The notes beneath the pieces are model-generated. The model saw only the letters and a program-made list of their open reading frames with translations. It did not search any database and was not told where the DNA came from. This document shows positions 1 through 64,000 of a DNA stretch of 64,000 nucleotides, in pieces. The stretch lies in assembly GCA_947646015.1 (NCBI GenBank), contig CANSEY010000007.1, positions 97,494-161,493 of the forward strand, in the 5' to 3' direction. Each line of letters opens with the position of its first letter. Positions within the stretch are counted from its first letter, which is position 1. This DNA is from an uncultured Bacteroides sp. (GTDB lineage: Bacteria > Bacteroidota > Bacteroidia > Bacteroidales > Bacteroidaceae). The translations under genes and the position numbers were made by a program.

Positions 1-2
1 TA

Positions 3-455
3 TGCTACCGCTATACGGGCGATATGGATGCGGCGCACGATGTACTGCATGACGGTTTCATCAAGATTTTTACCAACTTCTCGTTCCGGGGTGAATCCTC
101 GCTTTGTACGTGGATCACACGGGTGATGGTGACACAGTCACTGGACTATCTGAGACGGGAGAAACGAGTCAATCAGTTGGTAGTGCATGAAGAGCAGCTT
201 CCCGACATACCGGATATTTCGTCGTCGGGAGGAGGAGCAGGGATCTCCGAAGAACAATTAATGGCGTTTGTCGCCGAATTGCCGGATGGTTGCCGAACCG
301 TTTTCAACCTTTATGTGTTTGAAGAGAAATCGCACAAGGAGATAGCCGGGATGCTTCACATTAAAGAACATTCGTCTACTTCGCAGTTACACAGAGCCAA
401 GTATTTGTTAGCAAAAAGAATAAAAGAATATAGAAATCATGAAGAAAGAAAATGA
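3..455 (+). CDS. RNA polymerase sigma-70 family (ECF-type) factor, 5' end cut by window
   Basis: Partial gene; the open frame runs in from the left edge (codons read C-Y-R-Y-T-G-D before the first internal ATG at 24), so the true start lies outside. Region 2 is seen in the stretch around DVLHDGFIKIF and FRGESSLCTWITRV, and region 4 near the C-terminus in LPDGCRTVFNLYVFEEKSHKEIA followed by an HTH ending QLHRAKYLL. This is the usual two-domain ECF layout. The last 17 bases overlap the next gene, a membrane protein with the shape of a Bacteroides anti-sigma/porin fusion, so the two are probably co-translated and the neighbour probably sequesters this factor. The target regulon cannot be inferred from the sequence. 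Confidence 0.9.
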   Translation, partial: CYRYTGDMDAAHDVLHDGFIKIFTNFSFRGESSLCTWITRVMVTQSLDYLRREKRVNQLVVHEEQLPDIPDISSSGGGAGISEEQLMAFVAELPDGCRTVFNLYVFEEKSHKEIAGMLHIKEHSSTSQLHRAKYLLAKRIKEYRNHEERK

Positions 456-1491
456 TGAAATAACCGATCTGTTTCGCACTCGTCTCGCTGATGCCGGGAT
501 GACTGTTCGGGATGGCTTTTGGGAAGAGCTTTCGCAGGATATCCCTGTGGCTTGCCAGCATCGCCGTCGGTTGATATTCTTCCGTGTGGCAGCGGCAGCA
601 TCTGTGTTGCTGGTATTGGCTGCATCCTCAGCTACTTTCTGGTATCTCTCTCCGAAAGAAGAGATGGAGGAGGCGTTTACCAAAATCGTGGTGGCGAACA
701 GCGGAAGAATGGATGGAGATGGTGTACGCGCTAATCAGTTGCCGACGGCAATGGAACCTGTATTGCCGAAACCGGCACCTAAATCATTTGGATTATTATC
801 GCAGTATCCGGAAGAGGGAGACTCGGTTTCCATTTCCTTCTCCATGTCTTTCTCTTTCTCGGCAACTACCACCACGGGAAATGGCAACCGATATGGCAAC
901 CAAGGTCGCAACGGTTATTGGCAGGCGAATAATGGTAACACAGAACCATCCGCCGCACAAGAAGAAAAATATACTACCGGTACACCTGCTCCGGTGGAAA
1001 ACGTAAAAAAACATCGCTGGGCTCTGAAAGCGCAGATGGGGACGGCACTTCCGGCAGAGGACGGTGCCTACAAGATGCCGATCTCCGCAGGAGTCACTGT
1101 AGAGAGGAAACTGAATGACTATCTCGGAATAGAGACCGGACTGCTTTATTCGAATCTGCGCTCGGAAGGACAGCACCTGCATTATCTGGGCATCCCGTTG
1201 AAAGCGAATATTACCTTGATGGATACAAAGAAAATCGACCTCTACGCTACGGTAGGCGGAGTGGCGGACAAATGTATAGCCGGTGCGCCGGACAACAGTT
1301 TTAAAGAAGAACCTATCCAACTGGCAGTTACTGCCGGTATCGGAATCACTTACAAAATTAATGACCGATTGGCGGTTTTTGCCGAGCCGGGTGTTTCCCA
1401 TCATTTCAAGACGGATTCGAAACTGGCTACGGTACGCACGAAACGGCCGACTAATTTTAATTTACTTTGCGGACTTCGCATGACGTATTAA
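439..1491 (+). CDS. Membrane anti-sigma-type protein with C-terminal outer-membrane beta-barrel domain
   Basis: 350 residues. A short charged cytoplasmic N-terminus is followed by one membrane segment at about residues 45-70. A low-complexity Ser/Thr/Asn/Gly linker comes next (about 130-170), and from about residue 190 the alternating pattern resembles small PorT/OmpA-like beta-barrels (motifs such as GIETGLLYSNL and AVFAEPGVSHHF). Together with the sigma factor it overlaps by 17 bases, this matches the sigma/anti-sigma-porin pairs common in Bacteroides. The inferred role is to hold the sigma factor at the inner membrane and release it on an envelope signal. A barrel and a membrane segment in one chain is topologically odd, but typical of this annotated family. 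No direct evidence of sigma binding is visible. Confidence 0.65.
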   Translation: MKKENDEITDLFRTRLADAGMTVRDGFWEELSQDIPVACQHRRRLIFFRVAAAASVLLVLAASSATFWYLSPKEEMEEAFTKIVVANSGRMDGDGVRANQLPTAMEPVLPKPAPKSFGLLSQYPEEGDSVSISFSMSFSFSATTTTGNGNRYGNQGRNGYWQANNGNTEPSAAQEEKYTTGTPAPVENVKKHRWALKAQMGTALPAEDGAYKMPISAGVTVERKLNDYLGIETGLLYSNLRSEGQHLHYLGIPLKANITLMDTKKIDLYATVGGVADKCIAGAPDNSFKEEPIQLAVTAGIGITYKINDRLAVFAEPGVSHHFKTDSKLATVRTKRPTNFNLLCGLRMTY

Positions 1492-1496
1492 TCCTT

Positions 1497-2027
1497 ATGA
1501 AAATGAAAAAAACACTTATGATGCTGTGGATGGCTGTTAGCCTGATGGTATCCCTGGTGGGATGCAGCAGCGAAGAAATGGACTATGAGAATCCCGATGT
1601 AACCGTTTTTGTGAAACAGCTGAAAGCGGGTACCTATAATATGAAGAATGAAAAAGGGGTCGTGGAAGTTCCTCATTTCACTGAAGAGGACATTCCCGAA
1701 CTATTGAAATATGCGGAAGATCTGACTATTATTCCTTCTTTCCCGTCAGTCTACAATACGAATAACGGTAAAATCCGTTTAGGTGAATGTATGCTTTGGG
1801 TGATAGAATCGATCCGTCAGGGAACAGCCCCGTCGTTAGGTTGCAGGATGGTACTGGCGAATGCCGAAAATTACGAAGCCATCTATTTCCTGACCGACGA
1901 CGAAGTGCTCGACGCGGCAGCCTGCTATCGTCGATGGTGGGAAGGGCGGAAATATCCGAAGACGACCTGGACGATTGATCCGTGCTATGACGAGCCGCTT
2001 TGTGGCTCAGGATACCGATGGTGGTAA
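1497..2027 (+). CDS. Small Bacteroides lipoprotein of unknown function
   Basis: 176 residues from the ATG at 1497, preferred over an upstream in-frame start at 1467 that lies inside the previous gene, because it begins directly with a lipoprotein signal (MKMKKTLMM, hydrophobic core, then SLVGCSS with the lipid-accepting Cys). The mature part contains NPDVTVFVKQLKAGTY, FTEEDIPELLKYA and an aromatic, Cys-containing tail ending GYRWW. It resembles a Bacteroidales family of roughly this length (possibly DUF4943; not verifiable here). It starts 5 bases after the anti-sigma/barrel gene and is very likely in the same operon, so it may be an envelope product of the sigma regulon. No catalytic motif was recognised. 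Confidence 0.7.
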   Translation: MKMKKTLMMLWMAVSLMVSLVGCSSEEMDYENPDVTVFVKQLKAGTYNMKNEKGVVEVPHFTEEDIPELLKYAEDLTIIPSFPSVYNTNNGKIRLGECMLWVIESIRQGTAPSLGCRMVLANAENYEAIYFLTDDEVLDAAACYRRWWEGRKYPKTTWTIDPCYDEPLCGSGYRWW

Positions 2028-2065
2028 AAAAAGAAAAATCCTTCGGGGCATAAAAACTAAAAAAC

Positions 2066-2617
2066 ATGAGGCAACGTTTATTTGTATCAGCAGTCTTTGT
2101 ACTGCTGACAGGGGCGTGCTATGCCCAATGGACGAAGGAAGATTCTCTGCGATTGAAGAAATCACTGAAGGAGGGCGAAGAGCTGAAGCTGAATAAGGAA
2201 GCCGTCAGACAGATTGATTTGAATGCAGGAGCAGCCAATCCGCGTGTGTATGAGGAGAAACGATGGATGCGTTTTGATGAGTCGCTTCCGCGTGTGATTT
2301 CTCCTTCTGCTGTGGTCGAATCGGATACTTTGTACGATAAACGGAGGATAACAGGTGGGAAACTTCCTCTTCAAATGCTTGAAGTGTACAAGCCTGTTTA
2401 TGCTCACTTGCCATTGGATACATTGAAAATTGCGATGGAGTTTAAGCTCCCTCCCCCCGAAGGAATATCTTTAGGGAATGGAGTAAGAGTGAACGGAGGT
2501 ACGTTTAGCGGTTTGGATTTACTGCAGGTCTTTACGAGAGAGTTCTGGCAGTTCAGGAAGAAACGAATGCGCACACGTACGATGGGGGTACTTGAGGAAT
2601 ATAGAAAACAGAGGTAG
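2066..2617 (+). CDS. Secreted protein of unknown function, paralogue 1 of a tandem pair
   Basis: 183 residues with a Sec signal peptide ending near CYAQ. The mature N-terminus WTKEDSLRLKKSLKEG and the following LNKEAVRQIDL recur almost unchanged in the next gene, as do EKRWM-DESLPR and a C-terminal GVRVNGGTFSGLDLLQVFTREFW block. This places the two in one family (possibly DUF4858; unverified). This copy lacks about 60 residues in the middle relative to its neighbour. It follows the lipoprotein gene by 38 bases and is probably co-transcribed with the sigma/anti-sigma genes. No enzymatic motif is apparent; a structural or periplasmic role is only a guess. Confidence 0.7.
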   Translation: MRQRLFVSAVFVLLTGACYAQWTKEDSLRLKKSLKEGEELKLNKEAVRQIDLNAGAANPRVYEEKRWMRFDESLPRVISPSAVVESDTLYDKRRITGGKLPLQMLEVYKPVYAHLPLDTLKIAMEFKLPPPEGISLGNGVRVNGGTFSGLDLLQVFTREFWQFRKKRMRTRTMGVLEEYRKQR

Positions 2618-2621
2618 AAAG

Positions 2622-3350
2622 ATGAGTGAATTGATAAAACGTTTGATAACAGCTATGACACTGTGCTTGACAGCTTTGCTGGTACATGCGCAGGAATGGA
2701 CGAAGGAGGATTCCTTGCGTCTGAGAAAGTTGCTGGACAGTGATCAGGAGCTGAATTTGAATCAGGATGCAGTCAGGCAGATTGATTTCGGCAGCGCTGT
2801 CGGTACTCCCCGCATGTCGGTGGAAAAGAAGTGGATGCTGCCCGATGAGTCGCTTCCCGAAGCATTGCCTAAACCGAAAGTGGTATTGAGTCTGATGCCC
2901 TATAAGGCAAATACTCCTTATAATTGGGACCCCGTTTTTCAGAAGAAAATAAGAATGGATAAGAATACCTGGCGTGGAGATCCGCATTACGAAATGCGTC
3001 ATCAAAGGTCGTACAGTAACTGGGTGCGTAATCCGATGGCGGGAGGAGTCCGCAAATCATTGGAGGAGATACGGGCGAGCGGGGTACGTTTCCGTCAGTT
3101 GAGCGAACGGGCGAATGGAATGATGGTTAATTCGGTAGTGATGGATAGCCCGATTCCTTTGTTTGGAGGCAGCGGCGTGTACATCAATGGAGGAACTATC
3201 GGAGGACTTGATCTGATGGCGGTTTTCACCAAAAACTTCTGGGATAAAAAAGGAAAAGAACGTCGGGAGCGTACGTTGGAAGTGTTGAGAACCTATGGGG
3301 ATTCGACGACTGTACTGATCAATCGCCCCATTGAACAGATTGCCCGCTGA
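2622..3350 (+). CDS. Secreted protein of unknown function, paralogue 2 of a tandem pair
   Basis: 242 residues from the ATG at 2622. An in-frame TTG at 2592 would overlap the previous gene and add a non-signal-like extension, so the ATG four bases after the upstream stop is preferred. The signal peptide ends near LLVHAQ. The mature part repeats the paralogue's EWTKEDSLRLRKLL, LNQDAVRQIDF and EKKWM-DESLPE blocks, then has an extra central segment (RMDKNTWRGDPHYEMRHQ and around) before the shared YINGGTIGGLDLMAVFTKNFWDKK end. A short Thr/Ile-rich tail follows. It arose by tandem duplication with the preceding gene. Function unknown. Confidence 0.7.
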   Translation: MSELIKRLITAMTLCLTALLVHAQEWTKEDSLRLRKLLDSDQELNLNQDAVRQIDFGSAVGTPRMSVEKKWMLPDESLPEALPKPKVVLSLMPYKANTPYNWDPVFQKKIRMDKNTWRGDPHYEMRHQRSYSNWVRNPMAGGVRKSLEEIRASGVRFRQLSERANGMMVNSVVMDSPIPLFGGSGVYINGGTIGGLDLMAVFTKNFWDKKGKERRERTLEVLRTYGDSTTVLINRPIEQIAR

Positions 3351-3423
3351 AACTGTTTTATTAAATATGGACATGTCTCATGTTCCATGTTATCAGATTA
3401 GCACATTGAAAAACGATTAATTT

Positions 3424-4359
3424 ATGAACAGAATTACTTCTCTTTTCGGTATTCAGTATCCTATTATTCAAGGTGGCATGGTGTGGTGTAGCGGTTGGCG
3501 TCTCGCTTCCGCAGTAAGTAATGCGGGAGGATTGGGACTGCTTGGCGCAGGCTCTATGCATCCGGAGACTCTTCGTGAACATATCCGGAAATGCCGTGCA
3601 GCTACAGACCGTCCCTTTGGAGTCAATATTCCCTTGATGTATCCTCAGATTGAAGAAATCATGGCGATTGTTGCCGAAGAGGGCGTCAAGATCGTTTTCA
3701 CTTCTGCCGGAAATCCTAAAGCATGGACCGGATGGCTGCACGAACGTGGTATTATCGTGGCTCATGTCGTTTCCTCTTCCCGTTTCGCGATGAAATGTGA
3801 AGAGGCGGGAGTAGATGCGGTAGTCGCCGAGGGTTTCGAAGCCGGCGGACATAACGGGCGTGAAGAAACTACCACTTTCTGCTTGATTCCTGCGGTACGC
3901 AATGCGACCACTTTGCCTTTGATCGCTGCAGGAGGTATCGGTACGGGAGAAGGTATCTTTGCTGCCATGGTGCTGGGAGCAGAAGGGGTACAAATCGGTA
4001 CTCGCTTTGCGTTGACGGATGAAAGTTCAGCCAGCCCGGTCTTCAAAGAATATTGTCTGGGTTTGGGAGAAGGAGATACTAAATTATTATTGAAGAAACT
4101 GGCTCCGACACGTTTAGTGCGGAATAATTTCCGGGATGCTGTGGAGAGGGCTGAGGATGGCGGTGCTTCTGCCGAAGAATTGCGGACTCTTCTTGGGAGA
4201 GGTCGTGCGAAGAAAGGGATCTTTGAAGGGGATCTGGAAGAAGGCGAACTGGAGATAGGGCAGGTGTCGGCTATTGTTTCCCGTCAGCAGTCAGTAGCGG
4301 AAGTCATGAATGAATTGGTGGAGGCTATGCAGCGGGCAGCGGAGAAGAAATATTGGTAA
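3424..4359 (+). CDS. FMN-dependent nitronate monooxygenase / FabK-type enoyl reductase family protein
   Basis: 311-residue TIM-barrel flavoprotein. Family signatures are the N-terminal YPIIQGGMVWCSGWRLASAVSNAGGLG, the central AEGFEAGGHNG carrying the conserved His, and the phosphate-binding IAAGGIGTGEGIFAAMVLGAEGVQIGTRF. These are shared by 2-nitropropane dioxygenases and FabK-type enoyl-ACP reductases, which cannot be separated reliably by eye. The length and the AGGH motif suit FabK as well as nitronate monooxygenase. It is a cytosolic single gene, followed on the other strand by alanine dehydrogenase with a hairpin between them. The C-terminus (SAIVSRQQSVAEVMNELVEAM) is helical, as in FabK-like members. 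Confidence 0.8.
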   Translation: MNRITSLFGIQYPIIQGGMVWCSGWRLASAVSNAGGLGLLGAGSMHPETLREHIRKCRAATDRPFGVNIPLMYPQIEEIMAIVAEEGVKIVFTSAGNPKAWTGWLHERGIIVAHVVSSSRFAMKCEEAGVDAVVAEGFEAGGHNGREETTTFCLIPAVRNATTLPLIAAGGIGTGEGIFAAMVLGAEGVQIGTRFALTDESSASPVFKEYCLGLGEGDTKLLLKKLAPTRLVRNNFRDAVERAEDGGASAEELRTLLGRGRAKKGIFEGDLEEGELEIGQVSAIVSRQQSVAEVMNELVEAMQRAAEKKYW

Positions 4360-4372
4360 AAAAACAAGTTCC

Positions 4373-4404
4373 GAAGTAGCGGGTTTGGAAAACCTGACTA
4401 CTTC
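4373..4404 (-). terminator. Intrinsic terminator of alanine dehydrogenase (minus strand)
   Basis: A stem of GAAGTAG with CTACTTC, extended inside by GGTTT with AAACC around a tiny loop. On the minus strand it is followed within about 6 bases by a run of seven T (the complement of the A-run at 4358-4364). It sits between two convergent stop codons and may also slow transcription arriving from the plus strand. Confidence 0.6.
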
Positions 4405-4443
4405 AGAACTTTACTACTTCAGAAAGTTGGCTGCTTAATCAAT

Positions 4444-5550
4444 TTATAGGTTTATATTTTCATATTTTAGATCGAATACATCCGCTACTACTTTATATAC
4501 CACTTTTCCTTCCACTACATTCAAACCGAGTGCTAGTGCCGGGTCATCTTTACAAGCTTTTTTCCATCCTTTATTTGCTAAAGCAATGACATAAGGGAGA
4601 GTAACATTGGTCAAAGCCAGCGTAGAAGTATAAGGTACAGCTCCCGGAATATTGGCTACGGCATAATGAACGATACCGTCTATCACATAGGTCGGCGCAC
4701 TGTGGGTCGTTGGGTGTGACGTTTCGAAACATCCTCCCTGATCTATCGCTACATCCACAAGTACCGTACCGGACTGCATCATTGCAAGCATATTTCGGGT
4801 AATCAGATGAGGCGCTTTATCCCCCGGAATCAGCACGGAACCGATGACCAGATCAACATCCGGCAGTTCCTTCTTTATCCTTAATTCGGATGCGTACAGC
4901 GTCTTGACATTTTTCGGTAATGTCTCGCTGAGATAGCGCAGGCGTGACAGATTAATATCTGCAACTGTAACATCCGCACCCATTCCCGCAGCCATCTGCG
5001 CTGCATTACTTCCGACAATACCGCCTCCGAGAATCAATACTTTGGCAGGCTTCACACCGGGGACTCCTCCCAGAAGGATACCTTTTCCTCCTTGCGGCTT
5101 TTCCAAAAAGCGTGCTCCTTCCTGAATGGACATGCGTCCGGCTACCTCACTCATAGGGATAAGCAGGGGTAAAGAATGGTCTTCCTTTTCTACGGTTTCG
5201 TATGCCAGACAGATCGACTTATTGTCAATCATGGCAAGAGTCAGTTCCTTATCGGAAGCAAAATGGAAGTAAGTGAACAATAACTGTCCTTTTCTGATCA
5301 GATGGTATTCGGGCGCGATAGGCTCTTTAACCTTTACAATCATATCTGCTGTGGCATAGACATCCTCTATTGTCGGAAGCACCTGTGCACCGACAGACAG
5401 ATATGCTTCATCCGGAAAACCACTATTGATACCTGCCGTATGCTGGATATATACTTGGTGACCTTGCTTCACAACTTCGGCAACTCCGGAAGGTGTCATG
5501 CCTACCCGGTTCTCGTTGTTCTTGATTTCTTTGGGTACTCCGATGATCAT
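4444..5550 (-). CDS. ald: Alanine dehydrogenase
   Basis: 368 residues starting at the ATG that gives MIIGVPKEIKNNENRVG; the open frame extends 11 codons further upstream but lacks the family N-terminus there. Interconverts L-alanine and pyruvate with NAD and ammonia in the cytosol. Visible hallmarks are the N-terminal VPKEIKNNENRV with substrate-binding Arg15, the KVKEP and FTYFHFA region with the substrate Lys and His, the Rossmann motif LILGGGIVGSNAAQMAAGMGADV, and VDVAIDQGGCFETSHPTTHS with the catalytic Asp. Length is typical. It is monocistronic, with a terminator hairpin on each side. Confidence 0.93.
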   Translation of the reverse strand: MIIGVPKEIKNNENRVGMTPSGVAEVVKQGHQVYIQHTAGINSGFPDEAYLSVGAQVLPTIEDVYATADMIVKVKEPIAPEYHLIRKGQLLFTYFHFASDKELTLAMIDNKSICLAYETVEKEDHSLPLLIPMSEVAGRMSIQEGARFLEKPQGGKGILLGGVPGVKPAKVLILGGGIVGSNAAQMAAGMGADVTVADINLSRLRYLSETLPKNVKTLYASELRIKKELPDVDLVIGSVLIPGDKAPHLITRNMLAMMQSGTVLVDVAIDQGGCFETSHPTTHSAPTYVIDGIVHYAVANIPGAVPYTSTLALTNVTLPYVIALANKGWKKACKDDPALALGLNVVEGKVVYKVVADVFDLKYENINL

Positions 5551-5593
5551 ATTGTTATATATTAAAGGTTTAACATGGACCAATGTACGAAAA

Positions 5594-5623
5594 ATCCCCT
5601 TACGTTGTTATTCGCAAGGGGAT
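5594..5623 (-). terminator. Intrinsic terminator after the SusD-like gene (minus strand)
   Basis: Perfect 8-bp stem ATCCCCTT / AAGGGGAT around a 14-base loop, followed on the minus strand by five T (complement of the A-run at 5589-5593). It lies 33 bases after the stop of the SusD-like gene and ahead of alanine dehydrogenase, closing the protease-SusC-SusD operon. Confidence 0.7.
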
Positions 5624-5655
5624 GTTTAAGAACAGAATGCTTATATATAATTCGG

Positions 5656-6984
5656 TCAATTTAATAAACCCGGGTTTGCAGCAATAGCACTTTGTGGAAT
5701 GCGTAGTGTATAGCGTGAATCATCTTGTTCTAATAGATAAGCTTGTCCGTTCAATATTTTTTCAATTCGTGGACGGGTGGTACGACGTAGATCGAACCAA
5801 CGATGACCTTCGAAAGCAAGTTCAAGAGCCCGTTCTTCCAGAATTTCTTTAATTAAATCTACTTGATTCATAGCGTCCACAGCTTTTTTCTTTTCTGCAT
5901 AACCTTCCGGAGTGTATCGCTTTTCCATCAATTGTAGCAGGCGGGTACGAGCTTCGGGCAATTTATTCATTTGTGCAGCTGCTTCGGCAGCGTTCAAATA
6001 AATTTCTCCTGTACGGAAAGTACAGTTATGCTCTGCTTTTCCGCTTTTTTTCGAGATGTACTTATCTCCACTTAAACTATAGTATTTGTTCCGGCGGAGA
6101 TCCTTATTAGCATCATATTTTTCCATGAACGCAGGTATCAATATGGATGCTGAAGTAACGTCATCATTGAAAAACTCATAAGCAGTAATCATTTCTGCTG
6201 ATGTATAATTATTGGGAAGTTTGGCTTCCGGATCATTGAGGTCTTCTAATGTGGATTTTTGAACTAATATGCGTTCTGCCGCATCATAGGCTTCTTTCCA
6301 GTTTCCCATGTACAGGCGTACACGTGATTCCATTGCATCCACAGATAGGGTGGAGAAGCGGTAAGCATATACGGCTTCCCATTCTTTTTGATGCATTAAG
6401 CCGCGGGCCGATTCTATGTCGGATAGAATAGCAGTATAGACCTCTTTTACGGTGTTTCGTGGCAGTACTACTTCTAGATCAAGGTCCCATTTTATGGGAA
6501 TGGATTTGGTCTCTGGTGCTCCCTCTTTAGTATAAGGTTGTCCATATAGGTTAGCAAGAATAAAGTGCATGTAACCTCTTAATAAATAAGCTTCTCCAAC
6601 GAGTTGATCAATGTCTTCCTGACTGCCTTCTTTTATATTATCTTTATTTGCTATTATAGCATTTGCATAATAAATCACACTATAATATACTGCCCAGCCA
6701 AATTCTCGGGTTCCATCTTTGGGACTCATATCATTCCACTTTTCAATCTCTGAGTAGAAATTTTGAGAATTACTGTTATCTGTTACCATAGCTATGTCTG
6801 TGCGAAATTCAGTGACGGATTTGTCGATGAGTTTTAGTCCGTAAGCGGTAGTCAGTAAAGCACGATATTCTGTTAGTGTAGTAGGGATTACTTGTCCTAC
6901 AGGTTGAATATCCAGGTAGCTGTCACATGAAGATAGCAGGATGCTTCCTATGACAACCATTATGAAATATATTTTTTTGATCAT
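5656..6984 (-). CDS. SusD/RagB-like outer-membrane lipoprotein
   Basis: 442 residues. The lipoprotein signal is MIKKIYFIMVVIGSILLSSC followed by DSYLDIQP, the usual start of mature SusD proteins. TPR-like helical features and the C-terminal SusD block are visible: EIYLNAAEAAAQMNKLPEAR, LIKEILEERALELAFEGHRWFDLRRT and the closing IPQSAIAANPGLL. Such proteins sit on the outer face of the outer membrane as the lid of a SusC channel and bind the incoming oligomer. It is on the shorter side for the family. It lies 15 bases after the SusC-like gene, in an operon headed by a metalloprotease rather than a glycosidase, so a peptide or protein-derived ligand is possible. Confidence 0.93.
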   Translation of the reverse strand: MIKKIYFIMVVIGSILLSSCDSYLDIQPVGQVIPTTLTEYRALLTTAYGLKLIDKSVTEFRTDIAMVTDNSNSQNFYSEIEKWNDMSPKDGTREFGWAVYYSVIYYANAIIANKDNIKEGSQEDIDQLVGEAYLLRGYMHFILANLYGQPYTKEGAPETKSIPIKWDLDLEVVLPRNTVKEVYTAILSDIESARGLMHQKEWEAVYAYRFSTLSVDAMESRVRLYMGNWKEAYDAAERILVQKSTLEDLNDPEAKLPNNYTSAEMITAYEFFNDDVTSASILIPAFMEKYDANKDLRRNKYYSLSGDKYISKKSGKAEHNCTFRTGEIYLNAAEAAAQMNKLPEARTRLLQLMEKRYTPEGYAEKKKAVDAMNQVDLIKEILEERALELAFEGHRWFDLRRTTRPRIEKILNGQAYLLEQDDSRYTLRIPQSAIAANPGLLN

Positions 6985-6999
6985 ATATATTTTTCTTGT

Positions 7000-9900
7000 T
7001 TAAAAGTTAAGACTTAGATTGAAAGTAACTGATTTAGGAACAGGTGTTGAATAAAGATTGCTCATTGACTCCGGATCCATGTAGTTTTTGTAACTGGAAC
7101 CAAAAACAAAGAGATTTCGTGCTTCCAAACCTACAGTTGCTCCACCGATGTTTAGTTTATGCAGCCACTCGGAAGGAAAATGATAGGCCAGGCGTATGTT
7201 CTGTAAACGTATGTAACTTAACTTTTTGACCCATATATCCAGCGATTTGTAGAGATCTCTCCGAGTGCTGAATAAATAATAGTCAGCCGGATTAGTATTT
7301 AGGCTAGTTAATGCAGGAAACTTTCCATTTTTATTTTCTGGTGTCCATCTATCTAATATATCCCTATTCATATTGCGTCCCGGATCGGGATCTGCTATGT
7401 AATAAGTAGGATCTGTTTTTACATGTGCACCTAAGTTATAAGAGAAATTTAAGTTCAGTTCCCAGTTACGGTAATTAAATGTATTCATGAATCCTCCGGT
7501 GTAGGGAGCATCGGACGTTCCGGCATAACTATAAAAACCTCTCTCTGTTTCTTTATCTACGCCAATGCTGTATTCTCCGTCTAAATTTCCTTTGTCTGCC
7601 ATTTGGAATAGTTCCTCAATAGTGACAGCTTCTCCATCTTTATTTTCAATGTATATCTGTCCTGTCTCTGATTTTATCCCTTTGGTTTTTAGGGTGAAAA
7701 TAGCGCCAACCGGATACCCTTCCAGACTTGGAGTTACTTGATCCTTTTCAGTCATCACTTTCAAAACCTTATTTTGGTTGTATGCAAAGTTAAATGAAGT
7801 ATACCATGAGAAATCTTTAGTTGCAATGTTACGTGTTTGCAAGTTTATTTCGATACCTTGATTCTTCATACTTGCCCAGTTGACAGCCATACTGGTAAAT
7901 CCATTTTCCAATGGTAGCATTTTGTTACCAATGAGATCGGTGCCTTTTCTGTAATAATAGTCTACACTTAGGTTGATAGCCTGATTAAATACAGAGAAAT
8001 CTATTCCGGTATTATAAGAGGCTGTTTTTTCCCAGCGTAATTTACTGTTCGGAGCACTATTGATAGTGATGCTCTCTTCATTTGAACCGGGCAAGATACT
8101 TATATTTCCATAAGTACCAACGATAAAGGGTGAAGTGTTTTTGTCAATGTTCCCTTGTAAACCATAAGACAAACGGAGAGCAAGGTTATCAATCCATTTG
8201 AACTGATTAATTAACGGTTCGTTTGAGATACGCCACAGTCCACTGACTGAGTAAATAGGTAAATAACGATATTTTTTATCTACACCGAAGAGATCGGAGC
8301 CATCCATGCGGACGCTACCTCCCAGAGTGTAGCGATCCATCAGTGTGTAAGAACCATTGGCGTAGAAAGACGCAAAAGCATTTTCCTTAAAACTTTTGGT
8401 CTTTAATTTCCATTCATTGGCTTGTTTGGAATCTCTGAATTCCAGGTTTTTGAACGTTAATGTTTTGGGGTCATATCCATATCCGGTAGATGCTTGATTC
8501 TCGTACCAATTTTTACGGATTTCTGATCCCGCCATTATTTGTATGTTGTGGATGTCATTGAATGTGTTCTTGTATTCGCCCTGAACTTTCCATGTAATTT
8601 GGGAAGTCGTAGAATTGGTCGATTTGAGCATCCCGCCTTCCGGTATGAGATATATACGGTCGTTTCCTTTGTAATATGCAGAGTTTTCACGTTGGTTACG
8701 CAGATTGAAACTGTTAGTACCGGCATATTCTTCCCGGGATAGTTGATCCCATTGTACACCGACTTGTGAAGTAACTTTCCATTGGTCGTTAAAGCGAAGT
8801 TCTATATCGAAAATACTATTAATAGCGGTAGTAATTGATTTATTACTGGTATTTTCACGTTCTTCCAGAATATTATATCCTTGTAAAAGATCGGGCATGC
8901 TACCTGTTACGACATCATAATCATACAAGTAATTGTTATTATTGTCGAATGGTTCGAAATAAGGATTGGCAATACGGGAATAATAGACAGGATTAGTAAG
9001 CCCATAGGTATCTGTCAGAAAGGTGGTGTTTTTACGTCTATTTGCAAAAATAGAAACACCTACTTTCAGTAATTTATTGATCTGATAAGAGGTTTTGCTC
9101 GTCAGATTAAAACGACTTAAGCTTACTCCCGGAATATTCCCGTTTTCGAGAGTGTAGCCAAGGGAGTTATAATAAGTCACCTTTTCGCTACCTCCGGAAA
9201 TGCTGATATTATATTCTTGAGTAATGGCATCTCTGAATAGTATATCATTCCAATCAGTATTAATACTTTTTAAACGGTTGATTGCGTTTTGAGCTTCAGA
9301 AGTAAGCCCTTCCCAGCCTTTCTCCCGATAAATATCCATTAGATTGTATTGTTTTAATATAGCGGCTACTCCTCCTTTTTCTGAATATACAGGTATCGGA
9401 TAAAATCCCCATTTATTGAAAGGTGCTTCTTTCATCATTTGAAGTTCCAAGTTTACTTTTTCCTCAGAATTTAGGAGATTAAGGCGGGAGGTTTCCAAAT
9501 TAGGAGTATAGGTTAATTTAGTATTAAAATTGACAACAGGCTTTCCTGTTCTACCTCTTTTTGTAGTAACTACAATTACACCATTAGCAGCGCGAGCACC
9601 ATAAATGGCGGTTGCTGCTGCATCTTTCAGTATGGTAATGCTTTCGATATCGTTTGGACTTAATCCGGCGATAGATGATTGACCGATGTTGACAATATCA
9701 TTGTCAGAAGATTTATTGTCCATTTTGGGAATATCTGTTCCTTCCAGAGGAATTCCATCCAATACCCACAATGGGTCTTGTGTTCCGTTCATTGATGCAG
9801 TACCACGAATACGAATTTTGGCAGGTGATCCTGGTGCACCGGAAGTGTTTGTCACGGATACACCGGCAATTTGTCCTGTCAGCGCCTGGTCAATACTTTT

Positions 9901-10344
9901 TGCAGCACCTACCATAGCATCCGAAACTTCAACTTTAGAGATCGCAGCTGTTAATTTTCTACGTTCTAGGGTTTGATATCCTGTTACAACTACATCTCCC
10001 AATGTATGTGCTGAAGTTTGAAGTACGATTCGGTAGCTTTTTTTGTCGCTCTGAAGAACTATAACTTGTTCTTCAAATCCGATGTAGCTACAATGAATAC
10101 GGGTTACTTTATCCGGAACGGAAAGAGAGAATTTACCATCGATATCTGTAATAGTACCTAGCGATGTCTGGGATGCTCCTGCCTTTTTCAGTTCATCCGT
10201 ATGAACGTAGACCGAAGCACCAATCAACGGTTCGTTATCTTCACCAGAGATTACTACCCCGGTGATAGTACGATTAGCCGCACTGGCCATTGCCAGTGCG
10301 TTAACAAGGAAGCATATAATAATGCAAAGATGTTTTTTATTCAT
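7000..10344 (-). CDS. SusC/RagA-like TonB-dependent outer-membrane transporter
   Basis: About 1114 residues from the ATG at 10344 (an in-frame TTG three codons earlier is less likely). Order of domains: signal peptide; carboxypeptidase-regulatory-like domain (TITGVVISGEDNEPLIGASVYV to DIDGKFSLSV); plug with the SusC signature (ALTGQIAGVSVTNTSGAPG, IRIRGTASMNG, PLWVLDGIPLEG, ILKDAAATAIYGARAANGV); then a long beta-barrel ending in the aromatic SVTFNLSLNF. It imports a substrate captured by its SusD partner, powered by TonB/ExbBD. It lies between the metalloprotease gene (33-base gap) and the susD-like gene (15-base gap), all on the minus strand. The ligand cannot be read from sequence. Confidence 0.95.
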   Translation of the reverse strand: MNKKHLCIIICFLVNALAMASAANRTITGVVISGEDNEPLIGASVYVHTDELKKAGASQTSLGTITDIDGKFSLSVPDKVTRIHCSYIGFEEQVIVLQSDKKSYRIVLQTSAHTLGDVVVTGYQTLERRKLTAAISKVEVSDAMVGAAKSIDQALTGQIAGVSVTNTSGAPGSPAKIRIRGTASMNGTQDPLWVLDGIPLEGTDIPKMDNKSSDNDIVNIGQSSIAGLSPNDIESITILKDAAATAIYGARAANGVIVVTTKRGRTGKPVVNFNTKLTYTPNLETSRLNLLNSEEKVNLELQMMKEAPFNKWGFYPIPVYSEKGGVAAILKQYNLMDIYREKGWEGLTSEAQNAINRLKSINTDWNDILFRDAITQEYNISISGGSEKVTYYNSLGYTLENGNIPGVSLSRFNLTSKTSYQINKLLKVGVSIFANRRKNTTFLTDTYGLTNPVYYSRIANPYFEPFDNNNNYLYDYDVVTGSMPDLLQGYNILEERENTSNKSITTAINSIFDIELRFNDQWKVTSQVGVQWDQLSREEYAGTNSFNLRNQRENSAYYKGNDRIYLIPEGGMLKSTNSTTSQITWKVQGEYKNTFNDIHNIQIMAGSEIRKNWYENQASTGYGYDPKTLTFKNLEFRDSKQANEWKLKTKSFKENAFASFYANGSYTLMDRYTLGGSVRMDGSDLFGVDKKYRYLPIYSVSGLWRISNEPLINQFKWIDNLALRLSYGLQGNIDKNTSPFIVGTYGNISILPGSNEESITINSAPNSKLRWEKTASYNTGIDFSVFNQAINLSVDYYYRKGTDLIGNKMLPLENGFTSMAVNWASMKNQGIEINLQTRNIATKDFSWYTSFNFAYNQNKVLKVMTEKDQVTPSLEGYPVGAIFTLKTKGIKSETGQIYIENKDGEAVTIEELFQMADKGNLDGEYSIGVDKETERGFYSYAGTSDAPYTGGFMNTFNYRNWELNLNFSYNLGAHVKTDPTYYIADPDPGRNMNRDILDRWTPENKNGKFPALTSLNTNPADYYLFSTRRDLYKSLDIWVKKLSYIRLQNIRLAYHFPSEWLHKLNIGGATVGLEARNLFVFGSSYKNYMDPESMSNLYSTPVPKSVTFNLSLNF

Positions 10345-10377
10345 TAATTGCAAATAAACGTAAGTGATTGAATCGAA

Positions 10378-13008
10378 TTATTTAATACCTAAAGCTGTAT
10401 TGATACGTAAAATCATATCTTCGTAATGATAACGTGTTGCTGTATCAGACGTTCCGAGGCGGCTCTGCAATAATTTCTTAATCCGCAGTAACTCTCCGCG
10501 TTTTACGGATATTGCATCCGAGATACGATTCAGTTGACTACCGTAGAAGTTGAGAACTCGGTGAGCTCCCATTTTATCTTCTTGTCGGAGCGAACGTTGT
10601 TCGGCCGCATAGCAGCTACAGAAAGGAGTGGCATGATCGAGCAAGAAATGATCGTCTGCAATCTTTTTATTGATTTTCACAGCTTCGGGCTCTGCGGCAG
10701 CTGTGAGTAATGCATCCAGAAAGTTTTTTTGCAAAGAGCGTTCCATCACATTGGGAATACCTCCTCGTTCGGTAATGCCGAAAATATTCTTGTGGAGTCC
10801 GTCCATTAGTTCCACTACGGTAAACGCTTTTTTTCCATTGACTGATTCATTTTCAATCATACGCATCAGACGGGTGTTGCCAAGCAAGTCCCAAAGGATG
10901 TAGGCTTGTGCATTCTTTAGTATCTGCGTCGGGGCGTTTTCTTGTTGTCCAACCGGGGTGTTACGGAGCAAATAGGTATATTTTCCTACTTCCGTATCGA
11001 ACAACCATTTAGGATAAGTCAGTACTTCATCTGTCAGAAACTTCAAGGAAGCCTGTTGCTTCTCTTTCTCAACGAATGTGTAGGTCTGGACACCATCTCC
11101 TATGACTGTATTTTCGATATAGATGCCACCAATGTTGGCCAGTACGTGATACAGATAGTTGTTCCATTGATTGATAATTGCGTAATAGAGGCGTGAGGCT
11201 TCTTCGTAAGTCTGCCCTTTTTCTCCGGTAGTAGTCCATTGAAGGATTTGCGGAACGATGCGTTTCAGGTTGTCAATGCCAAGTAAGGAAGAACGGACAG
11301 GATCATCGCCTAAATCTTCATTCTGTGCACGTGGATCAACGGCATCACGTACATCCTGTGCTTCACTATATTTATAAAGACGGTCGGTATGCTTGCTCAG
11401 GAAATCAAATAAGATATCTTTTTCTTCTTCCGGACTATTTTTTCCGTACCAGCGATATCCATATTCGATGGCAAAGATATCGTAAGGACCGATATGCGGG
11501 GAAAGAACCTTCACGCCATCTCCCGGTTGGGCTATGTAGTTGAAGCGGGCATAGTCCATAATAGAAGAAGCGGTGGAATTTAATCGGGAAGTGAACGTTG
11601 CGGAACGTAAGGAATCAGTTGGGAACGCTGCCGATCCCATCATGTTGTGACGCAATCCCAAAGAGTGCCCTACCTCGTGGCAGGCAACAAAGCGGATAGC
11701 ATCGCCCAATAGTGAATCCGGCAACTGCACGCTGCGTGCTTCCGGGCAAACAGTTCCGGTCTGTACTGTAATCCATTCGCTTACCATAGAGAGCACATTG
11801 TGCCACCACATGATGTCTGCTTCCAGAATCTCTCCGGAACGGGGGTCTAACAAAGAAGGTCCCATCGCATTCTTCTTTTCCGAAGCTGCGTAGGTCAGTA
11901 CGGAATAGTTCACGTCATCCATATCTATTTCCATACTATCGGTAACTTCAATGGCGATGATTGCATTCTTGAATCCGGCTTTTTCAAAAGCGATCTGCCA
12001 GTCTTCAATACCTCTTTTTATATATTTGCGCCATTGATAAGGTGTGGAATTGTCGATATAGAATACGATTGGTTTGGCGGGTTCTACCATCTTTCCTTTC
12101 AGGTAAGCCTCCCGGTCTTCCGGTTTGGGTTCCATACGCCAACGGGTGATAAACTGCTTTTTATCCGTTCTTTGCTGTGCATCGCTGAAACTCAATAGCG
12201 GATTGGTGAAATAACCTATTTTCTGATTATCAAAACGTCCCATCATCGGAGTTTCAGGTAGCAGAAGGATAGAAGAACTGACTTCTACCGTTACATATAC
12301 GCTTGTTGTTCCTTCTGTCACTTTAGTAGTCAGCTCGGAAGTGGCAACTACATTGTTCGGAAAGGATTTCACGGATAAGATACGTGATAGATTTTTAATA
12401 GCCGATGTTCCCAGATTGATATTGGTAAATACATTATTAATGCTGGTTTCCGTACCGTCATAGATGTCGTTGATCTTGATCACCAATGCTGTAGAGTCCT
12501 GATTGACAGCCTCTATCTTGAATGCGGCAATAAGCGGTGATATAAAATTGTCCTTAACCGAACGGAAAATAGCATCCGTCTGAGGAGCCAGAGGTAACGG
12601 GCGTTGTTGGCGGAACATCAGTTTCCCGGTTGCTTTGTCCCATTCCATGCAAATCATTTGATTTTCATAATTTACACCCCGGTTTACTCCAGCATCGTTC
12701 AATTCAGCCGGTACTCGTTGTAACTTGTTGACAACAAGTAAATCGCGCCCTAGCAATGATGTGGGAACCTCAAAATAATAATCGTTCTTTTTTTGATAAA
12801 CGGCAAACATCCCTTTTTTAACACTGCTGCCTTCCACTAATTTCTCGTAGTCGCTTTTTACTCTCTCTTCTTCTGAATTTTTTTTCTTTTTCTTTTTGAA
12901 CCAACTCAGATTTTCTGTAGCAGGGGTAGTTGCAAGTGCTGAGTACGCTTCTCCACTCAGCAATATACATGCAATGACCGCTGCCATTACCTTTACATAC
13001 ATTCTCAT
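10378..13008 (-). CDS. Secreted zinc-dependent metalloprotease (metzincin; DUF5117/DUF5118-type)
   Basis: 876 residues with an N-terminal signal peptide (to about residue 25) followed by a strikingly Lys-rich stretch. The zinc site is HEVGHSLGLRHN at residues 444-455 (ligands His444, His448 and His454, catalytic Glu445), followed by a Met-turn candidate SSIMDYARF. Upstream regions match the DUF5118-DUF5117 layout of Bacteroidetes zinc-dependent proteases, including YYFEVPTSLLGRDLLVV, KPIVFYIDNSTPYQWRKYI and DDVNYSVLTYA. It is the first gene of an operon with susC- and susD-like genes, so it probably trims protein or peptide for uptake. Located in the periplasm or at the surface. No adjacent regulator is present. 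Confidence 0.88.
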   Translation of the reverse strand: MRMYVKVMAAVIACILLSGEAYSALATTPATENLSWFKKKKKKNSEEERVKSDYEKLVEGSSVKKGMFAVYQKKNDYYFEVPTSLLGRDLLVVNKLQRVPAELNDAGVNRGVNYENQMICMEWDKATGKLMFRQQRPLPLAPQTDAIFRSVKDNFISPLIAAFKIEAVNQDSTALVIKINDIYDGTETSINNVFTNINLGTSAIKNLSRILSVKSFPNNVVATSELTTKVTEGTTSVYVTVEVSSSILLLPETPMMGRFDNQKIGYFTNPLLSFSDAQQRTDKKQFITRWRMEPKPEDREAYLKGKMVEPAKPIVFYIDNSTPYQWRKYIKRGIEDWQIAFEKAGFKNAIIAIEVTDSMEIDMDDVNYSVLTYAASEKKNAMGPSLLDPRSGEILEADIMWWHNVLSMVSEWITVQTGTVCPEARSVQLPDSLLGDAIRFVACHEVGHSLGLRHNMMGSAAFPTDSLRSATFTSRLNSTASSIMDYARFNYIAQPGDGVKVLSPHIGPYDIFAIEYGYRWYGKNSPEEEKDILFDFLSKHTDRLYKYSEAQDVRDAVDPRAQNEDLGDDPVRSSLLGIDNLKRIVPQILQWTTTGEKGQTYEEASRLYYAIINQWNNYLYHVLANIGGIYIENTVIGDGVQTYTFVEKEKQQASLKFLTDEVLTYPKWLFDTEVGKYTYLLRNTPVGQQENAPTQILKNAQAYILWDLLGNTRLMRMIENESVNGKKAFTVVELMDGLHKNIFGITERGGIPNVMERSLQKNFLDALLTAAAEPEAVKINKKIADDHFLLDHATPFCSCYAAEQRSLRQEDKMGAHRVLNFYGSQLNRISDAISVKRGELLRIKKLLQSRLGTSDTATRYHYEDMILRINTALGIK

Positions 13009-13046
13009 TAAGTCCTTTTACTTTTAATTATTATTAAAAACAGCCG

Positions 13047-13054
13047 CAAAAGTA
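13047..13054 (-). promoter_or_regulatory. -7 element of the metalloprotease-SusCD operon
   Basis: TACTTTTG on the minus strand matches the Bacteroides -7 consensus TAnnTTTG and lies 39 bases upstream of the metalloprotease ATG. The surrounding DNA is very AT-rich. No convincing -33 TTTG was found at the expected distance. Confidence 0.5.
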
Positions 13055-13173
13055 ATAATATTAATAATATAATGATTACAGTTTAGTTGCGAATATAATA
13101 ATAAAAGGAATTATTAACTAGGTTCATCTGCTATCATTCTTCCCGGATATTTCGTAATCTAGTTGGAATAATG

Positions 13174-13181
13174 TACATTTG
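13174..13181 (+). promoter_or_regulatory. -7 element upstream of the M23 peptidase
   Basis: TACATTTG matches TAnnTTTG. It lies 26 bases before the chosen ATG at 13207, which argues against the more upstream ATG at 13171 because that codon would overlap the promoter. A weak -33 candidate (TTTC) is about 20 bases upstream. Confidence 0.55.
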
Positions 13182-13206
13182 CAGGAGTAAAAAAGTGAAG
13201 AAGATA

Positions 13207-14859
13207 ATGAAAAGATATATTGCTGCTTTATTATTGGCCTGTTGCGTGGAGGGGGATGCACAGGAAAAAAAGCAGGCTGCCTTTGTGCCACCTTTCGACT
13301 TTCCCCTTACATTGAGTGGAAACTTCGGAGAAATTCGTTCCAATCACTTTCATGGCGGATTAGATTTTAAGACGGGAGGAACAATCGGCAAACCGGTTCG
13401 GGCACTTGCTGACGGGTATATCTCACGTATACGTGTCACCAATGGTTCGGGGTATGTGCTTGACGTCTGTTATCACAACGGCTATTCCACTATCAACCGC
13501 CATTTGAGCGCTTTTCTGTCTCCCATTGCCGAAAGGGTAAAGAAACTTCAATATGAAAATGAGAACTGGGAAATAGAAATCATCCCCGAACCCGATGAAT
13601 ATCCGGTGAAAGCCGGACAGCGGATTGCGTTGAGCGGGAATACCGGATACTCATTCGGACCACATCTTCATTTGGATGTATTCGAGACGGAGACGGGAGA
13701 CTATATCGACCCTATGCCTTTCTTTAAAAAGAATCTGAAAGATACACGTGCCCCGAAAGCGGATGGTATCATGCTTTTTCCGCAGCTTGGCAAAGGAGTG
13801 GTCAGTGGAAGTCAGGAAAATAAAACGATTCTGCCGAACAGTGAACATCCGGTGGAAGCATGGGGGGTAATCGGCACAGGTATCAAAGCGTATGACTACA
13901 TGGACGGGGTAAATAATCATTATGGAGTGTATTCCGTAGTGCTTACGGTAGATGGTGCCGAAGTGTTCCGTAGTACCGTAGACCGCTTTTCGCAGGAAGA
14001 AAACCGAATGATAAACTCCTGGACGTATGGGCAGTACATGAAATCCTTTATTGATCCCGGAAATACATTACGGTTGTTGAAAGCCTCGAATGATAACCGT
14101 GGCTTGGTAACGATTGACGAAGAACGGGATTATCAGTTTCAATATACACTGAAAGATGCTTTTGGCAATACTTCCCGCTATCACTTTACGGTACGTGGCA
14201 AGAAACAGCCGGTTGAACCGTTGAATCATCGGGAGAAATATTTCTTTGCCTGGGATAAGACGAATTATCTGCAGGAACCGGGCTTGAGTCTGATTGTTCT
14301 GAAAGGGATGCTATATGATAATGTACCTCTTCAATATCAGGTAAAAGCGGATAGCGGAGCGGTTGCATTTACCTATCAGTTGAATGATAAGCCGGTCCCG
14401 CTACATGCAAGCTGTGAACTGCGAATCGGATTGCGGCGCAAACCGGTGGCGGACACTACGAAATATTACGTGGCGCGAGTGACCCCTAAAGGGACTAAAT
14501 ACAGCGTAGGAGGGAAGTACGAAGATGGATTTATGAAAGCATCTATTCGTGAGCTGGCTACATATACGGTTGCTCTGGACACTGTTCCTCCGGAAATTAT
14601 ACCTGTTAACAAGAACCTGTGGGCACGAAACGGAAAGATTGTCTATCGGCTGAAAGATGAAGGAGCAGGCATCGCTTCTTATCGGGGAACGATTGACGGT
14701 GAATATGCACTTTTCGGTCGTCCCAATATTGTAAAGTCTTACTGGGAATGTGTGCTTGACCCGAAACATGTGAAGAAAGGCGGCAAGCATACCGTAGAAA
14801 TGACTGTCACGGATGCTTGTGGAAATCAGACCGTTTCGAAGGAAACTTTTGTTTGGTAA
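13207..14859 (+). CDS. M23 family metallopeptidase (LytM-type, envelope)
   Basis: 550 residues from the ATG at 13207. The open frame extends to 13171, but that start would overlap the promoter and lacks a signal peptide. The signal is MKRYIAALLLACC, where LLAC could serve as a lipobox. The peptidase domain is N-terminal: the first zinc-ligand motif is in SNHFHGGLDF and the second is HLHLD, with the fold strands GYISRIRVTNGSGYVLDV and GQRIALSGNTG between. The remaining 350 residues are beta-rich and probably a binding or scaffold region. It likely cuts peptidoglycan cross-links or another peptide in the periplasm. The following C69 peptidase gene starts 20 bases later, so co-transcription is likely. 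Confidence 0.87.
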   Translation: MKRYIAALLLACCVEGDAQEKKQAAFVPPFDFPLTLSGNFGEIRSNHFHGGLDFKTGGTIGKPVRALADGYISRIRVTNGSGYVLDVCYHNGYSTINRHLSAFLSPIAERVKKLQYENENWEIEIIPEPDEYPVKAGQRIALSGNTGYSFGPHLHLDVFETETGDYIDPMPFFKKNLKDTRAPKADGIMLFPQLGKGVVSGSQENKTILPNSEHPVEAWGVIGTGIKAYDYMDGVNNHYGVYSVVLTVDGAEVFRSTVDRFSQEENRMINSWTYGQYMKSFIDPGNTLRLLKASNDNRGLVTIDEERDYQFQYTLKDAFGNTSRYHFTVRGKKQPVEPLNHREKYFFAWDKTNYLQEPGLSLIVLKGMLYDNVPLQYQVKADSGAVAFTYQLNDKPVPLHASCELRIGLRRKPVADTTKYYVARVTPKGTKYSVGGKYEDGFMKASIRELATYTVALDTVPPEIIPVNKNLWARNGKIVYRLKDEGAGIASYRGTIDGEYALFGRPNIVKSYWECVLDPKHVKKGGKHTVEMTVTDACGNQTVSKETFVW

Positions 14860-14879
14860 ACTATTAAAATGTATTATAT

Positions 14880-16520
14880 ATGAAGAAAAGAATCATTCTA
14901 TCTGCTGTCCTGTCTTTGGCGGCTCTGGCGAATTCTTTCGCTTGTACGAATCTGATTGTCGGCAAAAATGCCTCGACTGACGGTTCGACTATTGTTTCCT
15001 ATTCAGCCGACTCGTATGGTCTGTTCGGTGAGCTTTATCATTATCCGGCTGCTACATATCCCAAAGGGACTATGTTGAAAGTCTATGAATGGGATACGGG
15101 TAAGTATCTGGGCGAAATCGAACAGGCACGCCAGACTTATAATGTGACTGGCAATATGAATGAATTTCAAGTGACTATCGGTGAAACCACCTTCGGTGGA
15201 CGTCCGGAACTGGCAGATTCTACCGGAATCATTGACTACGGAAGTCTGATTTATATCGGATTGCAACGTTCACGTTCCGCCCGCGAGGCGATCCGTATCA
15301 TGACTGACTTGGTACAGCAATATGGCTATTATAGTGGAGGTGAATCGTTTACGATTGCCGATCCGAATGAAATCTGGATTATGGAAATGATCGGTAAGGG
15401 ACCGGGGGTACGTGGTGCTGTCTGGGTGGCTGTACGTGTACCGGATGATTGTATTTCGGCTCATGCCAATCAATCCCGTATCCATCAGTTTGACATGAAT
15501 GACAAAGAAAACTGTATCACTTCTCCGGATGTGATTTCCTTCGCTCGCGAGAAAGGTTACTTCAATAGTGTGAACAAGGATTTCAGCTTTGCTGAGGCTT
15601 ATGCGCCACTTGATTTCGGTGCCCGTCGTTTCTGCGAAGCCCGTGTGTGGAGCTATTTCAATAAATTTACTGATCATGGGAATGACTATCTTCCTTATAT
15701 AGAAGGAAAGACAGATACTCCGATGCCTCTTTTCGTAAAGCCGAACCGTAAACTTTCCGTACAGGATGTGAAAGATATGATGCGTGACCACTACGAAGGA
15801 ACACCGCTTGATATTTCCAATGATTTCGGTGCCGGTCCTTATAAAACCCCGTATCGTCTTTCTCCACTGAATTTCAAGGTAGGTGATAAGGAGTATTTTA
15901 ACGAACGTCCGATTTCGACTCAACAAAGTGGCTTCGTATTTGTTGCACAAATGCGTGCCAACAAGCCGGACCCCATAGGCGGCGTTCTTTGGTTTGGAGT
16001 GGATGATGCGAATATGGCCGTATTTACTCCTGTTTATTGCTGTACGACGAAAGCCCCGTTGTGCTATACACGTGTAGATGGCGCAGACTACATCACGTTC
16101 TCCTGGAATTCCGCTTTCTGGATTTTCAACTGGGTGTCTAATATGGTCTATCCGCGTTATGATCTGATGATCGGTGACGTGCGTGCAACTCAGAAAGAGA
16201 TGGAAACGACCTTTAATAATGCGCAGGAAGGTATTGAAGAAATGGCAGCCAAATTGCTGGCAAAAGATAAGAATGCCGCAATCGCTTTCCTGACTAACTA
16301 TACCAATATGACCGCTCAGAGTACTTTTGATACTTGGAAGCAACTGGGCACTTTCCTGATTGTGAAGTACAACGACGGAGTAGTGAAGCGCGTGAAGGAT
16401 GGACAGTTTGAAAGGAATTCTATCGGACAGCCTGCCGGTGTCATTCGTCCGGGATATCCGAAGGAGTTTCTGGAGGAGTATGTGAAGCAGACTGGAAAAA
16501 GATACGAAGTGCCTGAATAA
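14880..16520 (+). CDS. C69 family peptidase/dipeptidase (Ntn-hydrolase), secreted
   Basis: 546 residues. The N-terminal 21 residues form a Sec signal ending NSFA, and the next residue, Cys22, begins CTNLIVGKNASTDGST, the nucleophile motif of the C69/PepD family. Cleavage after Ala21 would expose the catalytic Cys as the new N-terminus. Other family blocks are GETTFGGRPEL, GESFTIADPNEIWIMEM and AHANQSRI. The length suits full-size C69 dipeptidases. It is expected to hydrolyse dipeptides in the periplasm, fitting the M23 peptidase 20 bases upstream. A strong terminator follows. Confidence 0.9.
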   Translation: MKKRIILSAVLSLAALANSFACTNLIVGKNASTDGSTIVSYSADSYGLFGELYHYPAATYPKGTMLKVYEWDTGKYLGEIEQARQTYNVTGNMNEFQVTIGETTFGGRPELADSTGIIDYGSLIYIGLQRSRSAREAIRIMTDLVQQYGYYSGGESFTIADPNEIWIMEMIGKGPGVRGAVWVAVRVPDDCISAHANQSRIHQFDMNDKENCITSPDVISFAREKGYFNSVNKDFSFAEAYAPLDFGARRFCEARVWSYFNKFTDHGNDYLPYIEGKTDTPMPLFVKPNRKLSVQDVKDMMRDHYEGTPLDISNDFGAGPYKTPYRLSPLNFKVGDKEYFNERPISTQQSGFVFVAQMRANKPDPIGGVLWFGVDDANMAVFTPVYCCTTKAPLCYTRVDGADYITFSWNSAFWIFNWVSNMVYPRYDLMIGDVRATQKEMETTFNNAQEGIEEMAAKLLAKDKNAAIAFLTNYTNMTAQSTFDTWKQLGTFLIVKYNDGVVKRVKDGQFERNSIGQPAGVIRPGYPKEFLEEYVKQTGKRYEVPE

Positions 16521-16554
16521 TCGTTATTTTATTTATCATAATACTATATATAAT

Positions 16555-16594
16555 GTCCACATCATTTCAGCTTTGTAGATGATGTGGACTTTTA
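16555..16594 (+). terminator. Intrinsic terminator after the C69 peptidase
   Basis: Perfect 11-bp stem GTCCACATCAT / ATGATGTGGAC with a 13-base loop, followed directly by TTTTATT. It lies 34 bases after the stop and closes the M23-C69 unit. Confidence 0.88.
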
Positions 16595-16669
16595 TTATAT
16601 TGATAATCAGTTGGTTTTCTGTATAACTTTTGTCCATCCCAAATATTAGGAATCTTTGTTGTTACTGCC

Positions 16670-16677
16670 TACCTTTG
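16670..16677 (+). promoter_or_regulatory. -7 element of the TPR/HTH regulator gene
   Basis: TACCTTTG matches TAnnTTTG. It lies 28 bases before the ATG at 16706, so the leader would be about 20 bases. No strong -33 TTTG is seen at 19-21 bases. Confidence 0.55.
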
Positions 16678-16705
16678 TCCCATTCTATTTTAATTATTGA
16701 CTACT

Positions 16706-18280
16706 ATGCGAATTATCTTTGTAATATATTGTTTGCTTATACCTACTCTTTTTTTCTCTTGCCGGTCTTCATTGCCTACCGGAGTTGAAGTAGAAGAAGT
16801 AAACTACTTGATGGAAAAGGGAGATAGTTGCCGTCAGGCAGATAATGAGGAGAACGCTATTATTTTTTATTATCGTTCATTGGAGTTGGCCAAGCAAATA
16901 AACGTTCCGATGCTTGAAGCTACAGCTAGCAGTCGTTTGGCTATTATTTACTTATATCGCGAACTTTATTATGATGCGCTTGATTTGTTTCGAAAAGCTG
17001 TATCTATTTATGCTTTGGCAGGAGAAGATGCCGAGCAAGCAGTGGCACTGCGCAACATTGGGCGTACTCATTTGATGCTCCATCATTCAGATAGCATAGC
17101 TTGTTATTATGAGCAGGCGATTGAGGTAGCTTCTCACTTGGAGGATAAGGAATTGTTGCGTAGTATATCTGCAGAATTGGAAGCTATCTATTCAAAAGGT
17201 GGATTCTATCATTTCTCATCTCGTTTGATGTTAAAGTTCTTGGATAGTGTCTCTGACGAAGCCTTTTCAAGTTTGATAGCGGGTGAGTCTTATATAAGCA
17301 TGAGGAATACGGAACAGGCACGAGTTAGATTGAAGAAAGCTACTCAGACAAGTGATATGTATATTTGTTCGAGTGCATATCAATTATTATATGAAATTGA
17401 AAAAAAAGCAAAACGTCCCGAAATAGCTGTTGAGTATGCCGAGTCTTACATTCAATGCAGAGATTCGCTTGATAAACAGCTTTCTGCTTCTTCGACGATT
17501 CGTGCATTAGGGCAGAATTATGAGAAAGAACGACTTAAATCGGAAAATCAGCGGTTACAGAATGAGCAGCTTCGTAGGCGGATGCATTATCTAATAATAC
17601 TTTCACTCTCTTTCTGCTTACTTGTTGCAGGATTGGTTTGGTATTATCGAGAGAAGTGGAAAAAAGAGAAAGTGTTGGCTGAAGTCATGCAACAACTACG
17701 AGATAATGAGAGCCAAATCGAAAGTTATACTGCAGTAATAGAGAAAAATAAGCGTATCATTAGTGATCTGAAAGGAGATCAACGTAGAAACGCTGCATTA
17801 TTGCGCGAGGAACAAAGTAAATCAACCAACTATGAGAATCTGAAGAGCGAAAATTTGTTGCTTATGAAACAGTTGCATATACTACACTCTGACCGGGAAG
17901 AAATATTACAGCGGCTTCAGATGGGATCAACTTCATCTATTTCTTCGCAACGGATTGCTGCTTTTACACAATTTTGGTTGTTGAAGAGTGAACCTTATTA
18001 TGGCATAATAGAAACACAGGAAGAGTGGAACCGAGTTTTTGAGCTCGTAGATATGTTTTATGGGGATATTTCAGCAAAACTCAATGTTTGTGAATTATTA
18101 AATGAACACGACAGAAGAGTTTGTTATTTACTTCATGCAGGGCTTGACAACTCGACTTTAGGGATATTGTTCAATATAGATAATACTTCTGTTACAAAAT
18201 CAAAACAACGTATTAAGAAGAAACTAGGACTTGGCCCGAATGATTCATTGGAAGCATTTTTTGCTGAGAATAAAAGATAG
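16706..18280 (+). CDS. Membrane-anchored TPR protein with C-terminal HTH (putative regulator)
   Basis: 524 residues from the ATG at 16706 (an in-frame TTG at 16697 is ignored). The N-terminal signal ends FFSCRSS, suggesting a lipid-anchored or exported N-terminus. TPR-type helical repeats fill about residues 30-270 (NAIIFYYRSLELAKQ, DALDLFRKAVSIYALAGE and following). One membrane segment (YLIILSLSFCLLVAGLVWYY) is at about 295-315. A long coiled coil follows, then a C-terminal region ending NVCELLNEHDRRVC and SVTKSKQRIKKKLGL that resembles a LuxR-type HTH. The layout, a periplasmic TPR sensor joined to a cytosolic DNA-binding tail, is known in Bacteroides. The two propeller genes immediately downstream are plausible partners or targets. 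Confidence 0.75.
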   Translation: MRIIFVIYCLLIPTLFFSCRSSLPTGVEVEEVNYLMEKGDSCRQADNEENAIIFYYRSLELAKQINVPMLEATASSRLAIIYLYRELYYDALDLFRKAVSIYALAGEDAEQAVALRNIGRTHLMLHHSDSIACYYEQAIEVASHLEDKELLRSISAELEAIYSKGGFYHFSSRLMLKFLDSVSDEAFSSLIAGESYISMRNTEQARVRLKKATQTSDMYICSSAYQLLYEIEKKAKRPEIAVEYAESYIQCRDSLDKQLSASSTIRALGQNYEKERLKSENQRLQNEQLRRRMHYLIILSLSFCLLVAGLVWYYREKWKKEKVLAEVMQQLRDNESQIESYTAVIEKNKRIISDLKGDQRRNAALLREEQSKSTNYENLKSENLLLMKQLHILHSDREEILQRLQMGSTSSISSQRIAAFTQFWLLKSEPYYGIIETQEEWNRVFELVDMFYGDISAKLNVCELLNEHDRRVCYLLHAGLDNSTLGILFNIDNTSVTKSKQRIKKKLGLGPNDSLEAFFAENKR

Positions 18281-18313
18281 AATATATTGTTTCACTTTTA
18301 ACATAAAACTATC

Positions 18314-19477
18314 ATGAAAAAGCTATTATTTGTATCTTTGGCTTTATGCCTCGCTTTTGGTGCTTCGGCTCAGTCCAAGCAAAGTGCTTCCCAACTACCT
18401 GTAATTGACATAACTAAGGATTATCCGAAGAAGAAACTGATATTGCAGGAAATCGCGACTACTGAATATATCCCGTTGGAAACATCAGATAAAGTATTGT
18501 TGGATGGAGTGGCTACTTTGCATTGTTCTTTTACTGAGAATTATATCACAACTTATAATGCACAAGAAGGACAGATCTTTGTATTTGACAGAAAAGGTAA
18601 AATATGCCATACGTTTAATCACAAAGGAGGGAGTGGTGAAGAATACAACTATCCTTTGCAACTGCGCTTGGACGAGAAAGCTAAAGAACTGTTCCTTGTA
18701 GATGTTTCTAATAAGATACGGGTTTATTCTATCGATGGAAAATACAAACGTACTTTGTCTATCCCTGAAAATGTACGTATTGAAATTATGTACAATTGTG
18801 ACGACCAGAATTTGTTGTGTTATGACAGTTATATGTTAGACAACCAAGGTAAACATCCTAATGCTCGCCCCTATTTGCTGGTATCAAAAAAGGATGGATC
18901 TGTTTCCCGTCTTCCGGTAACAGTTCGTGATCGAGTGGGTAATCGTGCCTATGCGACAGAGGGAGGGCAGAAAATTGTTTGGTCGATGAGTGTTTATCCG
19001 ATAGCGAACAGTGGTTCTGAGTTTATTCTTGCTGATTTGGCCTGTGATACAGTTTATTCTTATCGCAATCACAAACTAACTCCGCTATTTATAAGAACCC
19101 CAAAGGCTAATGCTTCCGAACCAAGACTACTCATGCAATGTGAAGCCAAAATTGGAAAATATCTGATCATGTCCACTGCGTTGAAAAAGTTTGAACCGGG
19201 AAAAAGTAAATTTGATTCCAAAGAATTCGTTTATGATATGGTTGAGAAGAAAGTGTATGATCTGGAATTTGAAAATCAGGACTTTTCGTCTGCACGTCCG
19301 ATGCAAATTCATGGTTTATTACCCGAGTTGCCCGAGATGTGTGTTTATAACTCATGTGATGCCGACCGTTTACTGGAATTGTTGGAAAAAGGAGAGTTAG
19401 CAGGAAACTTGAAGAAGGAAGCGGAGAAAATGACAGTTGACGATAATCCTTTACTCATATTGCATAAATTCAAATAA
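18314..19477 (+). CDS. Secreted 6-bladed beta-propeller protein, copy 1
   Basis: 387 residues with a Sec signal ending GASAQ. The mature start LPVIDITKDYPKKKLILQEIATTEYIPLET is the typical opening of the Bacteroides 6-bladed propeller (BF3164-like) family. Propeller blades show as repeated hydrophobic strands such as ITTYNAQEGQIFVFDRKGK, LFLVDVSNKIRVYSIDGKYKRTL and FILADLACDTVYSY. It lies 33 bases after the TPR/HTH regulator and 7 bases before a homologous gene, so the three probably form one operon. No catalytic residues were recognised; a role in binding or in sensing with the regulator is an inference. Confidence 0.8.
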   Translation: MKKLLFVSLALCLAFGASAQSKQSASQLPVIDITKDYPKKKLILQEIATTEYIPLETSDKVLLDGVATLHCSFTENYITTYNAQEGQIFVFDRKGKICHTFNHKGGSGEEYNYPLQLRLDEKAKELFLVDVSNKIRVYSIDGKYKRTLSIPENVRIEIMYNCDDQNLLCYDSYMLDNQGKHPNARPYLLVSKKDGSVSRLPVTVRDRVGNRAYATEGGQKIVWSMSVYPIANSGSEFILADLACDTVYSYRNHKLTPLFIRTPKANASEPRLLMQCEAKIGKYLIMSTALKKFEPGKSKFDSKEFVYDMVEKKVYDLEFENQDFSSARPMQIHGLLPELPEMCVYNSCDADRLLELLEKGELAGNLKKEAEKMTVDDNPLLILHKFK

Positions 19478-19484
19478 AGTATAG

Positions 19485-20660
19485 ATGAAAATAGTATGGT
19501 TCCTTTTCTCCCTCTGTCTGTTGGTCGGTTGTAAGCATCCGAGTGCGACGATGCCGGAAGTTGAGGCTTTGCCGGTGATAGATTTAAATGCTTCTTATCC
19601 GGAAAAGAAAATAGATTTGGCTAAAGTTGCAAAGTCCGAATATATTCCTTTATATACAGTCGGCACAGACTCTTTAGGCGGATATGATCTGACCTCAGCA
19701 TGTGTTACGCCTCATTGGATAGTGGCTTACAACCGTCAGCATACAATAATGGTTTTTGAAAGGGTCACCGGAAAGCTCCGGTATCGTTTCAATCATAAAG
19801 GGCAGCGTAAGGAACAATACTATTTTGTATTTTCTGTTTTTATAGATGAGGAACGTAGAGAAATTTATGTAGTTGGTTCAATTAACAGAACTAATGTTTA
19901 TAGTCTGTCCGGTAAATATAAACGTACATTAGAACTTCCAAGCGATAAGTACTTCGATCAGGTTTTTGATTACAACAGAGACTCGTTGGTATTTAGCGAC
20001 GGAGAGGAAAATATTGATAATCCGGTTCAAAAAGGAACCTACTATTATTTAATGTCAAAAGATGATGGTGGAATGACGCCTTTGCCCTTTTATGTAAAGC
20101 ATCATATCACGAATTATTTCCGTTTCCGGTTTTGGAATGCAAATAGTCAAGAAGTATTTACTTGTGTTTTTTCTATCAAACCTTTATTGAAGAATGGTAA
20201 CGAAATGATTCTTTCGGACTTTTCCTGTGATACGGTTTTCTCTTATGGAAAGAATGGATTCGAGCCATTGTTGGTACGTACACCTGCACCTCGTTCTACT
20301 TTTCCTTTGAAATTGATGGCAATTTCGTTTCGTAGTGAACGTTTTATGTTCTTAAATGTTACAGAAAAGGTGTATAAGCGGAATATGAAGAAATTCGATG
20401 GAGATTCGTATGTTTACGATTATCAGACCAAAGAAATCTATACTCCTATAGTGATAGACAGTGATTACAGCCCTGAATTATCGGTTGAAATAAACAATAC
20501 TCGTGGAAACTTTCCAAAGAATACTGGTGTCTCATATATTAGTTCTCGGAAGCTTATGCAATATTATCGGGAAGGAAATTTGCAAGGAAGAGTACGAGAG
20601 ATGGCTTCTCGCCTTACAAGGGATGATATTTATATCTTAGTACTATACCATTTCAATTAA
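19485..20660 (+). CDS. 6-bladed beta-propeller lipoprotein, copy 2
   Basis: 391 residues. The signal peptide ends LCLLVGCKH, a lipobox that differs from the soluble-type signal of copy 1. It aligns with copy 1 throughout: LPVIDLNASYPEKKIDL, SEYIPLYT, a FNHKG motif, VYSLSGKYKRTLELP and MILSDFSCDTVFSY. This tandem duplication now has one soluble and one lipid-anchored member. The Tyr-rich central region (REQYYFVFSVFIDEE and around) is diverged. No enzymatic motif is visible. Confidence 0.8.
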   Translation: MKIVWFLFSLCLLVGCKHPSATMPEVEALPVIDLNASYPEKKIDLAKVAKSEYIPLYTVGTDSLGGYDLTSACVTPHWIVAYNRQHTIMVFERVTGKLRYRFNHKGQRKEQYYFVFSVFIDEERREIYVVGSINRTNVYSLSGKYKRTLELPSDKYFDQVFDYNRDSLVFSDGEENIDNPVQKGTYYYLMSKDDGGMTPLPFYVKHHITNYFRFRFWNANSQEVFTCVFSIKPLLKNGNEMILSDFSCDTVFSYGKNGFEPLLVRTPAPRSTFPLKLMAISFRSERFMFLNVTEKVYKRNMKKFDGDSYVYDYQTKEIYTPIVIDSDYSPELSVEINNTRGNFPKNTGVSYISSRKLMQYYREGNLQGRVREMASRLTRDDIYILVLYHFN

Positions 20661-20730
20661 ATGAATCGATAAATCTCCTCTTCAGGTTATTATTTTGAGA
20701 AAATAACTAGGATTTATAAACTTATTCTTT

Positions 20731-20738
20731 TACATTTG
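20731..20738 (+). promoter_or_regulatory. -7 element upstream of the phosphohexomutase gene
   Basis: TACATTTG matches TAnnTTTG. It lies 78 bases before the ATG at 20817, implying a leader of about 70 bases. The wider gap 20661-20816 also holds a 7-bp stem (TTATTTT/AAAATAA) without a T-run. Confidence 0.5.
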
Positions 20739-20816
20739 TGTGCTCAAGACTTGGCATATATTCAAGGATTGACAGAGAATAGAGAAATAATCATTAACCA
20801 ATAAACAATAATCGAA

Positions 20817-22562
20817 ATGGAAAATCAGGAACTTATCAAGCAGGTCACTGAGAAAGCCGAAAAATGGCTGACCCCGGCTTATGATGCCGAAACTCAGGCT
20901 GAAGTGAAACGTATGTTGGAGAACGAAGATAAAACCGAATTGATCGAAGCATTCTACAAAGATCTTGAATTTGGAACGGGTGGTTTGCGTGGTATCATGG
21001 GAGTAGGTAGCAACCGCATGAATATCTATACGGTAGGTGCTGCTACACAGGGCCTTTCCAACTATCTGAAGAAGAACTTCAAAGATCTGCCTCAGATTTC
21101 TGTAGTGGTTGGTCACGACTGTCGTAACAACAGCCGTCTGTTCGCTGAAACTTCTGCCAACATTTTCTCTGCTAATGGCATCAAAGTATATCTGTTCGAT
21201 GATATGCGTCCGACTCCGGAAATGTCTTTCGCTATCCGTCACCTCGGTTGCCAGAGCGGTATTATCCTGACTGCTTCTCACAATCCGAAAGAATACAACG
21301 GTTACAAAGCATACTGGGATGATGGTGCGCAAGTACTGGCTCCGCACGATGCTGGTATCATTGATGAAGTGAATAATATCGCTTCCGCTGCTGATATCAA
21401 GTTCCAGGGGAACCCGGATCTGATTCAGATCATCGGTGAAGATATTGACAAGATTTACCTCGATATGGTGAAGACAGTTTCTATTGATCCGGAAGCTATC
21501 GCCCGTCATAAGGATATGAAGATCGTTTATACTCCGATTCACGGTACAGGTATGATGCTGATTCCGCGCGCTTTGAAGATGTGGGGATTCGAAAATGTAT
21601 TTACTGTTCCCGAACAGATGATCAAAGACGGTAACTTCCCGACAGTAATATCTCCGAATCCGGAAAATGCCGAGGCGCTTTCTATGGCTGTCAATCTGGC
21701 TAAAGAAATTGATGCCGACCTTGTGATGGCTTCCGATCCGGATGCCGACCGTGTAGGTATCGCCTGTAAGGACGACAAGGGTGAATGGGTACTGATCAAC
21801 GGTAACCAGACTTGTATGATGTATCTTTACTATATTCTGACTCAGTACAAACAATTGGGTAAGATCAAGGGTAATGAATTCTGTGTGAAGACTATCGTTA
21901 CTACCGAACTTATCAAGAAGATTGCTGATAAGAATAACATCGAAATGCTCGACTGCTACACCGGATTCAAATGGATCGCACGTGAAATCCGTCTGCGTGA
22001 AGGCAAAAAGAAATATATCGGTGGTGGTGAAGAGAGCTACGGTTTCCTTGCCGAAGATTTCGTACGTGATAAAGATGCCGTATCAGCTTGCTGTCTGATT
22101 GCAGAAGTAGCTGCTTGGGCAAAAGATAACGGTAAGTCATTGTACCAGTTGTTGCTGGATATCTACGTAGAATATGGATTCTCCAAAGAATTCACAGTGA
22201 ACGTAGTGAAACCGGGCAAGAGCGGTGCTGAAGAAATCAAAGCTATGATGGAAAACTTCCGTGCTAATCCTCCGAAAGAACTGGGTGGCTCCAAGGTGAT
22301 TTTGAGCAAAGACTACAAGACGCTGAAACAGACAGATGCAGAAGGCAAGGCGACTGACCTTGATATGCCGGAAACATCTAATGTGCTCCAATACTTCACT
22401 GAAGATGGAAGCAAAGTTTCAGTTCGCCCGTCGGGAACAGAACCGAAGATCAAATTCTATATGGAAGTACAAGGAGAAATGGGTTGTCGCAACTGTTTCG
22501 CTTCTGCTGATGCTGCTGCAATGGAAAAGATTGAAGCAGTGAAGAAGTCATTAGGTATTTGA
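20817..22562 (+). CDS. Phosphoglucomutase/phosphomannomutase (alpha-D-phosphohexomutase)
   Basis: 581 residues, the length of the PgcA-like bacterial mutases. All four family loops are visible: the active-site TASHNPKEYNGYK with phospho-Ser (about residue 147), the metal-binding DPDADR, the sugar-binding GGEESYG, and the phosphate-binding RPSGTEPKIK. Interconverts hexose 1- and 6-phosphates in the cytosol, feeding glycan precursors. It carries an insertion near the C-terminus (GEMGCRNCFASADAAAMEK) after the phosphate loop, as in this subgroup. Monocistronic, with its own -7 element and a strong terminator. Confidence 0.93.
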   Translation: MENQELIKQVTEKAEKWLTPAYDAETQAEVKRMLENEDKTELIEAFYKDLEFGTGGLRGIMGVGSNRMNIYTVGAATQGLSNYLKKNFKDLPQISVVVGHDCRNNSRLFAETSANIFSANGIKVYLFDDMRPTPEMSFAIRHLGCQSGIILTASHNPKEYNGYKAYWDDGAQVLAPHDAGIIDEVNNIASAADIKFQGNPDLIQIIGEDIDKIYLDMVKTVSIDPEAIARHKDMKIVYTPIHGTGMMLIPRALKMWGFENVFTVPEQMIKDGNFPTVISPNPENAEALSMAVNLAKEIDADLVMASDPDADRVGIACKDDKGEWVLINGNQTCMMYLYYILTQYKQLGKIKGNEFCVKTIVTTELIKKIADKNNIEMLDCYTGFKWIAREIRLREGKKKYIGGGEESYGFLAEDFVRDKDAVSACCLIAEVAAWAKDNGKSLYQLLLDIYVEYGFSKEFTVNVVKPGKSGAEEIKAMMENFRANPPKELGGSKVILSKDYKTLKQTDAEGKATDLDMPETSNVLQYFTEDGSKVSVRPSGTEPKIKFYMEVQGEMGCRNCFASADAAAMEKIEAVKKSLGI

Positions 22563-22605
22563 TTCCGTTCTTCTTCTGATATTTCAGAATAGAGAAACAA
22601 TAAAT

Positions 22606-22646
22606 AACGCCTCCATAGTCTTCGAGACTATGAAGGCGTTTCTTTT
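22606..22646 (+). terminator. Intrinsic terminator after the phosphohexomutase gene
   Basis: A 16-bp stem with one mismatch around a TCG loop (arms 22606-22621 and 22625-22640), then a T-rich tail TCTTTT. It begins 44 bases after the stop. Confidence 0.9.
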
Positions 22647-22649
22647 ATG

Positions 22650-22867
22650 TAACCGCCTTTTCATCGGTCTTTCATTTCCTTTGCATTCTTTAAGTTCCCT
22701 TGCTAATCCTTCTTATGGAAATCTTGTTCTATCTAAATCATCTCAATTTAAACATGCAGGCTACGGGGATACACGGTTTTGTTGATGCTTTAGAGTGATA
22801 CGTAACGTTTCATTTTCATAAGTTGTTCGTTTGTAGTTTGTGTGTACTTCGTGGCCTGCTTTCTTCA
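22650..22867 (+). other. Intergenic stretch with no recognised gene
   Basis: With the terminator before it, this gap exceeds 300 bases (22563-22867). I see no conserved open frame, repeat, promoter match or hairpin in this half. It lies between two convergent genes and may be decayed sequence. Confidence 0.4.
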
Positions 22868-24043
22868 TTATTTCTTAGCTCCCAACCAAGTCCATTTGTG
22901 CCAGATGGTTTCCAATGGTCCTTGTTTGTGCTTCGACAGCCACCATTTACAGAACTGTACCTGTAATAGGAACAGAATGATTCCGATAATCAGACTGAGC
23001 GTATATCCGCAATAGGGAGCCAGATAAAATCCGAATGGGAAGTAGATGATAGCTCCCATAATAGATTGTGTGATGTAGTTAGTCAGACTCATTTTTCCGT
23101 AAAAGCGCAGGTTGGAAACGATTTTCTGGAACTTAGCCTTCTGATAAAGTAAGATGAAGGAAGCAATCAGTACGATGGTAAATGCGAATTTCTGCCACAT
23201 ATCGAAAGCTGTCCCTACGGTCTGTTGAATCAGGCTGCTGTCACTTTGCATGATCTGCTCTTTCAAAGAGTAAAGCGGAGCGAAACTGATAGCTGCAATG
23301 ATTAGTGCTTTGGTCCAGAATTTCAGATGAGACTCGGAAGTGATGAACAGTTCTTTGCGTCCGATGTACAGACCGAACAGGAAAAGTCCGGCAGTCTGCA
23401 AGAAACGTCCGGCACCAATGGCCCAGAACAAGCTTGCTTTCTGTCCTAATGTGACGTTGCCAATGAGGAATTCCCAAAAAGTTCCGTTTTTGGTGTAATC
23501 TGCCACTTCGCTATACATGGCTCCGACATTCAGATCGGGCAGGGTATAGGCAGGATTGAACAGACTCATTATATAATGGAACCATTCAATAGGCTGTAAT
23601 GAAAATAAGATAGCAGTGATTAAAATAGCCTTATCGCTCCATTTGCGTACAATAAATAATATGATACCGACAACAACAAACAGAAGCAAAACATCTCCAG
23701 CCGGAAAGAAAGCCGCGTTAAGAGTGGCAAAACCGGCAAGTAAAACCAGTCTCCATAAAAAACGGTAGCCGAAATCTTTGCCTTTCAACTGCTGATTATG
23801 CGATTGGATATAGAAAGTAAATCCGAAAAGCAAGGCGAATATGGCATAAGATTTTCCGGCAAACAATGAGAATATTGCATTAAACACTCCGGCATCTAAA
23901 ACGCTAAGCCATTCGGGAGAACTCTCCGGATAAACAGGGAAAATGAAATGTTCCAGATTATGTACCAAGAGGATGGCCATAACTGCAAATCCTCTGAGGG
24001 CATCTACTACTTCAATTCGTGGTGTCTTTTTTAATAATTCCAT
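22868..24043 (-). CDS. DUF418-type multi-pass membrane protein
   Basis: 391 residues with about ten hydrophobic segments. The N-terminus RIEVVDALRGFAVMAILLVHNLEHF carries the DALRGFA-I-H pattern shared by DUF418 proteins and membrane acyltransferases of the heparan-glucosaminide N-acetyltransferase type. The C-terminal half has the DUF418 features GRFLQTAGLFLFGLYIGRKELF, YGKMSLTNYITQSI and FCKWWLSKHKQGPLETIWHKWTW. It probably transfers or binds acyl groups at the inner membrane; the substrate is unknown. It starts 9 bases after an acyltransferase-3 gene on the same strand, so the pair likely works together. Confidence 0.82.
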   Translation of the reverse strand: MELLKKTPRIEVVDALRGFAVMAILLVHNLEHFIFPVYPESSPEWLSVLDAGVFNAIFSLFAGKSYAIFALLFGFTFYIQSHNQQLKGKDFGYRFLWRLVLLAGFATLNAAFFPAGDVLLLFVVVGIILFIVRKWSDKAILITAILFSLQPIEWFHYIMSLFNPAYTLPDLNVGAMYSEVADYTKNGTFWEFLIGNVTLGQKASLFWAIGAGRFLQTAGLFLFGLYIGRKELFITSESHLKFWTKALIIAAISFAPLYSLKEQIMQSDSSLIQQTVGTAFDMWQKFAFTIVLIASFILLYQKAKFQKIVSNLRFYGKMSLTNYITQSIMGAIIYFPFGFYLAPYCGYTLSLIIGIILFLLQVQFCKWWLSKHKQGPLETIWHKWTWLGAKK

Positions 24044-24052
24044 GGGTTTGAT

Positions 24053-25102
24053 TTATGATTGTTTTTTAGTTAGTATTCGTTTTACCCATTTATTGGCGGG
24101 TTTTTCGAAATAATAGTAAGAAAGTAAACTAAGTATAATGGTGATACCGAAAATGAGGGGAACACTGATCATCCATGACACCTGCCATTGATAGAGCGCT
24201 GCCATTTTCGTATATGTGAGTATAATAAACAAATGTATCAGGTAGAAACTATAGCTGATTTCTCCACCTATTATCAGAAACCGATTGGATAATAGCCGGG
24301 ATATACCTCCCTTCTGGAAGGCAAAGATGAGTATCATCAGAGAAACAGGTAACCAGTAATAGCAAGAATAACGGTATACTTTAGGTATATCTGCGGCACA
24401 AAGATAAAAAAGAAGAAATAAAGCGACGGATGCTACTTCCAAGAATGTTCCCGTGGAAGAAGAAATCTTTTTATTGTGTAATGACTGATAGATCTGATAA
24501 AGCAATACTCCCACAAAAAAGTCTGGCAGGCGGGTGATGGGATTGACATACCAATATGCTTTGATTTGTTCGTCGGCAGTCAGATACATACCTGCCAGCA
24601 TGACCGGAAGACAGATTGAGAGTACAACCAATAGTTTTCGCCTGCTGCTTAAGAAAGGAATCACGAAAGGAAAGCAGAAATAAAATAACTGTTCGCACCC
24701 CAAGCTCCATGAAGGACTGTTGAAAGAGAAAAAATAATCGGCAGAGGGGAAGAAGGGCTGTAACAGAAAGGTAGAGGCGACAAAGTGTTTGATCCAGTCC
24801 GTCGTATCGCTATATTGAACATATCCTCCTATACATGCGGCAATTAATAGTGTAAGTAGATGCAGGGGATAAATGCGGGCAATACGTGCTACCCAGAACG
24901 TGCGTTTAGTAGTCGTTTTTGTCAGTAGTTTTTCCTGATAATTGTAGGTAATAATAAACCCGCTGAGGACAAAAAAGAAACTGACTCCGACAAATCCTTC
25001 TTTAAAGAAGTGGGCATCGAAACTTGTATCCAGAACATAACAATGTGCTCCGAATACCATCAAGGCAAAGAATATTCGTAAAGATGTTAATGTGTTGATC
25101 AC
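24053..25102 (-). CDS. Acyltransferase family 3 membrane protein (OafA/YrhL-like)
   Basis: 349 residues and about ten membrane segments. The N-terminal TSLRIFFALMVFGAHC contains the Arg and His typical of acyltransferase-3 enzymes, followed by FKEGFVGVSFFFVLSGFIITYNY, the most conserved block of the family. Later blocks are ARIYPLHLLTLL and SWSLGCEQLFYFCFPFVIPF. It is predicted to O-acetylate or otherwise acylate a surface glycan or lipid intermediate. A near-consensus -7 element (TACTTTTA, minus strand, about 25136-25143) lies about 34 bases upstream. Co-directional with the DUF418 gene. Confidence 0.87.
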   Translation of the reverse strand: MINTLTSLRIFFALMVFGAHCYVLDTSFDAHFFKEGFVGVSFFFVLSGFIITYNYQEKLLTKTTTKRTFWVARIARIYPLHLLTLLIAACIGGYVQYSDTTDWIKHFVASTFLLQPFFPSADYFFSFNSPSWSLGCEQLFYFCFPFVIPFLSSRRKLLVVLSICLPVMLAGMYLTADEQIKAYWYVNPITRLPDFFVGVLLYQIYQSLHNKKISSSTGTFLEVASVALFLLFYLCAADIPKVYRYSCYYWLPVSLMILIFAFQKGGISRLLSNRFLIIGGEISYSFYLIHLFIILTYTKMAALYQWQVSWMISVPLIFGITIILSLLSYYYFEKPANKWVKRILTKKQS

Positions 25103-25186
25103 GACGTTTATCTGTTTCTTTTTTGTATTCGGCTGTAAAAGTACAGTTTTTCTGTGATATAAAAATTCACATAGATTAAAAAGAAC

Positions 25187-25749
25187 TCAGGATTCGGAGC
25201 GCAGGCGGCTTAAATGTTGTGGAGTCATCCCAAGAAAGGAAGCTATATATCCCAGTTGGGCACGGTGAATTACATCCGGCTGTTCGCGTAGAAGTTGTTC
25301 GTAGCGTTCTTTGGCCGGTAGGTATAGTCGGTTTATGTGGTTATGTCCATGTAGAGCAGACATTCCTGATGGATAATGCGTCCCCAGTTGGCAATTTCGA
25401 TATTTGTTTCATAAATCTGATTTAATTCATCAATGCGTATGGCATATAGTTCGCAATCTTCCAGTAACTCTACATATTCGTATCCCGGTTGGTTGTGGTA
25501 TAAGTCTTTCATCGCAAAAGTGATATCGCCTTCGCGTGAGAACCAGATCGTGATTTCTTCACCGTCACGCAGGCAATAGGAGCGGCAAAATCCTTTCTCA
25601 ATAAAGTAGACGTGACGATCTGATACTCCGCCGTGTATCAGTAAGTGTTTCTTTGGCAATTCCAGCTTTTTCATGTGGCTGAAAAGCATTTCCAGTGAGC
25701 TGTCAGATACCGGATAATATCGGCGGATTCCTTTGATGATGTTCTCCAT
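25187..25749 (-). pseudogene. Crp/Fnr-family transcriptional regulator, interrupted by a one-base frameshift
   Basis: The first frame (25749 down to 25333) encodes a cyclic-nucleotide-binding-type domain: LPKKHLLIHGGVSDRHVYFIEKGF, REGDITFAMKDLYH, ELYAIRIDEL. It then ends at a stop just after HQECLLYMDITT. The missing C-terminus lies in another frame directly downstream: INRLYLPAKERYEQLL, then AQLGYIASFLGMTPQHLSRL, a helix-turn-helix, ending at a stop at 25187-25189. Restoring one A in the ATAACC run (plus-strand GGTTAT at 25339-25344) would join the two as MDINHINRLYL into a 187-residue protein, the normal length for Bacteroides members. Total span is 563 bases, one short of a multiple of three. 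It lies 6 bases after nudC. Confidence 0.85.
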
Positions 25750-25755
25750 GTCTGT

Positions 25756-26544
25756 TTATTTGTGGGAGCATTCCAGCCACCAGTCGATCATTTTCCGTGC
25801 CAGGCTCAGTTTTCGTGGAAGTTCCGGCAAATTATCTCTTGTATAGAAATCACCGGAGCTTAATTCTTCTTCTTGCAATTTGATTTCTCCTCCGGCATAA
25901 TCGGCAATGAATCCTACCATTAATCCGCTGGGGTAGGGCCAGGGCTGGTTGCCGAAATAAGTGATGTTCTTCACGTCCAGTCCGGTTTCCTCTTTCACTT
26001 CGCGGGCTACACATTCTTCCAGTGTTTCGCCTGTTTCGAGGAATCCGGCTACAAGGCTGTTGAATCTGCCTTTAAAGTTGCGGGCATGAACGAGAAGTAT
26101 GGAGTCGCCTTTGCGCACTAAAACAAGGACGGCTGTCGAGATAGCCGGATACACTTCACGGCCACAACTCGGACAGCGTTTCATGATGGATTCTTTTTGT
26201 TCCATCGGAGTGCCGCAAGCCGAGCAGAACAGACTGTTTCTGTCCCAATGCAGTATTTCGTGGGCTTTGCCTGCTGCCTGGTAATGTCCCAGCGGGAGGT
26301 ATTCGTAAGAAGCGCGAAGCCCTATCATTGCATATTGTTCTGTCTCTTCAATAGGTTGGGATACGGAATAGGCTTTGCAGTTTCTTCCTTCCAGTGTGGT
26401 GATATTGTGTACTGTAGTCTTGTCTTTGATCAGGATAGGAGGAATTTCTCCGCAGGGAATGGCAAATGTACCGTTCCCCTCCTTTTCAAGTAGTAGTTCG
26501 TCTTTGTAAAAGACAAACCACAGGGATTCAGCTGTTTGATTCAT
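25756..26544 (-). CDS. nudC: NAD(P)H pyrophosphatase, NudC-type Nudix hydrolase
   Basis: 262 residues. A zinc ribbon is formed by Cys107, Cys110, Cys124 and Cys127. The Nudix box runs from Gly167 to about residue 189 (GFLETGETLEECVAREVKEE), and the NudC-specific QPWPYPS follows at 200-206. Hydrolyses NAD(H) to NMN(H) and AMP and, in characterised homologues, removes NAD caps from RNA 5' ends. Cytosolic. The frameshifted Crp/Fnr gene follows after 6 bases. A small hairpin (CTTCGC/GCGAAG, near 26563-26577) sits about 20 bases upstream of the ATG. Confidence 0.93.
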   Translation of the reverse strand: MNQTAESLWFVFYKDELLLEKEGNGTFAIPCGEIPPILIKDKTTVHNITTLEGRNCKAYSVSQPIEETEQYAMIGLRASYEYLPLGHYQAAGKAHEILHWDRNSLFCSACGTPMEQKESIMKRCPSCGREVYPAISTAVLVLVRKGDSILLVHARNFKGRFNSLVAGFLETGETLEECVAREVKEETGLDVKNITYFGNQPWPYPSGLMVGFIADYAGGEIKLQEEELSSGDFYTRDNLPELPRKLSLARKMIDWWLECSHK

Positions 26545-26630
26545 TTTATATTTTTCTATTTTCTTCGCGCTGCGAAGTTATAAAAACTGTATTGATATAT
26601 GTAGGGTTTACCGGATAAAATATGAATAGA

Positions 26631-28229
26631 TTAACTTAAAAATATACTTTGTTCCACTCCAATCTCCTGAATGAAATAATGATCGTGTGAGATGGCTATC
26701 ACAGTACCTGCATAGTTTTTGATGGTAGCAGTAATAATTTCGATGCTTTGTATATCCAGGTTATTGGTCGGTTCGTCCAGTATAAACATATCGGGTATAT
26801 TATTACTGATCATCAGGCAACAAAAGGCAAGTCTCATTTTCTCTCCGCCGCTTAGCTTCCGGCAAGATTTATCCCATTCGGAAGCCGGAAATAAATATCG
26901 GTTCAGAATAATCTTTATTTCGTGCTCCGGCAGGTTGCGGCCATTGAAGGCATAGGCTTGTTCCAAAATACTGTTTCGATCATTGATGATCGAATATTCC
27001 TGATTTAGATATACATAGGTGAAATTTGCCTGTATGAGCGTGCCTTTCAGTGGTTGAAGTTGTCCGGTTATGATTTTCAGCAGAGTTGTTTTTCCGCTGC
27101 CATTGCCTCCTTCTATACGAAGGCGGTCTCCGCTTTTCAACTGAAAGCTGAGAGGGGCTCGCCAAAGTTGTGGCTGATCGGGATGATAACCGAAGTTAAT
27201 CTCTTTGGCCGTAACCAGTATTTTACCGGTATGAAGTCCGGGACTGTTAAAGTCAGTCTTTAGTGCAGCTGTCGGCGAGAGTGAGCTTCGGAGTTGGTTA
27301 CGCTCGTCAGTTAACTTCTCGGTTTTTTCCTGATGTGCACCGCTTAGTTTGGCAGTACTCTTTTCCGATTTGCTTTGCAAACCGTTCAGTACAATACGCG
27401 GGACACCTTTTTTCAGGTTTCTTTTTTCACCACGTACATTTTGTTTATCCCTCCGTTCAGCTGTTTCGCGGGCTACCTTGCGGGCAGTGCGGAGCGCTTT
27501 CTCTTTTTCTTCGATGCGTTGTTGCAGGGCTTCTTGCATCAGTGTTTTTTGTTCTTTGTAAAATTCATAGTTTCCACCGTAATAGCTGATCTGATGCTTT
27601 TCCAGTTCACATATTTCGGGAAGAAGATTCAGCAGTGTACGGTCATGGCTTACTACCAACAGCGTGGAACGCCATTTTTCCACCCAGTCATACAGACGTT
27701 GTCTGCCTGACGAATCGAGATGATTGGTCGGTTCATCCATCAGTATGACAGACGGATTATGAATGTCCATACCTGCGAGGAATACACGTGTCTTTTCTCC
27801 TCCGCTGAGCAGATTCATCGGGTAGGATAGTGGGAATTGGCCCAATCCCCACGAATCGAGGGCGGCGACGGAACGTTCTTCTATATTCCAGTCGTCGTTC
27901 AATATGCTGAAATTTTCTATTGAGGCATCTCCCGCAAGGATAGCATGTAGTGCTTTCTGCTTATGGTCTATCTGTAAGGCTTGCGCGATGGTCAACGAAT
28001 CATATTGCCCGAAATGTTGGGGAATATAATAGAGGTCGTCCGGTCGGACGATGACGCCGGAAGAGGGTGTTAATTGTCCGGCAATAATTTGCAGCAGGGT
28101 AGATTTGCCACAGCCGTTATTGCCGACTAATCCTAACTTCTGCCCTTTACTGATGGCAAAGTTAAGGTCACTGAATAATACTTCTTTATCCGGATGGATA
28201 TAGCTGATTTGTTGAATACTAATAGGCAT
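26631..28229 (-). CDS. ABC-F family ATPase (ribosome-associated, two ATP-binding cassettes, no membrane domain)
   Basis: 532 residues with duplicated ABC domains. The first has Walker A GLVGNNGCGKST and signature LLSGGEKTRVFLAGM with Walker B VILMDEPTNHLDS. The second has GGNGSGKTT, LSGGEKMRLAFC and FILDEPTNNLD. A charged linker (EEKEKALRTARKVARETAERR and on) joins them, and there is no membrane segment. ABC-F proteins act on the ribosome, either as translation factors or by dislodging antibiotics. The length and short interdomain arm are closer to the smaller, resistance-like members than to EttA or Uup, but this cannot be settled by eye. It has a leader of almost 200 bases with two tiny open frames. 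Confidence 0.88.
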   Translation of the reverse strand: MPISIQQISYIHPDKEVLFSDLNFAISKGQKLGLVGNNGCGKSTLLQIIAGQLTPSSGVIVRPDDLYYIPQHFGQYDSLTIAQALQIDHKQKALHAILAGDASIENFSILNDDWNIEERSVAALDSWGLGQFPLSYPMNLLSGGEKTRVFLAGMDIHNPSVILMDEPTNHLDSSGRQRLYDWVEKWRSTLLVVSHDRTLLNLLPEICELEKHQISYYGGNYEFYKEQKTLMQEALQQRIEEKEKALRTARKVARETAERRDKQNVRGEKRNLKKGVPRIVLNGLQSKSEKSTAKLSGAHQEKTEKLTDERNQLRSSLSPTAALKTDFNSPGLHTGKILVTAKEINFGYHPDQPQLWRAPLSFQLKSGDRLRIEGGNGSGKTTLLKIITGQLQPLKGTLIQANFTYVYLNQEYSIINDRNSILEQAYAFNGRNLPEHEIKIILNRYLFPASEWDKSCRKLSGGEKMRLAFCCLMISNNIPDMFILDEPTNNLDIQSIEIITATIKNYAGTVIAISHDHYFIQEIGVEQSIFLS

Positions 28230-28330
28230 GATGGTCTATTGGGTTTGAGGTTGAAAACTGGGTGAGGATAATCACGGGGCAGGGGAACGACAAACACAAT
28301 ACTGGCTAAACAACACGAATTTCGTGATGC

Positions 28331-28351
28331 TTAACGATAAAGAAAAAGCAT
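28331..28351 (-). promoter_or_regulatory. Possible leader mini-ORF upstream of the ABC-F gene
   Basis: ATG to stop encodes MLFLYR in the untranslated leader, about 100 bases before the ABC-F start, followed by a 13-base palindrome CACGAATTTCGTG (about 28314-28326). A second mini-ORF, MRISK, lies at 28385-28402. Leader peptides of this size control several resistance-type ABC-F genes; here this is only a suggestion from position and length. Confidence 0.3.
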
Positions 28352-28431
28352 AGATGAAAAGTGATGTTTACTAGAAGTGTTGTCTTACTTAGAAATTCTC
28401 ATTGTGGTAAGTATATAGTTTAACTTGGGCG

Positions 28432-28439
28432 CAAAGATA
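28432..28439 (-). promoter_or_regulatory. -7 element of the ABC-F gene
   Basis: TATCTTTG on the minus strand matches TAnnTTTG exactly. It lies 203 bases upstream of the start codon, so the transcript would have a leader of roughly 195 bases. Confidence 0.55.
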
Positions 28440-28511
28440 GTACTTTCTTTTATAATATTGTTGGGTTTTGGCTGGAAAAATGGATTCTTTGAACTAATTC
28501 AGAATATGGAA

Positions 28512-28564
28512 TAAAAAAATGAAGAGCAGAGACTACAATTAAAAAATGTCCCGCTCTTCATTTT
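28512..28564 (-). terminator. Hairpin terminator between the ABC-F leader and GH2
   Basis: A 12-bp perfect stem (28516-28527 with 28553-28564; core ATGAAGAGC/GCTCTTCAT) around a 25-base loop. On the minus strand it is followed by a run of seven T. It begins 22 bases after the GH2 stop and so ends the regulator/GH115/GH2 region. Confidence 0.75.
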
Positions 28565-28586
28565 CACTACCTACTTTATTAACTTA

Positions 28587-31412
28587 TTACATCTTTTCCA
28601 CTCGAAAATCAAACCATAATTTCATTTTAAAACCGTCATCCCCTTTTTTAATGCGAATACTGCTTGGCTGACTGTGGGGACCAAGTTCAGGAATGGATTT
28701 TCCGGAACGCATGGCGGGAATATCATAAAGAAAAGAGATGTCACCTTCCGGGAATTCCCACATTGTGTTTTCACCATTACGTCGATGGACAGGTTCCAGC
28801 GGAGTAAATACACGGAAGAACAAGCCATCACTTTCAGAGTAAACAGTGAAAGGTACGCGATCTGATTCTAATGTTGCCCAATAAACATTGGCATGATAAC
28901 CTTTGAATTCCGGATAGATTAAATGATCAAAACTTTCACCGGTTATGGTATTATTGTATTCTTTCTCCCAAATGCCATAATTGGTACCTTTTATACGATT
29001 CTTCCATACACGGTAAGGGCCACGTCCCATCCATTTCATGCCTTTCACTTCTTTTTCCGGAAAAGAGAAAGTGAGCCCGAGATTATATATTTTCTTATCA
29101 AAGAAGGCTCCCTCAAAACCATGACCTTTAGGATCATTCAGCAGTACAGCTTCCATACCTAATAATCCGTCTCCGGACATACGCCAGACAATTGAATCTA
29201 TTCCTCCTTCATATTTGGCAATGTAACAGGCGTCATTACCTTGCATGTACTCATAGCCTTCTTTAAAATTAGCTTTCATACCGACAGGTAATGGACCGTT
29301 ATTTAACGGGATGATTTCATCCTTCTGTTTTATTTCGATAAGTATCCCATTTCTAAAGGTGGCAGAGATACCATTAGCAAACAAAGTGACCTCTCCATTC
29401 TGCTTTTTAATACTTGCGGATGAAGTACTAATATGTTTATTATATTGCATTGCAAAATATTCATTGGCATATTTAATTGGCCAAGTCCAATTGCAGATAG
29501 AATGCCCCTGTTTATCATAAGCTTCCAGTTCCAGCACATCCCCTTGGAAAAAAATAGCAGGTAATTTCATATGTACCTTGCCGGTTTCACCCGGAGCAAT
29601 ATCCGGAAGGGGCACTGTACCTTCGGAAAGCAGCGTTTGTGTCCCCTTCTTTAAAGGTGATGAAAGGGAATAGACTCGATATTTCATACTGCACTCTTTC
29701 AGATTCGTAAAAAGATAGTTGTTACTTATCATGAAATCTCCTTTAAAAGATGGGGTGATAAAGAGGTTCTGGAATTGTATAGGTGCCCAGACTTCACGGA
29801 CGGTATAAAAACTTCCTTCTTTTTCCCGTCTGGGGCCTACAATGCCATCCGGACCGTTAGGACCATCCGAGTCCAGACGCCCTCCTTGGTCGGTCCTTTT
29901 AACGGCTTCATCAACGTATGTCCATAAAAATCCTCCTGCAAATAAGGGATTAGACTTATAGCTATCCCAAAAATCATCCAGGCCGGCTCCTTGTCCGCGA
30001 TCATAAAGTCCATGTAGAAATTCGGTAGGCATAAATACATTATATCCGTTTGCCAAGCGGTAAGGACCTGTTTGATAAGCTGGATAGTGATGAGTATCAA
30101 GCCCGTTGAAATCAGCCCACGGATGGATGACATGACGTTTCTGCGGATCATAATCTGCAAAGTGGGCATCTATATTTTTATTCCATCCTCCTTCGTTTCC
30201 ATTACTCCACATAAAGATACAGGGATGGTTTACATCACGGTTTATCATCTCAGACAGTAATTTTAATCCTGTTTCCGTGTCATAGCTATTCTGCCAGCCG
30301 GCAAGTTCGTTCAGATAGAATATACCAAGCGAGTCACATATTTCCAGGAAATGTTTGTCGGGAGGATAATGAGAACGTACGGCATTCATATTCATTTCTT
30401 TAATTAATAAGGCATCTTGCAGGCTGAGTTCACGGTTTGTTGTACGTCCGCCATCAGGATGAAAACTATGACGGTTGGTTCCCTTTACTATAATTTTGGT
30501 TCCATTGACATAAATGCCGTCCTTGGGGCGGAACTCAATGGTACGGAATCCGATACGCTCTTCATGGATGTGGACAATTTGCTTCTGAGGATTGATAAGT
30601 TCCAGCTTTAAAGTGTAAAGATTGGGGTTTTCACAGTCCCATGTCTGAATGCCTTTCCATTCTGTAGTTATAGTTTGTATCTCATCACTGTTCAGTGAAA
30701 TGATTTGCCTGCCAATACTTGTCTTACTATCTACAGGAGTAATTGTTGCCGCTACTGAATAGTCTTGGGAAATATTTTTCAGATGTAGCTCTGTTGCTAG
30801 TTTTCCATTTGCCATCGCGTTTACTGCGATGCGTTCGATATGTGTTTTGGGCATGGCTTTGAGGTATACGGGCCGATAAATACCGCCATAGAGCCACCAG
30901 TCTGCACGTCGTTCGGCGGCATTCACTGATTTATTGGCAGATTCTTTCCATACCTTTACTTCCAGATTATTCTTTTTTCCAAAATTTAGTTTATCTGTTA
31001 TGTCATAGCTAAAACGATAGAAACCGCCTTGGTGAATGTCGCCTGCCGGTATGTCGTTTATTTTCACTTCAGTATCTGTCATTACTCCTTCAAAAACAAT
31101 ACTGACTTGCATATCTTTCCATTTAGCGGGTACCTTGAACTGATATCGGTATAGCCCGGTTTCATCGCTGGGGTTAGCTCCCTTATTCAAATAGAAACGT
31201 CCGTAAGTGTATTCGCCAAACCCTTGTAATTCCCATTGCGAAGGGACCTCTATCTTGCTCCATTTGCCACTGTTCATGCCTGCGGAACAATAAAACTCCC
31301 ATGTCTTTGTGTCTTGATATCCGCTTCCCGACAGATATTGGATTTCCGTAGTCTGTGCATTTACAGCTAAGGAGAATAAACAACTTAAGATTATAAAAAT
31401 AAATGTTTTCAT
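28587..31412 (-). CDS. Glycoside hydrolase family 2 enzyme (beta-galactosidase-like), secreted
   Basis: 941 residues. Signal peptide to about residue 19. Sugar-binding and immunoglobulin-like domains are at 20-290, then the TIM barrel. The acid/base is Glu407 in SNGNEGG and the nucleophile is probably Glu464 in MPTEFLHG, followed by GGFLWTYVDEA. The C-terminal beta-sandwich ends with a beta-galactosidase small-chain-like region (MKWMGRGPYRVWKNRIKGTN). The exact sugar cannot be named; beta-galactosidase and beta-glucuronidase are both GH2. It lies 13 bases after a GH115 alpha-glucuronidase gene, so both probably strip the same glycan, for example glucuronylated xylan or arabinogalactan. Confidence 0.88.
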   Translation of the reverse strand: MKTFIFIILSCLFSLAVNAQTTEIQYLSGSGYQDTKTWEFYCSAGMNSGKWSKIEVPSQWELQGFGEYTYGRFYLNKGANPSDETGLYRYQFKVPAKWKDMQVSIVFEGVMTDTEVKINDIPAGDIHQGGFYRFSYDITDKLNFGKKNNLEVKVWKESANKSVNAAERRADWWLYGGIYRPVYLKAMPKTHIERIAVNAMANGKLATELHLKNISQDYSVAATITPVDSKTSIGRQIISLNSDEIQTITTEWKGIQTWDCENPNLYTLKLELINPQKQIVHIHEERIGFRTIEFRPKDGIYVNGTKIIVKGTNRHSFHPDGGRTTNRELSLQDALLIKEMNMNAVRSHYPPDKHFLEICDSLGIFYLNELAGWQNSYDTETGLKLLSEMINRDVNHPCIFMWSNGNEGGWNKNIDAHFADYDPQKRHVIHPWADFNGLDTHHYPAYQTGPYRLANGYNVFMPTEFLHGLYDRGQGAGLDDFWDSYKSNPLFAGGFLWTYVDEAVKRTDQGGRLDSDGPNGPDGIVGPRREKEGSFYTVREVWAPIQFQNLFITPSFKGDFMISNNYLFTNLKECSMKYRVYSLSSPLKKGTQTLLSEGTVPLPDIAPGETGKVHMKLPAIFFQGDVLELEAYDKQGHSICNWTWPIKYANEYFAMQYNKHISTSSASIKKQNGEVTLFANGISATFRNGILIEIKQKDEIIPLNNGPLPVGMKANFKEGYEYMQGNDACYIAKYEGGIDSIVWRMSGDGLLGMEAVLLNDPKGHGFEGAFFDKKIYNLGLTFSFPEKEVKGMKWMGRGPYRVWKNRIKGTNYGIWEKEYNNTITGESFDHLIYPEFKGYHANVYWATLESDRVPFTVYSESDGLFFRVFTPLEPVHRRNGENTMWEFPEGDISFLYDIPAMRSGKSIPELGPHSQPSSIRIKKGDDGFKMKLWFDFRVEKM

Positions 31413-31425
31413 ATAGGTTCATTCT

Positions 31426-34017
31426 TTAATATTGATAGGTTGGTTCTATAGGGAATACATAAAACTGTCTTTCCGGTTTGAAATCAATCATCCATTGGTC
31501 TATTAATACATGATTGTCTAAAGCAGTAATGGATAGAGTGTGCATTCCTTTTGTCAGTCTGTGCTTGGTATTTCTTACTGCTTGTCCGCGAAGAACATTC
31601 TGCTTCCAGGATTCGGTACGAAAACCTTCTTTAAAGGAACATATCTGAGGCGTTTCACCATCTATGCTGACACTAAAGCGAATATCTCCTTTATCGTTCG
31701 GCTGTGTCGGGATGACGGCTGTACGCAGAATAGCCTCTCCTTCCCATGCACTTTCAAAATCAAAGGTGATTGTCTTTCCTTTTGGTAGGGATACAGCGTT
31801 CATGCTGTGTCCCAATGACTGAATGACGATCACCCCGTCTGTTGCTTTGGTATAGTTGCAAGCATTGGCAACAATACATTTGTCTTTTGATACCTCTTTC
31901 AGGGGGAGCGACTTGGTACTTTCAGGAAAAGTATATTGCTCAATTTCCTGATCAGTTAACCATATAGGGAGGGTAGGCGGATAAAATACGTATAAATCAC
32001 GTGGATTGTAACACATGGAATATTTCCATTTACCACCGGCTAATTTATGATTATAATAATCTGTCAAGTCACGAATTTCCTGATAGGCTTTGATACTTTT
32101 TGCACAAGCATTCATCAATTGGCTTTCACGAGTCCACAAGTTAGTATCACAACTTCCCGGAAAAATGCAGCGCGCCCTTTGTGCTTCCAGCATTTTAGTA
32201 CTCATAGCTGCTGCACCGAATACAGGATATTTAATTTGTGCAAAGAAAGCGTCTTTTCTCTCTTGAGGAATGATCGGTTCTACTTCGGACAGGATTCTTT
32301 TTATTGACTCATAAGATTCCAGATAACGGTCTAGTTCTCCACCGAATTCAGTGAGACTGAAATCTGTGTTTTTGATTGGAGACCATCCTTTTATATATTT
32401 CTTTTTATCTAGTTCTACTTGGTTCCAGCCCATAAACTCCGGCTTGCGGATACCGCACAGACGATAAAATTCCAGCATGGCCGGCAATAACTTTTCTCCC
32501 GCTTCTGTACCGAATTCGCGGCAAAGCCAATTTTTCTGATGCTGTACGAGGGTAGAGGGAGATACAGAGTTGATGTCCCATGCCATATCCAGAAAAAGCT
32601 CCAGGTCATAGGCTGCAGGTTTTAAATCATGCACATTGACAATCCACAGACGACGGGCATTGCAATCATAGGCTTGTTTCATTTCACTATAGACCAACCC
32701 CGGTTGGGTAGTGCATAGCCACATATAGTCATGCGGACGTCCCCAATAGCTGAGATGATAATATACACCGGCACCTCCGCTGCGTTTTTGCTGTTCCTGG
32801 TCACTCAGACGAGTCATGTAGCCATAATTGTCGTCACACCATATGAGTGTAATATCATCGGGTACCTGTAAACCGTTCTCCATAATCTGAAGTACTTCTT
32901 TATAGGGAACAAAAGCCTGTGGGATTTTCGCTACATCCTTTTTTACATATTTAGATAATAAGGTGCGTTGGTCATTTATAACTTGCTGCAAAGCATCGGT
33001 TTTTTCCTGAAGAGTTTTTACTCCTTCCATACCGCTGTCGTGAATACCTCTCATGCCTATCGTATAGAAGTTTTCATAGCGTCCGGCTTCTTTCAAGCGT
33101 TCTGTCCAATAGGACTGTACACTTTCACGATTCGTAATATAATTATACTCGCCTCGTTCGCTGACTTTCCATTCACCTACATTATTACGCATCAAAGGTT
33201 CACAATGAGAAGTGCCGATAACGATACCGCAGCTATCGGCAGCCTCTTTGGCTCCTGGTACAAAGTAGAAAGGAGTCGTAATTCCGTGCATACCCGGCCA
33301 GATGGCGTTGGCACGAAGACGCATCAGCAGCTTGAAAATCTCCTTATAAGTACGGGCACCGATTCGTCCTTTTGTGTCAGACGGTTCGAAGTTTTTCCAA
33401 CTCCAAGGTTGTAAACTCCAGTCTTCGTCATTCAAAAAGATTCCACGATACTCTACTGAGGGGCTTTGAAAGGTTGTATAATCGGCAGGCAATGTTAATT
33501 GATTTTTCTTTATGGGTGTGACGTCTCCCCACCATACCCATGGAGACACACCGGCTAAACGGGACAATTCGAGTATTCCGTAGGCAGTCCCTCTGCCATC
33601 ACTGCCTACCACCAGCAATTGTTTCTTATTGGAGCTTTCGGTAACTTTGATAAAAAAAGCATCCTTTTTACTCATAAGGCTATCTACAGGAACATCCTGT
33701 TTAAGAAGTTCTTTCAGTGCAGATCTATTCTTGTCCAATTGTACAATTTTAATAGCTGTATTTCCTATATGAGTTTTTTGAGGTAATACTCCTGTCACTT
33801 GTTTCATGTCACCGGTAAACATATCCAGTGCAATTGTCACCACAGGAGATACGGATTTGGATACGGAATAGGTGATTGCTTGTTTCCCATTATACCAGAC
33901 AAACTCACCCTCGTTGTGATTTGCCGCGGTGCAAACAATCCGATTTCCGAAAAGAAAAATAGAACAGAAGCATATCGCTATAAGCGACTTTCTGTTTCCA
34001 TAAAAATTAGATTTCAT
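31426..34017 (-). CDS. Glycoside hydrolase family 115 alpha-glucuronidase-type enzyme
   Basis: 863 residues with a signal peptide (to about residue 31). An N-terminal alpha/beta domain holds LLVVGSDGRGTAYGILELSRLAGVSPW, followed by the family hallmark SVEYRGIFLNDEDWSL and then TYKEIFKLLMRLRANAIWPGMHG, FYTIGMRGIHDSGM and MWLCTTQPGL. The C-terminal beta domain ends MHTLSITALDNHVLIDQWMID. GH115 enzymes remove (4-O-methyl-)glucuronic acid from xylan side chains or arabinogalactan. It is co-directional with GH2 and downstream of a membrane sensor regulator. The cluster has no susC/susD genes in this window. Confidence 0.9.
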   Translation of the reverse strand: MKSNFYGNRKSLIAICFCSIFLFGNRIVCTAANHNEGEFVWYNGKQAITYSVSKSVSPVVTIALDMFTGDMKQVTGVLPQKTHIGNTAIKIVQLDKNRSALKELLKQDVPVDSLMSKKDAFFIKVTESSNKKQLLVVGSDGRGTAYGILELSRLAGVSPWVWWGDVTPIKKNQLTLPADYTTFQSPSVEYRGIFLNDEDWSLQPWSWKNFEPSDTKGRIGARTYKEIFKLLMRLRANAIWPGMHGITTPFYFVPGAKEAADSCGIVIGTSHCEPLMRNNVGEWKVSERGEYNYITNRESVQSYWTERLKEAGRYENFYTIGMRGIHDSGMEGVKTLQEKTDALQQVINDQRTLLSKYVKKDVAKIPQAFVPYKEVLQIMENGLQVPDDITLIWCDDNYGYMTRLSDQEQQKRSGGAGVYYHLSYWGRPHDYMWLCTTQPGLVYSEMKQAYDCNARRLWIVNVHDLKPAAYDLELFLDMAWDINSVSPSTLVQHQKNWLCREFGTEAGEKLLPAMLEFYRLCGIRKPEFMGWNQVELDKKKYIKGWSPIKNTDFSLTEFGGELDRYLESYESIKRILSEVEPIIPQERKDAFFAQIKYPVFGAAAMSTKMLEAQRARCIFPGSCDTNLWTRESQLMNACAKSIKAYQEIRDLTDYYNHKLAGGKWKYSMCYNPRDLYVFYPPTLPIWLTDQEIEQYTFPESTKSLPLKEVSKDKCIVANACNYTKATDGVIVIQSLGHSMNAVSLPKGKTITFDFESAWEGEAILRTAVIPTQPNDKGDIRFSVSIDGETPQICSFKEGFRTESWKQNVLRGQAVRNTKHRLTKGMHTLSITALDNHVLIDQWMIDFKPERQFYVFPIEPTYQY

Positions 34018-34058
34018 AAGCCAACCTTTTTAAATTAGACATTAGAGTTTTAATGTCA

Positions 34059-34066
34059 CAAAGGTA
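34059..34066 (-). promoter_or_regulatory. -7 element of the GH115-GH2 pair
   Basis: TACCTTTG on the minus strand matches TAnnTTTG, 41 bases upstream of the GH115 ATG. This gives the glycosidase pair its own promoter, separate from the regulator gene upstream. Confidence 0.55.
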
Positions 34067-34110
34067 ACCGGCTGTTAGTATTAAAGGGGGGGAGGCATTG
34101 CCCGATAAGG

Positions 34111-34150
34111 TTGAAAGATGTTCCTTCTACCTTTTCGGAACATCTTTCAA
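34111..34150 (-). terminator. Long hairpin after the sensor regulator gene
   Basis: Perfect 14-bp stem (TTGAAAGATGTTCC / GGAACATCTTTCAA) with a 12-base loop, 22 bases after the regulator's stop on the minus strand. The minus-strand tail is not T-rich, so terminator function is likely from position but not assured. Confidence 0.5.
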
Positions 34151-34171
34151 CTCTCTTTCTTTAGAATTCAA

Positions 34172-37054
34172 TTAAGTGTTTTTTGCCGATTTCATCGAGT
34201 ATTCTGTAGGTTGCATACCGAATTCTTTCTTGAAACAGATCGAAAAATATTTAGGATCGTTGAACCCCACTTTGTATGCCAGATCAGAGATGCGGATATT
34301 CTTATTCTCATCCATGATTTTGCAGGCTGCTTTCAAACGAATGCTCCGTACAAAACTGGTTGTATTGAGTCCTGTGAGTGATTTCATCTTTTTGTGAAGT
34401 GTGGTACGACTTGTTGCCATCTCATTGACAAATTGAGTTACGTCAAACTCAGGATCATCCAGATGTCGGTTTACACAGTCAATGGCATCCTGGAGGAATT
34501 TCTCATCATCTGAAGTAATATTCGAAAAGAATTGTAGTTTGATATGGTGTACTTTGTCTGTTTCTCCTTTTTGCAGATACTTCCGATTACGCAACATAAG
34601 TCTTCGGCGTATTTCCCACCATATCAATCCTAAAAAAGATGCAGTTAGTAAAGCGTAAATAAGATATGCCCACCAGGTAGCCCAGAAAGGAGGTTCGATA
34701 AGGATTTCCATTGTCCGCATTTCTCCCCAGTCTCCATTCTCATTGGTGGCTCGTAATTCAAATACATACTCTCCCGCAGGTAATTGAGAATAATATGCAT
34801 TACGGTTGGCGGCATTCACATAGTGCCAGTCTGTGTCAAAACCTTGCAGCCTGTATGCGTACTTGTTCAGTTGGGGCTGGTTGTAAGTGAGCGATGCAAA
34901 GCGGATAGTAAAATTGGTATATGCTGACGGGATGATGAGAGTCTTTGTATAATCGGCAGTAAAAGAGGATATCTTGCTTTTTTGCTGTTCCGGTATTTGT
35001 TCCAATGATTTGCCGTCTATTAATATATCCGTTATGCGCAAAGAAATATCAGAGTGTTTCTCCTTCATCATTTCGGAGTCAAAAGTAACTATTCCGCGGC
35101 TACATCCGAAATAGAAAGTTCCATTGCGATAAAAAGATGCGTTTTGATTAAAGAAGTTATCTGCTAATCCATCTGCAACAGTAAAAGTCCGTACTCTTCC
35201 TTTTTCCTCCCCGGTGATAGTCAATCTTGCCAATCCTTGATTAGTGCCTAACCAAAGGTTTCCATGATTATCTTCTTCCATACTGCCTACCATATCTCCC
35301 GGTAAATTGTATGCTTGATGGACGGATTCAAAACAATCATCTTGTACATTATACAGACAAAGTCCGCTTCCTTCTGTGCCTACCCATATTCTGCCGCTTT
35401 TATCCAATAGAAAACAAAGGGGAGTATTGACCGGTAACAGTTTGTTCTCCATACAGTAGTTTTGGCAATGTAATGTTTCCGGTTGCTCCATATTTCCAGT
35501 TACATGAACTATACCATTATTGTTGGTTGCCAGCCACAAGGAGCCGTCATTATCTTCCATTATGCAGGTAATTTCTTTAGAGAGTAAGGCATCAATGCCA
35601 GGCATACGGCTGAAACAATATTCACGACCATCCTTATATCGGACTCCAACTCCCTTATAGGTGCCTAGCCACCAATTCCCCTTATGGTCTTCATGTATCC
35701 AATATACCAGATCATGAGGAATGAAACCACAATTTGAAGTCTTATATTGGTGGATAATCTTTCCATTCTGACAAGCCATCACTCCGCCATCATGAATGGC
35801 GAGCAGCACTTCTTGGGAAGTAGGGCTGTAGGAAATGTGATAGGGACGTTTGGAGGGTATTAAAGATATCTTCTTGTCTCTCGACTGGTAATCCACTCCA
35901 TATCCGAAACCAATCCAGGAAGCTCCATTCTCTTCTATATATAAGGTAGAGATCAAATCAGTAAAGAACTTCCCGTTACCACGTGGGTAGAGGACATCAA
36001 AAGAACGTGCGTGTGTATCTGTATGAAAAACTCCTGTTCCTTTTGTTCCAATCCACATCAATCCGTTTTTATCCCGAAAAACGGTGTTCACTTCGCGTAC
36101 GGGCAAATAATGTTCTGGGTTCGATTCTTTGTAATTGATGAACGTCCCTTCGTTAGCCATATTCATAATGCCAATTCCATCCCGGCTTCCCAGCCATAAC
36201 GAATGTGTCTGCAAGTCTTCATGGATAGAATAAATATAATCAGAAGGGATAGAGGAAATATTCAGAGGATCGTATCTGTAATTTTTTTCAATAGACAATG
36301 TCTGCTTGTCCGAAGAGAAATTAACCTTATAAAGACCATACCCGCTTGTTCCCACCCATAGAACTCCTCTGGAATCCTGAAATAATGACAAAACGGAATT
36401 GTTTTCGCTCAATGGAGGGTAATGGGTGAACTTATTCTCTTTTATGTGATAACGGTAGAGCCCGTCTTGCCAGGTACCAATCAGTAAATCACCATTTTCA
36501 TCTTCAAGTATGGTTTGAACATTCTTTTGTTCGGGTACTTCGCCTTTACAATTCTTGTGTGTCATCAGGACCAATGTATCCTGTCCTGCATCATAATATG
36601 CCATTCCACGGATATATCCCAGATAGACTTTGTTCTCTTTGGTTACGTGGATTTCGTTCAAACGATGTTTGTTGATTCCTTCCAGTTGCATTTTTCTCAT
36701 TTGTCCCGTTTGCTTATCGAGTACACAGAGACCTTCATGAGTTCCTATCCATAGTCTGTGGGAATAGTCTTCTTCTATGCAAAGTACATTATTATTGGTC
36801 AGTAGTCCCGGAGTGTAAAGATTTGATTTATATGTTCTGACTTCATAACCATCATACCGGAATAATCCATAGAAGGTGGGAATCCAGATGTAACCGTCCC
36901 GATCTTGATAGACCTGATGAACCATACTGTTGGGTAATCCGTCCGGAGTTGAGAATTGTTTGAATTCTAAATTCTTCAGACGATCCTGTGCATGGACGGG
37001 AAACATTAATAAAGTTGTTGTAATAAGAAGTAGCCAGAATATTCTATATACCAT
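34172..37054 (-). CDS. Propeller/Y_Y_Y sensor fused directly to AraC HTH (hybrid two-component regulator lacking kinase and receiver)
   Basis: 960 residues. Signal peptide to about residue 22. Many two-component-regulator propeller repeats follow (GLPNSMVHQVYQDRDGYIWI, GTHEGLCVLDKQTG, GTNQGLARL). Then come a Y_Y_Y-type domain (TNFTIRFASLTYNQPQLNKY and following), a membrane segment at about 793-813, and the linker HHIKLQFFSNIT ending at residue 847. In hybrid two-component systems the same linker continues into the H-box, but here it runs straight into SDDEKFLQDAIDCVNRHLDD, which normally precedes the C-terminal AraC HTH (TSRTTLHKKMKSLTGLN, ISDLAYKVGFNDPKYFSICF). The histidine kinase core, ATPase domain and receiver are absent, with no frameshift. 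It probably regulates the GH115/GH2 genes. Confidence 0.9.
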   Translation of the reverse strand: MVYRIFWLLLITTTLLMFPVHAQDRLKNLEFKQFSTPDGLPNSMVHQVYQDRDGYIWIPTFYGLFRYDGYEVRTYKSNLYTPGLLTNNNVLCIEEDYSHRLWIGTHEGLCVLDKQTGQMRKMQLEGINKHRLNEIHVTKENKVYLGYIRGMAYYDAGQDTLVLMTHKNCKGEVPEQKNVQTILEDENGDLLIGTWQDGLYRYHIKENKFTHYPPLSENNSVLSLFQDSRGVLWVGTSGYGLYKVNFSSDKQTLSIEKNYRYDPLNISSIPSDYIYSIHEDLQTHSLWLGSRDGIGIMNMANEGTFINYKESNPEHYLPVREVNTVFRDKNGLMWIGTKGTGVFHTDTHARSFDVLYPRGNGKFFTDLISTLYIEENGASWIGFGYGVDYQSRDKKISLIPSKRPYHISYSPTSQEVLLAIHDGGVMACQNGKIIHQYKTSNCGFIPHDLVYWIHEDHKGNWWLGTYKGVGVRYKDGREYCFSRMPGIDALLSKEITCIMEDNDGSLWLATNNNGIVHVTGNMEQPETLHCQNYCMENKLLPVNTPLCFLLDKSGRIWVGTEGSGLCLYNVQDDCFESVHQAYNLPGDMVGSMEEDNHGNLWLGTNQGLARLTITGEEKGRVRTFTVADGLADNFFNQNASFYRNGTFYFGCSRGIVTFDSEMMKEKHSDISLRITDILIDGKSLEQIPEQQKSKISSFTADYTKTLIIPSAYTNFTIRFASLTYNQPQLNKYAYRLQGFDTDWHYVNAANRNAYYSQLPAGEYVFELRATNENGDWGEMRTMEILIEPPFWATWWAYLIYALLTASFLGLIWWEIRRRLMLRNRKYLQKGETDKVHHIKLQFFSNITSDDEKFLQDAIDCVNRHLDDPEFDVTQFVNEMATSRTTLHKKMKSLTGLNTTSFVRSIRLKAACKIMDENKNIRISDLAYKVGFNDPKYFSICFKKEFGMQPTEYSMKSAKNT

Positions 37055-37083
37055 TATACTGCATTCTATTAGATTCCATTTAA

Positions 37084-37091
37084 CAAATATA
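37084..37091 (-). promoter_or_regulatory. -7 element of the sensor regulator gene
   Basis: TATATTTG on the minus strand matches TAnnTTTG, 29 bases upstream of the start codon at 37054. The 22-bp palindrome array begins about 70 bases further upstream. Confidence 0.5.
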
Positions 37092-37161
37092 CAAGATTAT
37101 CTTTAGATTCTTGCGTAAATAAATAAAAATATGGAATCCGGGAATTACAGTCTATGATTTT

Positions 37162-37249
37162 AGAGCCTCTATTCTCTTAGTTTAGAGGCTCTGTTTAGTA
37201 CTAATAGAGCCTCTGTTTACTAGATTTGCAGGCTCTGTTTATTATTAAT
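37162..37249. repeat. Array of four 9-11 bp palindromes with exact 22-bp period
   Basis: Units AGAGCCTCT, AGAGGCTCT, AGAGCCTCT and GCAGGCTCT are centred at 37166, 37188, 37210 and 37232. The first three are palindromic about a single central base that alternates C, G, C; the fourth is degenerate at two outer bases. Spacers are 13 bases, the last three beginning GTTTA. The array fills the space immediately after the RclA-like gene's stop (minus strand). See the similarly built array at 43199. Confidence 0.85.
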
Positions 37250-37250
37250 T

Positions 37251-38624
37251 TTATACGTCGAATAATTGATTCAACCCCTCGCTCATACTCGGATGTGTGA
37301 AGATGAAGTCACGCAGGAACGTAGAAGTCTGTCCTGTCTTCATAGCCATTGCAACCATATTGATCAGTTCCGGAGCATCGGTACAGAATAGGGTACATCC
37401 CATAATCTTACCGCTATGGCTATTGATAATAGCTTTCAGCATCCCATCAGTCTGTTGCAAGGTACGCGAACGGACAACGGAGGTTGCCGGCAGTCGGGAG
37501 ACTTTGAAAGAATACCCCTTTCTCAGTGCCTCCTCTTCCGTAATTCCGATATGTGCCAATGGCGGATCGATAAATACAGCATAAGGCAGAGGATCTCTGT
37601 CGTTGATGTCACGTTTCTTGTCCCCGAAAAGCTGATCCCGGATAATACGAAAATCATCCAGTGAGACATAGGTAAATTGCGCTCCTCCTTTTACATCTCC
37701 CATTGCCCATATATGAGTGGCATTGGTATGTAATTGGTCATTGACTACAATTGCCCCGTGCGCATCGACTTCTACACCAGCTGCTTGCAGGTTCAGTCCT
37801 TCAATCATTGGTTTGCGGCCTGTGGCAATAAGGATCGCATCACCGTCTACAAAATAAGGAGTGCCGTCCGAAGTATCCGAATAAGTCAGAGTTACCCCGT
37901 CGTGTGTATCATGGATCGATTGAGTACGGACATTCAGACGAATCTCGACTCCTTTCTTCTCCATCACTTCCCGAACGCTTTTTGCAATATCCGAATCATT
38001 GCGGGGCATGAATCTGTTTCCTGCTTCGAGAAGAGTCACTTTACTTCCGAAGCCAGCGTACATCGAAGCAAACTCCAGTCCGATATAGCCTCCGCCTACA
38101 ATAATCAGGTGCTTTGGCAGAATATCCAACTCCAGAAGAGTGGTACTGGTGTACACATTTCGACTTTGCTGAATCCCCTCTATATTGGGAATAATAGGTG
38201 TAGAGCCGGTATTGATAAAAATCTCTTTTCCCTGCAGTTCGATTTCTTCTTCGGGAAGAGCAACTTTCACCGTATTGGCTGAAACGAGAGACCCTTTACC
38301 TGTGTAAATAGTCACATTAGGGCGTTTGCTTAATTTCTCGTAGTTATTTTCTCTTAAAAAAGAGGTAAGTTTGTTTTTTCTGGCAATCGCCTGCCTATAC
38401 ATGTTACTCTGCTTATCAAAATCATTGTGATAAAGCAGGGTGGAAATCTCTGATTCGTGAATCAAAGTTTTGGTTGGTATACAGGCTACGTTAGGGCAAG
38501 CCCCTCCGTACATTTCATCGGACTGTTCGACGACAGCGACCTGCCATCCTCTGTTGGAAAGTTCGGCAGCCAGTGTTTTTCCTGCCTTGCCGAACCCTAT
38601 AATAATTGCATCATATTGTTTCAT
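37251..38624 (-). CDS. RclA-like flavin-dependent pyridine nucleotide-disulfide oxidoreductase
   Basis: 457 residues. N-terminal FAD motif AIIIGFGKAGKTLAAELSNRGW, redox disulfide CPNVAC (Cys43 and Cys48) within GGACPNVACIPTKTLIHE, NAD-binding LIIVGGGYIGLEFASMYAGFGSKV, and the C-terminal FTHPSMSEGLNQLF with the His-Glu pair. The GFGKAGKTLA start and overall pattern resemble E. coli RclA, a cupric/hypochlorous-acid defence reductase, more than lipoamide dehydrogenase. The adjacent gene resembles RclC, which strengthens this. Cytosolic homodimer expected. The 103-base gap to the DUF417 gene holds a small hairpin (TGTCCG/CGGACA, 38710-38724). Confidence 0.87.
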   Translation of the reverse strand: MKQYDAIIIGFGKAGKTLAAELSNRGWQVAVVEQSDEMYGGACPNVACIPTKTLIHESEISTLLYHNDFDKQSNMYRQAIARKNKLTSFLRENNYEKLSKRPNVTIYTGKGSLVSANTVKVALPEEEIELQGKEIFINTGSTPIIPNIEGIQQSRNVYTSTTLLELDILPKHLIIVGGGYIGLEFASMYAGFGSKVTLLEAGNRFMPRNDSDIAKSVREVMEKKGVEIRLNVRTQSIHDTHDGVTLTYSDTSDGTPYFVDGDAILIATGRKPMIEGLNLQAAGVEVDAHGAIVVNDQLHTNATHIWAMGDVKGGAQFTYVSLDDFRIIRDQLFGDKKRDINDRDPLPYAVFIDPPLAHIGITEEEALRKGYSFKVSRLPATSVVRSRTLQQTDGMLKAIINSHSGKIMGCTLFCTDAPELINMVAMAMKTGQTSTFLRDFIFTHPSMSEGLNQLFDV

Positions 38625-38727
38625 AACTTCCTTTCATTAACGATTTATACTCAGCTATTATAACACATGAAGAGTATATTTGTTTTGCGCCATATCCGGG
38701 AAGCAAAGGTGTCCGTAGCGGACAGAA

Positions 38728-39309
38728 TCAGCTTTTTTTCAGTGTTTTGAGTACGCGTTGTGACGAGTCTGAAAGAAGCACTACGGCTCCTGCGAGAATA
38801 ACGATATCTTTGATAACCAGTCTTCCGGCACCGGACAATAGCGGGAAGCCAAATTCATCTCCACCCAGATTCGGAACCCAGACTTCGGGCGTGGTGACAA
38901 GAAAGGATAGTGTGCCTAACGTCATAATGATGGCGAGCGTGTCACCTACCAGCGCTACTTTCGGGAAGAAAATGCCCAGGAATACCAGAATGCCGATACT
39001 CATGATGAGCGCTCCTAATCCATAGGAGAAAGTATAAGTGCGATTGGCTTCGTGCCAGGCGCGGTTTTCCGGAACGAAGGCTCCTTCCGGATTTTTGTGG
39101 TCTTTGTATTCAGGAGCATCTTTCGCATAGAAGAAGCTCATGAAGGGACTGTTGGCTACGAAAGGAACAATTCCGTCGGCTTCGTAGTGGAAATATTTCA
39201 GTCCACCGATCCATACGAATACGACTAAGATAGCTACACGGATAAACTTAATTCCGAAATTCTTCAAGCTGGAAGTGAAGGTAAGCAAAGCAATAAATTT
39301 CTCTTTCAT
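38728..39309 (-). CDS. DUF417 inner-membrane protein, RclC-like
   Basis: 193 residues with four hydrophobic segments. Blocks VFVWIGGLKYFHYEADGIVPFVANSPFMSFFY, LSFLVTTPEVWVP and FPLLSGAGRLVIKDIVILAGAV match the DUF417 family, which includes E. coli RclC (YkgB), part of the reactive-chlorine resistance operon rclABC. It lies between an AraC-family regulator and an RclA-like gene, all on the minus strand, reproducing the E. coli rcl gene content except rclB. Molecular function in the family is unknown. Confidence 0.88.
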   Translation of the reverse strand: MKEKFIALLTFTSSLKNFGIKFIRVAILVVFVWIGGLKYFHYEADGIVPFVANSPFMSFFYAKDAPEYKDHKNPEGAFVPENRAWHEANRTYTFSYGLGALIMSIGILVFLGIFFPKVALVGDTLAIIMTLGTLSFLVTTPEVWVPNLGGDEFGFPLLSGAGRLVIKDIVILAGAVVLLSDSSQRVLKTLKKS

Positions 39310-39351
39310 TTTGCGGTCTTTTTATGGGTTTAACTTTATACCGCAAAGGTC
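39310..39351 (-). promoter_or_regulatory. Inverted repeat over the DUF417 promoter, candidate AraC operator
   Basis: TTTGCGGT (39310-39317) and ACCGCAAA (39340-39347) form an 8-bp inverted repeat with centres 30 bases apart. The first arm abuts the DUF417 start codon. The second overlaps a near-consensus minus-strand -7 element GACCTTTG (39344-39351). Confidence 0.45.
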
Positions 39352-39397
39352 GTGCTTTCTGCATACCTCCAAAATGGCAATACTTCCGCTTCACTTA

Positions 39398-40237
39398 TCA
39401 ATTCTTCCCAACTTCCGTATTTCTGAACTGTACGGCACTCTGTCCTGCCATGTTTTTGAAAAAACGGCTGAAAGAAGCCTGGTCTTCAAATCCCAGAATA
39501 TCGGCAATTTCTTTCGCGCTCTTATTGCTGTAGAGCAGGAGGCGTTTGGCTTCCGCTTCCACCCGTTCGTGGATGACCCTTAGCGGAGAAGGCAACTTAC
39601 ATGTTGAGAAAATGTTCGAAAGTGTCTTCGGTGACTTGTGAAGCATATCGGCATAGTCCTGTACCTGCTTTTTGGTCCGGTAATGCTCGTCTACCAGATT
39701 GTAATACTGGCGGACAATCTCGAAGCCGGATTCCTTTTCGCGCGTGATATCCAGTCGCTGACGGGCGATTCGGGTGCATTGGATGATGAAACGCTTCAGC
39801 AGGATACGCAGCATTTCTTCCTGCAGGCTGTCGGAAACGGTGAACTCGTTTTCCATGGCTTCGGTAATCTGGTCCAGTTGCCGGCGCTCTGCTTCGTTTA
39901 GTGTGAAGCGGACAAGGTGGGACGAACCGTTGAAAAGGAAGCCGCTGCACGACACTTCGTGGTCGTTTCCATAGATACAATAGAAGTTGCTGTTGAACAG
40001 CAAAGTCATATATTCACCATCTATGGACTTAAATTCAAGATGCTGCAGATGAGTCAGTGAGATAACGTCGTCTTTTGAAAGTACCATCTCTTGATGGTCG
40101 ATTTCTACTGTAATGCTTCCTTGGCGGACCCATATAAACTTATAGAGTCCTTTTTCTTTTTGCAAAGCTTTCTCTGTCAGATAAGAATCTGTGAGAGCGA
40201 GTGTTCCTTTTAGTTTGGTGTGATACTGTTGTAACAT
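39398..40237 (-). CDS. AraC-family transcriptional regulator
   Basis: 279 residues. An N-terminal cupin-like sensing domain (KFIWVRQGSITVEIDHQEMVLSKDDV) contains two cysteines close together (FYCIYGNDHEVSC). The C-terminal AraC/XylS double HTH is seen in VQDYADMLHKSPKTLSNIF and KEIADILGFEDQASFSRFFKNMAGQSAVQFR. It lies 3 bases after cytidine deaminase and 88 bases before the DUF417 gene. E. coli RclR, the activator of rclABC, is also of the AraC family and responds through cysteine oxidation. Whether this protein plays the same part is inference from position. Confidence 0.88.
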   Translation of the reverse strand: MLQQYHTKLKGTLALTDSYLTEKALQKEKGLYKFIWVRQGSITVEIDHQEMVLSKDDVISLTHLQHLEFKSIDGEYMTLLFNSNFYCIYGNDHEVSCSGFLFNGSSHLVRFTLNEAERRQLDQITEAMENEFTVSDSLQEEMLRILLKRFIIQCTRIARQRLDITREKESGFEIVRQYYNLVDEHYRTKKQVQDYADMLHKSPKTLSNIFSTCKLPSPLRVIHERVEAEAKRLLLYSNKSAKEIADILGFEDQASFSRFFKNMAGQSAVQFRNTEVGKN

Positions 40238-40240
40238 AAT

Positions 40241-40723
40241 TTATTCCTCCATGGCTGATGCGTCAAATGACAGCGGTAGTAAATCGCCGATACTTTTTAC
40301 TTCGTAGATACATTCCCTGCCGTATAGCAGAATACGGATAGGCTGGCCGTAACGTTTTTCCGTTTCCAGAATCACTTGGCGGCAGGCGCCACAAGGAGGA
40401 ATAGGAGTTTCTATAAAGTCCTTTTCGGTTCTTGCTGCGATAGCGAGGGTATTTACCGGTTGGTCGGGATACTGCGAGTTGGCATAGAACAGGGTAGTAC
40501 GTTCCGCACAAAGTCCCGACGGGTAAGCTGCGTTCTCCTGATTGGTTCCCGTCACAATGGTTCCGTTGTTCAGCAGTGCGGCGGCGCCTACTGAGAAATG
40601 CGAATAAGGAGCGTAGCTGCGGGCGGTTGCTTCCATGGCTGTTTTCATTAATGACCGGTCAGCTTCGTTCAGTTCATCGTATTGATATACTTTGATTATA
40701 GCGGTAATTGTGAGGTCCTTCAT
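40241..40723 (-). CDS. cdd: Cytidine deaminase
   Basis: 160 residues. Zinc ligands are Cys72 in LCAERTTLF and Cys111/Cys114 in PPCGACRQV, and Glu74 is the catalytic proton shuttle. Deaminates cytidine and deoxycytidine to uridines in pyrimidine salvage, in the cytosol. The domain FSVGAAALLNNGTIVTGTNQENAAYPSG is typical of the homotetrameric class, here with a short N-terminal extension. The AraC regulator gene follows after 3 bases, so the two are probably co-transcribed from the promoter at 40760. Confidence 0.95.
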   Translation of the reverse strand: MKDLTITAIIKVYQYDELNEADRSLMKTAMEATARSYAPYSHFSVGAAALLNNGTIVTGTNQENAAYPSGLCAERTTLFYANSQYPDQPVNTLAIAARTEKDFIETPIPPCGACRQVILETEKRYGQPIRILLYGRECIYEVKSIGDLLPLSFDASAMEE

Positions 40724-40759
40724 ATCGGTAAATAGGTTAGTTCTACATTATTAATGTTA

Positions 40760-40789
40760 CAAAGTTAGAAAAGAGATTGATAATCCCAA
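40760..40789 (-). promoter_or_regulatory. Bacteroides-type promoter of cdd
   Basis: On the minus strand TTG (40787-40789), a 19-base spacer and TAACTTTG (40760-40767) match the -33/-7 architecture well. It is 37 bases upstream of the cdd start. Confidence 0.65.
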
Positions 40790-40834
40790 TTATTTTTCAG
40801 ATTTTTGTGTCCGATAATCCACATATAAGTTAAA

Positions 40835-41740
40835 ATGGAGAACAAATTGTATAGACTAGTCTTTCTAACTGCCATTATCTTCTTTGCCGTAGGAGTACAG
40901 GCACAAAGACGGAATGCACGTTATGTAGAATATATAAATAAGTATAGTGACTTGGCTGTGGAGCAGATGAAGCTTCACAAAATTCCCGCAAGCATCACTC
41001 TGGCACAGGGATTGCTTGAAAGCGGAGCCGGAAACAGCCAGTTGGCACGCAAGAGTAATAATCATTTCGGTATTAAGTGTGGCGGCAGTTGGCGCGGACG
41101 TTCGGTACGTCATGATGACGATGCCCGCAATGAATGTTTCCGTGCCTACAAGCATCCCCGCGAATCGTACGAAGACCATTCCGACTTTCTGAAAAGGGGT
41201 GCCCGTTATGCCTTCCTTTTCAAACTCGATATCACCGATTACAAAGGATGGGCACGCGGATTAAAAAAGGCAGGATACGCCACAGACCCTTCCTATGCCA
41301 ATCGACTGATTACGATTATCGAAGATTACGACCTGTATAAATATGACAGCAAAGGTGTCTACTCGGAACGTAAGTTGCGAAAGAACCCTTGGCTGCTGAG
41401 TCCGCATCCGGTGTATATCGCCAATGATATCGCCTATATCGTAGCCCGTAGTGGGGATACTTTCAAGGATTTAGGTAAGGAATTTGATATCAGCTGGAAG
41501 AAGTTGGTGAAGTATAACGACTTGCAGCGTGATTATACTTTAGTAGCCGGAGATATCATCTATCTGAAGAGCAAAAAGAAGAAAGCATCCAAGCCTCATA
41601 CTGTATATATTGTGAAAGATGGCGATTCTATGCATGCCATCTCGCAGAAATATGGTATCCGTCTCAAGAATCTGTACAAGATGAATCGTAAGGACGGAGA
41701 ATATATTCCGGAGGTAGGAGATCGTTTGCGTCTGCGTTAG
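40835..41740 (+). CDS. Secreted glucosaminidase-type peptidoglycan hydrolase with two LysM domains
   Basis: 301 residues. Signal peptide to about residue 23 (GVQAQ). The catalytic domain at about 28-165 shows the GH73-like pattern: KIPASITLAQGLLESGAGNSQLARKSNNHFGIKC, with the acid Glu in LLESGAG, then YEDHSDFL and YATDPSYANRLI. Two LysM repeats follow: IVARSGDTFKDLGKEFDISWKKLVKYNDL and VYIVKDGDSMHAISQKYGIRLKNLYKMN. It cuts the glycan strand of peptidoglycan in the periplasm. It is divergent from cdd and 54 bases upstream of the NADH dehydrogenase gene. Confidence 0.92.
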   Translation: MENKLYRLVFLTAIIFFAVGVQAQRRNARYVEYINKYSDLAVEQMKLHKIPASITLAQGLLESGAGNSQLARKSNNHFGIKCGGSWRGRSVRHDDDARNECFRAYKHPRESYEDHSDFLKRGARYAFLFKLDITDYKGWARGLKKAGYATDPSYANRLITIIEDYDLYKYDSKGVYSERKLRKNPWLLSPHPVYIANDIAYIVARSGDTFKDLGKEFDISWKKLVKYNDLQRDYTLVAGDIIYLKSKKKKASKPHTVYIVKDGDSMHAISQKYGIRLKNLYKMNRKDGEYIPEVGDRLRLR

Positions 41741-41794
41741 AAAACTTTATGCCATACTCATGTGTTATTATGTATGATAAAACATGATTAATAT

Positions 41795-43186
41795 ATGAGT
41801 CTAAATATTGCAAAGGACAGTAAGAAACGGGTCGTCATTGTAGGCGGTGGTTTCGGTGGCTTGAAGTTGGCTAATAAGCTGAAAAAATCAGGCTTTCAAG
41901 TTGTGTTGATAGATAAGAACAACTATCATCAGTTCCCTCCGTTAATTTATCAGGTGGCCTCGGCAGGTATGGAACCGACTTCCATTTCCTTCCCCTTCCG
42001 CAAGATATTCCAGCATCGGAAAGATTTTTATTTCCGTATGGCGGAAGTACGTGCTGTTTTCCCCGAAAAGAACATGATACAGACTTCCATAGGGAAGGCG
42101 GAATACGACTATCTGGTTCTTGCCGCAGGTACGACGACCAATTTCTTCGGTAATAAACATATCGAAGAGGAGGCCATGCCAATGAAAAACGTGTCCGAAG
42201 CTATGGGGCTCAGAAATGCGCTTCTCGCCAACTTGGAGCGTGCTGTGACCTGCTCCAACAAACAAGAACAGCAGGAGTTGCTGAATATCGTTGTCGTAGG
42301 TGGTGGTGCCACGGGAGTGGAAGTGGCGGGAGTACTTTCGGAAATGAAGAAATTTGTATTGCCGAATGATTATCCCGATATGCCCAGCAGTCTGATGCAT
42401 ATTTATTTGATAGAAGCGGGTCCGCGGCTACTTGCCGGAATGTCCGAAGACTCATCGAGTCATGCAGAACAGTTTCTCCGTGAAATGGGAGTCAACATTC
42501 TTTTAAATAAGCGTGTCACGGATTACCGTGACCATAAGGTGACACTTGAAGACGGCAGTGAGATTGCTACCCGTACTTTTATTTGGGTAAGTGGAGTGAC
42601 CGGAGTTTCTTTTGGGAATATGAATACGTCCGTAATCGGTCGTGGAGGCCGTATCAAAGTAGATGCCTTCAATCGGGTAGAAGGAACGAATAATGTATTT
42701 GCCATTGGTGACTTATGTATTCTTTCCGGTGACGAAGATTATCCGAACGGACATCCTCAACTGGCACAAGTTGCCATCCAACAAGGGGAATTGCTGGCAA
42801 AGAATCTGATCCGCCTGGAAAAAGGAAAAGAGATGAAGCCTTTTCATTATCGTAACTTGGGGTCGATGGCGACTGTCGGGCGTAATCGTGCCGTGGCGGA
42901 ATTCAGCAAGGTGAAGATGCAGGGATGGTTTGCCTGGGTAATGTGGCTGGTAGTACATCTGCGCTCTATTCTGGGAGTACGCAATAAAGTAGTGGTGTTG
43001 TTGAACTGGGTATGGAATTACTTCACCTATGATCAGTCCATGAGAATGATTGTCTATGCCCGCAAGGCGAAAGAGATCCGTGACCGGGAAGCAATTGAGG
43101 CAACTACCCATTGGGGGAAAGACCTCATGCAGGAGCCGCAACCGGCCAAACAAGAACCGCAACCAAACTCAAAAGAAATAGTATAG
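41795..43186 (+). CDS. ndh: Type II NADH dehydrogenase (non-proton-pumping NADH:quinone oxidoreductase)
   Basis: 463 residues. FAD-binding VVIVGGGFGGLKLANKLKKSGF is at the N-terminus, NAD-binding VVGGGATGVEVAGVLSEM in the middle, and the quinone-site pattern LAQVAIQQGELLAKNL further on. The C-terminal region (MQGWFAWVMWLVVHLRSILG) is an amphipathic/hydrophobic membrane anchor, as in NDH-2. Transfers electrons from NADH to menaquinone at the inner membrane without pumping. A polar Gln/Pro-rich tail (EPQPAKQEPQPN) is unusual in length. The stop is followed 12 bases later by a 22-bp-period palindrome array and then a perfect palindrome with a T-run. Confidence 0.9.
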   Translation: MSLNIAKDSKKRVVIVGGGFGGLKLANKLKKSGFQVVLIDKNNYHQFPPLIYQVASAGMEPTSISFPFRKIFQHRKDFYFRMAEVRAVFPEKNMIQTSIGKAEYDYLVLAAGTTTNFFGNKHIEEEAMPMKNVSEAMGLRNALLANLERAVTCSNKQEQQELLNIVVVGGGATGVEVAGVLSEMKKFVLPNDYPDMPSSLMHIYLIEAGPRLLAGMSEDSSSHAEQFLREMGVNILLNKRVTDYRDHKVTLEDGSEIATRTFIWVSGVTGVSFGNMNTSVIGRGGRIKVDAFNRVEGTNNVFAIGDLCILSGDEDYPNGHPQLAQVAIQQGELLAKNLIRLEKGKEMKPFHYRNLGSMATVGRNRAVAEFSKVKMQGWFAWVMWLVVHLRSILGVRNKVVVLLNWVWNYFTYDQSMRMIVYARKAKEIRDREAIEATTHWGKDLMQEPQPAKQEPQPNSKEIV

Positions 43187-43198
43187 CACCGTTTTGCG

Positions 43199-43286
43199 AT
43201 GGTGTCACTATCCGGTCGGTATAGTGACACTATTACAAGGAGATAGTGACACTATAACAACAGTATAGTGACACCATGTTTTTTTG
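43199..43286. repeat. Array of four 13-bp palindromes with exact 22-bp period
   Basis: Units ATGGTGTCACTAT, ATAGTGACACTAT, ATAGTGACACTAT and ATAGTGACACCAT are centred at 43205, 43227, 43249 and 43271, always 22 bp apart, with 9-base spacers of unrelated sequence. The middle two are perfect palindromes about a central base. Unit 1 is the exact reverse complement of unit 4. Unit 4 is followed by GTTTTTTTG, so units 1 and 4 could also form a terminator-like stem for ndh. Confidence 0.9.
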
Positions 43287-43304
43287 AACGGTAAATTCGT
43301 ACAA

Positions 43305-43324
43305 GGTGTCCGATATCGGACACC
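43305..43324 (+). promoter_or_regulatory. Perfect 20-bp palindrome: candidate activator site (or ndh terminator)
   Basis: GGTGTCCGATATCGGACACC sits inside a perfect 24-bp palindrome (43303-43326). It matches 14 of 20 positions of the site at 51358 and lies at the identical distance from a -24-like element. It is followed by CTCTTTTTT, so it may also, or instead, act as an intrinsic terminator for ndh. Confidence 0.6.
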
Positions 43325-43367
43325 TTCTCTTTTTTATTATTCTCTGTTAATCAGTTGATTATGCTTT

Positions 43368-43384
43368 TGGCATAGATTTGGTAT
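43368..43384 (+). promoter_or_regulatory. Sigma-54-like promoter of the export operon
   Basis: TTTTGGCATAGATTTGGTAT (43365-43384): the -24 GG is at 43369-43370 and, ten bases on, the -12 position reads GT rather than GC. It lies about 45 bases upstream of the adaptor ATG, 63 bp after the start of the palindrome at 43305. Confidence 0.5.
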
Positions 43385-43429
43385 AATAAAAGGTAAAACA
43401 ACTGAAAGTGAAATTGTAAATACTTAGAT

Positions 43430-44677
43430 ATGGACAGAGAAATACCCAAAGAAGTGCGTAACAAAGAACGCAATAAAAAGATCATCCGTTATTCATCGAT
43501 AGGAGTGGCCGGTATAGTTGTTATCGGCATACTTATATCTGTCATGCGGACAGGAGTGGAAAAAAAGGATCTGGTACTTTCTACAGTTGATAAGGGAATG
43601 ATTGAAGTTAGTGTCAGCGCCTCCGGTAAGGTAGTCCCTGCATTTGAAGAAATCATCAATTCTCCCATTAACAGTCGTATCGTTGAGGTATACAGAAAAG
43701 GAGGGGATAGTGTGGAAATCGGCACTCCGATTCTGAAACTCGACCTTCAGAGCACGGAAACGGAATATAAAAAACTGCTTGACGAAGAACAGATGCGCCG
43801 CTATAAGCTGGATCAGCTTCGCGTCAATAATCAGACGAAACTTTCCGATATGGCGATGCAGATTAAGGTCTCTGCCATGAAATTGAGCCGCATGAAAGTG
43901 GAACTTCGGAACGAACACTATCTGGACAGTCTGGGAGCGGGAACAACAGATAAAGTGCGTCAGGCAGAATTGAGCTATAACGTAGCACAACTGGAATACG
44001 AACAGCTCCAACAACAATATAAGAACGAAAAAGAAGTAGCGGCTGCCGAACTGAAAGTGCAGGAACTGGATTTCAATATCTTCCGTAAAAGTCTTGCCGA
44101 AATGAAGCGTACACTGGACGATGCCCAGATTCGGTCTCCGCGTAAAGCGATTCTTACCTACATTAATAATCAGATCGGTGCTCAGATTTCGCAAGGCGGA
44201 CAGGTGGCCATCATCTCAGACTTAAGTCATTTTAAGGTAGAAGGTGAAATAGCCGATACCTACGGTGACCGGGTAGCTGCCGGAGGAAAAGCGGTTGTAA
44301 AGATAGGCAATGACAAACTGGAAGGAACGGTCAGCAGTGTGACACCCCTGTCTAAAAACGGAGTCATTTCTTTTACAGTGCAGTTGAAAGACGATAATAA
44401 CCACCGTTTACGTTCGGGACTGAAAACGGACGTTTATGTGATGAATGCCGTAAAGGAAGATGTGATGCGGATGGCAAACGCTTCTTTCTATGTGGGACGT
44501 GGTGAGTATGATCTTTTTGTCCGGACATCTGATGACGAACTGGTGAAACGTAAAGTACAGCTGGGCGATTCCAACTTTGAATATGTGGAAGTGGTGAGTG
44601 GCTTACAACCGGGAGATGTAGTGGTAGTCAGTGATATGAGCTCTTATAAGAACAAGAATAAGCTGAAAATGAGATAA
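43430..44677 (+). CDS. HlyD/MacA-type periplasmic adaptor of an ABC export system
   Basis: 415 residues. An N-terminal membrane anchor (IGVAGIVVIGILISVM, about residues 24-39) is followed by the lipoyl half-motif VSASGKVVPAFEEIINSPINSRIVEVYRKGGDSVEIGTPILKLD. A long coiled-coil hairpin spans about 105-220, then come the second lipoyl half (RSPRKAILTYINNQIGAQISQGGQVAIIS) and beta-barrel/proximal domains. It bridges an inner-membrane ABC permease to a TolC-type channel. First gene of the operon with ATPase, GIN-domain protein and two permeases; the TolC homologue is at 51465. Preceded by a sigma-54-like promoter. Confidence 0.9.
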   Translation: MDREIPKEVRNKERNKKIIRYSSIGVAGIVVIGILISVMRTGVEKKDLVLSTVDKGMIEVSVSASGKVVPAFEEIINSPINSRIVEVYRKGGDSVEIGTPILKLDLQSTETEYKKLLDEEQMRRYKLDQLRVNNQTKLSDMAMQIKVSAMKLSRMKVELRNEHYLDSLGAGTTDKVRQAELSYNVAQLEYEQLQQQYKNEKEVAAAELKVQELDFNIFRKSLAEMKRTLDDAQIRSPRKAILTYINNQIGAQISQGGQVAIISDLSHFKVEGEIADTYGDRVAAGGKAVVKIGNDKLEGTVSSVTPLSKNGVISFTVQLKDDNNHRLRSGLKTDVYVMNAVKEDVMRMANASFYVGRGEYDLFVRTSDDELVKRKVQLGDSNFEYVEVVSGLQPGDVVVVSDMSSYKNKNKLKMR

Positions 44678-44705
44678 AAACGATCTAAATTAAATACTTA
44701 TAGTT

Positions 44706-45371
44706 ATGATAACATTGACTTCTCTCTCTAAGATTTACCGTACGGACGAGATTGAAACGGTAGCACTGGAAAACGTGAATCTGACCGTAGACCGCGGAGA
44801 ATTTCTAAGCATTATGGGGCCGTCCGGATGTGGCAAATCTACTTTGTTGAATATTATGGGACTGCTTGATGCACCCACAACAGGAACTGTTGAAATTAAC
44901 GGTACGCACACTGAGGGAATGAAAGATAAGCAACTGGCGGCTTTCCGTAACAAAACACTGGGCTTTGTATTCCAGTCTTTCCATCTGATTAATTCACTCA
45001 ATGTGATGGATAACGTTGAGTTACCATTACTCTATCGTCGTATCGGCAGCGGTGAACGCAAGCGTTTGGCGAAGGAGGTACTGGAAAAAGTCGGATTGAG
45101 TCATCGTATGAATCACTTTCCGACGCAGCTTTCCGGTGGTCAGTGTCAGCGTGTGGCCATAGCGCGTGCAATTATCGGTCATCCGGAGATAATTCTGGCC
45201 GATGAACCTACCGGTAACCTGGATTCTAAGATGGGTGCCGAAGTCATGGAACTTCTCCATCGGCTGAATAAGGAAGACGGCCGAACTATCGTTATGGTGA
45301 CGCATAATGAAGAACAGGCGAAACAGACTTCAAGAACTATCCGTTTCTTCGATGGCCGTCAGGTACAGTAA
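44706..45371 (+). CDS. ABC transporter ATPase, MacB/LolD type
   Basis: 221 residues, the size of a stand-alone ATPase. Walker A is GPSGCGKST, then Q-loop FVFQSFHLI, signature LSGGQCQRVAIARAI, Walker B IILADEPTGNLDS and the switch His in MVTHNEEQA. The N-terminus ITLTSLSKIYRTDEIETVALENVNL is typical of the LolD/MacB/FtsE class. It powers the two FtsX-like permeases encoded downstream (46065 and 47387). It starts 28 bases after the adaptor gene. Confidence 0.95.
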   Translation: MITLTSLSKIYRTDEIETVALENVNLTVDRGEFLSIMGPSGCGKSTLLNIMGLLDAPTTGTVEINGTHTEGMKDKQLAAFRNKTLGFVFQSFHLINSLNVMDNVELPLLYRRIGSGERKRLAKEVLEKVGLSHRMNHFPTQLSGGQCQRVAIARAIIGHPEIILADEPTGNLDSKMGAEVMELLHRLNKEDGRTIVMVTHNEEQAKQTSRTIRFFDGRQVQ

Positions 45372-45400
45372 TCCCCTTTTAAACTCTAAAAAAGCTAATC

Positions 45401-46027
45401 ATGACAAAGAATATTTTTATAACTGCTGTTGCGGTATTATTAAGTGTAGCCCTTTGCCCGCTTTGGGCACAAAATGTGAGTGAAGATTGTAAAGTAGGCG
45501 AATTTTCCGCTATCAATCTGCGGTCGGTAGGTAACATTATTTTCACTCAGTCCGATACTTATTCCTGTCGGATGGAAGGTCCTTTTGAATATGTCGATAA
45601 AACAAAAGTAACGGTAAAAGGAGAAACATTGGTTATCGAATATAAGCAGAAGAATGTAAAAAACGTTAAGAACCTGACGTTCTATATCACAGCCCCTGAT
45701 TTGAAGAGTGTAAAGATCGATGGTGTCGGCAACTTCAATGCTAAAGAAACCCTGAAACTGAAAAATGTAACTTTCAAACTCGATGGAGTGGGAAACTGTG
45801 AGGTGAAAAAGCTCCATTGTGATGAGTTGGAATTAATGGTAGACGGGGTCGGGAATATGAATGTCAATGTAAACTGCAATACTGTGAAAGCCAAAGTGGA
45901 TGGAGTCGGAAATATCAAATTGTCCGGCAAGGCAGACAGAGCTTCTCTGAAGCGTGACGGAGTAGGCAGAATCAATCATAAAGGCCTGAAATGCCCGGAT
46001 GTGAGCACGAAAGGCTGGGGATTCTGA
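45401..46027 (+). CDS. Secreted GIN/DUF2807-domain protein embedded in the export operon
   Basis: 208 residues with a Sec signal ending PLWAQ. The mature part begins FSAINLRSVGNIIFTQSDTY, the opening of DUF2807 (putative auto-transporter adhesin head) domains, and carries five DGVGN/R turns at residues 107, 128, 148, 167 and 186, every 19-21 residues. This indicates a parallel beta-helix. No cell-anchoring sequence is seen. Its place between the ATPase and the permeases suggests a job in the same envelope process, as a partner or a cargo. Function in the family is unknown. Confidence 0.85.
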   Translation: MTKNIFITAVAVLLSVALCPLWAQNVSEDCKVGEFSAINLRSVGNIIFTQSDTYSCRMEGPFEYVDKTKVTVKGETLVIEYKQKNVKNVKNLTFYITAPDLKSVKIDGVGNFNAKETLKLKNVTFKLDGVGNCEVKKLHCDELELMVDGVGNMNVNVNCNTVKAKVDGVGNIKLSGKADRASLKRDGVGRINHKGLKCPDVSTKGWGF

Positions 46028-46064
46028 TAAGTATGAAAATGAATGAGAAGATAATGAGATTACA

Positions 46065-47354
46065 ATGATAAAACTCTATTTCAAACAAGCATTTCACCTG
46101 TTGAAGGAGAATAAGTTACTTTCTTCTATCTCTATCATAGGTACGGCATTGGCTATTGCTATGATTATGGTGATTGTGATCACATTGCGTGCTACTATTG
46201 CACCCTTTGCTCCGGAAAGCTATCGTGACCGTATGTTGATTTTCAGGTATGCGGGATTTCAGTATAAAACAAACGAGAACTGGCAGAGTAACGGACCTGT
46301 TTCTTATAAGACAGCGAAAGCCTGTTTTAAAGAAATGGCTGCCCCTGAAGCAGTTACTATAACCAGCAGTTTCTCGGAAACGATGCTGGCTGCCAAGCCA
46401 GCGGGAGAGAAGGTTAGTTGCAGTGTATTGCAGGTGGATGATGATTTCTGGAAAGTATTTAAGTTCGATTTCCTTTCGGGATATCCGTTTGATAAGGCTA
46501 CTTTTGATGCCGGTGCAACCAAAGCAGTAATATCTGAGGATATAGCCCGGCAATTGTTCGGAACATCGGATGTAGTCGGAAAAACATTCCTTTTAAATCA
46601 CTCCGCTTATATGATTTGTGGAGTTGTGCGTCCCGTATCCAAACTGGCACGGTATGCTTATGCCCAGATTTGGATTCCTTTAAGTTCAACAGATGCGTTT
46701 ACCGCCAGTTGGGGTGAATATGGAATTATGGGAATGGTGAGTGTCTACATTCTGGCTAAATCTCAGGATGACTTTCCGGCAATCCGTATGGAAGCTGAAC
46801 GTCTCAGGGACAGATATATGGAAGGTTATCCGGATTATGAATTGCTTTATCGTGACCAGCCGGATACTTATTTTGTGGCGGCACAACGATATTCAGCCAA
46901 TAATCCTCCGGCTGTGAAGCAGGCTGTCCGTCAGTATATAATAACGTTAATCATTCTGTTGATCGTACCTGCTGTCAACCTTTCCGGACTGACATTGTCG
47001 CGTATGCGCAAACGCCTTTCTGAAATCGGTGTTCGAAAAGCTTTCGGTGCGCCCAGACGCGAACTGATGATACAGGTACTTTCTGAGAATATGCTTTATT
47101 CACTGTTGGGTGGAGTGCTCGGATTAATTCTGAGTTATGGCGCAACTTTCTTCTTGGGAAGTATGCTGTTTTCCATTGACTTTATGGGTAATGGTGTGAC
47201 GGATTTGCGGACCATGTGTATGGATCTGCTGTTTGATCCGGTTGTGTTCTTGCTCGCATTTTTTACCTGCTTTGCACTTAATTTATTGAGTGCTGCCATT
47301 CCGGCATGGAGAGTGACACGGACAAATATTGTGGATGCCATCAATGAGAGATAA
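46065..47354 (+). CDS. ABC transporter permease, MacB/FtsX type (1)
   Basis: 429 residues. The N-terminal membrane segment is ISIIGTALAIAMIMVIVITL. A large periplasmic MacB-PCD-like domain follows (about 45-285; VISEDIARQLFGTSDVVGKTFLL). Three C-terminal membrane segments surround the conserved LSRMRKRLSEIGVRKAFGAPRRELMIQVLSENML and end PAWRVTRTNIVDAINER. The ISE-GVRKA-GA coupling helix contacts the ATPase. It likely forms a heterodimer with the next gene's product. The gap after the GIN gene is 37 bases. Confidence 0.92.
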   Translation: MIKLYFKQAFHLLKENKLLSSISIIGTALAIAMIMVIVITLRATIAPFAPESYRDRMLIFRYAGFQYKTNENWQSNGPVSYKTAKACFKEMAAPEAVTITSSFSETMLAAKPAGEKVSCSVLQVDDDFWKVFKFDFLSGYPFDKATFDAGATKAVISEDIARQLFGTSDVVGKTFLLNHSAYMICGVVRPVSKLARYAYAQIWIPLSSTDAFTASWGEYGIMGMVSVYILAKSQDDFPAIRMEAERLRDRYMEGYPDYELLYRDQPDTYFVAAQRYSANNPPAVKQAVRQYIITLIILLIVPAVNLSGLTLSRMRKRLSEIGVRKAFGAPRRELMIQVLSENMLYSLLGGVLGLILSYGATFFLGSMLFSIDFMGNGVTDLRTMCMDLLFDPVVFLLAFFTCFALNLLSAAIPAWRVTRTNIVDAINER

Positions 47355-47386
47355 CCGAAACATTCAACAAACTAATTTTTAAGAAG

Positions 47387-48640
47387 ATGCAACTGTTAAA
47401 ACAAATATGGAACGAACGTCGCTCGAACGGGTGGCTGTGGGCAGAATTGCTGATTGTTTTCGTGGTGCTGTGGTACATTGTCGATTGGACGTATGCAACA
47501 GCGCGTACTTATTACGAACCGCTGGGATATGACATCACCAATACTTACTATCTGGAACTCAGTCTGAAAAACAATAAGAGTGATTCTTATATTCCGAAGG
47601 GGCAGAAAGAAACGACGACGGGACAAGACATTGTCGAACTGACTAACCGTCTCCGTCGTTTGCCGGAAGTGGAGGCTGTCTCGATATCAGTGAATGCACG
47701 TCCGTATATAGGAAGCAATTCCGGTATCCGTTTTCGCCTTGATACGCTGGTGCGCAGTCCGTTGAGACGTCCGGTAACACCGGAGTTTTTTCAGGTGTTC
47801 CGTTATCAAAGTGCGGATGGACAGGGATATCAGCCTTTAATGCAGGCTATAAAAAACGGAAATGCGGTTCTCAGCGAGAATATATGGCCCGACGATTATA
47901 AAGGTGACCGCACGTTGCTGGGAAAAGAAGTCGTGAATGTGGATGATTCTACAGACGTCTATAAAATAGCTGCCGTATCGACTAAGGTACGTTACAATGA
48001 TTTTTGGCCAAATTACAGCGACCGATATATGGCTATTCCTCTTACGGAAGCACAATTGGCCGAGATTAATGATGACCTGTATCCGCTCAATACGGAAGTT
48101 TGCCTGCGTGTAAAGCCGAATACGGCTCCCGGCTTTCCGGAGCGTCTGATGGAACAGTCGGATACCCAGTTCAGTGTGGGAAATCTTTTTATACTGAAGG
48201 TACACGATTACGAGATGATACGTGAGGATTATAATCGTACCAATGTCAATCATATGCAGACGCGGTTTTGGATGATGGGCTTTTTGTTGGTGAATATCCT
48301 GTTGGGAATAGTCGGTACATTCTGGTTTCGTACCCAGCATCGTCGTGGAGAACTCGGACTTCGTGTTGCAGTCGGTTCCACCCGCATGGGGCTCTGGCAC
48401 CGTCTTAACAAAGAAGGATTGTTGCTGCTGACGCTGGCCGCTTTGCCCGCTGCTGTTCTTTGTTATAATATTGGTTATCTGGAACTGACGGAAGGTAGTA
48501 TAGAGTGGAGTACCATTCGTTTTCTTATCACTTTTTGTGTGACAAGTCTTTTGATGGCTTTGATGATACTCATAGGCATTTGGTTCCCCGCCCGGCAGGC
48601 GATCCGTATACAGCCGGCAGAAGCCTTACGCGAGGAATAA
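47387..48640 (+). CDS. ABC transporter permease, MacB/FtsX type (2)
   Basis: 417 residues. Membrane segment near residues 16-35 (WLWAELLIVFVVLWYIVDWT), a periplasmic domain at about 40-290, then three membrane segments around RTQHRRGELGLRVAVGSTRMGLWHRLNKEGLLLL. It ends PARQAIRIQPAEALREE, the standard FtsX tail. It diverges strongly from permease 1, so a heterodimeric transporter is likely. The last gene before a hairpin that contains the promoter of the sensor kinase. Confidence 0.92.
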   Translation: MQLLKQIWNERRSNGWLWAELLIVFVVLWYIVDWTYATARTYYEPLGYDITNTYYLELSLKNNKSDSYIPKGQKETTTGQDIVELTNRLRRLPEVEAVSISVNARPYIGSNSGIRFRLDTLVRSPLRRPVTPEFFQVFRYQSADGQGYQPLMQAIKNGNAVLSENIWPDDYKGDRTLLGKEVVNVDDSTDVYKIAAVSTKVRYNDFWPNYSDRYMAIPLTEAQLAEINDDLYPLNTEVCLRVKPNTAPGFPERLMEQSDTQFSVGNLFILKVHDYEMIREDYNRTNVNHMQTRFWMMGFLLVNILLGIVGTFWFRTQHRRGELGLRVAVGSTRMGLWHRLNKEGLLLLTLAALPAAVLCYNIGYLELTEGSIEWSTIRFLITFCVTSLLMALMILIGIWFPARQAIRIQPAEALREE

Positions 48641-48656
48641 AAAACTGAAGCTATTT

Positions 48657-48719
48657 GCATTGTTTTCAATATAATAACTTATCTTTGTAGGCAAAATGTT
48701 GAAAACAATGCTGTTTTTT
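48657..48719 (+). terminator. Terminator-like inverted repeat after the permeases, reaching the kinase start
   Basis: Perfect 13-bp inverted repeat GCATTGTTTTCAA (48657-48669) / TTGAAAACAATGC (48699-48711) followed by TGTTTTTT. Only readthrough RNA from the permease operon contains both arms. The 29-base loop carries a promoter element. Confidence 0.6.
48680..48687 (+). promoter_or_regulatory. -7 element of the SBP-kinase gene, inside the terminator loop
   Basis: TATCTTTG matches TAnnTTTG, with a possible -33 TTG at 48660-48662 inside the left arm. It lies 37 bases before the ATG at 48724. Confidence 0.6.
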
Positions 48720-48723
48720 GCTT

Positions 48724-51333
48724 ATGAACCGACAATATTACTGTTTGTTTGTTGTTTTGTTCTTCGTTGTTTTTGCCCGGGCGGCGGCAGCAGAACATAC
48801 ATACAACATACTTTTTATTCAATCTTATACCTCGCAAACCCCTTGGCATAACGACCTGAATGAGGGGCTGACCAAGGGATTCAAAGAGAATGGACTGAAA
48901 GTAAATATTACTACTGAATATTTGGATGCCGATTTTTGGTCATTCAGTTCGGAGAAAGTGATTATGCAGCGTTTTTGTCAGCGTGCCCGTGACAGAAAGA
49001 CGGATATGATTATCACAGCCAGCGATGAGGCTTTTTACACTCTTTTCTCTTCCGGCGATTCGTTGCCTTACCAAGTTCCGGTTGTGTTTTTCGGAATCAA
49101 ATATCCCGATAAAGAACTTATAGCGAGTCTTCCCAATGTATGCGGATTCACCGCTAATCCCGATTTTTATGTGATCTTAAAGCAGGCACAAAAGGTATTT
49201 CCCCAACGGAAAGAAGTGATATGTGTGATTGACAACAGTTTTCTGAGTAATAAGGGACGTGAGGACTTCAAACAAGAATGGCAGCTTTTTCAGGAAGAGA
49301 ATCCGGATTACAAGATGAAACTCTACAATACCCAGCATGAATCAACCAATCATATTATTGCGGCTATCTGTTATCCCCGCAATAGTTATGCTCGGGTTGT
49401 GGTTGCTCCCAAATGGTCACCGTTCCTTTCGTTTGTAGGCAAGAACTCCAAAGCACCGGTCTTCTCCAGTCAGAATGTGGGGCTGATGAACGGTGTATTT
49501 GCGGCATATGACGCAGACGCCTATACCTCTGCGATGTCTGCTGCAAAGAAGGCATCGCGAGTGTTGAAGGGGGAATCTCCCTTGAAACTGGGTGTGACGG
49601 AGACGGAACAGGGATTTATTTACGATTATAAACAGCTGGACTTCTTTCATATAGACCCGGATAAGGTTTCCTCCAGTGGCAGTGTTGTTAATCAGCCGTA
49701 TTGGGAAAGATATAAATTATTGTTTATTCTTCTTTATCCATCTATCCTGGCATTGTTGATCGTCTCTATCGTGTGGCTCATTCGTGTCAACCGTCGTGAA
49801 GCTAAGCGACGGATACATGCCCAGACCCGCTTGTTGGTGCAGAATAAACTGGTGGAACAGCGGAATGAGTTTGATAATATCTTCCATTCCATACGCGACG
49901 GTGTGATCACATATGATACTGATCTTCATATTCACTTTACCAACCGTTCTCTGCTGAAGATCCTTCATTTACCCTCAGAATCGGGCGGACGGAATTATGA
50001 AGGAATGATGGCGGGCAGTATTTTCAAAATATACTATAACGGTCAGGATATCCTTTACAAGATATTGAAGAAGGTGGGAGAGACTGGGCAGAGTGTCATT
50101 ATTCCCGATGGGGCTTTTATGAAAGAAGTACATAGCGAACATTATTTCCCGGTTTCCGGGGAAGTTGTTCCGATTCATTCAGGCGGGCAGATTACCGGTA
50201 TGGCACTTTCGGCACGCAACGTATCGGATGAAGAAATGCAGAAACGTTTCTTTGACATGGCCGTGGAGGAAAGTTCTATTTACCCTTGGCAGTTTGATGT
50301 GGAGAGTAATAGTTTCATCTTTCCGCAAGGTTTTCTTGTTCGTTTTGGTTATGATGAGTCGATTACTTCCATCACCCGCGACGAAATGGATCGTATGGTT
50401 TATCCGGAGGATTTGAAGGAAATGCGTATTCTCTTTGATAAAACATTGGCGGGAAAAGAAACCAATACCCGTTTGAATTTCCGTCAGCGCAATGCCAATG
50501 GAGAATATGAATGGTGGGAATACCGTTCCTCTGTTATTTCCGGTTTGACGAGAGATTCGCTATATAATATATTAGGTGTATGCCAAAGTATCCAACGTTA
50601 TAAGACAGCAGAACAGGAAATGAGGGAGGCGCGTGATAAGGCACTTCAGGCTGACAAACTGAAATCTGCTTTCCTTGCCAATATGAGTCATGAAATCCGT
50701 ACACCACTGAATGCTATTGTCGGTTTCTCCGACTTGTTGAGCGATACAAGCGGCTTTACAGAAGAGGAAATAGGGCAATTTATAGCAACGATCAATAAGA
50801 ATTGCGGATTGTTACTTGCATTGATTAATGATATTCTCGATCTGTCGCGTATCGAGTCAGGAACAATGGAATTTATGTTTGCCAATCATAATTTGCCTCT
50901 GCTGCTGAAGACAGTGCATGATTCTCAACAACTGAATATGCCTCCGAGAGTGGAACTGTTGCTTCGTATGCCCGATAATGAGAAAAAATACCTGGTGACA
51001 GATAATGTCCGTCTCCAACAAGTCGTCAATAATCTGATCAATAATGCTGCCAAGTTTACGACTTACGGTTCCATTACTTTCGGATATGAGGAAGATGAAG
51101 ATCCCGAATATACCCGAATCTTTGTGGAAGATACGGGAGTCGGCATATCCGAAGAAGGTATCCGTCATATCTTCGAACGATTCTATAAGGTGGACAACTT
51201 TACACAGGGAGCCGGTCTTGGATTGAGTATCTGCCAGACGATTGTCGAACGTCTGAGAGGAACGATCTTTGTGACTTCCGAAGTAGGCAGGGGAACTCGC
51301 TTTACTGTACGTATCCCGAATTTCTGCGAATAA
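48724..51333 (+). CDS. Sensor histidine kinase with periplasmic ABC-substrate-binding-like domain and PAS domains
   Basis: 869 residues from the ATG at 48724 (an in-frame TTG lies two codons earlier). Signal/anchor to about residue 23. An extracytoplasmic domain like ABC substrate-binding proteins follows (YNILFIQSYTSQTPWHNDLNEGL, VPVVFFGIKYPD, FSSQNVGLMNGVFAAYDADAY). A membrane segment lies near 333-355, then PAS-like regions, then HisKA with His656 in NMSHEIRTPLNAIVGFSDLL. The ATPase N-box is NNLINNAAKF, with DTGVGISEEG and GLGLSICQTIVERL. There is no receiver domain. It phosphorylates an unidentified partner; the NtrC-like regulator at 53012 is a candidate. It sits between the ABC permeases and tolC. 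Confidence 0.9.
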   Translation: MNRQYYCLFVVLFFVVFARAAAAEHTYNILFIQSYTSQTPWHNDLNEGLTKGFKENGLKVNITTEYLDADFWSFSSEKVIMQRFCQRARDRKTDMIITASDEAFYTLFSSGDSLPYQVPVVFFGIKYPDKELIASLPNVCGFTANPDFYVILKQAQKVFPQRKEVICVIDNSFLSNKGREDFKQEWQLFQEENPDYKMKLYNTQHESTNHIIAAICYPRNSYARVVVAPKWSPFLSFVGKNSKAPVFSSQNVGLMNGVFAAYDADAYTSAMSAAKKASRVLKGESPLKLGVTETEQGFIYDYKQLDFFHIDPDKVSSSGSVVNQPYWERYKLLFILLYPSILALLIVSIVWLIRVNRREAKRRIHAQTRLLVQNKLVEQRNEFDNIFHSIRDGVITYDTDLHIHFTNRSLLKILHLPSESGGRNYEGMMAGSIFKIYYNGQDILYKILKKVGETGQSVIIPDGAFMKEVHSEHYFPVSGEVVPIHSGGQITGMALSARNVSDEEMQKRFFDMAVEESSIYPWQFDVESNSFIFPQGFLVRFGYDESITSITRDEMDRMVYPEDLKEMRILFDKTLAGKETNTRLNFRQRNANGEYEWWEYRSSVISGLTRDSLYNILGVCQSIQRYKTAEQEMREARDKALQADKLKSAFLANMSHEIRTPLNAIVGFSDLLSDTSGFTEEEIGQFIATINKNCGLLLALINDILDLSRIESGTMEFMFANHNLPLLLKTVHDSQQLNMPPRVELLLRMPDNEKKYLVTDNVRLQQVVNNLINNAAKFTTYGSITFGYEEDEDPEYTRIFVEDTGVGISEEGIRHIFERFYKVDNFTQGAGLGLSICQTIVERLRGTIFVTSEVGRGTRFTVRIPNFCE

Positions 51334-51357
51334 GACTGAACGTTCATTTCTGTGCAT

Positions 51358-51377
51358 AGTGTCCGAAAATGAACACT
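51358..51377 (+). promoter_or_regulatory. Candidate activator-binding palindrome upstream of the TolC gene
   Basis: AGTGTCCGAAAATGAACACT, an imperfect palindrome matching 14 of 20 positions of the palindrome at 43305. It has no T-run after it, so it is not a terminator. The start lies 63 bp before the -24 element at 51421. Confidence 0.6.
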
Positions 51378-51420
51378 GATACATTTCTCTAACCGATTGA
51401 TAGTAAATGTATTATTCTTT

Positions 51421-51436
51421 TGGCACATGGTTTGAT
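51421..51436 (+). promoter_or_regulatory. Sigma-54-type promoter of the TolC-like gene
   Basis: TGGCACATGGTTTGAT matches the -24/-12 consensus TGGCACG-N4-TTGCA except at two bases, with the correct ten-base GG-to-G spacing; the -12 dinucleotide is GA instead of GC. The ATG follows at 51465. Confidence 0.7.
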
Positions 51437-51464
51437 TCTATCTGACTGGAAAATACCGTGTACA

Positions 51465-52943
51465 ATGAAAAAGAAAAGTATATTGTTTGTTCTGGCTGCA
51501 ATCTGTCTGCCTTTGGCAGTGTCGGCACAGAAAGAGAGGGAAATCACCTTGAACGAAGCTATCGCTATGGCGCGTATGCAGTCTGTTGACGCTGCCGTTG
51601 CCTTGAATGAGTTGAAAACATCTTATTGGGAATATCGCACATTCCGTGCCGATCTTCTTCCGGAAATCAATCTGAAAGGAACACTGCCTAATTACAATAA
51701 ATCTTACGGCTCCTATCAGAATCCGGACGGTTCTTACAGCTTTGTCCGCAACAGCGCCTTAGGTCTTTCCGGTGAACTTTCCATCGACCAGAATATCTGG
51801 CTTACCGGTGGACAACTTTCACTAACCTCTTCCCTCGACTACCTAAAGCAACTGGGTAATAGCGGTGATCGCCATCTGATGTCCGTTCCTGTTACTTTAA
51901 AACTGACCCAACCTATTCTTGGTGTGAATAATGTGAAGTGGAACAGGCGTATAGAACCTGTGCGATATGCCGAAGCGAAAGCGGAATTTATCACAGCTAC
52001 CGAAGAAGTGACGATGCGGGCTATTACCTATTACTTTGATCTGCTGTTGGCGAAGGAGACTCTTGGAACCGCCCGTCAGAACTTGACGAATGCCAATCAG
52101 CTTTACGAAGTGGCTATAGCTAAACGCAAGATGGGACAGATTTCGGAAAATGAACTTCTCCAGTTAAAACTTTCAGCATTGAATGCAAAGGCTGCGTTGA
52201 CCGAAGCCGAAAGTGATCTGAATGCCAAGATGTTCCAGCTTCGTGCCTTTCTGGGAGTGGGAGAGGATGAAATCCTCCGTCCTGTTGTTCCCGAGTCGGT
52301 AGATTGTGGTAAAATGGAATATAATATGGTTTTGAATAAAGCGCTGGAACGTAATTCTTTTGCCCAGAATATTCGTCGCCGTCAGTTGGAGGCCGATTAT
52401 GCGGTAGCTACGGCACGTGGTAATCTGCGTAGCATTAATTTGTTTGCCAGTGTAGGATATACGGGAGAGAGTCGTGAACTTTCCAGTGTCTACAGGAACT
52501 TGCAGGATAATCAGATTGTGCAGGTAGGCGTTCAGATTCCGATTCTGGACTGGGGAAAGAGACGCGGAAAGGTACGGGTAGCGAAAAGCAATCGGGATGT
52601 AGTACTTTCGAAGATACGGCAGGAACAGATCAACTTCAACCAGGACATATTCTTGCTGGTAGAGCATTTCAATAATCAGGCACAGCAATTGGAGATAGCC
52701 AAAGAGGCGGATGGCATAGCTCAGCAACGTTACAAAACCAGTATTGAAACCTTCCTGATTGGTAAAATCAATACACTGGATTTGAATGATGCCCAGAACG
52801 CCAAAGACGAGGCACGCCGGAAACACATCTCCGAACTTTATTATTACTGGTATTACTTTTATCAGATCCGTAGTCTGACTCTCTGGGATTTCCAGGCTAA
52901 CACGGAGTTGGAAGCAGATTTTGATGAAATAGTGCGACAATAG
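51465..52943 (+). CDS. TolC-family outer-membrane efflux protein
   Basis: 492 residues from the ATG at 51465. The frame opens at 51420, but that would overlap the sigma-54-type promoter and place 15 residues before the signal peptide MKKKSILFVLAAICLPLAVSAQ. OEP features are the ITLNEAIAMARMQSVDA opening, coiled-coil helices with QLYEVAIAKRKMGQISENELLQLKL and RYKTSIETFLIGKINTLDLNDAQNAKDEA, and the membrane strand VQVGVQIPILDWGKRRGKVRVAK. It provides the outer-membrane exit for the adaptor/ABC system encoded upstream. It ends about 70 bases before the NtrC-like regulator. Confidence 0.92.
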   Translation: MKKKSILFVLAAICLPLAVSAQKEREITLNEAIAMARMQSVDAAVALNELKTSYWEYRTFRADLLPEINLKGTLPNYNKSYGSYQNPDGSYSFVRNSALGLSGELSIDQNIWLTGGQLSLTSSLDYLKQLGNSGDRHLMSVPVTLKLTQPILGVNNVKWNRRIEPVRYAEAKAEFITATEEVTMRAITYYFDLLLAKETLGTARQNLTNANQLYEVAIAKRKMGQISENELLQLKLSALNAKAALTEAESDLNAKMFQLRAFLGVGEDEILRPVVPESVDCGKMEYNMVLNKALERNSFAQNIRRRQLEADYAVATARGNLRSINLFASVGYTGESRELSSVYRNLQDNQIVQVGVQIPILDWGKRRGKVRVAKSNRDVVLSKIRQEQINFNQDIFLLVEHFNNQAQQLEIAKEADGIAQQRYKTSIETFLIGKINTLDLNDAQNAKDEARRKHISELYYYWYYFYQIRSLTLWDFQANTELEADFDEIVRQ

Positions 52944-52962
52944 GGATTAATCGGGCTATTTG

Positions 52963-52993
52963 TTGCTTGTATTGAGTATTTACAATATCTTTG
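52963..52993 (+). promoter_or_regulatory. Housekeeping promoter of the NtrC/NtrB-type pair
   Basis: TTG (52963-52965), a 20-base spacer and TATCTTTG (52986-52993) match the Bacteroides -33/-7 architecture, 19 bases before the regulator ATG. Confidence 0.65.
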
Positions 52994-53011
52994 TCACAAG
53001 TAATTTAAACT

Positions 53012-54361
53012 ATGATTTTAATAATAGACGACGACAGTGCGGTACGCTCTTCACTCAGTTTTATGTTGAAGCGGGCTGGATATGAAGCACAAACGGTTTC
53101 CGGTCCCCGGGAAGCTATGGAGGTGGTGCGTTCCGTAGCACCGGATTTAATCTTAATGGATATGAACTTCACCCTTTCTACTACAGGTGAAGAAGGGCTG
53201 ACTTTGCTCAGGCAAGTGAAAATATTCCGTCCGGAAACTCCGGTGATACTGATGACCGCCTGGGGAAGCATACAGCTTGCCGTGCAAGGTATGCAGGCAG
53301 GAGCCTTCGATTTTATCACCAAACCTTGGAATAATGCGGCATTGTTGCAACGTATCGAGACGGCTTTGGAACTGGCAGGCTCTCCCAAAGAGACAACGCA
53401 GGAACAGAATGACGCTTTCGACCGTCGTCATATCATCGGCCGTAGTCAGGGACTGACAGAAGTACTGAATACCATTGCCCGTATAGCAAAGACGAATGCT
53501 TCCGTACTGATCACCGGAGAAAGTGGGACGGGCAAGGAGCTGATAGCCGAGGCGATACACATCAACAGCCAGCGTGCCAAACAGCCTTTTGTCAAAGTGA
53601 ACTTGGGAGGAATCTCCCAAAGTCTGTTCGAAAGTGAAATGTTCGGCCATAAGAAAGGAGCTTTTACGGATGCTTCCTCCGACCGTATCGGACGCTTTGA
53701 GATGGCGAACAAAGGAACCATCTTTCTGGACGAGATCGGTGATCTCGACCCTTCTTGTCAAGTGAAGCTCTTGCGGGTGTTACAAGATCAGACGTTTGAA
53801 GTATTGGGAGACAGCCGTCCCCGTAAGACGGATATTCGTGTCGTCTCCGCTACCAATGCCGATTTACGCAAGATGGTGGGCGAACGTACTTTCCGCGAAG
53901 ATTTGTTTTACCGTATTAATCTGATTACCGTCAGACTGCCGGCTTTGCGTGAGCGTCGGGAGGATATTCCCTTGCTGGCACGTCACTTTGCCGATCGTCA
54001 GGCAGAGGCCAACGGTTTTCCTCGCACCGAATTTTCAGCGGATGCCTTGCAGTTTCTGAGTCGCTTACCTTATCCGGGAAATATCCGTGAATTGAAGAAT
54101 CTGGTAGAACGTACGATTCTGGTCAATGGAAAGCCGACGCTTGATGCCGCCGACTTTGATGCTCAGTATATCCGTCACGAAGATCAGAAAGTCGCCGAAG
54201 GCGCATCCTTTGCTGGTATGACTCTGGATGAAATAGAACGGCAGACGATTTTGCAGGCTTTGGAGCGTCATAAGGGAAATTTGAGTCAGGTAGCTACAGC
54301 GCTTGGCATCAGTCGTGCCGCCCTTTACCGTCGTTTGGAGAAGTTTGGAATCAGTGTTTAG
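53012..54361 (+). CDS. NtrC-type response regulator (sigma-54 activator)
   Basis: 449 residues. Receiver domain at 1-120 with acidic pocket Asp6-Asp8 and phospho-acceptor Asp50, and Lys104 in ITKPW. AAA+ domain at about 140-375: Walker A GESGTGKE (169-176), Walker B GTIFLDEIGD (235-244), and the sigma-54 contact loop reading GAFTDA (216-221) instead of GAFTGA. A C-terminal Fis-type HTH is seen in GNLSQVATALGISRAALYRRLEKFGI. It should activate sigma-54 promoters by ATP hydrolysis. The cognate kinase gene follows after 21 bases. The two sigma-54-like promoters with a shared palindrome in this region are the obvious targets. Confidence 0.93.
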   Translation: MILIIDDDSAVRSSLSFMLKRAGYEAQTVSGPREAMEVVRSVAPDLILMDMNFTLSTTGEEGLTLLRQVKIFRPETPVILMTAWGSIQLAVQGMQAGAFDFITKPWNNAALLQRIETALELAGSPKETTQEQNDAFDRRHIIGRSQGLTEVLNTIARIAKTNASVLITGESGTGKELIAEAIHINSQRAKQPFVKVNLGGISQSLFESEMFGHKKGAFTDASSDRIGRFEMANKGTIFLDEIGDLDPSCQVKLLRVLQDQTFEVLGDSRPRKTDIRVVSATNADLRKMVGERTFREDLFYRINLITVRLPALRERREDIPLLARHFADRQAEANGFPRTEFSADALQFLSRLPYPGNIRELKNLVERTILVNGKPTLDAADFDAQYIRHEDQKVAEGASFAGMTLDEIERQTILQALERHKGNLSQVATALGISRAALYRRLEKFGISV

Positions 54362-54382
54362 CAGATAGACCTTACTATTATT

Positions 54383-55675
54383 ATGCGTATAAAAGGATTT
54401 TTTGGTATACTCGTTTTCCTGCTTCTGGTCTTGGGGGGTGGATTGCTTTTCCTTTCAAGCCGGTTGAACCTGATCTATTTCTATATAGGAGAGGGGTTGG
54501 TCCTTTTTATCCTGTGTTATCTCCCGTTTTTCTATCGTAAGATTGTGAAACCGCTGAACTCTATCGGAAGCGGTATGGAACTGTTGCGCGAACAGGATTT
54601 CAGCAGCCGGTTAAGTCCCGTGGGGCAATATGAAGCCGACCGTATTGTGAATGTCTTCAACCGGATGATGGAGCAACTAAAGAATGAACGTCTCCGTCTT
54701 CGCGAACAGAATAACTTCCTTGACCTGCTGATTAAAGCCTCTCCGATGGGAGTCATCCTCACCACATTGGACGAGGACCTTTCCGAGCTGAACCCGATGG
54801 CGCAGAAAATGCTGGGTGTCCGTCAGGAAGATGTCTTGGGCAAAAAGATGAACGAGATAGATTCTCCGCTTGCCGCCGAGTTGGCAAACGTGCCGAAGGG
54901 AGAAACGGCTACCGTCCGTCTGAATGATTCGAATATTTATAGATGTACGCATTCCTCTTTTATTGACCGTGGATTTCAACATCCCTTCTTCCTGATAGAA
55001 AGTCTGACGGACGAAGTGATGAAGGCAGAGAAGAAAGCCTACGAGAAGGTGATCCGCATGATTGCCCACGAAGTGAACAACACTACTGCCGGAATAACCT
55101 CCACACTGGATACAGTAGAACAGGCGCTTTCCACCGAAGAAGGCATGGATGATATTTGCGATGTCATGCGTGTATGTATCGAACGCTGTTTCTCTATGAG
55201 CCGTTTCATCACCCGTTTTGCCGATGTAGTGAAGATTCCCGAACCGACGCTCACGCCTGTCGACCTGAATGACCTCGCATTTACCTGCAAGCGTTTTATG
55301 GAAGGTATGTGTGCCGACCGGAACATAAAACTTCGTCTGGAGATAGACGAAACGTTGAAAGAGGTAAAAATGGATGCCTCCCTCTTCGAACAGGTACTGG
55401 TAAACATCATCAAGAATGCTGCGGAAAGCATCGAAAAGGATGGCGAGATTATCGTCCGCACCCTTTCTCCTGCCACTATCGAAGTGGTGGACAACGGTAA
55501 GGGAATCAGCAAAGAGGTGGAAGCGAAGCTGTTCAGCCCGTTCTTCTCCACCAAGCCCAATGGTCAGGGAATCGGACTGATCTTTATCCGGGAGGTTCTG
55601 ATGCGTCACGGCTGCACTTTCTCTCTGCGGACTTATGCCGACGGATTGACCAGATTCCGTATTCTTTTTCCCTGA
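54383..55675 (+). CDS. NtrB-type membrane sensor histidine kinase
   Basis: 430 residues. Two closely spaced membrane segments (about 5-25 and 30-50) with almost no periplasmic loop are followed by a HAMP-like region, a PAS domain (FLDLLIKASPMGVILTTLDEDLSELNP), and the H-box MIAHEVNNTTAGI with phospho-His229. The ATPase domain holds NIIKNAAESIEKDG, VVDNGKGI and FFSTKPNGQGIGLIFIREVL. The HEVNN form of the H-box is that of NtrB/NtrY-like kinases. Lack of a periplasmic domain suggests that it senses a membrane or cytosolic signal. Partner of the upstream NtrC-type regulator. Confidence 0.92.
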   Translation: MRIKGFFGILVFLLLVLGGGLLFLSSRLNLIYFYIGEGLVLFILCYLPFFYRKIVKPLNSIGSGMELLREQDFSSRLSPVGQYEADRIVNVFNRMMEQLKNERLRLREQNNFLDLLIKASPMGVILTTLDEDLSELNPMAQKMLGVRQEDVLGKKMNEIDSPLAAELANVPKGETATVRLNDSNIYRCTHSSFIDRGFQHPFFLIESLTDEVMKAEKKAYEKVIRMIAHEVNNTTAGITSTLDTVEQALSTEEGMDDICDVMRVCIERCFSMSRFITRFADVVKIPEPTLTPVDLNDLAFTCKRFMEGMCADRNIKLRLEIDETLKEVKMDASLFEQVLVNIIKNAAESIEKDGEIIVRTLSPATIEVVDNGKGISKEVEAKLFSPFFSTKPNGQGIGLIFIREVLMRHGCTFSLRTYADGLTRFRILFP

Positions 55676-55738
55676 TCAAATGTCAAACGAGAACAGTTCT
55701 TCCGCTATATAGACCTTTTTTTGTTCTGAAATCCCTCC

Positions 55739-55746
55739 TACCTTTG
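55739..55746 (+). promoter_or_regulatory. -7 element of the DUF5686-type gene
   Basis: TACCTTTG matches TAnnTTTG, 36 bases before the ATG at 55783. A TTTG lies only 15 bases upstream of it, shorter than the usual 19-21. Confidence 0.5.
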
Positions 55747-55782
55747 CCCCGCTCAATTCAATAGGATGTTAAGGTATAAGAT

Positions 55783-58335
55783 ATGAGATTAATAATTAAA
55801 GGTGCAGTAGCGCTCTTTCTTTTATTGGCTATCAGTATTCCGCTAAGTGCTCAATACATAGTGCAGGGTGTGGTGACTGATTCTCTGACCAGAGAACCCT
55901 TATCTTATGTATCTGTACGTCTGAAAAACACGACCGAAGGAACGACTACCGGAAGTGACGGACGCTTTTATTTCAAAACTCATCGCTCCGAAGGAGTGCT
56001 TGTGATCTCAACCGTAGGCTATAATGAATATAGCCGGCTGATCCATCCGGCACGTAATCTTTCGTATAAAGTAGCACTTTCTCCCGCTACATACGCGCTC
56101 AACGAAGTATTGGTGAAGCCTAAACGCGAGCATTACCGTAAGAAAGACAATCCCGCTGTGGAGTTTGTCCGTCGGATGATAGAACACCGTGACGACCATT
56201 CTCCTAATGAGAAAGAATTCTGGCAGCGCGACCGTTATGAGAAGACTACCTTTGCGCTGAACAACTTCGACGAAGAGAAACAGAAGAAATGGCTATACCG
56301 CAAATTCGATTTCCTGACAGAATATGTAGACACCTCTGCCGTCACCGGAAAACCGATACTGACCGTCTCTGCCCGTGAACTTCTTGCTACGGACTACTAC
56401 CGCAAATCTCCTCATTCCGAAAAGCAGTGGGTGAAAGGACGCAAGCAGGCAGGAGTCGATGAATTCCTTTCCAAACAAGGTATGCAGGCTGCTATTAATG
56501 AAGTCTTTAAAGACGTGGACATTTACGAGAACAACATCTCCCTGTTCACCAATAAGTTCGTCAGCCCCTTATCCCGCATCGGGACAGGATTCTACAAATA
56601 TTATCTGATGGATACCTTGCAGATCGGCGGTGAAACCTGTGCGGATCTTGCTTTCACTCCTTTTAATTCCGAATCTTTCGGCTTTAACGGGCACTTGTAT
56701 GTCACGCTCGACTCTACCTACTTTGTCAAACGTGCCGTGCTTAACTTCCCGAAGAAGATCAATCTGAACTTTGTCGATTATATGCTGCTTGAACAGGAAT
56801 TTAAGCGGGCAGAAGACGGTACCCGTCTGCTCGACCATGAAAGTATCACCGTAGAATTCAAACTGACCGAAGGACAGGATGGTATCTTTGCCCGTCGGGT
56901 GGCGGATTACAGTCGTTATTCTTTCCTTCCGACCGAGGAAGCCAACAAAGCCTTCACCAAACCGGAACGTATCATCGAAGAAACCGAAGCGCTGTCCCGA
57001 CCCGAAACTTTCTGGGCGGAGAACCGTCCGCAAGCAGCCATCTCGCAACAGGAGAACTCCGTAGACCGCCTGATGGCGCAACTGCGTGGCTATCCGGTCT
57101 ATTATTGGACGGAAAAGGTGCTGTCCATTCTCTTCACCGGATACATTCCGACCTCCAAAGAAGCCCCTCTTTTCTATATCGGTCCCATGAATGCCACCAT
57201 CAGCGGGAATACGCTGGAAGGACCGCGTATCCGTGCCGGTGGAATGACGACCGCATGGCTCAACCCTCATCTGTTCGGCAAAGGCTATATCGCTTATGGC
57301 TTCAAAGACGAAAGGCTGAAAGGACTGGCGGAAGTAGAATACTCCTTTAAAAAGAAAAAGGAATATGCCAATGAATTTCCCATCCATTCACTGAAAGTAC
57401 GTTATGAATCGGACGTTAATCAATACGGACAAAACTATCTGTACACAAGCAAAGACAATGTCTTCCTTGCCTTAAAGCGTGAGAAGGATGATCGTATCGG
57501 CTATTACCGGCAAGCGGAAATGACCTATACCAATGAATTTTATTCTGGCTTCTCCTTCCAGCTCACGGCACGCAGGCGGACGGATGAATCGAGTTACCTG
57601 ATTCCTTTTCTGCGGAAAGACGGTGAAGTTTACTCTCCGGTCAAAGACTTCTCTACCAGTGCGGCGGAGTTGAAGCTGCGCTATGCCCCGAACGAGAAAT
57701 TCTTTCAGACACAATGGAACCGCTTCCCCGTATCGCTGGATGCTCCGGTGTTTACGCTGTCGCATACCATTGCCGGAAAAGGAGTGCTGGGAAGTGATTA
57801 CACCTACAATCATACCGAAGCAGGTGTACAGAAACGTTTCTGGTTTTCCGCTTTCGGCTATACGGATATTATCCTGAAAGCGGGGAAGGTATGGGATAAA
57901 GTTCCCTTTCCGTTGCTCATTATGCCGAATGCGAACCTTTCCTACACCATTCAGCCGGAATCTTATTCGTTAATGAATGCTATGGAGTTTATGAATGATG
58001 AATACTTTTCGTGGGACGTCACCTATTTCCTCAACGGATGGTTGTTCAATCGTATCCCATTGTTGAAAAAACTGAAATGGAGGGAAATAGTTTCCTGTCG
58101 TGGACTTTATGGGCATTTGAGTGATAAGAATAATCCGGATATGACACAGGGTTTGTTCGCTTTTCCGATAGCAAGTACCCGTACAATGGGAAAAACACCT
58201 TACGTGGAGGCGGGTGTGGGTATTGAAAACATTTTCAAGGTATTACGTTTAGACTACGTCTGGCGGCTCACATATAGGGATTCGCTCGATATTGACAAGT
58301 CCGGCCTGAGAATAAGTCTTCACATGACCTTCTAA
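55783..58335 (+). CDS. DUF5686-type outer-membrane protein with carboxypeptidase-like regulatory domain
   Basis: 850 residues. A signal peptide ends LSAQ. The N-terminal carboxypeptidase-regulatory-like domain (VQGVVTDSLTREPLSYVSVRLKNTTEGTTTGSDGRFYF) is that of SusC-like transporters, but no TonB-plug motif follows. A large DUF5686-like region with beta strands comes next (KFDFLTEYVDTSAVTGKPILTVSARELL, LYVTLDSTYFVKRAVLNFPKK) and a C-terminal barrel ends in the aromatic GLRISLHMTF. It is likely an outer-membrane barrel with unknown cargo or function, widespread in Bacteroidetes. Monocistronic with its own -7 element. Confidence 0.8.
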   Translation: MRLIIKGAVALFLLLAISIPLSAQYIVQGVVTDSLTREPLSYVSVRLKNTTEGTTTGSDGRFYFKTHRSEGVLVISTVGYNEYSRLIHPARNLSYKVALSPATYALNEVLVKPKREHYRKKDNPAVEFVRRMIEHRDDHSPNEKEFWQRDRYEKTTFALNNFDEEKQKKWLYRKFDFLTEYVDTSAVTGKPILTVSARELLATDYYRKSPHSEKQWVKGRKQAGVDEFLSKQGMQAAINEVFKDVDIYENNISLFTNKFVSPLSRIGTGFYKYYLMDTLQIGGETCADLAFTPFNSESFGFNGHLYVTLDSTYFVKRAVLNFPKKINLNFVDYMLLEQEFKRAEDGTRLLDHESITVEFKLTEGQDGIFARRVADYSRYSFLPTEEANKAFTKPERIIEETEALSRPETFWAENRPQAAISQQENSVDRLMAQLRGYPVYYWTEKVLSILFTGYIPTSKEAPLFYIGPMNATISGNTLEGPRIRAGGMTTAWLNPHLFGKGYIAYGFKDERLKGLAEVEYSFKKKKEYANEFPIHSLKVRYESDVNQYGQNYLYTSKDNVFLALKREKDDRIGYYRQAEMTYTNEFYSGFSFQLTARRRTDESSYLIPFLRKDGEVYSPVKDFSTSAAELKLRYAPNEKFFQTQWNRFPVSLDAPVFTLSHTIAGKGVLGSDYTYNHTEAGVQKRFWFSAFGYTDIILKAGKVWDKVPFPLLIMPNANLSYTIQPESYSLMNAMEFMNDEYFSWDVTYFLNGWLFNRIPLLKKLKWREIVSCRGLYGHLSDKNNPDMTQGLFAFPIASTRTMGKTPYVEAGVGIENIFKVLRLDYVWRLTYRDSLDIDKSGLRISLHMTF

Positions 58336-58402
58336 AAGTTAAATCCTGCTAATTGCAATGTTTATATAGCAAACAAAGGTCGCTTTAGTAATTAATTAAT
58401 CT

Positions 58403-58410
58403 TATTTTTG
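58403..58410 (+). promoter_or_regulatory. -7 element of the inositol-lipid cluster
   Basis: TATTTTTG matches TAnnTTTG, 33 bases before the inositol-phosphate synthase ATG, in very AT-rich DNA. Confidence 0.55.
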
Positions 58411-58443
58411 CATCAATTTTAGTTTAATTTTAATAGAATAGAA

Positions 58444-59733
58444 ATGAAACAAGAAATTAAACCCGCTACTGGACGTCTTGGCGTGTTGGTAGTTGGAGTA
58501 GGTGGTGCGGTTGCCACCACAATGATTGTAGGTACACTAGCCTCTCGCAAGGGACTGGCAAAACCGATAGGATCTATTACACAGTTAGCCACAATGCGCA
58601 TGGAAAACAACGAAGAAAAACTCATCAAGGACGTTGTGCCCTTGACTGATTTGAACGACATTGTTTTCGGTGGATGGGATATCTTCCCGGACAACGCATA
58701 TGAAGCTGCTATGTATGCCGAGGTTTTGAAAGAAAAAGACCTGAACGGTGTGAAAGATGAACTGGAAGCTATCAAGCCGATGCCGGCAGCTTTCGATCAC
58801 AACTGGGCAAAACGTCTGAATGGTACACATATCAAGAAGGCTGCTACCCGTTGGGAAATGGTAGAACAACTCCGTCAGGACATCCGCGACTTTAAGGCTG
58901 CCAACAACTGCGAACGCGTTGTTGTACTGTGGGCTGCAAGTACCGAAATCTACATTCCGTTATCAGACGAACACATGTCACTCGCTGCTTTGGAGAAAGC
59001 AATGAAAGATAACAACACAGAAGTTATCTCTCCGAGTATGTGTTATGCATACGCTGCTATTGCAGAAGATGCTCCGTTTGTGATGGGTGCTCCTAACTTG
59101 TGTGTGGATACTCCGGCCATGTGGGAATTCTCTAAACAGAAGAATGTTCCTATCTCCGGTAAAGACTTCAAGAGCGGTCAGACACTGATGAAAACCGTAT
59201 TGGCTCCGATGTTCAAGACTCGTATGCTGGGTGTGAACGGTTGGTTCTCTACCAACATCCTCGGTAACCGTGACGGTGAAGTGCTGGATGATCCGGACAA
59301 CTTTAAGACAAAAGAAGTTAGTAAGCTGTCTGTAATCGACACCATCTTCGAACCGGAAAAATATCCGGATCTCTATGGAGACGTTTACCACAAAGTACGC
59401 ATCAACTACTATCCTCCCCGCAAGGACAACAAAGAAGCATGGGATAACATCGACATCTTCGGATGGATGGGTTATCCGATGGAAATCAAGGTAAACTTCC
59501 TTTGCCGTGACTCTATCCTCGCTGCTCCTATTGCACTTGACCTGGTATTGTTCAGTGACTTGGCTATGCGTGCAGGTATGTGTGGCATCCAGACTTGGTT
59601 GTCATTCTTCTGCAAGAGCCCGATGCACGATTTCGAACATCAGCCCGAACACGACTTGTTTACACAATGGAGAATGGTAAAACAGACATTGCGTAACATG
59701 ATTGGTGAAAAAGAACCTGATTATTTAGCTTAA
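58444..59733 (+). CDS. myo-Inositol-1-phosphate (inositol-3-phosphate) synthase
   Basis: 429 residues. Converts glucose-6-phosphate to inositol phosphate with bound NAD. The N-terminal NAD-binding site is GVLVVGVGGAVATTMIVGTLASRKGL. Later synthase features are VVVLWAASTEIYIPL, GKDFKSGQTLMKTVLAPMFKTRMLGVNGWFSTNILGNRDGEVLDD with the conserved Lys/Asn-rich active-site block, and KVRINYYPPRKDNKEAWDNIDIFGWMG. This is the first step of the cluster that makes phosphatidylinositol and inositol sphingolipids in gut Bacteroides. Codon use is that of a highly expressed gene. A heptad-repeat spacer separates it from the next five membrane-protein genes. Confidence 0.95.
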   Translation: MKQEIKPATGRLGVLVVGVGGAVATTMIVGTLASRKGLAKPIGSITQLATMRMENNEEKLIKDVVPLTDLNDIVFGGWDIFPDNAYEAAMYAEVLKEKDLNGVKDELEAIKPMPAAFDHNWAKRLNGTHIKKAATRWEMVEQLRQDIRDFKAANNCERVVVLWAASTEIYIPLSDEHMSLAALEKAMKDNNTEVISPSMCYAYAAIAEDAPFVMGAPNLCVDTPAMWEFSKQKNVPISGKDFKSGQTLMKTVLAPMFKTRMLGVNGWFSTNILGNRDGEVLDDPDNFKTKEVSKLSVIDTIFEPEKYPDLYGDVYHKVRINYYPPRKDNKEAWDNIDIFGWMGYPMEIKVNFLCRDSILAAPIALDLVLFSDLAMRAGMCGIQTWLSFFCKSPMHDFEHQPEHDLFTQWRMVKQTLRNMIGEKEPDYLA

Positions 59734-59741
59734 TTAAATAA

Positions 59742-59879
59742 GTGGAGAGTTGAAAGTTGAGAGTTGAAAGTGGTTGCAATGTAATTGCGGCATTAGACAA
59801 CTTTTAACTTTCAACTTTTATTTTGGAGCACATCCAATCATCCTCCACTCTCAATTTTCAACTCTCAACTCTCAACTAT
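59742..59879. repeat. Heptamer repeats with alternative inverted arms
   Basis: The left arm (59742-59773) is built of GAGAGTT/GAAAGTT heptamers. A middle arm (59798-59826) has CAACTTT/TAACTTT units and a right arm (59841-59879) has CAACTCT/CAATTTT units. Both are reverse-complementary to the left arm, giving two mutually exclusive long hairpins between the synthase stop and the next start. Similar low-complexity heptad repeats are common between Bacteroides genes. Confidence 0.8.
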
Positions 59880-59881
59880 TA

Positions 59882-60361
59882 ATGAAGAGACCTTCCTTTC
59901 TACCTGTTTTAATAGGCACGGGCTTTGGCTCTGGTTTTTCTCCTTTTGCTCCCGGTACGGCCGGGGCATTGCTGGCTTCTATCATCTGGATTGCACTTTA
60001 CTTCCTGCTTCCTTTCACTGCTTTATTATGGACGACTGCTGCTTTGGTGGTTCTTTTTACCTTTGCAGGTATTTGGGCTGCCAATAAGTTGGAGTCTTCT
60101 TGGGGCGAAGACCCGTCACGTGTGGTAGTCGATGAAATGGTAGGTGTGTGGATTCCGTTGCTGGCAGTTCCCGACAATGGACAGTGGTATTGGTACGTGA
60201 TAGCGGCTTTTGCTCTGTTCCGTATTTTTGATATCGTAAAGCCATTGGGAGTACGCAAGATGGAGAGCTTTAAAGGTGGAGTAGGGGTAATGATGGATGA
60301 TGTACTGGCGGGTGTATATAGTTTTATCTTGATAGCGGTGGTACGATGGGTGATTGGCTGA
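59882..60361 (+). CDS. PgpA-family lipid phosphatase, probable phosphatidylinositol-phosphate phosphatase
   Basis: 159 residues from the ATG at 59882; the frame opens 108 bases earlier inside the heptad repeats, which is unlikely to be translated. PgpA features are GTGFGSGFSPFAPGTAGALLA, the acidic VVDEMVGVWIPLL and FRIFDIVKPLGVRKMESFKGGVGVMMDDVLAGVYS. Four membrane segments. The family removes the phosphate from phosphatidylglycerophosphate. In this cluster the probable substrate is phosphatidylinositol phosphate made by the enzyme at 60880, as proposed for B. thetaiotaomicron. It overlaps the next gene by 16 bases. Confidence 0.88.
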   Translation: MKRPSFLPVLIGTGFGSGFSPFAPGTAGALLASIIWIALYFLLPFTALLWTTAALVVLFTFAGIWAANKLESSWGEDPSRVVVDEMVGVWIPLLAVPDNGQWYWYVIAAFALFRIFDIVKPLGVRKMESFKGGVGVMMDDVLAGVYSFILIAVVRWVIG

Positions 60362-60840
60362 AAAGAGTTGCACGGATGATTTCGCAGAAGGGTGGAGTCT
60401 TTATGTTTTTAAGGGCGCAGCTTTCGGCTCAAATGGCGACTATTGCAGACTTTCTGGTGACTATCCTTCTGGTAAGGCTATTTGATGTCTACTATGTATA
60501 TGCTACCTTGGCGGGCGCTATCTATGGAGGAATTATCAATTGCATTATCAATTATAAATGGACTTTTAAATCGAAAGGGAAAAAAACGCATGTTGCTGTA
60601 AAATTCATAATAGTGTGGGTTTGCAGTATTTGGCTGAATACGTGGGGGACGTACACTCTGACGGAATCGTTAGCGAAAATTCCGTGGGTACGTGATACAC
60701 TCAGCCAATATTTCGGTGACTTCTTCATCATCCCTAAAGTGGTGGTGGCAGTCATTGTAGCGTTGTTCTGGAATTATAATATGCAGCGTTTCTTTGTTTA
60801 CCGGAATATAGATATAAGAAGCTTGTTTAAAAGAAATTGA
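60346..60840 (+). CDS. GtrA-family small membrane protein
   Basis: 164 residues with four membrane segments. GtrA-like features are RAQLSAQMATIADFLVTILLVRLFDVYYVYATLAGAIYGGIINCIINYKWTF and a C-terminal FWNYNMQRFFVYR. Family members are implicated in flipping undecaprenyl-linked sugars or in polysaccharide modification. The ATG at 60346 overlaps the PgpA gene; the next ATG at 60376 would avoid the overlap and is possible. Its position between the lipid phosphatase and the CDP-alcohol transferase suggests a role with inositol or mannosyl lipids, but nothing in the sequence fixes the substrate. Confidence 0.82.
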   Translation: MGDWLKRVARMISQKGGVFMFLRAQLSAQMATIADFLVTILLVRLFDVYYVYATLAGAIYGGIINCIINYKWTFKSKGKKTHVAVKFIIVWVCSIWLNTWGTYTLTESLAKIPWVRDTLSQYFGDFFIIPKVVVAVIVALFWNYNMQRFFVYRNIDIRSLFKRN

Positions 60841-60879
60841 AAGAAAACAGAAGATTTAGATAAAAACAGATTTAGGTAT

Positions 60880-61548
60880 ATGAATTACAGAGATTACTTA
60901 CAGCAACTGATTTATAAGATTATCAATCCTTTGATACATGGAATGATTAAAATAGGCATCACCCCTAATTTTATCACTACTACCGGATTTATTCTGAATG
61001 TGGTAGCGGCAGGTATGTTTGTCTATGCCGGTATCTGTGGCGGACAGAATGATTTGTCCATTCTTGGATGGGCAGGAGGTGTGATCCTTTTTGCCGGATT
61101 GTTCGATATGATGGACGGGCGTGTGGCACGTCTGGGAAACATGAGTTCCAAATTCGGTGCCCTCTACGATTCTGTGCTTGATCGTTACAGTGAGTTGATG
61201 ACTTTCTTCGGTATCTGTTACTATTTGTCAGTCAAAGACTATTTCATTTACGCTATCATTGCGTTTGTTGCCCTGATCGGTTCGCTGATGGTGAGCTATG
61301 TGCGTGCCCGCGCCGAAGGTCTGGGCATTGAGTGCAAGGTTGGATTTATGCAACGCCCGGAGCGTGTGGTTCTGACAAGTCTCGGAGCCTTGTTCTGCGG
61401 TGTATTCAAGGATATTACCGCTTTTGATCCGATGCTGATATTGATGGTGCCTTTGACAATCGTTGCTGTGTTCGCCAATATCACAGCTTTCGCACGCGTG
61501 AGACATTGCTATAAGGTGATGACAGCGAACGAAAAGAAGAATGACTAA
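60880..61548 (+). CDS. CDP-alcohol phosphatidyltransferase, probable phosphatidylinositol-phosphate synthase
   Basis: 222 residues, about six membrane segments. The catalytic motif DG-x2-AR-x8-G-x3-D-x3-D is complete: [23 protein letters not shown] at about residues 75-97. An N-terminal [22 protein letters not shown] block is also typical. It joins CDP-diacylglycerol and a phosphorylated alcohol. Next to inositol-phosphate synthase the acceptor is most likely inositol phosphate, giving phosphatidylinositol phosphate. The neighbouring PgpA-type phosphatase would then yield phosphatidylinositol. Confidence 0.92.
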
Positions 61549-61565
61549 TTAAAATAACATCCTTA

Positions 61566-62501
61566 ATGATAAAAACAATTCAAATGCCGTCGAAGAAAGA
61601 AACCTTGACCGTTATTGTCATCATGGCTCTTTTTCTTCTGCTGACAGCTGCTTGTATCGGACTCCGTTCCGAACATCTGCTGATGGCGGCACTCTATCTG
61701 GTTTTATTTTTTGCCGGACTACCTACCCGGAAGCTGGCAGTGGCCTTACTGCCTTTCGCCATTTTCGGGATCTCGTATGACTGGATGCGTATCTGCCCCA
61801 ATTACGAAGTAAATCCGATTGATGTAGCCGGACTTTATAATCTCGAAAAGTCGTTGTTCGGAGTGATGGATAATGGTGTGCTGGTTACTCCTTGTGAGTA
61901 CTTTGCCGTGCATCATTGGGCGGTGGCAGATGTCTTCGCCGGCATCTTCTATCTTTGCTGGGTCCCTGTGCCTATCCTGTTCGGGCTCTGCCTGTACTTT
62001 AAGAAAGAGAGAAAAACTTATCTTCGCTTTGCATTAGTCTTTTTGTTTGTCAACTTAATCGGCTTTGCCGGCTATTATATCCATCCGGCTGCTCCCCCCT
62101 GGTATGTTATCAACTACGGTTTCGAACCGATACTGAATACTCCGGGCAATGTGGCAGGCCTCGGTCGCTTCGACGAAATTTTTGGCGTGACTATCTTCGA
62201 CTCCATTTATGGAAGAAACGCAAACGTCTTTGCTGCCGTTCCTTCCCTTCATGCGGCATATATGGTTGTGGCATTGGTGTATGCCATCATCGGCAAATGT
62301 AGATGGTATGTGATTGCCCTTTTCTCTGTTATCATGGCAGGCATCTGGGGAACAGCGATCTACTCTTGTCATCACTATATTATAGATGTACTCCTTGGAA
62401 TCTCCTGTGCACTGCTCGGCTGGCTGCTCTTTGAGTACGGACTGATGAAGATTCGCGGATTCAGAAACTTCTTTGACCGATATTATCAGTATATTAAATA
62501 G
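61566..62501 (+). CDS. PAP2/AUR1-type membrane enzyme, probable inositol-phosphorylceramide synthase
   Basis: 311 residues with about six to seven membrane segments. The PAP2-superfamily active site is seen as AVPSLHAAYMVV (His) and YSCHHYIIDVLLG (second His and Asp), in the AUR1-like order. A conserved AGYYIHPAAPPWYV precedes them. AUR1-type enzymes move phosphoinositol from phosphatidylinositol to ceramide. Bacteroides makes sphingolipids, so inositol-phosphorylceramide is the likely product. The stop codon TAG shares its G with the GTG start of the next gene, so the two are translationally coupled. Confidence 0.88.
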   Translation: MIKTIQMPSKKETLTVIVIMALFLLLTAACIGLRSEHLLMAALYLVLFFAGLPTRKLAVALLPFAIFGISYDWMRICPNYEVNPIDVAGLYNLEKSLFGVMDNGVLVTPCEYFAVHHWAVADVFAGIFYLCWVPVPILFGLCLYFKKERKTYLRFALVFLFVNLIGFAGYYIHPAAPPWYVINYGFEPILNTPGNVAGLGRFDEIFGVTIFDSIYGRNANVFAAVPSLHAAYMVVALVYAIIGKCRWYVIALFSVIMAGIWGTAIYSCHHYIIDVLLGISCALLGWLLFEYGLMKIRGFRNFFDRYYQYIK

Positions 62502-63487
62502 TGAAGAACAAATACCGCAATATATTCCTGGCTTTTGGCATTGTCGCCGTCCTGATCATGATATTCACTTTCGATATGGATTATCAGGAACTTTGGGCAA
62601 ATTTGAAAAGGGCAGGAGTATATTTGCCTTTGGTATTATTGCTGTGGCTGTTCGTTTATCTGATTAATACTACATCGTGGTACATCATTATACGTAGCGG
62701 AGGGAAGCCGGGGTTTTCATTTGCCCGGCTTTATAAGTTTACCGTTACGGGTTTTGCCCTGAATTACGTAACTCCCGTCGGACTGATGGGTGGTGAACCG
62801 TATCGCATCATGGAATTGAAACCGTATATAGGAGTGGAGAGAGCCACTTCTTCGGTGATTCTCTACGTGATGATGCACATCTTTTCTCATTTCTGTTTTT
62901 GGCTGAGTTCTGTCTTGCTATACCTTTGCCTTTATCCGGTAGGGTGGGTGATGGGAACCATTTTGGGTACGATCACCGTCTTCTGCCTGCTGGTAGCTAT
63001 GTTGTTTGTAAAAGGCTATCAGCATGGGATGGCAGTTGCTTTCGTTCGTCTGGGCAGTCATCTTCCTTTTCTGAAAAAGAAAGTAATCCGTTTTGCCGAC
63101 TCCCATCGGGAACAGTTGGAGAACATAGATAAACAGATAGCCCTGCTTCATCAACAGAAGAAGGGAGCTTTTTATGCCGCTTTGTTTTTGGAATATACGG
63201 CACGTGTGGTCAGTTGTCTGGAGATCTGGCTGATCCTCAATGTGCTGACAAGGAGTGTCAGTTTTGCAGATTGCTGCCTGATTGCTGCCTTCTCTTCTTT
63301 ACTGGCCAATCTTTTGTTCTTCTTGCCTATGCAGTTGGGTGGCCGTGAGGGAGGATTTGCCCTTGCGGTAGGCGGGCTTTCCCTTTCCGGAGCTTATGGA
63401 GTCTATGCGGCATTGATCACTCGCGTGCGTGAGATGGTCTGGATTGTGATAGGGCTTGCTTTGATGAAGGTTGGAAATAAAAAGTAG
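62501..63487 (+). CDS. Lysylphosphatidylglycerol-synthase TM-domain (UPF0104) membrane protein
   Basis: 328 residues, about eight membrane segments, starting at a GTG that overlaps the previous stop by one base (TAGTG). Blocks FKFTVTGFALNYVTPVGLMGGEPYRIMELKP and LANLLFFLPMQLGGREGGFALAVGGLSLSGAYGVYAALITRVREMVW match the UPF0104/AglD flippase-like domain. The soluble aminoacyl-transfer domain of MprF is absent, so it is not a lysyl-PG synthase. It may translocate an inositol lipid across the inner membrane. Last intact gene of the cluster. Confidence 0.87.
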   Translation: MKNKYRNIFLAFGIVAVLIMIFTFDMDYQELWANLKRAGVYLPLVLLLWLFVYLINTTSWYIIIRSGGKPGFSFARLYKFTVTGFALNYVTPVGLMGGEPYRIMELKPYIGVERATSSVILYVMMHIFSHFCFWLSSVLLYLCLYPVGWVMGTILGTITVFCLLVAMLFVKGYQHGMAVAFVRLGSHLPFLKKKVIRFADSHREQLENIDKQIALLHQQKKGAFYAALFLEYTARVVSCLEIWLILNVLTRSVSFADCCLIAAFSSLLANLLFFLPMQLGGREGGFALAVGGLSLSGAYGVYAALITRVREMVWIVIGLALMKVGNKK

Positions 63488-63489
63488 CT

Positions 63490-63875
63490 TTATTTTACTA
63501 TAATTTCCCAGTATTCGTTTTTGTTTGATCCAACTCGCTGAATCATACCTTTTTGCTTTAATGATGTGATCAGGCGTTCGCTATGCCTTAGGCTGTGTGA
63601 TATGAATTGTAAGTTTTGATGGCGTTTCGTACTTCCTGTATTTCACGGATGGGAGCTACTATATGCTTTCCGTCAAGGATATCTGTAATTTGACTTTCAG
63701 ATAAGGTGTTTCCTTCAATAGCCAGTGAACCTTGAATGGTTTTAATTCGGTTGATTTTCCGCAATAGCAAAGCATCTTCCTGTTCCATGCGGATGGCATA
63801 TCGTTTTACCAATGCGGAGATATCCGCTATTAAGTGGATAGCGCGGGAAGATATGGTGAAAGGCGGAGTATACAT
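63490..63875 (-). pseudogene. Remnant of a Fic-family protein gene, core domain deleted
   Basis: From the ATG at 63875 the protein begins MYTPPFTISSRAIHLIADISALV and carries the N-terminal Fic block IKTIQGSLAIEGNTLSESQITDIL, then REIQEVRNAIKTYNS before a stop near 63588. A different frame just after it gives ERLITSLKQKGMIQRVGSNKNEYWEIIVK, the winged-helix tail of full-length Fic proteins, ending at 63490-63492. The Fic core with its HPFxxGNGR AMP-transfer motif is absent. An out-of-frame deletion of roughly 200 codons explains this. An in-frame ATG at 63947 adds 24 residues not typical of the family. Confidence 0.85.
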
Positions 63876-64000
63876 GCTGGAATATAAAAAGTTTATAAGT
63901 TTATTACTTTCTATAAAGATAGCATTAATTTCCTTCAGAGGAGACATCCTGATGATCTATTTTATAAAGGTAGAAACTCCAACTGCTTCGACTTAGTTTG

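Follow-up and report, generated by a model that had tools for sequence, protein, structure and literature searches.

The locus studied here poses the question of what switches on a set of exporter genes in a gut Bacteroides, and whether the regulator encoded beside them is responsible. We analysed a stretch of 64,000 nucleotides (the window; C7:97494-161493) from an assembly of 4.9 Mb that is 74.7% complete. The adaptor encoded in the window is 97% identical to that of B. faecis MAJ27, and the source genome lies near B. faecis. According to the original prediction, two sigma-54-like promoters with related palindromes probably make the operon and its channel the targets of an adjacent NtrC-type regulator, in a self-contained export regulon.

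The exporter locus and its promoters

Tripartite ABC exporters of the MacAB-TolC type consist of an adaptor, an ABC ATPase, a MacB-fold permease with an FtsX-like end and a TolC-like channel. Components of the same types are encoded in the window, where Pfam domains bore out the earlier gene calls (adaptor, ABC ATPase, DUF2807 protein, two MacB-like permeases, sensor kinase, TolC-like channel, NtrC-type regulator and kinase):

41795-43186, NDH2-type dehydrogenase gene, upstream of and co-directional with the adaptor gene
43430..44677, + strand, periplasmic adaptor (HlyD/MacA-like; PF13437, PF16576)
44706..45371, + strand, ABC ATPase (PF00005)
45401..46027, + strand, DUF2807 (head GIN domain) protein (PF10988)
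46065..47354, + strand, MacB-like permease 1 (PF12704, PF02687)
47387..48640, + strand, MacB-like permease 2 (PF12704, PF02687)
48718..51333, + strand, sensor kinase with an ABC_sub_bind (substrate-binding-type) sensor domain (domain calls)
51465..52943, + strand, TolC-like outer-membrane channel (PF02321)
52986..52993, + strand, TATCTTTG, presumably a housekeeping-like -7 box of the regulator gene
53012..54361, + strand, NtrC-type response regulator (receiver, AAA+ with GAFTDA, Fis-type HTH), the proposed dyad binder (from domains and co-occurrence)
54383..55675, + strand, sensor kinase (HAMP, PAS, HATPase), the proposed partner of the regulator (domain calls)

By Pfam, all parts of such an exporter are present (adaptor, ATPase, MacB_PCD/FtsX permease and OEP channel), and export is predicted. 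Unlike in MacAB-TolC, the ATPase is a separate gene and the permeases come in diverging sets. In the stretches downstream of 80 related adaptor genes (L007-L086), adaptor and ATPase are conserved, with a median identity to the window of 83% and 85%, while the best MacB-like permease matches have diverged to 44% and 38%, with up to seven permease-like genes in the stretch covered.

Sigma-54 promoters are of the TGGCAC-N5-TTGC type, in which a spacer of 10 bp separates GG at -24 from G(C) at -12. PMC12316311 gives TGGCAC and TGC as the promoter elements. Two such promoters, each with a dyad upstream, are found in the window:

43305..43324, unstranded, main activator dyad (UAS) of the adaptor promoter, GGTGTCCGATATCGGACACC (read directly; at most 2/14 mismatches in 80/81 loci)
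43368..43381, + strand, sigma-54 -24/-12 element of the adaptor promoter, TGGCATAGATTTGG (pattern scan, alignment)
51358..51377, unstranded, main dyad of the tolC promoter, AGTGTCCGAAAATGAACACT (read directly, scans)
51421..51434, + strand, sigma-54 -24/-12 element of the tolC promoter, TGGCACATGGTTTG (read directly, pattern scan)

Both sites read as originally claimed. The adaptor palindrome is followed by TTTTGGCAT and the tolC palindrome by TTTTGGCAC, with the T of TGG at 43368 and 51421, respectively. The start-to-start distance from palindrome to TTTTGGCA box is 63 bp in both cases, and the two palindromes are identical at 14 of 20 positions (hand count). The stretch upstream of the sensor kinase gene at 48718..51333 contains no dyad at fewer than six mismatches and resembles what we take to be a housekeeping promoter.

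The dyad core stands out against chance. At up to three mismatches it has four matches in the window, three of which are the adaptor and tolC sites (one scored on both strands), compared with 0.38 expected; none of 100 shuffles reached four. The -24/-12 pattern alone, at two mismatches, was not significant (21 matches vs 16.7 expected; 14/100 shuffles reached 21), and its only perfect matches in the window are the adaptor and tolC boxes. Throughout the source genome, which has one RpoN gene, RGTGTCCGAWAWYGRACACY occurs without mismatch at the adaptor and tolC sites only; at up to three mismatches its 5+4 matches do not exceed the control (5+5).

For comparison, we used the best 80 of 181 confirmed adaptor relatives with up to 10 kb on each side, a choice that tilts the set towards close relatives; since the loci are related, counts over them are not independent. 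Up to 350 bp upstream of the adaptor were scanned in 81 loci, including the window, with the distance between dyad and box left free. The dyad GTGTYCGNNNNCGRACAC followed by TGGCAY-N5-TNG was found in 80 of them, and in the remaining one, L069, a contig end cuts it off. Among the 80, the dyad has zero (66 loci), one (10) or two (4) mismatches of 14, the box zero (78) or one (2), and the distance from dyad start to TGG is 62 bp (59), 61 bp (20) or 64 bp (1). Random 350-bp pieces of the same loci, a control set that contains the true sites, gave up to two dyad mismatches in 126 of 4000 cases. As expected of a sigma-54 promoter, TGGCA is conserved at 97-100%, T(+11) and G(+13) at 100% and C(+14) at 52%. 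The proposal of sigma-54 promoters with an activator dyad at a fixed distance upstream is well supported by this conservation.

The composite of dyad, gap and TGGCAY occurs at 117 sites in the 1.53 Mb of the 80 adaptor loci and the window, and at none on the reversed sequence. These sites, some of which overlap, precede adaptor (81, there by choice of the loci), ABC (24), TolC (8), MacB (2) and other genes (2). Within 160 bp upstream of the tolC orthologs read, dyad and box are present in 7/14, a box without dyad in 1/14 and neither in 6/14.

Two further elements, which the earlier reading had missed, accompany the main dyads:

43349..43361, + strand, IHF-like element AATCAGTTGATTA of the adaptor promoter (at most 1/9 mismatch to WWTCARNNNNTTR at the same offset in 74/80 loci)
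51402..51414, + strand, weak IHF-like element of the tolC promoter with 2 mismatches (by eye, at the offset of the adaptor locus)
43287..43304, unstranded, degenerate second copy of the dyad at the adaptor promoter, with CG-TACA as its right half, shifted 19 bp upstream from the main copy
51340..51357, unstranded, degenerate second copy of the dyad at the tolC promoter, with GTTC as its left half (recognised by eye at shift -19, at this one site)

When the 80 loci are aligned on the -24 box, the gap between dyad and promoter is poorly conserved save for T-rich parts and WWTCARNNNNTTR, which we take to be the IHF consensus. At offset -19 the mismatches to this motif average 0.3 of 9, and 29 of the other 31 offsets have no locus with one mismatch or fewer (-30 has three, -11 has two), a test that measures sharpness of position rather than providing an independent discovery, since the motif came from the same 80 loci. 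An IHF/HU-like protein may bind there, between the dyads and the promoter. For the second dyad, the mean match over the 80 loci is 7.54/14 at shift -19 compared with 1.8-5.8 at 31 other shifts, the next best being -26 (5.83/14) and -25 (5.67/14).

Two other features were noticed around the adaptor promoter. Directly upstream, at 43199-43277, are four 13-bp copies of the ATAGTGACACTAT type with 22-bp spacing, which fold into nested hairpins (-36.9 kcal/mol); a variant set is present in L007, and none was found in the 500 bp searched in L012 and L014. In L060, an insert of ∼120 bp with inverted-repeat ends separates the sigma-54 box from the adaptor start, which are 178 bp apart, compared with 58 bp in L063.

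A third predicted promoter and its putative small RNA

A third composite lies at C29:36395-36462 of the source genome. Its dyad-to-box distance is unchanged, its dyad is again a tandem, with the second copy 21 bp away, and its IHF-like element has two mismatches. It is flanked on one side by an ECF sigma gene and a FecR gene, and on the opposite side by a TolC-like gene (the TolC-like identity was tested on the B. fragilis copy). No near ORF of at least 70 aa lies downstream on the same strand. Instead, the DNA encodes a putative RNA of ∼93 nt with a 5' hairpin, an unpaired linker and a terminator hairpin, and the expected transcription start falls within a few bases of the folded RNA. The fold is far more stable than that of shuffled sequences (-39.6 vs a mean of -21.9 kcal/mol; z -5.7). 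The regulon is therefore not self-contained in this genome, contrary to the original prediction.

G124 has an ortholog of the RNA at 89% identity, and B. fragilis Q1F2 one at 85% across the RNA portion. A covariance model built on these two and the source RNA was searched against 158 genomes of the genus with stricter filters. The RNA was retained in four of them (the source genome, G124, G199 and G201), all with a -24 box and tandem dyads; G201 and Q1F2 have the RNA at the same coordinates and are probably one genome. Matches in 23 of the 27 matching genomes (E 8e-6 to 0.009) were rejected: among 30 loci read, 26 had no TGGC box in the preceding 60 bp, and one more match had no locus. A DNA search of 80 genus genomes returned the source genome and G124, and an Rfam search of the promoter and RNA loci gave no family.

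In G199, G201 and G124, the RNA linker is antisense to the leader of SusC-like genes (STN and TonB plug domains). All 12 non-self matches of the linker within three mismatches end 15 nt before the same start codon in these three genomes, where the targets form clusters of three gene copies (the G201 cluster appears on two contigs). Paired with the leaders of its own genome, each RNA forms 26 Watson-Crick pairs of 26 in G201, 24 or 25 of 26 plus one GU in G199, and 24 of 26 plus one GU in G124. Whole-molecule duplexes with the B. fragilis leader reach -50 to -60 kcal/mol. For the B. fragilis RNA, the one compared with shuffles, the duplex of -51.8 kcal/mol lies beyond 300 shuffled targets (mean -35.8, best -47.8) by a small margin, because the hairpins add pairing, and we place more weight on the long match and its position. 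In the source genome, 74.7% of which is covered, no SusC leader matched within three mismatches, and the RNA itself was the only hit.

A promoter, a terminator hairpin and an unpaired stretch antisense to a leader are what would be expected of a trans-acting small RNA, and by sequence the RNA has all three. In B. thetaiotaomicron, the FopS small RNAs, which have housekeeping promoters and 14 copies, pair near the start of susC mRNA (PMC11697453, in excerpt). The RNA described here would share this mode of pairing; it differs from FopS, as far as that excerpt describes it, in being single-copy where found, in its sigma-54 box and in its lack of an Rfam match. Since FopS RNAs repress susC through pairing at the start region, according to the same excerpt, repression is a natural guess here, and the RNA probably lowers translation of the SusC-like mRNAs in the three related genomes. 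The match could instead reflect mere shared descent, with another target or role for the RNA, or the SusC mRNA could act as a sponge for it. The narrow distribution in the genus, the source genome without a SusC match and a duplex energy just slightly beyond the best shuffle would fit such explanations, which we regard as doubtful, though of some weight, given a nearly complete match that lies in the unpaired linker and at the same place before the start codon in every case, and given the FopS precedent.

The regulator and its proposed regulon

The proposed dyad binder has a receiver, a Sigma54_activat AAA+ domain and a Fis-type HTH, as expected of an NtrC-type activator. Its loop reads GAFTDA. 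Of 11 orthologs read, nine have FTDA and two FTGA or YTGA, and FTDA also occurs in two of six other activators read; GAFTGA is called invariant in the excerpt of PMC12316311.

The scan of related genomes for the dyad and a TGGCA box, suggested in the original prediction as a check, found the composite and found it to track this regulator. In a survey of 101 family genomes including the source genome, 100 of them at least 90% complete, a broad composite pattern gave 57 matches in 34 genomes, some of them presumably by chance, compared with nine for a reversed control. The match is correctly spaced (65-69 nt) in 29 genomes, and five have wrongly spaced matches only. Orthologs of the regulator (at least 60% identity) are present in 33 genomes, four by partial matches (G058, G061, G072 and G091). 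The correctly spaced composite occurs in 29 of these 33 genomes and in none of the 68 others (hand count; Fisher p 2.4e-21, with kinship ignored). The original prediction also implied that the palindrome should persist where the regulator is kept. This held for the 12 adaptor loci whose stretch includes the regulator, none of which lacks it, and did not hold in four of the 33 regulator genomes (G031, G049, G064 and G090), which have no exact composite anywhere.

The source genome encodes seven clear sigma-54 activators, six besides the adjacent regulator, and one of these, or a repressor, might bind the dyad of otherwise sigma-54-dependent promoters. We consider this improbable, as the composite follows the ortholog of the adjacent regulator and is absent from 11 genomes with paralogs only (41-44% identity), which are among the 68. 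The co-occurrence thus ties the dyad to the adjacent regulator rather than to other sigma-54 activators.

The genes behind the composite point in the same direction. Ten genomes of named records contain 29 composites, compared with one for the reversed pattern, followed by adaptor (10), TolC (8), ABC ATPase (5), DUF3836 (3), DUF2807 (2) and MacB permease genes (1); 24 of the 29 thus precede exporter parts. In other species the regulon appears to extend to ABC ATPase, MacB permease, DUF2807 and DUF3836 genes. Together with the co-occurrence, this supports the claim that the operon and channel are targets of the adjacent regulator, which very probably switches on the neighbouring export pump in gut Bacteroides. 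The distance is 61-63 bp in 28 of the 29 composites. At the exception, the TolC site L108, TGG follows the dyad start after 48 bp rather than 62 bp. G051:C7:5534 and G066:C11:49786 have the same short spacing, and no IHF-like element was seen by eye at these three sites; L108 precedes tolC, and the other two were placed at tolC solely by their distance to the regulator.

For 20 of the 57 survey matches the DNA behind was read, and it comprises adaptor (6), ABC (3), MacB (3), TolC (2) and DUF2807 (2) genes and four other sites. One of these (L209) meets a contig end. In two genomes the composite precedes a gene unrelated to the exporter, coding for a 655 aa thioredoxin-like protein (L210) or a 659 aa protein without Pfam match (L208). 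The fourth (L201, G106:C2:8500-10700) has tandem dyads that are strong but is followed by no gene, just by a short piece of DNA with a hairpin at its end, and may represent a second, unrelated small RNA of the regulon or a lost gene. Outside the family, the composite (gap 40-46) was found in two of 195 genomes, both of one other family, where its four sites precede an ABC, an adaptor and two TolC genes. Separately, the leaders of DUF2807 and DUF3836 genes (L093, L097, L098, L107 and L109) contain GCAAC-N∼18-CGTCTAA-like pieces that by eye resemble an ECF-sigma promoter.

The terminator-like hairpin and the proposed circuit

The adaptor dyad also has the appearance of an intrinsic terminator behind the dehydrogenase gene (41795-43186), an apparent role that the earlier reading had missed as well:

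43303..43335, + strand, intrinsic-terminator-like hairpin on the adaptor dyad, 10 bp stem, T-rich tail (fold -16.9 kcal/mol)

The flanks of the stem covary, the first flanking pair being GC in 47 and AT in 24 of the 80 loci. Three paired flanks and a T-run of at least four occur in 33 of 37 loci with a co-directional upstream gene (within 150 bp) compared with 5 of 21 with a divergent one (within 300 bp; Fisher p 7.5e-7, with kinship ignored and genes called by ORF length only). This comparison leaves out 22 unclear loci, 14 of them with both features; a cruder first split gave paired flanks in 46/51 vs 11/27, with two loci unplaced. That the palindrome is merely a terminator at an incidental distance from the TGGCA box is, despite these features, improbable, because the dyad core is kept in both groups, the 61-64 bp distance is kept at divergent loci, and the dyad also precedes ABC, TolC and RNA transcripts. 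The most plausible reading of the terminator feature is a double function, in which the dyad likely serves as both activator site and terminator of the upstream gene.

The sequences show conserved, regularly spaced promoter elements that co-occur with the regulator, as well as a folded RNA with an antisense match, and from these we infer the following course of events. In response to a signal, the kinase would phosphorylate the NtrC-type regulator, which would bind the strong dyad and its weaker neighbour, ∼78 bp ahead of the expected start. The DNA between dyads and promoter would be bent by an IHF/HU-like protein, and the AAA+ ring of the regulator would then open the RNA polymerase-sigma-54 complex. 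The adaptor-ATPase-permease operon and the TolC-like channel would then be made, and read-through from tolC would also raise the regulator. In the source genome, the ∼93 nt RNA would be a third transcript under the same promoter design, and in the three related genomes it would base-pair with the leaders of SusC-like mRNAs, close before the start codon. We hold this scheme, in which the adjacent regulator activates the adaptor and tolC sigma-54 promoters, to be probable as a whole, including the RNA. Its logic is likely that of an envelope-stress-type switch, with export up and, where RNA and target exist, one import route down.

QseE/QseF-GlmY of E. coli is among the closest known systems. 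It combines a two-component NtrC-type activator, several upstream dyads, IHF, sigma-54 and a small RNA with an envelope role (PMC6075780, in excerpt), and its counterparts here, recognised by sequence, are the two-component pair, the dyads, the sigma-54 promoter and the putative small RNA target, with the conserved IHF-like motif as a possible parallel to the IHF site. In contrast, the excerpt gives the QseF dyad as TGT-N12-ACA, compared with TGT-N10-ACA here, and we therefore describe the system as working like QseF-GlmY without filing it as a member. It also belongs to another phylum, its predicted main targets are exporter genes, and its RNA is a predicted SusC antisense, whereas GlmY acts via RapZ.

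Sigma-54 control of FtsX-like permeases is not new in itself, since computed sigma-54 regulons predicted such a link in Bacteroidia (PMC12316311). In that work, the terms 'UAS' and 'upstream activating' have no match, and in its excerpt no activator is assigned; the dyad, the geometry, the dual role and the RNA are likewise absent from the excerpt. None of the titles and abstract openings found in searches of open papers describes the dyad, the regulon or the RNA, and the excerpt of PMC10861873 has no match for RpoN or efflux. A guess that the bile-induced efflux genes BT_2685-BT_2689 (PMC10994844, in excerpt) correspond to the adaptor operon was unconfirmed and dropped. Envelope stress and exported proteins are also among the functions under sigma-54 promoters in Flavobacterium psychrophilum (PMC9723704, in excerpt).

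For the little-studied sigma-54 of gut Bacteroides, these results offer one activator, one dyad, a nearly fixed promoter geometry and a short, testable list of targets. They add a candidate small RNA whose target is predicted, the likely involvement of DNA bending and a dyad that apparently works as enhancer and terminator alike. Should the exporter turn out to handle bile or host peptides, the switch would matter for survival in the gut. More broadly, and more tentatively, a single sigma-54 activator may run an envelope-stress circuit of Bacteroidota, driving a tripartite exporter whose enhancer dyad doubles as the terminator of the preceding gene; in some species, a dedicated small RNA would also silence a SusC importer locus of three copies. 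As a separate observation on such loci, the three SusC-like genes of L163-L171 and L174-L176 have near-identical leaders, and one gene is inverted relative to the other two, suggesting that the locus is invertible (shufflon-like).
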